A stretch of DNA of 64,000 nt from Pontederia crassipes (lineage: Eukaryota; Streptophyta; Magnoliopsida; Commelinales; Pontederiaceae). Positions 1-64,000 of the stretch are shown here, piece by piece. How positions within the stretch are numbered: the stretch's first letter is position 1; every line of letters starts with the position of its first letter. The stretch lies in assembly GCA_030549335.1 (NCBI GenBank), contig CM060190.1:49870999-49934998 (forward strand). Reading direction: 5' to 3'. The notes under the pieces were generated by a model. The model had not been told where the DNA came from and searched no databases. It worked only from the letters and a program-made list of their open reading frames with translations. A program made the position numbers and the translations under genes.

Positions 1-65
1 CACAAGGATCCGAAGGAGGATGAGAAGAAGCCTTTGCGTCGACGACGTCGTCATGGACTACGTAC

Positions 66-170
66 GAGGAGGTGGCCGGAGAGGAATGGCTCCCTGAAGG
101 ATGGAAGACGATAGTTGTTGCAAGGAAGTTTGGGAAGAGCAAAGGCCACAAGGACAAGGGCATTAATTAG
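66..170 (+). pseudogene. possible methyl-CpG-binding (MBD) domain scrap
   Basis: Read from position 66, this stretch gives EEVAGEEWLPEGWKTIVVAR followed by KFGKSKGHKDKGIN and a stop. The pattern WLPxGW...R..GKS.G..DK resembles the first half of plant MBD domains (WLPPGW...R.SG...G..DKYYY). The second half of the domain (YYY.P..G..F.S) is absent. The same frame is closed by a stop at 21-23, and the bases before it read better in another frame (HKDPKEDEKK). No splice donor is visible at the end. This is either the end of a gene lying left of the window or a decayed fragment. MBD identity is inferred from about 25 residues only. Confidence 0.3.
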
Positions 171-2680
171 TGTAGTGGTAGCTATTCTTTTGATATATAT
201 ATGTTAATTGTTGTTACATGCCACCACCAAACATGTCATTTACGTATATGTAATGTGATTCTTGATAGATATCTTTGTAATTTTGTAATGACCTTATCGT
301 TGTCATAATGAAATAATTTTCATTTAGAAATTTTCTGTTATAATTTTCATGTAAATTAATTTTTATTTCATTTACATTTTCAAAATAAAAACTATAAAAC
401 ATCATTTAAATGAACAACGATAAAAGGTAAAACAAAAGTTGATGCATAATCAAGCCAACTATGAATCAAAGATTACTGCGCTAGAAAAAATAAATTTAGA
501 GCAGCGATAGCAATTAAATGAACAACGAGAGCACATAAATGAGGTGAGAATTTTAGTATAAGAAAGTCTTCTTTATTTTCTTTCATGTAATCAAATGTTG
601 CATTGTTAGCCTTCTTATCAGCTTGTTCGCACGGTCAAAAGTCTCATAAAAGGTAAAACAAAATGTGCTTCTCCCAAAGTTCCGATGATACATGAAAGTG
701 AAACAAATTCAGAAACAGAATAAGGTGATGCCTCAAACATTCTCTCAGCACATATTAATGTTAATTACTCTTATTAATCTTACTTGTTTAAACATTCAAA
801 ATGGTTGGCTAATTACTAGTGTTATTTTATTAGTTCATAGTAGTTTAAGGGAGTTAAGGACAAGAGTTAATGTGACTTGCTGTTTTTTTTCTCTCAGCCC
901 TTTTCCTCTTTGATCTCAAAATGATTTACTTGCTCTTAATGTGCACTGAGGCAGAGCCTCTGTTTCCTTTGGAAAGAGTGCATTAAATTGATGGCCGCTA
1001 TTGGTGATTCTATATATAGTTAAATCAGTTGATAACTAATGTCCAAAAACATATAATTTCAAGGACAAAACAACATAGTTACAAGCTGCAAGCTATTTAG
1101 CATCCTTGCAATGCAAGACAGATGCTAATATCATCTATAGTGTTGGTTGTTGATGTATATTAATAACAAATTTCCAGGACATCAATTTGGAGTTGTGCTA
1201 ATTATATATTACCACAATGCTTTATAAGATTGCAGGCAACGTGATCTAAGCCTTGTGGCAGTACTTAGTTTTGTCCATCCCCATGCCATCCAGTTTCAGT
1301 TCCTTATTCAAATTGTGTTGATTGTTCATGATAAACCCCCATAGACTATCAAAATACAGATGACTAAACTTTTGTCCATCACTCAATCTTGAAATACTTT
1401 CAGACATGGTTATAACTATGGTCTTATTCGCAGAAATGTAATTACTGATTACTAGAGTCTTAATTATAACTTTGCCTATTTACTGAAAGCATCTGAAGGA
1501 AGGATCCAGTTTGCCTCAATTCTTGGTGAATGGTGAATTTCTTAGCTAATGATAGTACCTTATTGAATCCAGTTTGCCTCAATTCTTGGTGAATGATGAA
1601 TTTAGTCTTTCTTAGCTAATGATAGTACCTTATTGATTTTCAATGTGAAAATTGTTGAATGAATATTACGTTTAAGATTGAATGCAGCCAGGAAAGTATG
1701 ATTCGTAATAGAAGCATATTAATGTGCATTCAAACATTGTGATTCCACCATGCCTACGGGTGTTCGGGACTATCAGTGCATTTTATTTTGCATATATAAA
1801 AATGATGTTTACTGATCCAGAAATGATGAATTTCATATGACTATTCTATTTTTTTTATGTACGAGGCTATGAGCTCTCTACAATTTGCTTTGTTGTTTTA
1901 TTTTATGTAGCACAGTGGATGACGTTTGTTCTGATACAGTAAATCTTTACATAAGCTAACAGAGACTACATTGTAGGTAGTAGAGAGGCGACTGAAGGCA
2001 TACAAAGTGAGCATTCACTTCTCACTGTCTTTCTGTGCGAAACTAGCAACTAGAGTTCAGTTGAGCATAACGTTGAACAATGAACCCCATTCTTCAGTTG
2101 AACAAGTTACCATGAAAAAAAAAGGGATGAGTCAAGTAATATTTTACAAGGAGCAAAAGATTTCTTTGCTAGCCAGGTCTGGATGATGTTAGCTTGTCTG
2201 TCGCATCACATTCATTGGTTTTTTCTTTTAGTATACTGTTTTTTTCTGTCAGCGGATTTCTTGAGCAGGAACAATGCTGCCTCAGTGTCCACGCTTCTGC
2301 GGGGTGGAAAAAGTTAATGGCTAGATCTGGATGACAATTGGAATGAATCAAGTTTCATGATTTGCAAGTTTTGATTATATCTATATGCTAAAGTGGTGAA
2401 GAAGTGCAACTCTCAAGGGGTGGATCTTTGTACTTGGATAACAATGAAACTTGGTGCCAAAGTGTAGTTGGACAAAGCAACTTTTAATTTCATCTATGCA
2501 TAATTAGTAGGCTACTGAAACTTGGGTTGTAACAGATTTGATTTCTTATTTTTTACTATTCTTGATATACATTTAAGAGTTTTTTTAATGAGCTTCATGA
2601 GTAATGTTTAATTTGTATTTTGTTATCAAACTTTTAACATTCCATTCTGTTTATAATTAATTCAACTTGAAGTGGTATTG
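171..2680. other. no gene recognised; AT-rich intergenic DNA
   Basis: Only short frames occur here, without recognisable protein motifs. A local tandem duplication at 1,504-1,636 is listed separately. I see no RNA gene. Confidence 0.5.
1504..1636. repeat. two-copy tandem duplication, unit 63-70 bp
   Basis: The block beginning ATCCAGTTTGCCTCAATTCT at 1,504 is repeated from 1,567. The second copy carries 7 extra bases, and otherwise the units are almost identical. It lies in intergenic DNA and has no coding sense. Confidence 0.85.
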
Positions 2681-3072
2681 AAAATATTTTGTGACGTCTA
2701 AAAAGATCTTTTAGTAACATTTATATGTTATCAAATAATTATTTTTGTGACATTTAAACATCACTAATAAATTCAATTTGTGACATTTTTATATGTTTTG
2801 AAGTTGATAAATCTAAACTTTAGTGACGTTTAATTGTTACTAAAGCTTTACATTTTGTGACGTTTAAATGTCACTGAAAAGATAAATTTGGGTGACGTTT
2901 GTTATTTTGGTAACGGCTATTTGATAAACGTCACGAGGAACTTTCTGTAACACGGTTTATATGACGTTTGCAAGGTGACGTCTATTATAGGTCACAAAAT
3001 AATTTTTGTGACATTTAATTGATATTTGATAACGTCTAATAGACGTTACAAAAGCTTATTTTTGTTGTAGTG
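2680..3072. mobile_element. right end of a CACTA (En/Spm) DNA transposon, TGACGTTTA subterminal repeats
   Basis: The segment ends in TTTTTGTTGTAGTG, which on the other strand is CACTACAACAAAAA, a classic CACTA terminus. About a dozen copies of a GTGACGTTTA-like 10-12-mer in both orientations precede it (for example near 2,691, 2,748, 2,822, 2,858, 2,891, 2,931, 2,974, 3,007 and 3,031). Such subterminal arrays bind the transposase in this superfamily. The matching left end was not found in the window, so this is probably a truncated copy. No transposase frame is seen. Confidence 0.7.
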
Positions 3073-3167
3073 TTTAATAAATAAAAAATTAAAATAATAA
3101 TGCATCAGATTTTAAAATTATAATGAAAATATTTTTTCCCTTTTTAAAATAATTTTATATAATTTTC

Positions 3168-3575
3168 GACGACTCGGACCGTCGGAACCTTCGATGGTCC
3201 AAGCCATCGAGTATTAGCCTTCGAACTTTTGGACGGCTCAAACCATCAAAAACTTTCGACGTTTCGACGGTTCATATGTTCTAATGGCTTGAGCCGTCAA
3301 AAGTTGTCGACGGCTCAAACCATCGTAAGTTTCAATCGCTCGAGCCGTTGAAACTTTTCGATGGTTGGGGTCGTCGATTGTTTTGACGGCTCAAATTACC
3401 GTAAAAAAGATCATATCGAATGTTCTAATGATCATTCCATACCCATCAAAAAAATTTTACGACGCCTAATTTTTGCACAGATTTTTGCCAGTGTCGGAAA
3501 TCAAGTTTTTCGACGAATTTTGACTCATTTCCGACGGTCATGATCGTCGAAAAATGACGTTTTTTCTTGTAGTTG
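3168..3575. mobile_element. second CACTA-like end with GACGGCTCAAACCATCG subterminal repeats
   Basis: Ten or so direct and inverted copies of a motif close to GACGGCTCAAACCATCG lie between 3,168 and 3,545. The segment closes with ATGACGTTTTTTCTTGTAGT, close to a reversed CACTACAAGAAAAA terminus with the last base or two altered. The subterminal motif is unrelated to that of the neighbouring element at 2,680-3,072, so this is a different family. No left terminus or transposase frame was recognised. Confidence 0.55.
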
Positions 3576-4375
3576 ATTAATATTATTTTCTCGGCTAAGT
3601 CATTATAATTAGATTTTGCATCTTAATATGTGTTGATGGATCGTGATAGTTAGGCTAGCGCAGGGACGGATTTACTTTTAAAATATATGTTAAGGTAAGG
3701 ACCACTTAAGTTTATGAACTTCGCATAATTGTAATATATTATTAAATATATGAAAAAATAGTTGTATGTTTATGTAAAATATTGTAATATAATATGTTTA
3801 TTTATGAAAAATGTAATATATGCACTAATATTTTTTATTATTTTCTATAACAAATCGCATTAGTTAATTAAGTCCTAAAGATGAATATGAGAAACCAGAA
3901 AAGAGAGAAAAGAAATTATGCATGATGGATATAAACATATATACTCAACATTTTTTATTCTTAGCTTAAAGTAAATAATAAAAGATATATTCAATTGAAG
4001 TTATGATTAAGAATGCTATCAAATAATTTAATGACTTAAAAAATTGAATATATTTTTATTTTTGCAATTTATGGCATGCATGAAATTAAATTAATCCAAA
4101 AATTTATTATGGACTAATTAATTACTTATTGTGCATATGAAAATCTTCATAAATTAGAGAAATAAAGAAAGAAACAGTAAACACGAATACACAGGATATT
4201 AATTATCCAAAATAAACTACTATTAAGAAGCTTTTCAATATATATACGTAGATTCAACAAAATAACCCTAATGAACTACTTCTACAAGGGGGAAAAAACG
4301 AACAAGGGGCAACTACTGCCAGACTGAGCAAGTTCTTTGATTAATTATTACATAGCTCCCATGCAATACCTTTAG
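3576..4375. other. AT-rich intergenic DNA, nothing recognised
   Basis: The sequence is strongly AT-rich with no open frame of interest. A CAGGGACGGA word near 3,662 resembles the end of the small hAT-like elements found at 6,742 and 32,513, but no partner end is visible. Confidence 0.4.
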
Positions 4376-5016
4376 GCCTCGATTGGCAATTGGAACGCCT
4401 AGTTTTAGTCGATTTTTTCAAACGACGTGACGTTTGGTGGAATCAAATGCGAAACTTGGTTCCGAAATTATGGGTCATGTAACCCCTAATTTTCTTCTCT
4501 CGTTCCACCATTTTTTGGGACCTGTAGTGTGAACCAATTTTTTTTTTAGTCAACGTGTTGATAGTTTTTTTTTCAATTTGGTTTATTCTTTTTTTTTTCT
4601 TTCTTTGTTTTCTCTCTAATACACATGCATCTTATAAAATAATTTATTTATTAAATCTAAATAATTTATTATAACATAATATAATATTATTTCTTACTTT
4701 TTATTTCATTAAAATTTTTAATATTTTACTACATATAATTTATTAAAAAACCAATTTTATAGTTAAATAATATATCTTATAACAAAATTTTTAAACAAAT
4801 TTTTAAATTTTTGTTTTTAATTATAAAATTTTTTTTTATTTTATATTTATAATATCAATTTTTATTTTAAAACTCACCAAAAATTAATCTATCATATCTA
4901 TTTTTTTCTATCATCATTACGTTCCACTCCATCCAAACATACCTCGAAGTAATTTATCAAATCGAACTATTCATTGGAACTCGAAGATACTTTAGTTCCA
5001 ATTGCCAAACGCATAG
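4376..5016. mobile_element. non-autonomous inverted-repeat element, GCGTTTGGCAATTGGAAC family
   Basis: The left end reads CTCGATTGGCAATTGGAAC. The right end, read on the other strand, gives GCGTTTGGCAATTGGAAC, so the two form terminal inverted repeats of about 18 bp. The interior is AT-rich and non-coding. A related GCGTTTGG terminus occurs at 45,551-46,261. No convincing target-site duplication was found, so the exact ends are approximate. Confidence 0.5.
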
Positions 5017-5175
5017 AATCTTTCCTTTTTATTAATGTTTTTTTTTTAATCGAACCTGCAGTTCAATCGAAATTGGATCAATATTCAATCAATTTGATCA
5101 ATTCGATGAGTTGAAAAATATTTTTATTAAATAATATTATTTTATTGATTTTGAAAATATAATAGGACAAAATAA

Positions 5176-5348
5176 AATAACAACAAAGTCTTATCCCACT
5201 AGGTGGGGTCGGCTACATAGATCATACGACGCCATTTCGTTGATCCATGTTCATAAGATTCGACAGGATTTTATGCTGGCTGTCGGGGCCTAACACAACC
5301 CTCCTCCTTTATCCGGGCTTGGGACCGGCTATAAAATATAGGCGGAGT
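5176..5348 (-). mobile_element. Au-type SINE, copy 1, with 18-bp target duplication
   Basis: On the minus strand this copy runs from AACTCCGCC through a tRNA-like region (GGTCCCAAGCCCGGATAAAG) to TAGTGGGATAAG and a short TTG tail. It is flanked by an 18-bp direct repeat, TATAATAGGACAAAATAA, at 5,158-5,175 and 5,349-5,366. The perfect duplication shows a full-length insertion by target-primed reverse transcription. It is the only one of the five copies that lies outside an intron. Confidence 0.92.
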
Positions 5349-5366
5349 TATAATAGGACAAAATAA

Positions 5367-6396
5367 CAGATAATAATCTATAAATTTTTCATTTAAAATA
5401 ATTCAATAATAATTTTAAATGTATATAACTTAATGTAAATTATTTTATTTTATTGTTAAAAACGAATTTTTTTTATTTTCATGTATTATTATCTTCCCTC
5501 AATCAATTCAAATTAACTTCCATCCATCATTCAAATCAATTTCCTTATACTTATTTCCTTTTTCTAATTCATCTCTTATAATCTTATCAATTCAAATTAA
5601 ATTTCCTACATTTATCCAAATCAATTCCCTTATACCTATTTCCTATTCTAATTCACCTCCTGTGATCTTCCTTAATTGTATCTCTCTTCTTATTTCTCTT
5701 CCCCATTCATTTTTTTTTCTATCAACATTTCATCATTATACCTATCTTTCATTTTTTTTCAAATTCTACTATTTTTAGTATTTTAACTAAAAAATTAGAT
5801 CAAATTGAATTTTGATTTAGTTCTATTTTTTTAAATAAACTTTATCTTAAATTAAATTGGACTGACTTTCGATTTACGATTGAACCAATAGAACCAGCCA
5901 ATTAGGTTTCTCTCTCTCTCTAACCCTTGGTGCATAACCTCATCAATATCTTCTATCTGTCGTGATGTCCTATGTATAGTTTTGGGTCATATAAAATGAA
6001 TCTCAATCGAATTTTATGGAAAACTCTATCTAGAGTAAAAACTAATAGAGTTTACCATAACAACCTGAATCTTAAGTCACACTTCTCTCTTAGTGGTGTT
6101 TACTTTTCTTTACTTGAAATTTTATCCTTTCCAAATAAAATGTTGAGAAAAATTAATCCTAAGCCTTAAAATCTAACACACATACTACATAGATTTCAGT
6201 TAAATCAAGTCATTCCAAAAAGATGCAGTTAAATAAATAATAAAGGATGTATGACCTTTCATGCATGATTATAACAAAAAAAAAGTATATAATTAAATGT
6301 GGTAAAATTGGTTTTTTTAAAAAAAAAATGGAATCCCAATATGGACATTAGTTTCGTTACCTCATATGGTTAACTTATGGGTTATATATGTAATCA
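5367..6396. other. AT-rich intergenic DNA, nothing recognised
   Basis: The stretch contains pyrimidine-rich runs (5,500-5,770, and TCTCTCTCTCTC near 5,911). Short frames have no family resemblance. Confidence 0.4.
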
Positions 6397-6415
6397 TTAA
6401 TCCATGGACATAAAT

Positions 6416-6627
6416 TTAAGTGAGAGAGATGTGACGGGAGGAAGATGACCAAGGTCTCTTCGGGGTGAGGGAGACCTTCCCGAGACCCAGCCGCTGGCAG
6501 GACTTGGATCGCGATGGAGGGGCCGTCCCATGCGCTCTGACATGAATCCCCACTCCTTTGCCATGTATTGCCTCACGTACGCCCGCAGAAGCGTGTCCTC
6601 CATCTGCCACCATTGTCGCTCCTTCAA
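6416..6627 (-). pseudogene. relic of the N-terminal MYB domain of AS1/PHAN/RS2
   Basis: The minus strand encodes [20 protein letters not shown], then [18 protein letters not shown]. This matches the start of the R2 MYB repeat of ASYMMETRIC LEAVES1 / PHANTASTICA / ROUGH SHEATH2 proteins (MKERQRW...[16 protein letters not shown]...S.RM.RPL.RD). The expected start ATG is TTG here. Just after HRD one base is lost, and the homology continues in the next frame as SKSC, then, after about ten missing codons, as KVSLTP (family: KKGSLTPEEQ). Nothing of the C-terminal half follows at lower coordinates. This is a partial, dead copy. It is separate from the AS1 copy at 10,842-11,646, because both cover the same AYVRQY segment. 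Confidence 0.75.
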
Positions 6628-6741
6628 TGCAGTCATCATCGCCTTGTTCTCCTTACACTACTAGTTCTGCTTCTGCCGCTGCCACCCCTGCTACTGCTGC
6701 TGCTTCTGATGCTTATGTTTGAAGTGGATGAGGATGGTGGG

Positions 6742-7004
6742 CAGGGGCGGACCCACCTAGTGGTCGGGGGGCCTTGGCCCCCCTGACTTTTTAGAATTTT
6801 ATTAATATTATATATAAAAAATGTAAATTTTGAGGTTAAGAAACATATTTGGCCCCCATTAAATAAATGTTAATATTGACTCATTGGTTATTGACCTTAT
6901 AATCTATCTCAAAGGTTGGGGGATCAAATCTTGCTTTTGCACGATTTTCAGCACACACCCCCCCCCCCCCCCCCTTCTCATTTTGCAGTCTGGTTCCGCC
7001 CCTG
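6742..7004. mobile_element. 263-bp non-autonomous hAT-like element, CAGGGGCGGA ends
   Basis: The left end is CAGGGGCGGACCCA. The right end on the other strand is CAGGGGCGGAACCA, giving terminal inverted repeats with 13 of 14 bases equal. GTGGG flanks both sides (6,737-6,741 and 7,005-7,009). CAGGGGCGGA ends are common on plant hAT-type elements, which normally give 8-bp duplications. Only 5 bp match here, so the superfamily call is tentative. A run of 17 C lies at 6,958-6,974. No coding capacity. Confidence 0.65.
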
Positions 7005-7690
7005 GTGGGGATTATTTTTTGTTCCTCTGCAAATTTGTTGCTGAATCGCCATCGTCGTTTGCCTCTCTGCGAAATTGCTGATGCCACCGTCATTTGCCAG
7101 GCGTGTGTCTCACTGCCACTCACCTACACTATCAGGAAACACGAGGTTTGCCTGTACACGCTGCACACATCCATTGGAGTTCGTTGTTCTTCTCCAGGTG
7201 TAGGCCCCTTTGCGAAATCGCTGCTGCATTCTTCATTCTTCGCCAGGTGCATGTGAAATCACTGCTGAATCCTCATCAGCACGCGGCATTCTTACCCAGG
7301 TGCATGCCTCTCTCGTTCGTCATTCGCCAGGTGCGTCATTGCCTCTCTACAGTTTTCGCCAGATTGCGTCGCTGCCTCTCTACCATTGCGAGGTGAGCCA
7401 TCATGAGGTGTGCAGCCTCTGTACACAGTTTTGGTGAGGTTTGCTACTCAGGCAGTCTTTCTGGATTCTTCACCAAGTGTTGCCGACCATCATGGCTCAT
7501 TTTCCTACTTCCTCGTCACAACTCCAAATTCGCCAAGTGTTGCTAGAGATCTGGACCATTGAAATGAAAACTGACGACTGCAATCTCATCCCTACCTCAC
7601 TTAAATTTACATCTGTGAATTCATGATTGTATGCTCCAGATCCGCTCAGTATGTATGTTGAAAATAGGTGCTTGGCACCTACATTTTACC
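7005..7690. other. moderately GC-rich non-coding stretch, unclassified
   Basis: The sequence repeats degenerate words such as CGCCAGGTGC and GCCTCTCT at irregular spacing (7,090-7,400). Several overlapping frames stay open on the plus strand, but none shows codon structure or a known motif. It is probably repeat-derived DNA lying between two transposons. Confidence 0.35.
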
Positions 7691-8645
7691 CATATAAATA
7701 TATAAGATTTAATGGAGGTCCCCAGGGAGGACATCCCTCCCCCTATCTGCGTTCATTGGATGGAGATCCGACGAGCGCAATTTTTTTTGTTCATGATTCA
7801 TTTCTTTTTTTTTTTGCCCGGTTTCATGGTAGGGCGACCTCAAGGCGTAGGCGGCGGCCTAGCTGCGACGGCGGCAGCGTCCTAGCTCGCAGTGATGGTG
7901 ACGGCAGCAATGGCGGCGAAGAGGTCAGAATTCAGCGGCGGCGGCGACCTTGAGGCCTTGAGAACAAAGACCTCGACCTAGGGCATAACCTAGCTCACAG
8001 TGGGTAGCAGCGATCTTGCGTTGAAGAGCGTTGCGAGGGAGGATGATCGTCGATCGTGGCGGCGGTGGCATGGCCGAGATGACGATGATGTGGGGAACTT
8101 GCGAGCGACGGCGACTTTGAGGCTGAGGAGACTCATGGCGGTAGAGGTCACATGGCCAGAATGACGATCATGCAGGGAACTTGTGGGCGGCGATCTCACA
8201 ATGATCGGGCGATCTCACAGTGCGAGGGAAGGGTGACGACGGAATAGGGGAAGGGTGACGACATGCGACACGGGGGGTGCGGCCGATCTCGCGGTGGAAG
8301 GGCCACGACAATGCACGCAGGGGAAGGCCGATCTTGCAGAGCAGGGGAAGGACGACGATGATCCTGCGACGCACCATGGGGGAAAGGCGACAAGCGACTG
8401 ATCTCGAGGGGGAAGGGTGATGACACGCGGCGCGGGGGAAGGGCGACGAGCGGCGGCGTCCTCGCGACAATCGGGCTCATGGGCAATGACACGTAGCGCA
8501 GTTTTTTCATTCCTAAACCGACCCCTAAACAAAAAATTGATAACAAAAATGCGTCTGTCGGATCCCCATCCGACAGGCGCAGATGGGGGAAGGGGGATCC
8601 TCCCCTTGTAAGAGGGGAGGACCGCATTAAATCCATATATATATG
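7691..8645. mobile_element. long-TIR element, Mutator-like (Pack-MULE-like), GC-rich interior
   Basis: The left arm (7,691-7,824) and right arm (8,515-8,645) are inverted copies of about 130 bp. Shared words in order are CATATA, GATTTAATG, GGTCC, CATCTGCG, GGAT...GATCCGAC and the GGTTT inner edge. Long terminal inverted repeats of this size are typical of Mutator-like elements. The interior is GC-rich and repetitive (GGGGAAGGGTGACGAC and GCGATCTCGC words), unlike the AT-rich surroundings. No transposase is encoded. A 9-bp target duplication could not be recognised, so the outer ends are approximate. Confidence 0.55.
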
Positions 8646-8765
8646 AGTTTAATTCACCTCCACAACACTTTTTGCTTTGGAGAGATCCTCAGCCCATCTA
8701 CATTGTTGATCAGATCAATGATTCAAATAAATCACATATTTAAATGATGAGTTTTAATTATTTGT

Positions 8766-8888
8766 CAACGATTCAAATGCGCTCAGCATCACTCCAAAGT
8801 AGAAGGGTACTCGGAAGGTTAATTAAATCCTATATATTTATAGGGATTAATGTACCTTAGAGGGATGTTGAGTGCATCTGAATCATTG
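8766..8888. repeat. 123-bp foldback (inverted-repeat) element
   Basis: CAACGATTCAAATGCGCTCA at the left pairs with the right arm, whose other strand reads CAATGATTCAGATGCACTCA. The two arms meet around AATCCTATATATTTATAGGG near 8,826-8,845. The whole piece can fold into one imperfect hairpin. It looks like a small foldback MITE; no flanking duplication was identified. Confidence 0.6.
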
Positions 8889-8934
8889 ATTCTGATTAAC
8901 GGTTTAGATAAATAACTAATGTGTATAAAATTGA

Positions 8935-10340
8935 TAGTAAATGCTAACAAGTGCACTAGTCGCTCGAGTAATAAAGTGAATGAGTTGAGTTATCATTCCC
9001 ATGAGGACGGTTAATAACTTAAATTTTATTTTAATCTTATTAATTAAGAAATTAAGAAAATATATGATTTCAGATGTGAATAAAAAAATAATAAAAATAA
9101 AGGAAATGATCACTTGAAGAAATAATGATTTGATAATTAAAGCATTTAATTATCACCACTAAAATGCAATGAATTTTCTCAATTTAGAATTAGTTGAATT
9201 AATAACAAAGTGAATTCCAAAAATTAATTAACCAATGCTTCAGACTTTAACTACTATCTTATGAATAATTAAAATAAATCACTCCTTTCAATTTTTAATT
9301 TACTTAATTAATCATAAGATGCATTAGAACGGAATTAATAGTAAGGACTTTCTCAAGTCACCTTAATAACTATACAAATTATGTCTCTTTCGATTTTTCT
9401 AATTGTAGCATGTAATGAATAAGATCAATCCTTATAAACTATTATGAAAATAACCACTTCTTTTCATATATCAAAATCATAAATCATGAAATTAATAGAA
9501 AACATTAAACATAAAATTGCAATGCTATTAATGATTGAATTTAAACGAATATTGAGAAAGGTTCCAAACACAAATAGGGTTCAACTAGAATGACCCTAAC
9601 GAAGAAATAAATTTGAGAATAATAATATCAAATCTAATATTAAAGATTGGAAAATGAAAACGAAGAACTCTGGCAGTCGTTGTGCATGTGCTCTCGCGAG
9701 TTTTCGACAGAACTTCCCTATTGTTCTCACTCTTCTCCTCTTTGTAGGCTTCAACTCTATGCTGCAAGATACTTTTCCAGGTTCTCCTCTGCCTCCTTTT
9801 ATATTTTTCCCATTCCCAAAAGAAGAAATAAAAATTTTATCCAAAAAGTAAATAAAATTTGACTTCAAAGCGTCTAACCGTCCGTCGTCACGATCGTGCC
9901 ATTAATTGTCATGGCCGTGACAAAGATGATGTCCTCTGACAACGCGCTCATGGCCATCAAGCGTTCCTGCACGGCCGTGACAAAACCATAAATGAGCTCC
10001 ACATAGTCACAACTGTGACATATACTCAACACGGCCGTGGCAATGAATCTTCTTCATGGCACGACCATTACATCAAATTGGCACGGCCGTGCCAGAGTGG
10101 TTTTCATGCATTCTTAGTAGAACGGTCGTGACCAAGGGAGGCACGGCACGACCCGACCGTGCCAGAGGCTTTTGCTGTCTTGGGCGATTTTCTTGTTGTT
10201 TTGATTTCCTACAAATTATCCAAACATAGGAAGAAATCAAATCTTAAAGAAATTATTTAAAAATAAATCAAATCTCTCCTTTCTTAATCACAAAAAGCTC
10301 TTAATATGCAAATTAAATACCCTAAATTTATGCATAACTG
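8935..10340. repeat. decayed repetitive DNA with an array of CACGGCCGTG palindromes
   Basis: Between about 9,885 and 10,170 there are eight imperfect palindromes related to GGCACGGCCGTGCC (near 9,888, 9,910, 9,970, 10,030, 10,062, 10,080, 10,122 and 10,141), spaced roughly 20-60 bp. Similar palindromic words occur in some plant LTR-element repeats. The segment upstream (8,935-9,600) is AT-rich and of unknown origin. No protein motif is seen, so any LTR assignment is inference and the limits are approximate. Confidence 0.35.
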
Positions 10341-10599
10341 TAGTGGGCCTTAAACAAAACAAGTATAACCAAATTTAGAAGGGCGACTTAGCTTTGTTTA
10401 AATTATGATGGGTTGAGACTTGAACCCATAATGAGTGAGCATAATTTTTAATGCTAACTAATTGGAGGATCAACGTCACTTTTCGGACACTGTATGACAA
10501 TAAAAATAAAACCACCACGAGCAAATGGAGTGACAACCATCATATGCTTAGCATGTTATATAATAATAATAATCCATTTTACATCAATTTTACAAGGAG

Positions 10600-11019
10600 A
10601 AAGATATCAGAGGCAGGAAACCTGTAGCCTCTCAATGTCCGTTCATTTCTCCCCTCGGCCATTGCTGAAAGCCAACTTGCTCAAGAAATCTGCTCAACCT
10701 CATGTGCTTAGCCGCCCACTGCTCTGCCAGCTTCTGCTCCTTTGCCTCAGCATCTCTCCTCAGTCCGACGATTTGCTCTCGATACTCCGCTTCGATCCTT
10801 TCCATCGCCAAAGATATCAGAGGCAGGAAACCTGTAGCCTCTCAATGTCCGTTCATTTCTCCCCTCGGCCATTGCTGAAAGCCAACTTGCTCAAGAAATC
10901 TGCTCAACCTCATGTGCTTAGCCGCCCACTGCTCTGCCAGCTTCTGCTCCTTTGCCTCAGCATCTCTCCTCAGTCCGACGATTTGCTCTCGATACTCCGC
11001 TTCGATCCTTTCCATCGCC
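10600..11019. repeat. perfect tandem duplication, two 210-bp units
   Basis: Positions 10,600-10,809 and 10,810-11,019 are identical by eye over the whole unit, starting AAAGATATCAGAGGCAGGAA and ending TTTCCATCGCC. The right unit contains the 3' end of the AS1-like frame (stop at 10,842). The left unit is an extra copy of the last coding bases and 3' flank. A perfect 210-bp repeat is either very recent or an assembly artefact. Confidence 0.9.
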
Positions 11020-11646
11020 ATCAGCTGCTCCTCCCTGAGCGCCCGCACCTTGGCTTCGATTTCCTCCATCTTCTCCCTCCTCTTGCAGGCCTTCTCAGAT
11101 TCCAGCTGCAGCTCGACGCGCTTCATCCTCCAAGCTGCCTCCTTTTTATGCGCCATCCATGCTTTGTGCCCATCTTCTAGGTCTCTGCAGCATTCAATTA
11201 TTTCAGAAACAATGCGGCTGTCCACTGCGATGTTCCTTGTGGGTAACATCTGCTGTGAACCCAACACGCCGAATCCATTGTCGACTGCTCCCCTCTCTGC
11301 AGTTTGCAAGTGGGGCAGAGGGGCAGGAGAAGTAGTAGATGATGAGAGAGTAAGGACAACTGACGGCGATGGTGGTCTATGGGAACCATTGGCATTAGAA
11401 TTCAGCCATGAAGGAATCAGCGGATTAGCCATTAGATCTCCAAAGCAATTGTTGAACCTTCAGGCCGTGCGATCAGTGACCTTGGGAGCTGTCCTTTAAC
11501 GCTCTGTTGCGGTGCTTCGCCTGCTGATAATCACAAGGTACTTTTCGTCCTTGGTGCACTGAGCCCCAAGGCCAAGATTCCACTCCATTGACCCATACTG
11601 CTGCACATATTGATGCAATACTGCAGCCTTCAGATGTCTAATTCAT
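10842..11646 (-). pseudogene. AS1: AS1/PHAN/RS2-like gene, decayed MYB half, intact 196-codon C-terminal frame
   Basis: AS1 proteins are MYB transcription regulators that repress KNOX genes and set leaf polarity; they join AS2 and dimerise through a C-terminal coiled coil. From ATG 11,432 an uninterrupted frame gives [16 protein letters not shown], then [60 protein letters not shown] and RLSRFLEQ, the whole conserved C-terminal region. Before it (11,433-11,646) the MYB domain is recognisable but broken. HQYVQQYGSMEWNLG joins directly to QCTKDEKYLVI, so about 30 residues spanning the second half of R2 and start of R3 are missing. A frame change follows, and RTA-stop-RFNNCFG marks the end of R3. 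The expected start (11,644-11,646) is followed at once by a stop. Coding in AS1 is normally one exon. It may be a pseudogene, or a gene now making only the dimerisation half. Confidence 0.75.
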
Positions 11647-13840
11647 AGTCCCAGATAACTCACAAAGTATCTGAATCAAAGATATCCAGGTTAATCTCCC
11701 GTCCGCGATGCAGTAGGTCCACTCAGTCCAGTAAACAAGATGCTGCCTCCTGAAATTATGCCGAAAATAAACATCTAACAAGTCAGCAATTAAATCCATG
11801 AAAAGGCACACACAGAATACAATATATAAGTTCACAACTAAGAAACAGGAAATTCTAAATCTGATTCATCACAGAAGGATGCACTCGTGTGTCCTCAATG
11901 AAAGCAATGTGCCAAATCCATGCTATACATGCCAGAAGTCTGTAAAGTCATGTTCTTCTCACTTTATAGTTTCCCATTGATGAAAGCAACCTTAGCAACA
12001 CTCCAGTAGACAGATGCCAATTTGTTCAGGAATAAATTCACCAAGCACTTTCGCATTTACTATAGTTTGGAAGGATATTGAAGCTAAATCCTAAAAAGAA
12101 AAAAAGAGTTTTTTTTTTCTATTTACTCATCATATCAGATGCACTTTAACTACTTGAATCTTTTGGAGTCCAAACAGGAAGTTGAAGGATTGGCACAAGC
12201 CGATGTTTCGGACTTTCTGATAAAAACATGGAACAAAGACTGGACTAAAACATACTTCGCATCATCATTTCAAGATTTGGGGATTCCTCTCAGACTTGTA
12301 ATCATTCAAATTGAATGGAAAATTGGTGCTCAATGAACGACTGAGCCTAGTACAAACACCATATACGTCCCCAATCATAATCAAAGGAAAAAAAGCAGAG
12401 GAAGTAATTTCTGGCAATTTTATCGACTTCACTTTGCATGAAAATAAAGCTAAAAACAATAAAAGTGAGAAAAAGTACAAGAAAAGATCAAGATGCTGGT
12501 GGCATAAATGGATTGTAATTAAAAGAGAGACAGAAATAAATGGTAAGGATACAGAGTGGAAGGAAACATACACAGAACGTTACTATGAAGACGTTGTATG
12601 CTTCCAGCATGCGCATCCTTGTTCAATTAAGCATCCGAAGTGCCCGGACAGAACCTATGAAGGATGGAGCAGAGATCACAAGGAAAGAGAGAAGAATCTT
12701 CGCGTGAACCTGTTCGTGGTGGCCTGGTGGGAATCATGATAGCAACGCCAAAGAAAGAGCACGCGCTCTGGAGGGGGAAAAAAAGATGCGAACAGAAGTT
12801 CCAGAACAGAGAAAGAAGGGATCGAAAAGGAGACAACAGCTAGAGATCGAGAAAGGTAAAGGGAATGAGCAGGGAGAGAGGGGAGAGAGGGGAGAGGTGG
12901 AGAGAAGGAAGAGTTGCCACTAATGGCAGGCTCCACACCACAGGTGAGAGAAAGATAGATGTGAGTGCGACCACCTTGTCGGGGTTTTGACGTGAGAGTG
13001 GAATGAGAAGCCGTCACCTTTTACGCTGCCTCTACGTTCATTGCCACCAAAGTAAAAAAAAACAGAATAATAATAGACTAATAGTAGTAAATGGAGGAAC
13101 ATACTCGATTAAAGTAATTGCAGAAAGAGACGAAGTTCTGAAGGCCGTAGAGGAGAGAGAAAGAGAGACATCGTGCAGTGGCGTGGGTCAGGAGGGCAGC
13201 AGAGCATGCAGGGCCAGCTGCTGCAAAGCAGACTGTCCGTCCCCTTCTCTCTCGCAGAGGGTGGTCATCAGGAGAGCGACGTAACCGCACGCTGACATGC
13301 ATCTCTCTCTCTCCCCCTGTGTGTCCCGTCTTGGTGTGCCAGTGACCACTGACGCCTCGCCCCTCGTCCCGTCCCCATCGGATCCCCACTCCCCCGCCCG
13401 ACGTCTCATTGTGCCGCGAAACACGGACTCCAAACAGTCAATCCCATCTCTCTCTCTTTCCCCCTCCAATTTTTTATTATCGACAAAAATCTTTCTCACG
13501 TACGCGTACACGTACACGAGACGGAGAGAACAAAATCGGGCAAATATTTGCGGTTAATTACCCCCATTGCAAGGCCTCCATCGGAGCTCCCATATCAGCA
13601 ATAGAAATAAATACGAGAGCTCAAGCTGCTAATTGCTTCTCTAATTAGCAGATGACAAGGATCTATCTCCAAGCCCCCTTTTGTAGCTTCCAAGTTCCAA
13701 GTCCTCTTGATTGCTTTCTCCACACAGGAGGACTCTGGATTCTGAACACACGTACACAGCGGCAGCGCTTGGAGTCTAAAAAAAAGAACTTTTCTTGCAA
13801 CTTTTTTCCTTGGGACTTGATTGCTTTTCTCCTGCAAAAT
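11647..13840. other. former upstream region of the AS1-like copy; no gene seen
   Basis: This region holds purine-rich DNA on the plus strand (GA-rich 12,840-12,910, CT-rich 13,300-13,460) of the kind found in plant promoters and 5' leaders. It may be the old promoter and leader of the AS1-like copy. The many overlapping open frames have low-complexity products and no known motif. Confidence 0.35.
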
Positions 13841-13844
13841 CATT

Positions 13845-14061
13845 TTTTGATGCCAGTTACAGAAGAACCATAAGCTCCGCCACTGGCATATATCCGTAGC
13901 TAATTTATCAGAAGAACAGTAAAAATACAATGTTCAGATGCAAGTTACAGAGTCATGTGTTCTGTCACTGGTGTGTCCGTAGTTAATTTATCAACAGAAC
14001 CGTAGCCCTCAAAATACAGAGTTCAGATGCAAGTTGCATGTCACTGGTGCATCCGTAGCAG
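13845..14061. repeat. tandem repeat, about 88-bp unit, 2.4 copies
   Basis: The unit includes TTCAGATGCAAGTTACAGA, a CACTGG word, TCCGTAGTTAATTTATCA and GAACCGTA. Degenerate copies start near 13,845, 13,932 and 14,022, the last being partial. The units diverge by roughly a fifth, so the array is old. Confidence 0.7.
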
Positions 14062-15051
14062 TGTTCCTAAAATGGGACGGGATCGGCCGATCTATTTGGT
14101 TCAGGTCCGGTTCAACGTAAAAAGCCCTGGGATGAACTGATTCTTGGATGAAGTAAAGATCGGTTTAAACTGTTGAAAAAATGAAATAAAGAAAATTATG
14201 TGACAACTGAGAAATAATATAAAACAACGAAAGCATAATAATAAAATAAAAGTGGAGAAATAGAAAATATAACGACGAATTTAACAATAAACAAATTACT
14301 AATAATATGAAAACTATATTAGAAAATTGTGAACAAATAATGAGAAAAGTAGAAATAAAAGAATCTAAAGGAAAAATGTTCACAAAGGTATCATACTAAA
14401 TAAACAAATACTTAAAATAAAGAAAATACTTTTTAAAATTATTATAAAAAATATATGTTGAAAAAATTTATTTTATTAATGTTTAATTATTTTAAAATGT
14501 TGATTAGTACATAATTATATAATTATTACTTTTACTGTTTACACTTTCACTTATATTATATTTCTAAAAGAAACATAATATTATTATTTAGTAAAAATCT
14601 TGTTTCGACTAGGTTGATGAAATTATGTTCTATAAATCAATGCGATTGTTAATACAGTTAACTTATCAGCATCTAAGGTATTTGTTAAAATTTATTCATA
14701 TCATTTTTATTCGATCATCAAGTTAGTCAGATGATACTAGTCTTTAGACATCAATTGGATCTCAGTCCAAAAAAATTGAGGATGATAATCAAAGATGATA
14801 ATTTCTTTTATTTTAAAGAAAACAGAGTTGGTAAAAAAATTGAAATAAACTGATGTGCGATGGCTTGCAGTGGCCTTAAGCTGTATGTCAGGTTGAGTTG
14901 GGGACTTGGGGGTGGGGGCTCGTGCAGGTCGGTGCAGGGAAGATGGACTTGAGCACCTTCCGCAAACCCCGCCTGGATCTCCATCTTATTTTTAAAATTT
15001 TATGTATAAAATCTTAATTTTAATTTTAATTTTGATGATATTGTTGAAATA
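14062..15051. other. AT-rich intergenic DNA with no recognised gene
   Basis: The start (14,062-14,150) holds CCGG-rich words (GGATCGGCCGATC, GGTCCGGTTC) that recall the ends of the hAT element at 24,129, but no second end was found. The rest is AT-rich. Confidence 0.35.
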
Positions 15052-15154
15052 AGAGACACAAGAACAATGGAGTGGCTCAACCGAAACTCTAAAAATAGAT
15101 TTTTAGATGGAAATGTTCGAGAATGAGAAGCAAGCCATTTAGACGGTTACATGA

Positions 15155-15211
<57 letters not shown>

Positions 15212-15260
15212 GATGGAAGAAAAGCAAAAACCGAAATGCTCTACTATATCATAGTAAAAC
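15052..15260 (-). repeat. LTR of the copia fossil, left (3') copy
   Basis: It begins TGTTGAAATAAGAGACACAA and aligns with the right copy through ATGGAAATGTTCGAGA, TTTAGACGGTTACATG and GATGGAAGAAAA. A (CT)n(TA)n microsatellite at about 15,155-15,209 has expanded inside it. The inner boundary is approximate; a purine-rich tract on the minus strand (GAGGGGGAGGG, near 15,263) follows. Confidence 0.75.
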
Positions 15261-18200
15261 TGACCCTCCCCCTCCGCTCTTAAGTTTGTGGCCGAAATAC
15301 ATCAAGGAGCGCTATTGGATAACAGATACTCATGTTGACGTTGAGGTAAAGGGTTCATGAGAATATATATCAGAATATGACATAACTTGATCAATTGTTG
15401 AATTGCATGCTCCGAGGCAATCAACATCGATATGTTTAGTACATTCATGAAAAACTAGGTTTTCTGCAATTTGAATTGCAGCCTTACTATCTATATAAAG
15501 GTTGATTGGAAAGGACAACCAACAAATGTAATTCTGAGAAAAAACTTTGAAGCCAAATCAGTTTTTAGCCACTGTAATTGTCACACTACAATATTCGGCC
15601 TCTGCAAAAGAACAGGCAACAACTTCTTGTTTCTTGGATTTCCAAGAGACCAAAGAAGAACCAAGCATGATAACAAAAGCTCGATCCAATCAGAATCAGA
15701 ATAAGCAAACAAAACTTGGTTCAGCAAAAAAGAATAGTCACGACCTAGAGCACTTTTGAGCTAACGAACAATGCATAGTGCAGCGGACATGTGAGACTCT
15801 TTAGGATTGTGCATAAACTGACTTAAATGTCCTATAGAGAAAGTAATGTCAGACTTGTTTGGGCGATATGAATCAGTCTACCAATTAATTATTAAAATGG
15901 ATTGGGATCTAATAGCACTGGATCCTCAGAAGTAGCAGTTTTATGTAAATGACTATCATACTCATGAGATGTACATTTTATTCTATAGGTGTAAACACAA
16001 GTTTAGAAGCACTTAATCATGTATCAGTAATAAGAGACTGTATGTACTTTCTCTGTGTTAATATAATACCTTGGCTGGATCTCAAGATATCCATGCCGAT
16101 AAAGTATTTCAGAAAACTCAAATCTTTTAATTTCAAACTATAGTTGAGAGCATTTTTATCATCACATACACATGCCACAAACTCATTTTGATTACACTTG
16201 GTGCAAAGAGTATAATCATTTCTACCTTGGACAAAGTTATCAGCTAGAAGAATTTTAGAGAATTTAATATACCATTGCCTTGATGCTTGTTTGAGACCAT
16301 AAAGAGATTTTAAATTTACAAACTTTGTTGGAAACTAATAATCCAGGAGGAGCCAACATGTAGACATATTCAAAAGACCCCCATTAAGAAATGCATTATT
16401 AACATCCAAATGATGAATTGGTAGGTTCCTTTGGACAACCATAATTAGGAAAGCTCTAATAGTAACAATTTTAGCCACAGGTGAGAAAATATCTTTATAA
16501 TCAATTCCCTCGTTTTGATTAAATTCTTTTGCCACGAGCCTAGCTTTAAATCTTTCCACCTGATCATTCATCTTTAATTTGATTTTAAACACCCATTTAC
16601 AACCTATAGGTTTTTTATCTATAGGCATATCAAATATATCTTAAGTCTAATTTGCCTCAAGTGCCTCTAATTCAAGGTTCATGGCTTCAATCCATTTAGG
16701 ATGTTGAACAGCTTCTGAACAAGAGCTAGGCTCGATTATATCTATAGAGGCAGATAGAAAAGACATGTAGCCAGCTTTAAATTATCAAAGGTAACATAAT
16801 TTGACATTGGATATGGGATATGGACAACATAATCCTTCATCCACTTTGACCTCTTTGTGGATCTCTTAGGTCTCCGATCACAAACTTCTCGATTCATTAA
16901 TTGACTTGAATTACAATCTAACAATGGAGGCAAGGAAACTTGAACATCAAGTGTAGGTAAAGAGCTACTAACTTCATCACAGGAATTATCTGTTATGTTC
17001 TGGAGTGGCATCTTAGTTTCACTTTGATACTGTATCCTTAGAACCTAAATATATTATAGAAGGATATCATTTGGTAAGACTTGATTTGATAGATGATTCT
17101 TTTTGTTACAGTATACACTTTTCTATTTGGCAAAGGGAAAGGAATCTTCTTGAAATCTGATATTTCTACTAACTGAAATCTTATTTGTTTGAAGGTCCAT
17201 ATATTTATATCATTTTTGTGTGTTACTATAAACCCATAAAGACGCCTTTGACTGCTCTTGGTCCAAACTTATATGTGATGTTCAGATTTGATACATAACA
17301 ATGGCACTCAAAAACTTTCCAATGTCTAATATCAAGTTTTTTATCAAAAAAATTCTAATATGCTGAAATATTGCCCAATATCTGCAAATGAATTTTATTT
17401 GTAATATGGATAGTTGCTTTGACACATTCATTCCAAAAAAATTTTGGCTTGAAATAGCAGTGTTCTAGAAATTTCTAATATATGACTATGATTTCTTTCC
17501 ATAACCCATTTTATTGTGGACTGTATGGGCAAGAACTCTCACGTATTATTCCCCTACTGTCAAAAAAATCCGTACACTCTTCACTAAAAAATTAAGCACC
17601 ATTATCTGACCTGACTCTTTTGATTTTCTCTTTATAGTGTGTTTCTATTTGAATAACAAATTGCTTCAGACAGAGAGTAGAATCAGACTTTTATTTGAGA
17701 AAGAAAACCCAAGTTACTGAAATCATCTACTATAGTAAGAAAATACTTGTTACCACTGTGTCAAATAATTTTATAAGGACTCCAAATGTCAATATGTAAT
17801 ATGTCAAGTCTGACCATGACAACTTTCTTTATCTATAATTTTAAAAAGAAAGCTAGTTTGTCTTGCAAGAAGGCAAATATCACAATGATGAATGGAGTCA
17901 ATATTGTCTGAATTATTACATTCAATAACTACCTTTAACTTTTTCAATGGTAAATGCCCAAGTCTTTGATGCCATATGTGAATTCCTCTTGATTTCTTCT
18001 TTAACATTCATAACATTCATCAACAACTTTTGCAGTCTTTGACAGATAGTAAAGGTCATTGAATTCTCTACCAATCAGGTGCAATTTTCCACTGTGCTGC
18101 TCATGTATCATGCAATAGTTTGAAGAAAAGATGACAGAACATTTCAATTCTTTAATAAGTTGTGAAACTGATATTAAATTGTATCTAAACTCAGGTATGT

Positions 18201-19652
18201 AAAAAACATCTGATAACATACTATGCAAACCAATCTGAAGAACTCCTTTATGTGTTACTGTTACTGCCATTGGGCAAAACTAATGATTTTTGTATAGGCA
18301 ATTTCACCAAATTATTAAGAATATGTAAGTTAGATGTGCTCCAGTATCTAATATCCAAGAATCTTCCTTTGCAAAGGAATAGGAGTGTTACTAGTCATAA
18401 CTTACGTAAACTATTATCTTGACCAACTTTCAAATCCTTTTCAATTTTCATCAGTATGAATTGGTATTGTCCTCAGAAATCTAAATCCCCTTATCAATGT
18501 TAACCACTGTCTCAGTCTCTAATTTAATTGGTTCAGATTCTATCTGTACACAAGCTATTGTTATCAGTGGATTTATTTGTACTATTATATAACTTCCAAT
18601 TTGATGGATAACCAATAATTTTAAAGCACTATGCCTTCTTTTGTCCTGGTTTATTACAATGATAACACATTACTGAATAATCTTTCTTCCCTTTTTTATA
18701 TCCTTTTTTATATTGTACATTTAATTTAAAATTTTCATTTCCATAAAATGCCGCAATATTATTTTTTTGTTCCTCTTCTACCATCATTGAATAAAGTTGT
18801 TTTATAAATGGTATAGGTGACATTAACAAAATCTAAGATCTAGACTGAGCATATACATCATTCAATCCCATAAAAAAAATTTATAAACCTTTTGCTGCAT
18901 GATAAACTATGAATAGTCTTTATTTACTTCTATTATTGGAAGTCCTTGAGAACTAAGAAATAACTCTTCCCACAAAAACTTTAATATGTTGTAATATTGA
19001 CATTGGGCCTTGTACATACCATATATTTCATTTTGAATCATATATATTTTAATTCCATCTTTTATCTGAAATCTCTTTTTCAAATCTATCCATATATCTC
19101 TTGAATTTTGTCCATATGTAACATTACTAATCAATCCTTTCGAAACAGATCCAATCATCCAAGAAATAATCAAAACATTATATCTCTTTCACTGAAATTG
19201 TAATGATCTATCTACTTATTCAATGGGAAAAAAATCATCCAGAAACACATACTTGTTCTTAGTAAGCATAGCATTGAAAAAAGCACTATTCCAATTCATA
19301 TAATTTGTAGAATCTATCAATGTACAGTGAGTAACAATTAAACCCGATGAATCAGAAGGGTTTAAAAATAATGGATTATTGATATCAATGAAAATTGAAG
19401 CAGTTGGATCAGAAGATGAAGTCATCGAATCAAACATAAGAAACTCACAACGAAAGGAATCAATCTCAAAGATCTATCAATCCGAAAGAACCGATATATC
19501 AATCCAGAAGAACTATCAAAAGACAAGAAATAGATCTCTGCCTCTTCAAAAATAAGGTTTAGATTTGACTAGTTTCTTTAAAAAAAAGCCTTCATCTTCT
19601 TCTTCAGTTGCTTCTTCATCTCTCTACTAAATCAAATACTAGAAGAAAATCC

Positions 19653-19664
19653 GCTCTGATACCA
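19653..19664 (-). other. primer-binding site (initiator tRNA-Met) of the copia fossil
   Basis: The minus strand reads TGGTATCAGAGC, the usual primer site of plant Ty1-copia elements, and directly abuts the LTR. Confidence 0.9.
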
Positions 19665-19983
19665 TGTTGAAATCAGAAACACAAGAACAATTGAGTGGCT
19701 CAATAGCAGGAAACTCTAAAAATGGATTTCTAGATGGAAATGTTCGAGAGGGAGAAGCAAGCTATTTAGACGGTTACATGGCTTTATATATATACACTGT
19801 GATGGAAGAAAAAAACAAAAAATGAAATGCTCTATATATCATATTTATATATTAGTTATCATTAAAATTGATAACAACTAATAACGCTCTACTCAGTTAT
19901 GCTCAGCTTCAGCACAACATTCCTCGGTTCCTCAACTTCTCAATCCTGCATTCCAAGCTTGTGCAATCTTGCATTTTTCATAC
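19665..19983 (-). repeat. LTR of the copia fossil, right (5') copy
   Basis: It begins TGTTGAAATCAGAAACACAA and shares the same word order as the left copy. It starts exactly after the primer-binding site. The outer boundary is set from the GATAT flank and is tentative because the terminal dinucleotide there is not canonical. Confidence 0.7.
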
Positions 19984-20228
19984 GATATTCAAAATATATG
20001 ATCTTATGATTTTATGTATAAAATCTATTATATACGATCTCATATGATTAATATAATTAATTAAATAAATATGTAACAATAATAATTAACTTAGATGTAT
20101 TTAAATAGTTTTCTTTATTTTTAATATGTTTTGATATATGTTTGGTTAAGAATTAATAAAAGCCTGAATAAATAAGGTGTAATTTAATATTTAAATGTGA
20201 TAAACTAATCTAAAGAATATCTATTATT

Positions 20229-20279
<51 letters not shown>

Positions 20280-22104
20280 TAGATAGAATTTCATAATTCT
20301 CGATTGGATGATCTTCAATCTTATGCATCCTCATATTTTATGTAAGATCTCCATCTTAAAATCGCGAGGGTGCATATATGCTTACATGGTTTCATCTCCA
20401 AATTGGCTATCAAAATTTCATACTCTGCTGTAAACAAGTTATATTAATTCACGTATCTCGAGTTAGAAATTGTGAAAATTTTTCATCCGAGGAATGTGAT
20501 ATTAATTATTAGTTAATAATTTAAATTTCTATCATCTCGTATTATGTTAATTACTTGAAAAAAAAACAGTGCCAAGTTGGGTCCAACTTGATGCCGTGCA
20601 TTGCATACCATCCATGCAAATTTTCTTTTCGATTTCCGGAGGGGATGTACCATATAGAAATAAAATAATAATTGATATTTCATTCTCAACTTTTCTAATG
20701 TTTGAAATAAGGCGTGAAGCCCGTTTGCATTCAATAATTGAAAGAATAAAAAGTCATAATTTTTGTCTTCTTCAGTTTGCTGATTTTTTTTAATTCGATT
20801 AATTTGTTAACTACTTTATTTGTTTGCTGTGGAGTCAAAACGAATTTACATGTATGTGAACTCATTTCGAATTCACACAATAATATCTTACATTTAATTT
20901 TAAAAATAATTATTAAAAATCATCCAAGTTCACGTATGTGAACTCATTTCGAATTCATGTTTTTCTTTAAAAAAAAATCTTCTTTTTATACCCTCCTTGG
21001 GCTGGCACATAAAAAAACCCAAAACATCTTTTATTTTCATTTTGTTACTGGATTTTCTTTCACGAGAACACCGAAAGCAACGTATTTGATCATTTCTTGC
21101 GCGCATTTAACGGTTGAGTTATCTCATTTATAATTTCTTTTTTATTTTAGCCCATGGTAAGTTATGCTAGTTCGCACTCAAGACAAGTGCATCTTCAAAA
21201 TTTATCCTCCGCATCACAGACAACAAAATTGACATGTCAGGAACGACCCGTTAATTATCTCCCAACAAGTCTTTCTAATCATTCTATTTAGTTAACAAAG
21301 ATTTTAAAACTTTTATAATTCTAACATCGAGCTTTAAACGTAACAATCCATACAAAAGAATGTCCCAATTCAGTATGTTGCGGCTTAGTTAAAATGTTCG
21401 TTCGGAATGAGCGTCTCAAAACTCGTGACATTTCATAAGTCACAAGATAAAAATTTTCGCAAAGTGCAGAGTTTAGACAAACAATTGACATGTCTAGGTC
21501 GGTGCGAGAAAAATGATCCCTGACACCCACACATGAAAAGAAAAAATAATCGCACAAGTAATTGGAATGCATTTTTTTTATTGTACAGGGGTATTAAACA
21601 CTACCGTAATCAAGAAAAAATCACGGTAGAAGTATATATTACTATTCGATTGAAGCGAAATAAAATTTTAGATTAGTTGTTATTTTCTTACTAAAAGTTG
21701 GGAACACAAAATTAAGTTTGATTCAAGAAAAAAAGTAACAATAAAACATGTAAAAGATTGAGTTGATATTTTTGTTATTATTAAGTTTTGGTTGTTTGCT
21801 ACTGCTATATTTCCTATCAATGCATCTTATATTTCTTTTGTAGACATATATTTATAAATTATAAGAAACGTGGAAAAAGGAAAGGAAATAAGCAAATTAG
21901 AACCTTAAACTGGGCCTAGTTTTTGGCCCATTAAGTATATAATATTTTAATAAAAACGTTTCGAATTCTTTATTAGTTTATATATCATTACTATAATAAA
22001 TAAAAAAAATCACCCTCTTTTCCACCACCTCAACTGAGTTGTGACTTCTACCTCTTATTCTGCTTCGATCTGTTCTTCGATTTTTCTCGAGAATCTTGGA
22101 AGGA
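19984..22104. other. AT-rich intergenic DNA upstream of TPI
   Basis: It contains a long (TA)n microsatellite at about 20,232-20,276. No open frame with a family motif is seen. The last 100 bases are the CT-rich leader of the TPI gene. Confidence 0.45.
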
Positions 22105-31821
<9,717 letters not shown>

Positions 31822-32512
31822 AATGACTATCCTTCCAAATGTTGCGACTCGCGCTCTTCTGTGTATGCATGTCCCAAATGTCATATGACCTAGACTTGCT
31901 TTCTTCATTTGAGAAACATGACAATGTGAAAAGACTTGTTGATAGCATGGCAAGTTTCCTTTAGATCAGGACGGGACATAGTCCATACTCTTTTTATGTA
32001 AAGAAAACTCGTAGAAACTGGACATTGAAACTTCATCGTTTTAGATGAAAGTTCTTAACATTCTATGTATTTCCTGTGTTATTTGTATTTCCTTTTAAAT
32101 CATGACTTGGTTGTTGGAATGCTCAAGTGTTCATGATTCAGTTAGATGATAACCGTGTATTGTATCAGTTTCGGACATCAGATATTATATAACAGCACGT
32201 GTAATCGTATAAATAGTTCGGGAAACTTCTTTTGTTCTTTGATTCAAGCTTTTCATAAAGATGATTCCACTTTTTCTGCGAGCAAGTCCCCATTTCTTAT
32301 TAGAGAAATTGGTGTCGGCTATCGCGAGAAATAAGATGAGGGTGGGATGACCAGGCCCTAAAATTGAACGAATTCGCCAACAGTTTAAAGCCAATAAGTT
32401 GAAAGTTAATTTTTTTTTTCTGTTTGCAGTCTTGCTGTTTTTTCTGTCACAAAAGAAAACGATAGGCTATCTACTTGCATAGAAAGATCAGATCTAGTTG
32501 GTCTGTTGAAGT

Positions 32513-32636
32513 CAGGGCGGGCCCAAATTTTTTTTTATGGAGGGGCCAAGATATATTACAAAAATAGTAAATATTAAAATTATAATAAAAACAAATAATA
32601 TGCTAATAACCTTAACTTAACCCAGGTCGGTCCCTG
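32513..32636. mobile_element. 124-bp hAT-like MITE, CAGGGCGGG ends
   Basis: The left end is CAGGGCGGGCCC, and the right end on the other strand is CAGGGACCGACC. The flanking 8-mers GTTGAAGT (32,505-32,512) and GTTGTCGT (32,637-32,644) match at six of eight bases, a decayed hAT-size duplication. The interior AGGGGCCAAGATATATTA recalls the element at 6,742. Confidence 0.5.
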
Positions 32637-33163
32637 GTTGTCGTGATATTTACAGTGCGATTTGCCAGTGATATATTAGGTCTAACTGAAAAAGCTTACA
32701 TTTTAAGAATGCATACACGTATTATTTTGGTTGAAATGTCGGATAAAGATTCAAATATATTATTATCTAATTAATTTATGTCTAATTATGATCGATGAGA
32801 TTTTTTAAAAAATATTTTTTTTGAAAAGAAAATATTACATTACGTAGTGAAAAAACTCAATCAGTCATGATTTTGAATATGATAAATTTCGAACTTAGGC
32901 ATCTTTAAACGAGTACTAGCACTCAATCCCGCAAACATGGAAATTATTCTGAGTCCGTATTGGATGTATGGTGGGTCGAACAGCTCGGTATATAAACGGG
33001 CAAGTTCTCTCTAGAATTCATCTAATATCTTAATAACTTTTCAATTAATTAACCATTCTAAAAATAACTAATAATAATTCTTATAATATAAACCAAAGAA
33101 AAAATATTTGTGCTAGGGATAGCATCATCAAATATTTATTAATTATCATTCGATTCATGATCG

Positions 33164-33727
33164 CAGGGCTGGACACGAGCTAGGCCGAGCTAGACTTCTA
33201 CTTAAATAGGTCAAGCCTGTTGTAAAATAAAAATATTTAAGCCTGGCCTATAACCTGTAATAAGTCATGTATATAAACTTAGTCTGACTTATTTTATTAA
33301 CTTTTAATGCCTAACCTATCTTATTAGCATGTTAAGTCAAAATATTTTTTTTATGATCTACTATATTAAATATAATAAATCTTATATATTAAAGAAATAA
33401 TAGATATGAACTAAATAGAAAAAACATCACTAATATATTTCTTCTAAACATATAATAAAAATAGTAATATTGAATTCAAAATTGAAGATTTAAAAGATGA
33501 AGGATTAAGAATTACACATATATATATATATATATAATATTAATAAATCTTGATCTGATAAGCTATAAGATTATGTTAATTATTAAGAGACTAAGTCTTT
33601 TTAAGAAAATAAGTTTTATTTAATATTTTAGTCTGACTTATTTTAATAATAAGTCGAGCTGAAATAGATAAAAAAATAAGCCGAGCCACGAGTATCTCAC
33701 GAACGATTCGATTCATTTTTAGCCTTA
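33164..33727. mobile_element. 564-bp non-autonomous hAT element
   Basis: An exact 8-bp duplication, CATGATCG, lies at 33,156-33,163 and 33,728-33,735. The left end is CAGGGCTGGACACGAGC; the right end on the other strand is TAAGGCTAAAAATGAATCG, giving short imperfect inverted repeats. Subterminal words such as GAGCTAGGCCGAGC and GGCTCGGC occur on both sides. No coding capacity. Confidence 0.7.
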
Positions 33728-34945
33728 CATGATCGTGACTAAGTATTACTCAGAATAACAGAAATATTAAACCCATATATATATTATATTAAAAGGATAA
33801 ATTAAATTTAAAGAAAATGTTAACTAACTACTTCGTCCACTACACATATTACGGATAAGTTTAAAAATATAGCATCCTAACTCAATTGTAATTCTATATC
33901 ACCCCTATACGTTCTATTTTGTATTAAAATTCTTGTAGAGTTAAACTCTACGACATACGGATTATTTTGTATCCCATGCAAAATTATCTCTTTTTATTTT
34001 TTTTTCCACAACTTAATGGGTCAAAGCGGATCGACCAAGTCAATATACAAACCGGTTCTGTTAAGAAAAGCAGTTAGAATGGGAATCAAACCATTAAAAA
34101 CTGGTATGAATGGAAATACTGACTTAACAAATGGTGAATATATGAAATATGATGGAGAATAAGAAAATTTTAGTAAAGGAAGGACATGAAATAAATAGAA
34201 AGTGGTGAAAACAGAAAAAAAAATATGGAGGGGGGTAAACTAAAAAAGGAAAGTGGAACAATGAATAAAAGCTAAAAAATAAAAGAAACATATTAAATTA
34301 TGATTCTTTTTAGACGATGATTAAGAGTTCAATATTTGATTTCTTTTTTTTTTCCGGAATTTGACTTGCTCATCGAATGATGATCCAGTTCACTCAACCA
34401 ATCATGTGGAGCGCTGGTTGCATAGAATGCAGACAAAAGAACAGAGAATGCATAACAACTTAATCCTTCCCCTTTTCTTATTATCAGTTTATTATTAGTA
34501 TTACCTGCCCATTTCTGACAGCCACACTCCGACTTAGCAGCAGCAGCAGCACGCCCATGTTGACCATTTTGACCCATTAGCAGTGCGACGATAAGCCCCT
34601 CTTGCTTAGTCGCCTTCCGTGCCATCGCCCACCATTCATGTCTCACTCTCTCTCTCTCTCTCTCTCCTTCCCTCCCTCTTCCCCTCTCTCCCCTCACACA
34701 CACGCACACAGCCAAAAGTTGAAATGTGACTATGAAAAGAACTGATATCAAAAGGATCTCTTTTTCTTTCATGGTTAACGAAGTGGATGCTGGATTTTTT
34801 ACCCAAAAGCGGAACCAAGATCATTCCTTTCTTTTTTGAAACCGTGGCAGGATCTGGCGGCCGGCAGCTGGAGTTCGTCGGCTCCGACGTCGGCCTCGCG
34901 CTTGGTCGGCCCGTCCCCGTCGTTTGTTTTGGTCGTCGGCTCGGT

Positions 34946-34946
<1 letters not shown>

Positions 34947-35013
<67 letters not shown>
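34947..35013. repeat. (CT)25(GT)9 microsatellite in the kinase 5' leader
   Basis: About 50 bases of CT pass into about 18 bases of GT, 190 bp before the start codon of the PBL9-like kinase. CT-rich leaders are common in plant genes. Confidence 0.9.
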
Positions 35014-35205
35014 GATTTGGTGGCAAAATTTGAATTTTGAACCTAGAAGTGGTAGTTTTGACGGGCATGGGCCCAAATTATAGCAGAAAGGTAGAATCTT
35101 GGATGTGGATCTGGTGATGCTTCCCCCATATGGCACGGGGTTCGAGCTGTAGTTCTTGGAGTTGGTCCTTGGAGCTCTTGGGGTGCTGAAGCGTTCTTTG
35201 GGTAC

Positions 35206-37442
35206 ATGGGGAGTTGTTGGAGTGCGCAGATAAAGGCGGAGAGCCCGTCTAGCAACTCTGCGTCTGGTAAGAAACTTTGATTCATGAGTTTCTGTTTTTT
35301 TTTTTTGTTACAGTTAATCCTTTTGATTCGTTTGAAGTGTTCAAAATTAAGGCATCAGGAGCATTTGAAGCAGTTTAGTTGCATGTCGTTTTGAGCTCAA
35401 CTTTGAACTGAAATCCTTGAACAAAGAGCTGGTTTGAGCTCAATTTAAGGATCAGACTGACAAATTTTCTTAGTTAACATATGTGTCTGGTGAAATTTTC
35501 TCTATTTGTGGTAGTTTGATGTCTTGTTCTTATGGTTTTTCCTTGATATTCCCTTTTTTTCGCTAGTGTCCTTGATTTGTTGACTTGTCATTCTGGCAAT
35601 TAGTGGATGAACAACAAGAGTCCATAATTGGATTACATGGATGTTATATCAAAGGGATAATTTGTTATATTCGAGCAAAACTTAAGAATTTAAAGATATT
35701 GGACACATGCAGGGGTGAATTCAAAGAACTCAAGAAGATATTGGTCCAATATCTCTAATAGCCGAACTTCATCATCTTCTGTGCCTTCGATCGCCCGCAG
35801 TGAGGTGGAAATTTTGCAATCTCCCAACTTGAAATGCTTCACATTCAATGAGCTCAAAGCTGCAACTAGGAATTTCCGCCCTGACAGTGTGTTAGGGGAA
35901 GGTGGATTTGGTTCTGTGTTCAAAGGGTGGATAGATGAGAATTCGCATGCAGCATCAAAGCCTGGCACCGGAATAGCTATCGCAGTTAAAAAGCTTAAGC
36001 AGGAAAGTTTTCAGGGTCACAGAGAGTGGTTGGTAAGTATTGTCATTCTCTTCTTGCATGTTACCTTTTGATCAGTCATTTTTATTTGGTTGATATCGTA
36101 GTGCACCTCTGCAGCCCTGTGCAATGCATCTCTCTGATGCATAATTGATACAGCATAATTCTCTTTCTTTACCCTCTCTTTTTATTTGAAATCTGTAGGC
36201 GGAAATCAATTACCTGGGTCAGTTGTGCCATCCCAATCTGGTGAAATTAATAGGGTATTGCTTTGAAGATGAACAGCGGTTATTAGTCTATGAATTCATG
36301 CCTCGAGGAAGCTTAGAGAATCATCTGTTTAGAAGTAAGACCACATGTTCTCTTAATTTATCACCTTCCTTGAGAAATTAGCTTCCACTTCATCTCTCAA
36401 CCAGCCATAATGATGCCACAAATGTACTGATAGCATTCACTTCACTTGCCTTTATTTTCATGCACTTTGGTACATATCCAGGGGGTTCATACTTCCAACC
36501 TTTATCGTGGAGCCTCAGGATGAAGGTTGCACTTGGAGCTGCAAAGGGACTGGCATACCTTCATGGTGATGAAGCAAAAGTTATATATCGAGATTTTAAG
36601 ACCTCTAATGTTCTCCTTGACACGGTACATCAAGCTCTGCATATCTGACCTTACTATTATAAAGTATATCTTTGAGCAGATAACATAATCACCATTTTGG
36701 ATAAATCTCCCTTTTGATTTTACAGGACTACAATGCGAAACTTTCTGATTTTGGTTTGGCAAAAGATGGTCCAAGCGGTGATAAGAGTCATGTGTCCACC
36801 AGAGTTATGGGTACACATGGATATGCAGCTCCTGAATACCTTGCTACAGGTACATAGCAGTTCGCTCAGTTCTCCAGTATATAATGTAGGACATCCATCT
36901 CAGGCCATGGACTTCTGCTATTCATGGTTTTTCTTACTGCAACTTTGTTGACGTCTACTGCTTTTCCAGGCCATCTCACCGTGAAGAATGACATTTATAG
37001 CTTTGGCGTCGTCCTTCTTGAATTGATGTCCGGCCGCCGCGCTCTCGATAAGAACCGCGTACATAGGGAGCAGAATTTGGTGGAGTGGGCAAGGCCATAT
37101 CTGTCGCATAAGCGCAAGATATCTCGTGTAGTAGACAACCGGCTTGAAGGTCTGTACTCACTGGGAGGAGCGCAGAAAGTCGGAACGCTTGCGCTCCGCT
37201 GCTTGTCTGCGGATCCAGGTTTTAGACCGGCAATGAGCAAAGTGGTATCTATATTGGAAGAGATTCAAGAGACAACAGAAAGACGTTCACCTCTGCGCAA
37301 CAAAGGAGAAGGCAAACCAAGGAGACATGGTGATGGCAACATCAGCAGCCAAGGCTCTCACAAGAAAAGCATGGAAGAAGATGACGGCAGTCGGAAGGTC
37401 GTGGCCTACCCGAGGCCGTCTGCATCTCCACTCTACACGTAG
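35206..37442 (+). CDS. receptor-like cytoplasmic kinase VII, PBL9/APK1 type, 418 aa
   Basis: A Ser/Thr kinase expected at the plasma membrane inner face, relaying signals from receptor kinases. Exons: 35206-35266, 35713-36032, 36199-36334, 36482-36624, 36726-36849 and 36970-37442, all GT-AG; the spliced frame is 1,257 nt. The start [15 protein letters not shown] offers an N-myristoylation Gly2 and Cys4 for palmitoylation, as in APK1A/PBL9. Kinase motifs: [12 protein letters not shown] loop, IAVKKLK lysine, [13 protein letters not shown] catalytic loop (YRD, usual in this subfamily), [20 protein letters not shown] activation segment and [10 protein letters not shown]. The tail is basic and Ser-rich, ending SPLYT. 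All key residues are present. The exact PBL number cannot be fixed without a tree. Confidence 0.93.
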
Positions 37443-39236
37443 CAAGGAAATCCCCCCCACCCCCCAGGCAGAGGTTTGTAAATTAAGATACTTGGGCAAG
37501 ATCTGTTTTGTTATCTTGAACGTCGTTGTATAGTTGCGATCTTACATGTACTCGTTGCAAGTTTTACGTCCGGGTGGGGCAATTGAAACTTGCGTGCTCG
37601 AGATGTCATCCATGAGCTTATTAAGACCACCTACTAATCAGATTTGTATATCTGCGTTAAATTTGTTTCCCTCGCTGCAAATCTTATCTTAGTATGCAGA
37701 TGCTTGACCGATTCAAATCGATGGATATTACAAAGGCTTCAACATCTTCCAATTGTCTGGTTATAAATGAGAGCAATTTAACGTTCAGTTGAATCAACCA
37801 ACCTAACTGTTAGATGCCAAAGTCCTTTCTTTTCACGAAAAAAAGAAGAAAGAAAAACCATGTCAATCCGATTGTCCAGCAGTAAACCCCATTCCTGAAG
37901 GTTCAATAGAAAAGGGAAAACATTGGCATTGGTGCGTTTCATTGATTTTTCTTTTGCCCAGCAAGGCTACGGAATATGTAATAGGATGAATTGAATTAAT
38001 TTAATTCATTACTTGTTTGAATACCAATCCTAATAGATAAGTTAGAGAAGATTAAATTACATAATTTTTATTATTATCTTTAATATTTTATTTCCTGTAA
38101 AAAAAATAGAATGAAAATTATTATTTCCTAAAAAAATTATCAATATAATGAATTCAATTTTTAAATTATATAACAAGCTTAAGTTAAATTTTTAAGAATA
38201 ATATTCAAATAAAGTATAAACTTAACTCATTCTAACTAAACCTAATCCAACACATGTTCTAATCCACGGAGAGCTGTTTTCGCCAGCAGCAAGAACATGA
38301 TAATCTCATTATTTTCATTATACCGACAATAAATGCAGTGGGGCCCATGATATGAAATTAAACATATTTGATTAAAAAGTGAGGAATAAGACCTTAATCT
38401 TGGTTTTATTCCCCAATCCCAACCAGCCTATAACTAGGCTAGATGGATTGACTTGTGATATACGTTAGTCTCAAAAATTTGCCTGTTTAACTCAATAATT
38501 TTTTTTAGAATTTTCTCGATTGAGGTGGTGTGTACACAAAAACACATTTTTTTTCTCGGCTCAAATGATAAGCTCATTCTCGACATAAAATGCAACACAA
38601 CAGATTACACTGAACATAACTGGCCATCTCTCTTGGGGTAAACATAGCCCCTTTCTGTCCAATGATGAGCATTACACGGCTGCAACTCATTGTCCAGAAT
38701 GAGCACTACTACCAGAGACCCGTTAAAACTTTTTTTTTTGCTATTTCGTTACGTTTTATACTTGCAGAAAAACATAATTTGTTAAATAATAAAATTTAAA
38801 TATGTTTTCTTAGGTTGATGATGGATATGCCACAATAACTAATAGATAGATGTCGATCTCTGCAGACAGATTAAGTTCCGGTTACAAAAGCCCTTTTTCC
38901 CTTAAGCATGAAGTACTAGTTGAGAACCAGTCTTCACATCCAAAACTAGAAGAGTTGGAAACATAAATTAGTTTAAGATAACAGTAGTCAATATCCCATC
39001 GGAAGGCAGCAGTGGATTGTGACGATAAAAAAGGAACAGAAAAAAAAGACATGAAATTGTTAAGTCTAGAGGATACAAAATGCCTTTTGCCCACCACGCT
39101 GTAGACCCTGTCAACACGACACAAGTTGTCCAACAACAATCATTCAGCTAGTAATCAAAAGACGAATTGTAAAGCTGAACTTTACCGCTGTACTGCAAGA
39201 TATAATTTCAGCTTTGTTCTCCTTACTCACCATCCA
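37443..39236. other. intergenic region, 3' flanks of two converging genes
   Basis: It lies between the stop of the kinase (+) and the stop of the SR gene (-). An AT-rich block at 37,980-38,450 may be repeat-derived but shows no clear termini. Nothing else is recognised. Confidence 0.4.
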
Positions 39237-42793
<3,557 letters not shown>

Positions 42794-43980
42794 AGAAACC
42801 TGCAGTAAAAGAAAAATAATGTAGAAGTTCATTAATCGTCATTCATAGACCAGACAGGAAGATTTCAATAAAGATATCATATTGGATAGATCACTCAGAT
42901 TTTGCAGGATAAAGAATACAAAGGGCTCTCCTCAAAAAAAAAAAAAAAAAAGATACAAAGGGCTGATTGGTTGAAGAATCAATGTTAAAAGAAGTCTTAA
43001 TCATTTAATTCTGCCAAATAGGTAAAATTGTAGCATTAGAATTGCTCATTCTTTGACAATTTGGTCAACTTATATACTATGCGTACATCTAATCTTATAG
43101 AATAATGATGCTTATCCATCAGATAACAATTCTCCAACCAAATGAACTCGAAGAATTTAGAACTCAATGATGCGGAGAATCTGGAGAGTAAAACCACAAA
43201 AGAAGCATAGACGCTACAACATCCCCCACCAATTGCTATATTTTATCCTTACTCTAGATTTTTTTTCTTTCACCTGCATATTTATTTTTTCCAGCATTGT
43301 ATTTTTTCCCAATAAATCATTTATTAGCCCTAAAATCTTACTTGACATTACTCCTCTATTTCAACTTTCCAGCTTAAACTCAGGAGCAAAGAAACATCTT
43401 TACCCTCATAGTTTTGAGATTAATAGATCAAATTTCATTATTCTAAGTGTCAAAGCAATAGATCGCTTTGAGATGACATCCCAGATGGATCCGTATTTGT
43501 TGCTACATCTGAATTTCAGAATATTAAATTTTCATGTTCGTGAACTTCTAACAAAATAAGCAATCACCATTTATTCACTTCTTTCCCGAAGAGGAAGCGA
43601 CACATTCAATTATTTCAAAAGTAAAAATCTCAGCTTTAGTGGCCAACATAATACTAACTGCCTTGGACACCTGGGTCTGTATGTCATGAGAACAAGGCTT
43701 CACATGTAAATAGAGAGCACCAATTACGAAGCTCAGCACTCTAAACCACGCCAAGACCAGCAGAGAATACGGAACATATAAATTCCCCACCCGGCTATCG
43801 ACCAATAACAAGAAACAAACGATATTTCATACAAGACGGCCCTCCTCAGCGCCCAAAATCACGTCAATTGCAGACGACAATATAGCTCACGGATTGGATC
43901 CATAACGTGGAAGAAACAGGAAGGGAAACCTAGACGCTGCTAGATCTAGGATTTGCGCAGAAGAAAGCAGAGAGAGCCAG

Positions 43981-44046
43981 AGAAGAGAGAGAGAGAGAGA
44001 GAGGGGGAGAGAGAGAGAGAAGAGATAAAGGAGGGGGGAAGCGTAC
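43981..44046 (-). promoter_or_regulatory. GA/CT microsatellite at the start of the SCL30-like leader intron
   Basis: On the minus strand a leader exon ends CTGCAATCG followed by a GTACGC donor at 44,046. A CT-rich tract (43,981-44,021) lies just inside the intron. Leader introns of SR genes often carry regulatory sequence; no specific site is claimed. Confidence 0.45.
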
Positions 44047-44791
44047 CGATTGCAGAAAAAGACGCTCGAAGGAATTCAACAAAGAGTCCGCCTCGAAAAC
44101 CCTAGAAAGCCTACAGAGCGAAGGTTAACGAACATTATTTTCTGCGGGTCGTTTCGTTTTATAGTGCCTGCACGCCAACGGTTCAAGTGCTATAACAAAA
44201 TAATGGCTTCAAATCAGAGTCGGAGTCGGGTGGACGGGGTAAGCGGGTTGCCCGCACCTGCGCATAAGGAGGGCGAGCAATTAAAAAAAAAAGGTTAAAA
44301 TCGTCAACACATTATTTTAATTTATAAACAATATAAAATTGTCTAATTATTCATACGTTCTAAAAATTGATAATTCACATTATTTAGAACGGGTCCTTCC
44401 TTCTCAAATCGCAATCTAAAATAATTTGTTTCCATCTTTACCCTCTCGATCTTATGTAAACAAAAAATTTGCAAAATATAATACACCAAATTATGGATAA
44501 TAGCATCATCATCATCATAAAAAAAATTATTGTTTGTGATAAGATTCAACCATGTTGTTTTATAATATAAAAAATGACATATAATTTTTTTATAATATTT
44601 TTATAGGCAAACATAATCGTTTTAATTGATAGATAAACTATTTGTGCGTTGTGATAATCTTTCCGTTGTACAATATTGATAGTTAATAATATTAAGTGGA
44701 AATACACTAAATGCCCCCTTAACTAATCTAATTAATTAATTACTCATCAATTAATGATCATTTTAATTATTTCGACTCTCAATGAAATTAA

Positions 44792-45367
44792 GGGTCGTTT
44801 GATATGAAGTAATTTAAATAAATTATCGATTATTTATTTAAAATTTTTAGGTTCATCATATTATCTCGTTTAGTTGCAATTGATTATCGATAATTTTAAT
44901 TATTTTGATAATCTTAATTACGATATCATTGGTAATATAAATAGTAGACATGTGAGATGTCTTTTCATATTATTAACTGATGGAAATATATTTTGACGAA
45001 AATATATATTCAATTAAATTTTTTATTTTAATTATTTTATTAATAAACAAATATCATTTAACTTTATCTTTTTATTATTTGAAATCTTTCACAAATAACT
45101 ATTGATTTTGTCTCATCTATTTTTTATACATTCACTTCTCTATTTTTTTTCTTTGTTTATTTATAATAACATATTATTAAAATATAAAATAATTTTGTAA
45201 TTTTTGCTAATTTGGTAATTTTGTCACTATTCACTGACTATTATTTATATTATCGCTACTTACCAAACACTATAATGTAATATTATCGATAATTTAAATA
45301 GTGATAATTTATTTAAATGGTGAACTAAATTATCGATTAATTAAATTGGTAATGCGCCAAACGCCTC
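44792..45367. mobile_element. 576-bp non-autonomous element, GGGTCGTTTG ends, TTAA flanks
   Basis: The left end is GGGTCGTTTGATA; the right end on the other strand is GAGGCGTTTGGCGCA. TTAA flanks both sides (44,788-44,791 and 45,368-45,371). The interior is AT-rich with repeated AATTATCGATTA words near both ends. Ends and flank fit a Tourist/PIF-Harbinger-like MITE, tentatively. Confidence 0.55.
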
Positions 45368-45550
45368 TTAATTTTTTTCGGAAAACGATTTCATCAGGTT
45401 CTTATTATTGATAACTAAACAATTACTGATGATTTCCTGCTTATTGGAAATTAAAGGTTTTCTTCCAAGATCATTTTCCTGGTATATGAAACATATGAAA
45501 ATGAAATTACTTTCCTTCAAATCCAAATCCGTACAAAATTAATTCCTTCT

Positions 45551-46261
45551 GGCTGCGTTTGGCAGCACTGAACAAATGAAATGTTTCCGTTGTTCTACCA
45601 AACGCAGCCATATGACGGGAACATTCACGTGATTTCGGCCGGTCGAAAGTTCTTGCCGAAGGCAAGAATATTTGTTTTTTTTTCAATTTCACGTCATTTC
45701 AGCCGTCCTTTTTTAACTTTTTTTTTCAAATTTCATTTATTTTTAAATTGTTTTATAATGTTTGGGTTATATAATTTAGAATATATTAATATATTATTAG
45801 AGATATTATAAAATAATTTATTAAATATTAATAATTAAAAAATATAAAAATAATTAGTTCTAATAATTAATAAATTTTTTAATAATTAAACTATTCAATT
45901 ATTTTTAAAAAAAATTATATTATATTTGTATCTTAAAATGTACGTAAATTATAATATTAATAATATTTAAAATATTTAATCAAAATAAATAAAAAGAATA
46001 TTAATAATATAATGATTTATGTAAATTATAATATTAATAACATATTCTTATTTATTATAATTTTATACTTCATAAAATAATAAATTATATTCTTAGTTCT
46101 CCTTTTTTATCCAAACACTCACTAAAACTTATCCATCACATCAATTTTTTAAATTCTCATCATTACACTTTTTCATCCAAACATCAACCCAAACTTTTTT
46201 ATCAAATCAATTAGTTCTCGAGAACTAATGTTCTACTAATGTTCTCGTACCAAACGCAGCC
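45551..46261. mobile_element. inverted-repeat element with GGCTGCGTTTGG ends
   Basis: The left end is GGCTGCGTTTGGCAGCACTG, and the right end on the other strand is GGCTGCGTTTGGTACGAGAA. A third copy of the terminus, inverted, lies at 45,596-45,609, so the first 59 bp form a hairpin or the piece holds two nested elements. The interior is very AT-rich. No target duplication could be assigned. Confidence 0.5.
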
Positions 46262-47736
46262 TTTGAAATTTATTTCAGCAAAACAAACGAACTTGCTAAT
46301 AAAATACTAAGTTTTTTTGTGTAATTTATTACATGTTTCTTATTTTAAGAAAAATTAACTAGAGAATATGGGTCAGAATGGTTGAATTTTTTTTCGTAAA
46401 AAGCATTTGATATGATTTAATCTTTTTTATTTTAAGATAATTCATAAATTATCTTAAAGAAAAGATGAGTCGAAATTGTTTTCTTTATATGGCCTACTAT
46501 AATGCTAGAATATTTTAGATACTTAATTATCTGGAATAAATTTTCATAAAAATAAGTTAAATATAATCCCATCTGATGTCATAGCTGAGATGCAAACTTT
46601 AACTATTTCAGTTTTAACTACCAGAAAAGATATTATCATATCGAAATAGACTATTTTACAATATGATAATGGAATGTAAGATTTATGAGTTTTAATATAT
46701 CCTGTTTTAAATTTAAAAAAACATTAATTGCAATTACTTTTGGATAAATTGCAATTACTCTTGGATAAATTTATCTTTAAAGATATTATTTTCCTTTTGG
46801 CACCATCTAATTTATTTTATCTAAACCTCTTTTACTTAGTGTTCCTAACATATGATGTCTGAATTCTACTTATGTTTTCAATATAGATATCTCACTAATT
46901 AGGAGGATCATATGTTATTTCAAAATGTTATGATGACTAATATAAAATTATGATATCCCTCTAAACAGTGAAGATTGGTGGAAATAGTTCCATCTTATGG
47001 CATTTATTTACGAATACAACCAAAATTACTTTGGCAAAACATGATGGAAAGGAAACATGTCATTTACAATTTCATGCGATCAGGAGAGGAGTTTACATCT
47101 AACTTCAAGGATCTCCCTTCACCAACAAACAATTTGCACATCCAGAACTCGTGAACTAAGATTTCCAAATATGAGGAAAAAAGAAAGATAGCTAGCTACT
47201 TTAGTTTTGGAATCCTGATCGTCAATTGCCGATTGCTAGAAGTGCTGAACACTGCATAACAAAGTAACGTAGGTATGACACATCAGAAATCCACCTAGCT
47301 TCTGCAAGGCACCTTACAGTCTCCTGGAGCTGATTCCTCAACTTAGTCGTTCTCAGAATATCCAAGTTTGCCGATATTACTTTGATGAAGTTGATCTGTG
47401 TTCTGAATCTCAGACTGCATGCATGCCATGTTGCTTAGTGTGTAATGCCACTTATAACTGTAAAATGTCTTGACAATGAGAAGTACCGCCTTCAAAACAA
47501 GATGATGCCTAGCATGTTGACATTCAAGAACATGTGCCATGATCCCACTCTCAAAACATATTTCCATCGGTCAACAGAGAAAGGATGGAAGTTCAAGTAG
47601 CAATAGTTATTCAACGTTCTAACTCATTCACAGGTATGTTTCCTGAAAGAACTCGACATCTTCCTAGGCAATAGCACAGCACTAAGAAGGCAGCCATCAA
47701 TATCCACTGCAATGTCATGTCCGAACCATTGCTAAA
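46262..47736. other. AT-rich downstream flank of the PBL19-like gene
   Basis: No gene is seen. A 21-bp tandem duplication (TTGCAATTACTTTTGGATAA and its near copy) lies at about 46,727-46,770. The last few hundred bases are probably the 3' untranslated region of the kinase. Confidence 0.4.
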
Positions 47737-50700
47737 TCATGACAGACCTTGGACTAACACTTTCCAGTACACCTTTCCCATAGATCGAGATCTTAGCGAC
47801 ATAATCTCTCTAATATCAAAAACCTTATTCCTATAACTGCCTTTTTCTTTAGACATTCTTGATGTGCCACTTGTTTCGTCAACTGAACAGCCATTGGAAC
47901 TAATGGCAGCTTCTGTGTTTGCTGCGTTGGACACCTCAATTATCTGATCCAGAATTTCAACTATTTCATTCATTCTAGGCCGTGATTTTGGTTGCTTCAA
48001 CAAGCATCTATTTGCTAAAGTAACTAGCATTTGAACAGATTTTACACAGTATTGTCCCTGAAGTCGTGGATCTACAATCATATGCAATTTTTTGGGATCT
48101 GTTGTGTATGGTCTCACCCAATCCAAGAGATTTTGTTCAGTTCTTGGTAGGTTTCTATCAACAGACCTTCTGCCAGTGAGAATTTCATAGAGGACAACCC
48201 CAAAGCTCCACACATCACTTTTAGCAGTTAATTTTCCAGTATGTACATATTCTGGAGCTGCGTAGCCAACAGTGCCAACAACCTGCTAACAAAAGTCTCA
48301 GCAATAGGTCAGGTTTGCTGATCTAGACAATCTGACAAATTGCATGATTATCAAAATAAATGTTGTGTAAACTACGAAATAAATAAATGCTATGCTGACT
48401 GTTGCGAAAAGACATGAACTCTAAGTTCTGCTCCCATCCAAATACCAGATTAGTCAGGCGTTAATAGCTTTGGACATCGATGAGCTTAGACAAAAAAAAA
48501 GAACATGAACTCCAATTGATAACTTCCCTAGAAAAAGATGCCAACTTTGATGATCCTTCCCAATAGTTTATGCAACCTCCGTAAAAATGATCTTTATCCC
48601 CCAGTGAAAACACTAGTAGTTAACTAAATAGCAATCAACAAAAGCTGAAAAGATAAGATATAACAAGGCAAGTATAACAACATTACTGATTAAACAAATA
48701 TAACAGTAGTATTTGTTACTTATTAGAATGAACCTAGTTAAAAGTTACTACTTTCATGCCTGCTCAAACAATATAAGCTGGTGAGGTTTTCAACAATACT
48801 CATCCAAAAAGATGTTTGATTTCTGTAATATCCACTTATAATATTACAAAATGTCCATTACAAGCTTTTTCTCTTGATGGTCATCTTTGAATGACATATT
48901 TCGAAGCATGAAAGGGCCATCAATTTAAAAAGAAATGATGTAAATCCATATTAACTTACTGAAGTTGAAATGTGGCCAATTCCACCTGCTGGACCATATC
49001 TGACAAAACCAAAATCTGAGAGCTTGCCATTGAAATCTCTGTCTAGTAGAATGTTGGATGTTTTAAAATCTCGAAATATTAGCTGCAACAAATTGTATAT
49101 AGTTTCGTACTAAAGTTAATAATGACAATACAAAATAAACAGCTTTAGTTGCAAGAAGTTACAACGGCATATCTTACGGTTAAAAACTTACAACAACAAC
49201 AACAACAACAAAGCCTTATCCCACTAGGTGGGGTCGGCTACATGGATCATACGACGCATTCGTTGATCCATGTTCATAAGATTCGACATGATTTTATGTT
49301 GGCTGTCGGGGCCTAACACAACCCTCCTCCTTTATCCGGGCTTGGGACCGGCTATAAAATATAGGCGGAGTTTCCTTGGCGCGGCGCCGCGCCGGAGGTC
49401 GTTTGGTCCGCGCGCGGCCGGGCGGCCGCGGCGGGTCGGTCGGTCACGGGTTCGCGGTCGTAACTCTAATTATTCTTCAGAATGGCACAACTTCTTAGTA
49501 ACATTTCTGCTTCATGCAAGATAAGATAAAAGCTAATATTTGCAAGTGCACAAATAAAAATACATGATATACAGGACATCCTCGACTGAAAAAGGTAATC
49601 AGAACGTTAAATTTGAAAAAGGAGTATTGGCTGTATTGCAACTTGAATGTCCAATTTGGCTCATCGCACAATTAGACCAAATTTTAAAAAGGGGTTGTTT
49701 GGTCCTTTTTTTCCATATCTCTAAATATAGTATGAACTATGAAGAGAGATTGACTCCTTTTGTCAACCAATTTTTCACCTTCATGAACTGAAATGGTGTT
49801 GAGAAACTTACAGGGTCGCGAAACTAACTGAGGTGGTGTTAGGAAACTTACAGGGCGACTAAAAAAAAGTTTCCATCTTTCAATTGTGCACAATCCCATT
49901 TCAAAAAGAAATTGCGTTTAGTCCATAAGATAACCTCCATGAGGACTCTGTGATTTCCGTTCATTGCTTGATGACAAGTTGTCGATCAGTAAAAAGTTTC
50001 ATGAACATGTTGAAGAGCATAATATGGAGGTTAATGCTCAAAAAGGTGTTCTAATTGAACAGAAACATCTAATGTATATTGTGGCCATGATTACAATGTA
50101 GCCATGTAAGATGAATAGATTTCAATATTTAATGTAGCACTACAGTTTTTAAGTAAAAGATAGTGACCCTGCTACTTTAGGAGCCTGTGAAATTTGCACA
50201 CTTTACCTTGTGATACAAATAGTCAAATACATATGGTAGTTACCCTTGAGTACAATCACATATTTCCTCTACATTGTGCAACAACTAACATTAGAAGATT
50301 CCATACTTGCAAGTGATTGTCTATCAAACTTTGTAGCGACTTCTTATGCTAGGTACTTTTGTATTAAAGCATTTGGAAGTGTTGGAGATATGTTATGGTT
50401 ATTAAGCAGATGGCCGTTATAATCATCAAAGGGCCATTATGATCATAATAACCATGAAGGGCATATCAAACGTATTTGACCACTATATAAGGGCATGATA
50501 GGGGGACAAATGGCAGTGGACACACGTGGGTACAGTTCAATGTCAAGCGGGATGATACTACCTCCGGATGATCCCCAATATTTTCCACAATTTTTCTTTC
50601 ATTTGCAACATCAAGAGAAATACATAAATCAATGAAGGAATACCTGATATTCCATTTCTTCATGAAGATAAGCCAAACCACGAGCAGCATCTTGGGCAAT

Positions 50701-51823
50701 CCTCAGCCTTAGTGTCCAAGAGAGAATCGATGAAAGCCGAGCTAACAAGTGGTCCTCCAAGCTCTTGTTATGCATAAGTTCATAAACCAGAAGCCTCTGA
50801 ATGCCCCGCTCATCATCTTCTGCACAATAGCCCACCAACTTGACGAGGTTTGGGTGCTTCACCACACCCAAAAAGTTGACTTCCGTAACCCATTCCTTGT
50901 GCCCCTGCAAGGCAACGAATTTTCTTAAGAGCAAAAAAATTTAGTGCACCACGCATGTAAGTCCACCTGTTCATGTTAGCCTTTGCTTCGACGAAAAGTA
51001 ACACAGCTTTTACATAATGATCACTGGTAGAGCTCAATAAGCACCCATTAAGCAACTTGCAAGAGCTGAAACATGCCTTTCGGAACAAGAAAACATGGTG
51101 GCCTCCAAGTTCCGGATCATGCACGAGAAATGGATGCTGAATCAGATCCACGGAAACAACGAATCCAACAGACGCAGCAAGTTGGGTTTCCCGAGCAGAT
51201 CAAACAAAGGACAACAACCATGACCATGAACTTACTCAGACAAAGAACAAGGACATGCTGTAAACTTCAAGATTTAACACATCCAAGTTTTGACTTTTGA
51301 GATGTCTGAGACTTAAATCAGGTTTACAACACAATGACATTGAGCAATGCGCCTATTGCCCCAAAACTCCAAAAGTTCCATCGGATGACGGAAAGAATAG
51401 CTTAAATATATCAGCGGCAGATGTAAATTAAGCGTCTTTTCTTGCCTGCAATCCGTGTCTATTCAGTTGTTTCACCGCCACATCCATCTTTCCGGCGCCG
51501 TTTTCCCCGTCGACGCTGACGACGCCCCTGTAGACGCACCCGAATCCGCCCTCCCCAATAAGTAGGGCGCGGCTGAAGCCCTTAGTGGCGGCCTTCAGCT
51601 CCGCGAACCCGAACGCCCGGAGACCCTCAGGCGGTCCCTCCGGCTGAGGCGGAGGCCAGACGGGATCAATCGCAGGCGCCAGTGACCGCTGGGTGTCGAG
51701 GCCGAGGGAGGAGGAAGTGGAGGCGATGCTGAGGGACCGGGCCCAGGAGAGGCGGGAAGCAGTGGATCCACCGGAGCTGCTCTCGCCAGCGACTTCGTCG
51801 CCAGAAAAGTGGAAGCACTTCAT
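47737..51823 (-). CDS. receptor-like cytoplasmic kinase VII, PBL19 type, 435 aa
   Basis: A Ser/Thr kinase of the group acting downstream of pattern-recognition receptors. Exons, in transcription order: 51823-51446, 50904-50644, 49082-48960 and 48282-47737; the frame totals 1,308 nt. The first intron is GC-AG (donor CAG|GCAAGA); the others are GT-AG. The protein starts [10 protein letters not shown], as in the MKCF class of PBL19/PCRK kinases, then a Ser-rich linker, [61 protein letters not shown] (FRD, normal for this group), [23 protein letters not shown] and [17 protein letters not shown]. Exon 1 is much richer in GC than the rest. Intron 2 (1,561 bp) contains a SINE joined to an rDNA-like piece. 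The gene looks intact. Confidence 0.92.
49191..49371 (-). mobile_element. Au-type SINE, copy 4, in intron 2 of the PBL19-like gene
   Basis: On the minus strand the copy runs from AACTCCGCC to a (TTG)n tail at 49,191-49,212. Its tail side abuts normal intron sequence, but its 5' side runs straight into a GC-rich block (49,372-49,461). No target duplication is found around the SINE alone. It lies in the sense orientation within the kinase gene. Confidence 0.92.
49372..49461 (-). other. rDNA ITS1-like fragment fused to the SINE 5' end
   Basis: This 90-bp block is about 80% GC inside an AT-rich intron. On the minus strand it reads ACGACCGCGAACCCGTGACC at its start, as near the start of plant ITS1 (GACCCGCGAAC...). 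It ends in GGCGC, six bases, GCGCCAAGGAA, which fits the conserved plant ITS1 core motif GGCRY-N(4-7)-GYGYCAAGGAA. It then continues directly into the SINE start CTCCGCC, sharing AA at the join. The ITS1 identity rests on this motif and position, not on a search. Confidence 0.6.
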
Positions 51824-51888
51824 GGCCGGAGGAGATCCCTAGGAAGCGGAGCGAGGCAGCAGCTTCGATTTGAGGGGTGGGACGGCAT

Positions 51889-51916
51889 GGGGGGGGGGGG
51901 GGGGGGGGGGGGGGGG
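51889..51916. repeat. run of 28 G in the 5' flank of the PBL19-like gene
   Basis: An uninterrupted G tract lies 66 bases upstream of the kinase start codon, on the strand opposite to the gene. Its length in the assembly may be inexact. Confidence 0.85.
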
Positions 51917-52143
51917 CAAGTCAAATGGAGGGAGATCAACTGCCTGCGATCTCTATAATATTAGAAAACGTTAAGGACCTTATTGAAAATTAACAATTTT
52001 TTTTCATTCTTTATAGTTATTATTATTATTACTTGGATCATTACAAAATTCATATTTTGTAAATTATAATAATTTCAGGTTTCTTGCAAGTTGTAGCAAT
52101 AATAATCCAGCCAATAAAACAAATTCTGAATACAGCAGTCTAT

Positions 52144-52643
52144 NNNNNNNNNNNNNNNNNNNNNNNNNNNNNNNNNNNNNNNNNNNNNNNNNNNNNNNNN
52201 NNNNNNNNNNNNNNNNNNNNNNNNNNNNNNNNNNNNNNNNNNNNNNNNNNNNNNNNNNNNNNNNNNNNNNNNNNNNNNNNNNNNNNNNNNNNNNNNNNNN
52301 NNNNNNNNNNNNNNNNNNNNNNNNNNNNNNNNNNNNNNNNNNNNNNNNNNNNNNNNNNNNNNNNNNNNNNNNNNNNNNNNNNNNNNNNNNNNNNNNNNNN
52401 NNNNNNNNNNNNNNNNNNNNNNNNNNNNNNNNNNNNNNNNNNNNNNNNNNNNNNNNNNNNNNNNNNNNNNNNNNNNNNNNNNNNNNNNNNNNNNNNNNNN
52501 NNNNNNNNNNNNNNNNNNNNNNNNNNNNNNNNNNNNNNNNNNNNNNNNNNNNNNNNNNNNNNNNNNNNNNNNNNNNNNNNNNNNNNNNNNNNNNNNNNNN
52601 NNNNNNNNNNNNNNNNNNNNNNNNNNNNNNNNNNNNNNNNNNN
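52144..52643. other. assembly gap, 500 N
   Basis: Exactly 500 unknown bases, so the size is probably a placeholder. It lies between the divergent PBL19-like and FDM-like genes, in shared promoter space. Confidence 1.
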
Positions 52644-52973
52644 ATATTACAAATTTCCAACTGCCCCTTAAATCATTATAACTCAAATATGATTAAATAT
52701 TGTGTTTAATAATGCATGGGGAAGTAAATGAAACGCAAACAAAAAGGGAAAAGAATTCAAATATCTACCTCTCTTTATCCAAAATAAATACAAGTTTCTG
52801 CACCTTTTAGAGCGGCAGCACTATCGACGATCGTGATCAACTGACCTGTCCACGTGGCATGATTCTGAGCCCACTACTAAATGTTTCCATAAGTAGCGCG
52901 CTCCGCACGCCAACTGTGCTGAATACGTACCCGAGTGTGTTCCTTCTTCTGTCTATTCTATTTCTACCTTCTC

Positions 52974-55900
52974 ATGCGATCGAAGGAAGGGGGAAAAAAC
53001 TCGCGAGGTGACATTTCAGACCTTCTCGTCTTGTTTTTGATGATTTCCTCTGCATTTTTTGTTTTGTTTTCTTATCCAGAATCATGTATTTTTCGCTTCT
53101 GCTGCAACTATTTTTCTCGTTTGTTTTATCTACAGGGTTCAGGGTTTTACGGGGTTTTTTATAAGGATCGGTAGCCGAGTTCTGCAGATCCCAAACGTTC
53201 TCGTGACCACTCTGATCATATAGCACCAGAGATAAATGGATTTTATATGTTTATCCTCGAATCGATTTTAACTTGGAATGCTTTATGCATTTTGTCGAAT
53301 ATTTCTGAGGTTTCTTCTTTTCTATTTTTTTTTTAAGTTAGACGTGCATTTTCGCATGGTCTTTGTGCTCTTCTTCTTTTTTTTTTTTTGCCGTCGATTT
53401 TATTGTCTAGGGTTTCGGTTTGTGGGGTTTGGTTGCTTCCATACTGTTGGGGAATGGAACAGTTGCAGCTGTGAAACCCTTTTGCGGTTTATGATTTCTC
53501 GCTTCTTTGTTTCTTTTGATGGCATGATGCATGGTTTGATGCAGCAAAAGTTGTTCTATGTCATGCTTGGCGAGATGAATCAATTTTCATGCAGATTCAG
53601 TTTAAGAATTTGCAAGTAGTATTTGTACTTTGCAGATGTTTATAACCCGCATCAATATTGTTATATATGATTATCGCATTTGTTCTTCTAAAATCTAACT
53701 TGATATGTTGCTGTTCAACTGTACTTCGAGTATGCATCATGCATCACTTTATATCTTATTACCTTTTTGTGTTTTTGTTTTCAGATTTCGTCATTTCAAC
53801 GGATCAATCCTCAAGTAAATCTGAGATAAGAGACTCGGAGATGGACAAATATGTAGACAAAGTATTCTCAGATCCCAAAGAAGGGAAGTCAAAGGCCACT
53901 GTTAGCGAGGATACACAGCAGGATTACAGCTACAATGACTTGCTTGAGCATGCAAGTGACAGCCACATCAAACGGGGAGTCTAGGATTACGGCTAACCAT
54001 CAGGAACAATATTTGAAGAATGATCTGTCAGAAGCACTGAGTCAGCAATCAGATCCTCAATCACCACCTCCTAAAGGCAAACCTGAGGATAGGTTTGTTT
54101 ATCGATGGATGGGTATCCTTGTTAACATTCCACGGGAAAATAAGAACGGGAGGTTTGTTGGTGAAAGTGTAAATAGGCTGAAGGAGAGGTATTCTAGATT
54201 TAATCCTGTAAAAGTTCATGCATTGTGGAATTATATGGGTTTTACTGGAAAGGCGATAGTCCACTTCTCCAAGGATTGGAGTGGTTTCAAGGATGCCATG
54301 GCATTTGAAAAATACTTTGACACACGGCGTCGTGGTAGAAGGGACTGGGATGAGAGAAGATGTCATGAAATTGATATTTATGGCTGGGTTGCTAGGGCTG
54401 TTGACTATGCAGGAAGTGACATAGTTGGAGACCATTTAAAGAAAAATGGCGATCTGAAAACTATTGACGAAATACTGGAGGAGGAAAATCGAAAGAAAGA
54501 TAAACTCGTTGCTAATCTGACAATCTCCATCGAGGTTAAAAGCAGTGCTTTGAGAGAACTAGAAACAAAATTTAATGAGACTGCATTGTCACTTGAGCAA
54601 TCCATGGAACAAAGGGATAAATTGCACCAGGCTTACAACGAAGGTCTGGACTATGTCTAATTTGTTAGTTGTACCAGGTTTTGATGATTTCTTTAACTTT
54701 CCACAATTCATGCCTGTTATAGCATGCAAACATCTCAGAAACTTACCTTTGTATCTTTGTTGGGATTCCCAGTGGAGATGGTTTGTGGCTGGATGATAAC
54801 CACTTCAGTTTGTCATTTTAATCCTTAAGTAGACTAATATACTAAATTGGATCTAATCTATATGTTATAGTTGCCGTCTCTTAAAGATGCACTTCTGTTA
54901 CAATGTACACTACTTTTCAGAACAAGCTACTGTATGTATCATTCTTTTGAATCTTTTTAGGTTTATTTAGTATTGTGACTTTGGTGTTGAATCTGACTCG
55001 ATGTCCTTATTTTTCTAATACATTTGGATCTGTTTGAAACTTTTTCCAATTTTTTCTATGTTAGAAAGCATCACTTGGAATTCTGCTTGATATTTGTTCC
55101 AGTTGGTTCATATTTTTTCCGTTATTTGTCACTAAACTTGCAATCACATTATGGAGCTGTAGATTTAGGTAGCACTGCACTACATTTGTTATTTGACAGT
55201 TTAGTGAAGTGTGGCACCCTATGCTGCTAGCTATAGCCCGCTGTCTCCCAGCACAGCTAAGAACTTCTAATGCTTTCACAAATTCAGATGTTCCAGCAAG
55301 ATAGTAGTGTATCTCATTTGTCTTTGACTGCTTAATGAACCATGCATAAACTCTTTGGAGCTTTGAATGCTTTCAGAAATTCAGAAAATGCAACACCTTG
55401 CTCGTGACCTCTCACGCATGATAATCGAGGAAAATGCAAAGCTGAGGAGGGAGTTGGAGTCCCAACGAACAGAACTGGAAACAAGAGAGAAACGGCTTGA
55501 CAAGCTGGCCCTTCAGAAAGATATTGACAAGAGGAAGCTTGATGCTGAAAAGCAAGTGGTAGGAAACCAGAAATTTCTACACACCATTTTTTAGAGGGAT
55601 TATAATCCTTTCTTGTGCAATTATCCAACTGCTATTTAATATAAGTTTCTTCTCTTAATTTTCATTTCAAGTTTCTTTGCCAGGCAATAGGTTCTTCAAT
55701 ATCTGAACTTGAATGTTTTAGGATGGTTTATGTTTGGCTATTTGCATATCGATCTTGGTGTTGTAGCTTGTGTCATTGTTTATTTGTTATGCCCGGTGAA
55801 ATTGTCATTTCTCCAGTAAAAGTTTTGGACAGTTTGAATAAGAATTTCAGAAGAAAAGTTCAGTAGGGAAGTGTGCTTTATAGATATGGCAAACATATCT

Positions 55901-58283
55901 TTTTATCCAATATTTAAGAAAGAAGAAGCAAGTATTCTAGATTGATGCTCTTGAGAAGAAAATTATTCCCTCGATTGGCTGGAAAAATGGCATATATTCT
56001 CTGTTTTACATTTTTATTTGGTAGAGACAAGATCAGAAAAAAAAAGAATGGACGTGCCCTTAAAAAATAAGTAATTTTTTTTTATAACAGATCTTTTGGG
56101 GAAAGTTCTTGTTAAATACATTAAAACTATGCAATAAACATATACTCAGTAAACCTTTTTCAAGGTTTTCCATGGTAATGAAAAGGTTTTAGGGTGGTTT
56201 GGGGAAAACATACCTTAAGTATTTTGAGAGATCTTAAATTATTTGATTTATTTTCTTCAAGAGTTACGCCTATTCAAAAGAAGCTCTATATATGTGCTTT
56301 CATATAGAAGAAATAATAGATGCATGAAAAAACAAACAAATGCACTTAACATATACAAATGAAATATACGATGTCCTTCGTTTTATGTATAAATGACATG
56401 ACGTAGAAGATGTCAATTCTGCTCAATGATGCAAGTGCACAGGTGAAAACCTTTTTTGTCCTTGAGAATCTTGTACTTTCTCCTTTTGAGTCGCAGAACA
56501 TATTTCTAATGAATGGACAACAACAACAAAGCCTTATCCCACTAGGTGGAGTCGGCTACATGGATCATACGACGTCATATTCGTTGATCCGTGTTCATGA
56601 GATTCGACAAGATTTTACGCTGGCTGTCGGGGCCTAACACAACCCTCCTCCTTTATCCGGGCTTGGGACCGGCTAATCTGGCTATATAAAATATATTTTT
56701 TAAAAAGGGCTAATCTGACTATATATAATCATGATATGATAGAAAGTGACCTGAACAGTCTTTCCAAGACCCATCTCATCTGCCAAAATACCATTTAATT
56801 TGTTATTGTACAGAGACAGCATCCATTGTAAGCCGACAAGTTGATAATCTCTTAAACAGTATTTCCAAAAAGGCTCGCATATCCACTGCTTTATTTAATG
56901 AGGATAAATACATTTGTTTGTTGATATTATTTATGACTAGATACCATAATGGAAAATTATTTTGTACTTTATATTAAATTATCAACCTTTAGGCATTGAT
57001 TTATGTTCCATCGTGAGTTTTTATGGGTAATGTGAAGATGAATGCTCAACAGGTCAAGCATTTCTGTTAGTTAGTGTTTCATGCATATTTCATTTTGTTT
57101 TGAAGAATGCATTGAGGAATAGCTCGCTTGAGTTAGCTACTTTGGAGCAAAAGAAAGCTGATGAAAAGGTGCTGAAGTTGCTAGAAGACCATAAGGTTTG
57201 GTACTGTCGCCTTGATCTTTCTCTTGAGTTATGTTGTTGTAGCTGGATCTTTTCACTCATAAAATGCATATGGAATAAAATTACAGGATGAAAAGGAGGC
57301 TGCTCTCAAGAAAATACTTCTGCTGGAAAAGCAACTAGATGCCAAGCAGAAGCTTGAATTGGAAATACAACAAATGAAAGGGCAGCTGGATGTTATGCAG
57401 CATATGGGTGCCAATGAAGATTCAGCTATTAGAAAGAAAATAGAAGAGATGAGTGAGCAACTTAAAGAGAAAATGGAGGAGATGGAAGATATGGAAGCTC
57501 TCAACCAGACACTAATTGTTAAAGAACGAATGACGAGCTACAGGAAGCACGGAAGGCATTGATTGAGGTATGATTTTTTGCCATTTATGTACTATTTTAT
57601 TTGATTGTCATCCCCTAAATTGATTAAAAAAATTTATGGTAATTTTTATGTTTGTATCTCCTCAAAAAAAAAAAATGTTTGTACACCAATATGGAATTTA
57701 TCTTGCTCCCTGTTTCATGTGAGCCTTTTGGATATGATCCTTTCCAAATGTTTCCTTTTTCCAGGGTTTGACAGAAATGTTGAGTGGACGAACACTGATT
57801 GGAATAAAGAGGATGGGTGAAATTGATGACAAACCCTTTCATGCTGTCTGCAAAAGAAAATTTCCAGGAGATGATCCTGATATTAAAGCAGTGACACTGT
57901 GTTCTCATTGGCAAGATGAAATAAAAAACCCTGAATGGCACCCTTTCAAAATTGCCATCATTGACAATCAACCACAGGTAAATGGAATTGCAATGATTTC
58001 ATCCCATAATAAATTAAATTGGCATAATTGTATAATGATTTGCAATTTATTACAGCTAGTCATTCAAGAGGATGATGAAAAGTTGCAGTCCTTAAAAGAA
58101 GAACTGGGTGATGAGGTTTACGACGCTGTTAAGAAGGCATTATTTGAGATGAATGAGTATAATCCAAGTGGTAATTATACTGTTCCAGAGCTGTGGAATT
58201 ATAAGGAGAATAGAAAGGCAACACTAAAAGAAGTTATCCAGTATATTTTGATGCAATGGAAGAAGAATAAGAGGAAAAGGTGA
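52974..58283 (+). CDS. FDM/IDN2-like XS-XH protein of RNA-directed DNA methylation, with frame breaks
   Basis: Family members bind double-stranded RNA and act as dimers in RNA-directed DNA methylation. Exons: 52974-53007, 53785-54643, 55377-55558, 57106-57195, 57287-57567, 57765-57977 and 58056-58283, all GT-AG. XS domain: [51 protein letters not shown] and [11 protein letters not shown] coiled coil follows ([20 protein letters not shown] through [16 protein letters not shown]). XH domain: [26 protein letters not shown]-like acidic stretch, [20 protein letters not shown]. Three oddities. The zf-XS finger lacks its CPxC part ([18 protein letters not shown]). The frame shifts by +1 between HAS (about 53,954) and SNGESR. 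Exon 5 is one base short around [16 protein letters not shown] (about 57,530). It may be a young pseudogene or carry sequence errors. The start could instead be ATG 53,841. Confidence 0.82.
56517..56675 (-). mobile_element. Au-type SINE, copy 5, in an FDM intron
   Basis: It has the same body as the other copies, with a short TTG tail at 56,517-56,530. The 5' end is shorter: the sequence departs from the family after GGGACCGGCTA, so the AACTCCGCC start is missing. No target duplication was recognised. It is antisense to the FDM-like gene. Confidence 0.9.
56751..56856 (-). pseudogene. exon fragment of a BRAHMA-type SNF2 chromatin ATPase
   Basis: The minus strand encodes [20 protein letters not shown], then [15 protein letters not shown], followed by GT. 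This is the start of the SNF2 ATPase domain, with the Walker A motif DEMGLGKT. The wording is that of plant BRAHMA (BRM) proteins rather than of other SNF2 classes. It is preserved without a stop but is only 35 codons, ends at what looks like the original splice donor, and has no neighbouring exons. It lies in FDM intron 3, antisense, 75 bp from the SINE. It is a captured genomic fragment, not a gene. Confidence 0.8.
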
Positions 58284-60768
58284 CCATTCAAATAAGTTAT
58301 TCCATCATGTTTCTGCATCACATGGAACTGAAATCAATACTTTCTTGCAACACTAAGCCTAGCATTATTTTCTTTGGGCAAATAAGTTCATTGTATTCAA
58401 AAATAAGGGGAAAATGTGATTCTTTAAGTCTAATGTGACATCTTTCAATTTACTTTGCTTGGCCTATAGTTTGTACAAAAGAGGAATGGTATTTCTCTTG
58501 AGCCGGTTTTTTATTTAACGGTATCATGGATGATTAATGGTCATTAATAGGCATGGGAATGTAAGGATTGTTTTTGGCATGCGAGTCAGTAATTTTACCT
58601 GAAGAAAAGATGACTGCTCAACATGTTCAAGTAAGGTTTAATACCTAGAGAAAAATTGTCTTGAATTTCTCTTATTCTTTTATGATTTAAGCTCCTAAGC
58701 GCTTGCCTTACCTACACAATCAAATAATATTTGTTTTGATATGCCACAGTGTGGCAATTTTGCATGACCTGCGCCCAGCTAATTATTCTGCCTAACTTTA
58801 TGTAGAAAAGGGATAACATTATGGTTCACTTTGTTATCTTTAAGTTTACCTTTGTGTTTTTAGGTGAACGTGACAAAGGTTTATTTGTCTGGAAAATCTA
58901 CTGCTTTAGAGTGCCGGGAATGCTGAGGGTGTCTTGTTTCGTATGGCTGCTTGTAACTCTCCATAGACCGGACTCATTTTGTTTAATCGGCGTTCTTCCA
59001 GAACAGTTAATCGGCATTCTTCCAGAACAGTTCTAACTGAACTTTGACTTCTAACAGTAGATGGAAAGAAAAATCAGGTTGATTATGCAGGGGCAGGAAA
59101 ATCAGGTCGATTATGCGCGCACAGGTTTTGAACTTGCTGTTTTGCAATGCAAAAAAATTTCACTTGTCTTTTTTAGAACTTTTCACTTATCTTGGAATGA
59201 TCATTAATTACTATGGGGCTGAACTCTTCATGTTGTCATGTTGTCTTGTATAAATGCTCAAGCCTTTTGTTATTGCATTTACTTGAAGTATTTCCTTTAC
59301 TGAATTTGTTTATTCTTCTATTTTTATAACTTAAATTTACCAACGTATGTGTTCTTTTTCTTTCGTTTTCGGTGTTAAATCCTTCCATTTAGATGCTGGA
59401 TGGACCTTGATTAATCTAGCCGCAGAGGGGTTCTGATTAATCAAGCATTACCCATTTTCAACAATGGCAGCACTTTTGAAATTCGATCATGCAATATCAC
59501 CAATTAACTGTTGGTCATGCAATTTTATCTGCTCGCGTCTCTCAAAGCTGAAGAATTTAGAATCTATGTAGGTTTTTAATGTCCATTTTCTCTGCATCTA
59601 CGCACTATATAAGTGACTCGTGTATTCCAATATGTGCTGGATCCAATGAATGCTGGGGATTCCCAGTTTCTGCATCTCGTAGGTTTTTAAAAAATTTTAA
59701 AAAGGCTTTTACGTTAAATTCATAAAAAAACCTAAGAATTTTTTCTGGTTCAGTACTTCGGAGGAAATGATACATTTGTAACCCATCTCTTCAAAGATGT
59801 TTTATATTTAAATCATTTTATGTTATTGTTTCTAACTAGCTACTATACAAATGCACTTCAGGTCGGTAAAAGAGATTATAAGAAACTGCAAAAAGTATGG
59901 TAGCTAAACTTTTTATTATTTCTTGTCCATTTTGTTGATTGACTACCTGATAAGTTTCTTCAATCATGATTAATTCAAGTTGAAGTTTGAAGAAAACTTG
60001 TCTGAGGTTTCGAATTCTCTCTACCAGTTGTATGTTTGCAAGATGGTTAAGTTCATTTTTGCCTCCCAACTCCTGTAAGATTTCCCTTTGGAGAAAGGCA
60101 AAGTTAATAATTGTCTCTTACTCCCCACCACCTTCTGTCATCTCGTAGCTAAAGAATCTTCCTTTTCTTATTTTCCTCTCTTTCGGTGAATAGAATCCTT
60201 CTCTTTTTGTTCTTAAATTGTGGAAGAAGACTTGAAGGTTGCAATTAAACTTCCTGTTACATTCTTAGCAGATGAATTCACCACTCCTGCTTATTGGCAA
60301 AAAGGAAAGCATCTTTCACTACAATGAAACCTTCAAATTTATCCATTATACTATCAGATCAGACAGACAGACAGCGTAATAAAACAGGAAAAAGATGACA
60401 CTATGTTTTGCAGCTGCGGGCTACACACACCAACTCTTTTTGTTGTTCGGCAGCCACTTCAGCTGCTACTGCTGCCGCCGTCCTCTCTCCCTCTCTCTCC
60501 CCCTCCCTCGTTCTACTGATCAGTGTGCGCCCACTTGGGACACCCCGCCCCTCCACACAGTCAAAAAGTTTGACAACACAGCCACAGACGCAACACACAC
60601 ACTCTCTCTCTCTCTCTGCCCAATTCCTGTCTTTCATCTTTTGCTTTCACAACTACCCAAAACAAAGGAAAATATAAACACACAACATATCAAACCCTAT
60701 AAAACGGCGGGAAACCTTTTTGTTTGTTTTTTGCCTGATTTCCCGCCGCATTGAGATCCGCCGACCAA
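58284..60768. other. intergenic region between the FDM-like gene and the expansin
   Basis: No gene is recognised. Two short tandem duplications occur: CGGCGTTCTTCCAGAACAGT-type units at 58,988-59,032, and AAAATCAGGTTGATTATGC-type units at 59,072-59,120. CT-rich DNA at 60,480-60,620 lies downstream of the expansin stop. Confidence 0.4.
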
Positions 60769-62589
60769 TCAGCCCCGGAAGTTCTTGCCCTCGAAGGTCT
60801 GGCCGAACTGCCATCCGGCCGGGGCGACGTTCCAGGAGGTGGAGGTGCGACGGTCGCTGCCGGTGATGCGGAAGGAGAGGGACTGGCCCACGAGGACGGC
60901 GTTGGACTGCCAGTTCTGCCCCCAGTTGCGCGACATGGGCATCCACCCCGTCCGGGACCCCTTCACGCTCGCCCGGACGATGTCGCCGGCGCCGGCCACG
61001 TTGGTGATGAGCACCAGGTTGAAGTAGCGGAACCCGTTGATGGTGAACCGCACGCCGCCGGACTTCCTGCACGGCACCCTGTTCGAGTACCCCCAAATCC
61101 CAGAGAGAGAAACAAGTTAAAACGACCTTGATTAATTAGATTAAACCAAGTTAAACACCATTACGTGCGTGATTAAATTAGTTGTTAATTAAAAACGAAG
61201 CAGTCGTCCCGGTTTCACGCGTTTTGTTCGCTTTGTCCTTTTTTTGTGTCTCGGTCCATGTGCGATAGAATGACCATATTGCCCCCAGATGTTTGACCAA
61301 GAGATTTTTCATCTTTTTTCTCCGCATATAAACGTAGTAGTTAAAAAAAAAGGGAAGTCACGGGCGTGATCTTTGAAAAGAAGATATTTGATTTCGACTG
61401 CAGCAGCAGATAGAGAGCAAAAGGTCAAACCACGGTAAAAATGTTCTACATAGTTGATAAATTATAAGGAGTATACGTATACATAAATACGTCCGTGTCA
61501 CGATAATATACATTTGTACACATGTGACATGGTATTATTTAAAATGTGGTAGTGTAACTCTCTTGTGAATATAAACATTGCTAAACACATGACAAGAGGA
61601 CAAGAGGACATGTACTGGTTGTAAAACAAGTGTATTATTAGTATTACTTTTTTTGTAGGTGTTTATTCCATGTTCCGCGACATTACAGAGTATAGAAAAA
61701 CATAGTCCAGACAAACTATATGCATGGAAATATAGTTGAACTAAAGTTCAAACTAAACGGCACGTATGAATTCTCGTAATTTCCGGAATTATATATTTTT
61801 TTGTTGACCGTAATAATTATGTTGTTATTTTGTTAATTTTATACCCATGCATAGTTTCCTTCCTTTTCGTGGAATATTAGAATTGACAAATAATTACATG
61901 ATGTAGGGCAGACCATGAAGTAAAAAAAAAAGAAAAGAAAACAGAACAGCTACTGAAAAAGGAAAAGCGCATGGAAGAATGAGGAGACGGTAGAAGGAAG
62001 GAAAGCGTGCATTACCGGCGGTAAGAGACGGGGACGATGCCGGCGCGGTACTCCGCGATCTTTAGGAACATGGGCATGGCGAGGTCGAAGTGGGGGCGGG
62101 GCGGGTTGCACCAGCCGCCGTTGTCGGAAGGCAGGGCGTAGTTGGGCGGGCAGAAGTTGGTGGCCGTGATAAAGATGGAGGGGCTCCCGGAGTGGCACCA
62201 CTGCGGGTCGTTGGCGCACTTAATCTCGAAGCACGCCCCGCAGCTCTGCCCGGAGTTGAACAGCGCCGTGCTCAGCGCCGCCGTCTCCACCCCGTAACCC
62301 TGGCTGTACAGGTTCCCGTACCCGCACGCGCCCCCTGCACGCGAAAAAACAACAAATTAACATGATAAATGTATGCACATACACAAGAACCCGAGACGAC
62401 TAGCCGTAGAAGAAGCATTGGAAGTGTACCCATCGTGCCGGAGGCGTCGCTGCCGCCGTAGAAGGTGGCGTGGGCGCTCTGCCAGTCGCCGCCGGTGTAC
62501 ACGCCGGGAATGCGGGCGTCGGAGTGGGGCACGAGCGCGAGCGTGGCCAATGCAGTAAAGGAGACGAGGAGGATGGCTGCGGTGGACAT
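60769..62589 (-). CDS. EXPA: alpha-expansin, three exons, 262 aa
   Basis: A secreted protein that loosens the cell wall without hydrolysis. Exons, in transcription order: 62589-62430, 62334-62016 and 61078-60769; all GT-AG, 789 nt. An N-terminal signal peptide ([20 protein letters not shown]) is followed by the mature start [13 protein letters not shown]. Domain 1 has [20 protein letters not shown], the spaced cysteines ([34 protein letters not shown]) and the HFDLAMPMF motif with the conserved Asp. Domain 2 (CBM63) carries the exposed aromatics in [16 protein letters not shown] and [20 protein letters not shown]. Third codon positions are almost all G or C, unlike the other genes here. The frame is intact. 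Which EXPA member it is needs a tree. Confidence 0.96.
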
Positions 62590-64000
62590 GGCGAACGGAG
62601 GAAGCTCCGGTGAGGAGAGAGACGACAACACTACAGCTACAGAGGAGTTGACGTTGGAAGGAGTACAAAAATGGCGGAGATGGTGGTGGGGGGAAGTGAG
62701 GCGAGCGTATTTAATGGGGAGCCGGTTTGTGGCGTGTACGTAAATAATTGGAAGTGCGTGGGTGAATAAAAACAATTTTGATCGATGGCAACACCGCGAT
62801 GCGTTTTTGCTAAGAATTACACAATTACTGTCCTGGCCTCCGCGAGCTCGCATTGGATGCTTCGGGGAGCGAGTAGGAGCGGTCGGATATCGTTTGAGCG
62901 GTATAGATCGTGAGAGTACGGGTGGAGTTTATTTAAGAAGCAGAGGGTAAACAAGGAATTTAAATACTCATTTGAGCGCCCTCGGGGAACAGAAAGAAGG
63001 GAGAGCGCTCTCATGATCTCTTCCGTCGCTTTGCTTCTATCGCAAGTTGTGCTGCGCCGTCACCAACGGCCCTGATTATTCCCAATCTTTTCTTCATCCT
63101 TTTTTCTCGTGTTTTCTTTCTCTTTAATTATTTTTATTGTTTCCTTTCACCTTTCAAGCATAATATTATTACTATTATTGTTATTATTAAAAAAATTGGG
63201 TTGGTGTGAGAAGGGGAAAATAGAAAGTTTTGGAATGTAATGGGAGGACAGCCAGAAGTGGAAGCGGCGAATTAAATGAAATTTTGGTCCCCCCGAAATT
63301 ACGTAAATACAATTTTTGTTGTTTCTTGGGAAAATGGAAAACTCTCAAATTAAGTTAAACTGATAAATAAATTACAACATTCAAGTGATTCGGATTAGGT
63401 CTATTTTTTATTTAAAAAATCATTCATTATTTTTTAAATCAATTTTTTCAATCACAAAAATTATTTTAAAATTATTTAGGAAAAAGAAAAATCTCTTTAT
63501 AGCGGGTCAATTTTTTCAAATCCTTATTTTAATAAATAATATTTTTAAAAAATATATAATGAATTAAATTTAATATTGGCTTATTTAATTTTATAATTAA
63601 ATATAAGATATAGTGTTCGAACTATTAAATTAGAGTTTCATAACATTAGAAATATACTAAGCTATATACAAAAATATTACACTAGTAATAAAATAATTGA
63701 TTATATCTAAATTAATTATATAAATAAAAATTAATAAATAAAAATGGGTTTCACGAATTCTTACGATTTCTTTGATGAGACCCTAATTTAAACGAGTCAA
63801 TTTTATTTTATTTAAAAATCATCCTAAATCGTATTTGGTATGTTGAGTTTTAATTTTTTTCGAATCGATAGATTTTTTTTGTTCCCCTAGGATTGTTTAC
63901 ACACCCTCAACATTTAGATATTAATCGATCAATTTTACCGATTTAATTATATTTTTCCTATGTTAAATTAAACAATGTGCACTTCTTCACCTACCCTGTC
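62590..64000. other. upstream region of the expansin; no gene seen
   Basis: The first 150 bases are the leader and proximal promoter of the expansin; a possible TATA-like ATTTAA lies near 62,709-62,714. From 63,100 the sequence is AT-rich and featureless to the end of the window. Confidence 0.4.

Follow-up and report, generated by a model that had tools for sequence, protein, structure and literature searches.

How does a short retroposed element in a plant intron come to carry a block of GC-rich sequence at its 5' end? The locus lies in a stretch of 64,000 nucleotides of the Pontederia crassipes genome (hereafter the window), on contig C8 of an assembly of 1.13 Gb in 43 contigs that was searched as a whole. 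On the minus strand, the block is fused in sense to the 5' end of a SINE-like element, CCAAGGA being followed without a gap by AACTCCGCC. Its GC content is 81%, compared with a mean of 36% for the window. We infer that the insertion site is an intron located 5' of a protein-kinase exon, in the same sense as the gene; the Pkinase match of a 40-residue piece of this exon has an E-value of 5e-6 and a score of 26.5 bits, which is below the Pfam cut-off of 31.7. The features concerned are:

49191..49372, minus strand: full-length SINE-like element of about 180 bp, AACTCCGCC ... GATAAGGCTT(TTG)n
49373..49461, minus strand: ITS1 piece, 89 nt of the genome's own pre-rRNA, with its 3' end in the A3 motif (CCAAGGA)
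49372..49373, minus strand: join of the two, which is also the predicted twister cleavage point (at the presumed cleavage site)
49318..49377, minus strand: type-P1 twister match over the SINE 5' end and the join (61.9 bits, E-value 8e-14; below the gathering score of 67.2)
48961..49085, minus strand: protein-kinase exon, with a translation running to SDFG

A search of the genome with the GC-rich block, in which all candidates were scored, gave 10 matches: the window itself, five rDNA loci, one rDNA piece on contig C16, and three short pieces. The ITS1 of the five rDNA loci matches the block with 97, 97, 96, 92, and 76% identity, and since these loci extend from ITS1 into 18S and 5.8S, the block can be identified as ITS1. 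A chance GC-rich block is ruled out by the length and the identity of this match. The initial annotation had proposed a 90-bp block of about 80% GC, taken from the first part of ITS1 and fused without a gap to a SINE. The alignment to the species' own ITS1 bears this out, as the block measures 89 nt and matches up to 97%. Its precise start has to be adjusted: how far inside ITS1 it lies, 16-26 nt, varies with the rDNA copy used for comparison. A 44-nt pattern of 5.8S, searched with up to 3 mismatches, matched at only 3 places in the 1.13 Gb, and the 45S arrays seem to be absent from the assembly or collapsed in it. With so few rDNA units assembled, the ITS1 reference is dispersed rDNA.

The element to which ITS1 is joined is present in the window in four further copies:

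5176..5349, minus strand: ordinary copy with a target-site duplication (TSD) and a type-P1 twister match at 5295-5354 (68.8 bits, above the gathering score of 67.2)
22949..23127, minus strand: ordinary copy with a TSD
30154..30338, plus strand: ordinary copy with a perfect TSD of 17 nt
56517..56675, minus strand: diverged copy with an altered 5' end

An A stands before ACTCC at 37 of the 38 element ends, which places the start of the element at AACTCCGCC. Clear TSDs, with alignment scores of 12-22, were found 0-4 nt from ACTCC in 22 of 30 non-chimeric copies, a sample made of 29 fetched loci (two of them without a start found) and 3 copies from the window. The first ~55 nt of the element match the type-P1 twister ribozyme (RF03160). 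Beyond the copy scoring above the gathering level, seven other places have twister matches of 57.8-62.8 bits, under the gathering score of 67.2, and the matches are weak in the outer stem and at a shortened hairpin. These places include the window chimera, a second fusion described below (L006), L019, L020, L021, and L085. The Rfam scan detected no twister at the gathering level in ten further SINE loci, those that failed the TSD test or the start search, and no other RNA heads at this level in the same ten loci or in L006, L007, and L013. Twister ribozymes cut immediately 5' of the conserved AA in (N)AAC.C.GCC, a position that coincides with the first base of this element, and judging from the match the 5' end of the element may be set by twister self-cleavage. 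A review mentions, as work in preparation, RTE retrotransposons whose 5' end carries a truncated but competent twister (PMC7761336).

This bears on the Au SINE label given in the initial annotation, which we have dropped. Au-like SINEs terminate in poly(T) or in a brief run of T (PMC3747384), whereas this element has a (TTG)n tail, in addition to the twister match at its 5' end. A simple consensus scan of the element gave no convincing pair of A and B boxes: an A-box-like match with 1 mismatch lies at position 133, and B-box-like matches with 2-3 mismatches lie 5' of it, at 24 and 55. ARAGORN returned no hit within the 64-kb window. Plant RTE LINEs terminate in (TTG)n or (TTGATG)n (PMC3747384). 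On its sequence, the SINE-like element is probably not Au and is likely to be RTE-driven.

The fusion in the window is not the only one. Searching the genome for further copies of the join, as the initial annotation had in mind, led to a total of three SINE-ITS1 fusions, that of the window on C8 and two others, and to an ITS1 piece that lacks a SINE:

L006, C11:46829097: 75-77 nt of ITS1 on a full-length SINE
L013, C14:22363308: 49 nt of ITS1 on a SINE reduced to its last ~36 bp and tail, retained only from position 140 onwards
L007, C6:44570726: ITS1 piece without a SINE

The pattern of the join itself was found at two places. A query running from the 18S end to 5.8S matched 12 places, namely five long rDNA pieces, the C16 piece (L008), two pieces from the 5.8S side, and four ITS1-only pieces. 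The rDNA survey spanned part of 18S to ITS2, with 25S and the ETS lying outside it; for the wider query over this whole range, 40 of the 546 candidates were scored, most of the candidates being a 151-bp repeat inside that query. A pattern for the ITS1 end gave 9 hits with up to 2 mismatches, which are the five rDNA loci and the four ITS1-only pieces, and is informative only up to this threshold, there being 18 further hits at 3 mismatches and 26 and 22 hits in the reversed-pattern control. When 14 rDNA-matching places were examined for a SINE (the window and 13 others, C22:4526192 being left out), a SINE was found to abut the rDNA edge in three, all at the same point of ITS1, and the other 11 had none.

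In L007 (1258-1600), the ITS1 piece ends in CCAAG and its 5' side is joined to a truncated repeat (GTTATCAGAGCC...AAGAGTT). The site differs over ~105 bp from its paralog on C5 (L063). The motif AGAGTT directly precedes the same ITS1 start (ACGACCG) in L007 (1495-1500) and in the window (49462-49467); it is part of the repeat in the former and possibly there by chance in the latter.

What the ITS1 pieces have in common is their 3' end. The last letters are CCAAGGA in the window, CCAAGG in L006 (possibly extended by as many as 3 nt), and CCAAG in both L013 and L007, which corresponds to positions 151-155 of the query, and all four ITS1-only pieces thus end inside AAGGAAC. Among the five rRNA matches to the 18S-5.8S query that have their 3' edge inside ITS1, four stop in this motif; the exception is the C16 fragment (L008), which breaks off in ITS1 at query position 113. 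If ends were uniformly distributed over a 185-nt ITS1, three SINE-linked ends would fall in a 7-nt motif with a probability of (7/185)^3 = 5e-5, a rough figure given that the window copy itself raised the question and that three events are a small number. The motif AAGGAAC is given as the A3 site of rice, where circular RT-PCR located the 3' end of the P-A3 intermediate, and it is conserved with Arabidopsis (PMC4743921). The main plant pathway opens with the A3 cut, and RNAs of the P-A3 and 18S-A3 types have been detected (PMC9048941, PMC9090299). By analogy, A3 cleavage would take place at this motif in the present species too, from CCAAG to CCAAGGAAC. The position of the ITS1 ends at this processing site points to a cut RNA end as the template, and the sequences make it most likely that the second template was processed, A3-ended pre-rRNA rather than intact 45S RNA.

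The initial annotation had described the fusion as a likely reverse-transcription chimera and inferred a jump onto unprocessed 45S pre-rRNA, using an AA/GGAA overlap at the join. The chimera is strengthened by the finding of three apparently independent cases, but the unprocessed template is not supported, as the ITS1 pieces end at AAGGAAC. The overlap does not hold either: other copies of the element begin with AACTCCGCC, so the overlap in the window amounts to 1 nt, and it varies among the fusions, being 3 nt in L006 and 0 nt in L013. The latter case implies that pairing at the join is not required. The 5' starts of the ITS1 pieces also vary, at +26 (window), +41 (L006), +65 (L013), and +26 (L007) in the numbering of L048. 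Such differing 5' ends are expected of cDNA halting in a structured, GC-rich template. The start common to the window and L007 suggests a candidate excised A2-A3 fragment; in maize, A2 lies 18 nt past the 18S end (PMC9048941).

Target-site duplications give a further view of how the fusions were inserted. In L013, a duplication matching at 14 of 16 nt flanks the whole composite, 4 nt off the ITS1 piece (there are four extra bases before ITS1), and was equalled by ~2 of 2000 shuffles, part of the tail lying within the stretch that was scored. The test detected no TSD around the window fusion or around L006, their scores of 6 and 7 being equalled by 82% and 62% of the shuffles, respectively. The same test failed in 8 of the 30 non-chimeric copies. 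One of these eight, L036, does on inspection have a duplication, which is separated from the SINE start by a head of ~24 nt. This head appears to have been copied from nearby target DNA, so that here the jump would have been onto DNA instead of RNA; the case suggests that nascent cDNA is able to move to other templates.

We give a probability of about 0.7 to a retrotransposition chimera, in which a LINE reverse transcriptase jumped from the SINE RNA to the 3' end of A3-cut pre-rRNA. The enzyme, probably from the RTE clade, would start on the TTG tail of the SINE RNA by target-primed reverse transcription, and would either reach the 5' end of this RNA (window, L006) or drop off early (L013). 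From there it would jump onto pre-rRNA that had previously been cleaved at A3 in ITS1, landing on the 3' end of the fragment. The target would be the A3-cut ITS1 RNA ending in CCAAGGAA, not uncut ITS1 RNA, and 49-89 nt of the GC-rich spacer would be copied before the enzyme stops. In this account we infer the involvement of an RTE enzyme, the sequence of the steps, and their cellular location, and pre-rRNA and the SINE complex would presumably meet in the nucleolus.

Could the fusions instead descend from one chimeric source, made once (for example by insertion of a SINE in ITS1 at A3) and copied several times? The join is near-identical in the window and L006, and the SINE tree, where support is mostly low, has starred branches that by themselves allow a single origin. 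The two SINE bodies nevertheless have different relatives: that of the window is identical to the ITS1-free copy L021, and that of L006 is identical to another ITS1-free copy, L088, with two rare bases common to both. The two chimeric SINEs are 93% alike and L006 ranks 34th of 37 when seen from the window, in a set of 38 rows from which 4 of 36 fetched loci could not be extracted and with identities that count two flank columns lacking in the chimeras; they are sisters in 0 of 200 bootstrap trees. The ITS1 variant is CCAAACG in the window and L013 and CCCGACG in L006 and L007, the join differs by 1 nt, and the SINE is joined at its exact 5' end in the window and L006 but internally in L013. 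Moreover, a working twister would remove the ITS1 head from a chimeric transcript. These points make a single source scarcely credible, and a single chimeric master copy is contradicted by the distinct SINE bodies, the ITS1 variants, and the truncated SINE of L013. A segmental duplication of the join was also rejected, the window and L006 having only the 256-nt element in common. The different identical partners, the ITS1 variants, and the SINE break taken together indicate that the fusions were most likely made three times, separately. We consider it highly improbable that they are a patchwork made at the DNA level, with scraps of rDNA or cDNA captured beside SINEs during break repair. Two chimeras have no detectable TSD, and L007, where the ITS1 piece adjoins a different repeat and the site is rearranged, has more the appearance of patchwork repair. 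It counts against the simplest version of the jump onto cut pre-rRNA, having the same ITS1 end and yet lying beside another repeat at an altered site. In the three fusions, however, ITS1 lies in sense, at the SINE 5' end or truncation point, with one common end, the TSD of L013 encloses the whole composite, and a SINE is missing from the edge of most rDNA-matching places examined (11 of 14).

Two other alternatives were considered. In one, a plant RNA ligase would act first, linking the ITS1 fragment with the SINE RNA, and copying of the ligated molecule would follow. Such a course of events fits the twister match over the first part of the SINE and the start of the element at the expected cleavage point: twister cleavage leaves a 5'-OH, one of the ends that plant RNA ligases use, which makes prior ligation the more possible. 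Both full-length SINEs are joined at their exact 5' end, and RtcB has been named as one route to LINE-1 chimeras (PMC13174262). However, L013 is joined at an internal SINE position, for which a second RNA break is needed. RNase MRP cuts leave a 3'-OH, so if this enzyme cuts A3 the end would not be the cyclic phosphate that ligation needs. Its action at the plant A3 site is given as possible but unproven (PMC13030585). Overall, ligation as the first step seems unlikely to us. In the other alternative, the enzyme would jump into uncut pre-rRNA at an open stretch beside a GC hairpin, and the common end would reflect RNA structure, not A3. The sequence AAGGAA does lie directly 3' of a predicted GC hairpin, and the join of L006 has a 3-nt overlap, but L013 has none, other open stretches of ITS1 are unused in the three fusions, and the end coincides with a site that was defined independently in rice. 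We regard a jump into uncut RNA as decidedly unlikely.

A jump of the reverse transcriptase onto A3-cut pre-rRNA is a template jump of a known kind, and its ITS1 partner with an A3 end is new as far as we have seen. Titles and abstracts of the open-licence PMC papers searched mention no fusion of ITS1 with a SINE or LINE. Mammalian chimeras with LINE-1 resemble the present ones in that a non-LTR element, either full or truncated, has an RNA at its 5' end, several partners being in sense; the partners include U1-U6, U3, 5S, tRNA, 28S, 7SL, 7SK, Y RNA, and Alu, and the recurrent tRNA halves, U3, and 28S fragments are read there as possible prior cleavage (PMC13174262). The terms "ITS1" and "5.8S" do not occur in the main text of that work. 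In our case, by contrast, the partner is a pre-rRNA spacer, the host is a plant, and the element is SINE-like and probably RTE-driven. The WEIRD-MgSINE and WEIRD-MGL chimeras of Magnaporthe similarly carry another RNA 5' of a SINE or LINE, with TSDs and preferred jump sites, and no microhomology was found in them (PMC2104539). The preferred site there is on the first template (GCC), whereas the constant point here is on the second. SINEs with 5S or 28S heads also have rRNA gene material at their 5' end (PMC13174262), but they are amplified families and the fusions described here are single insertions. Finally, RTE retrotransposons with a truncated twister share the position of the ribozyme at the 5' end of the element (PMC7761336), although the present element is only ~180 bp long and non-autonomous.

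The partner in these fusions would be a short-lived processing intermediate, not a finished RNA, and the fusions appear to be a trace that ribosome production has left in the genome. As the end of the partner lies at a known cleavage site, ordinary assemblies could be mined for the processing sites of plant pre-rRNA, which would be useful for plants in which pre-rRNA processing has not been studied at the RNA level. The fusions also hint at contact between pre-rRNA and the copying of SINEs, a point relevant to the part of the nucleus in which plant LINEs operate. A first base set by the twister, instead of by a Pol III start, would tie these short elements to the life cycle of RTE, and a SINE 5' end set in this way would offer a reason for end-to-end jumping. 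We put forward as a tentative and more general proposal, which may well prove wrong, that A3-cut pre-rRNA is a preferred second template for a plant (RTE-type) reverse transcriptase acting on twister-headed SINE RNA. Insertion would then occur inside the nucleolus or next to it, and the SINE-ITS1 joins of different plant genomes would preserve, through evolutionary time, exactly where pre-rRNA intermediates ended on their 3' side.

Two of the loci fetched for the SINE comparison, L021 (1501-1865) and L043 (1501-1885), each contain two SINE copies within tens of bases of each other, which hints at the repeated use of one site.
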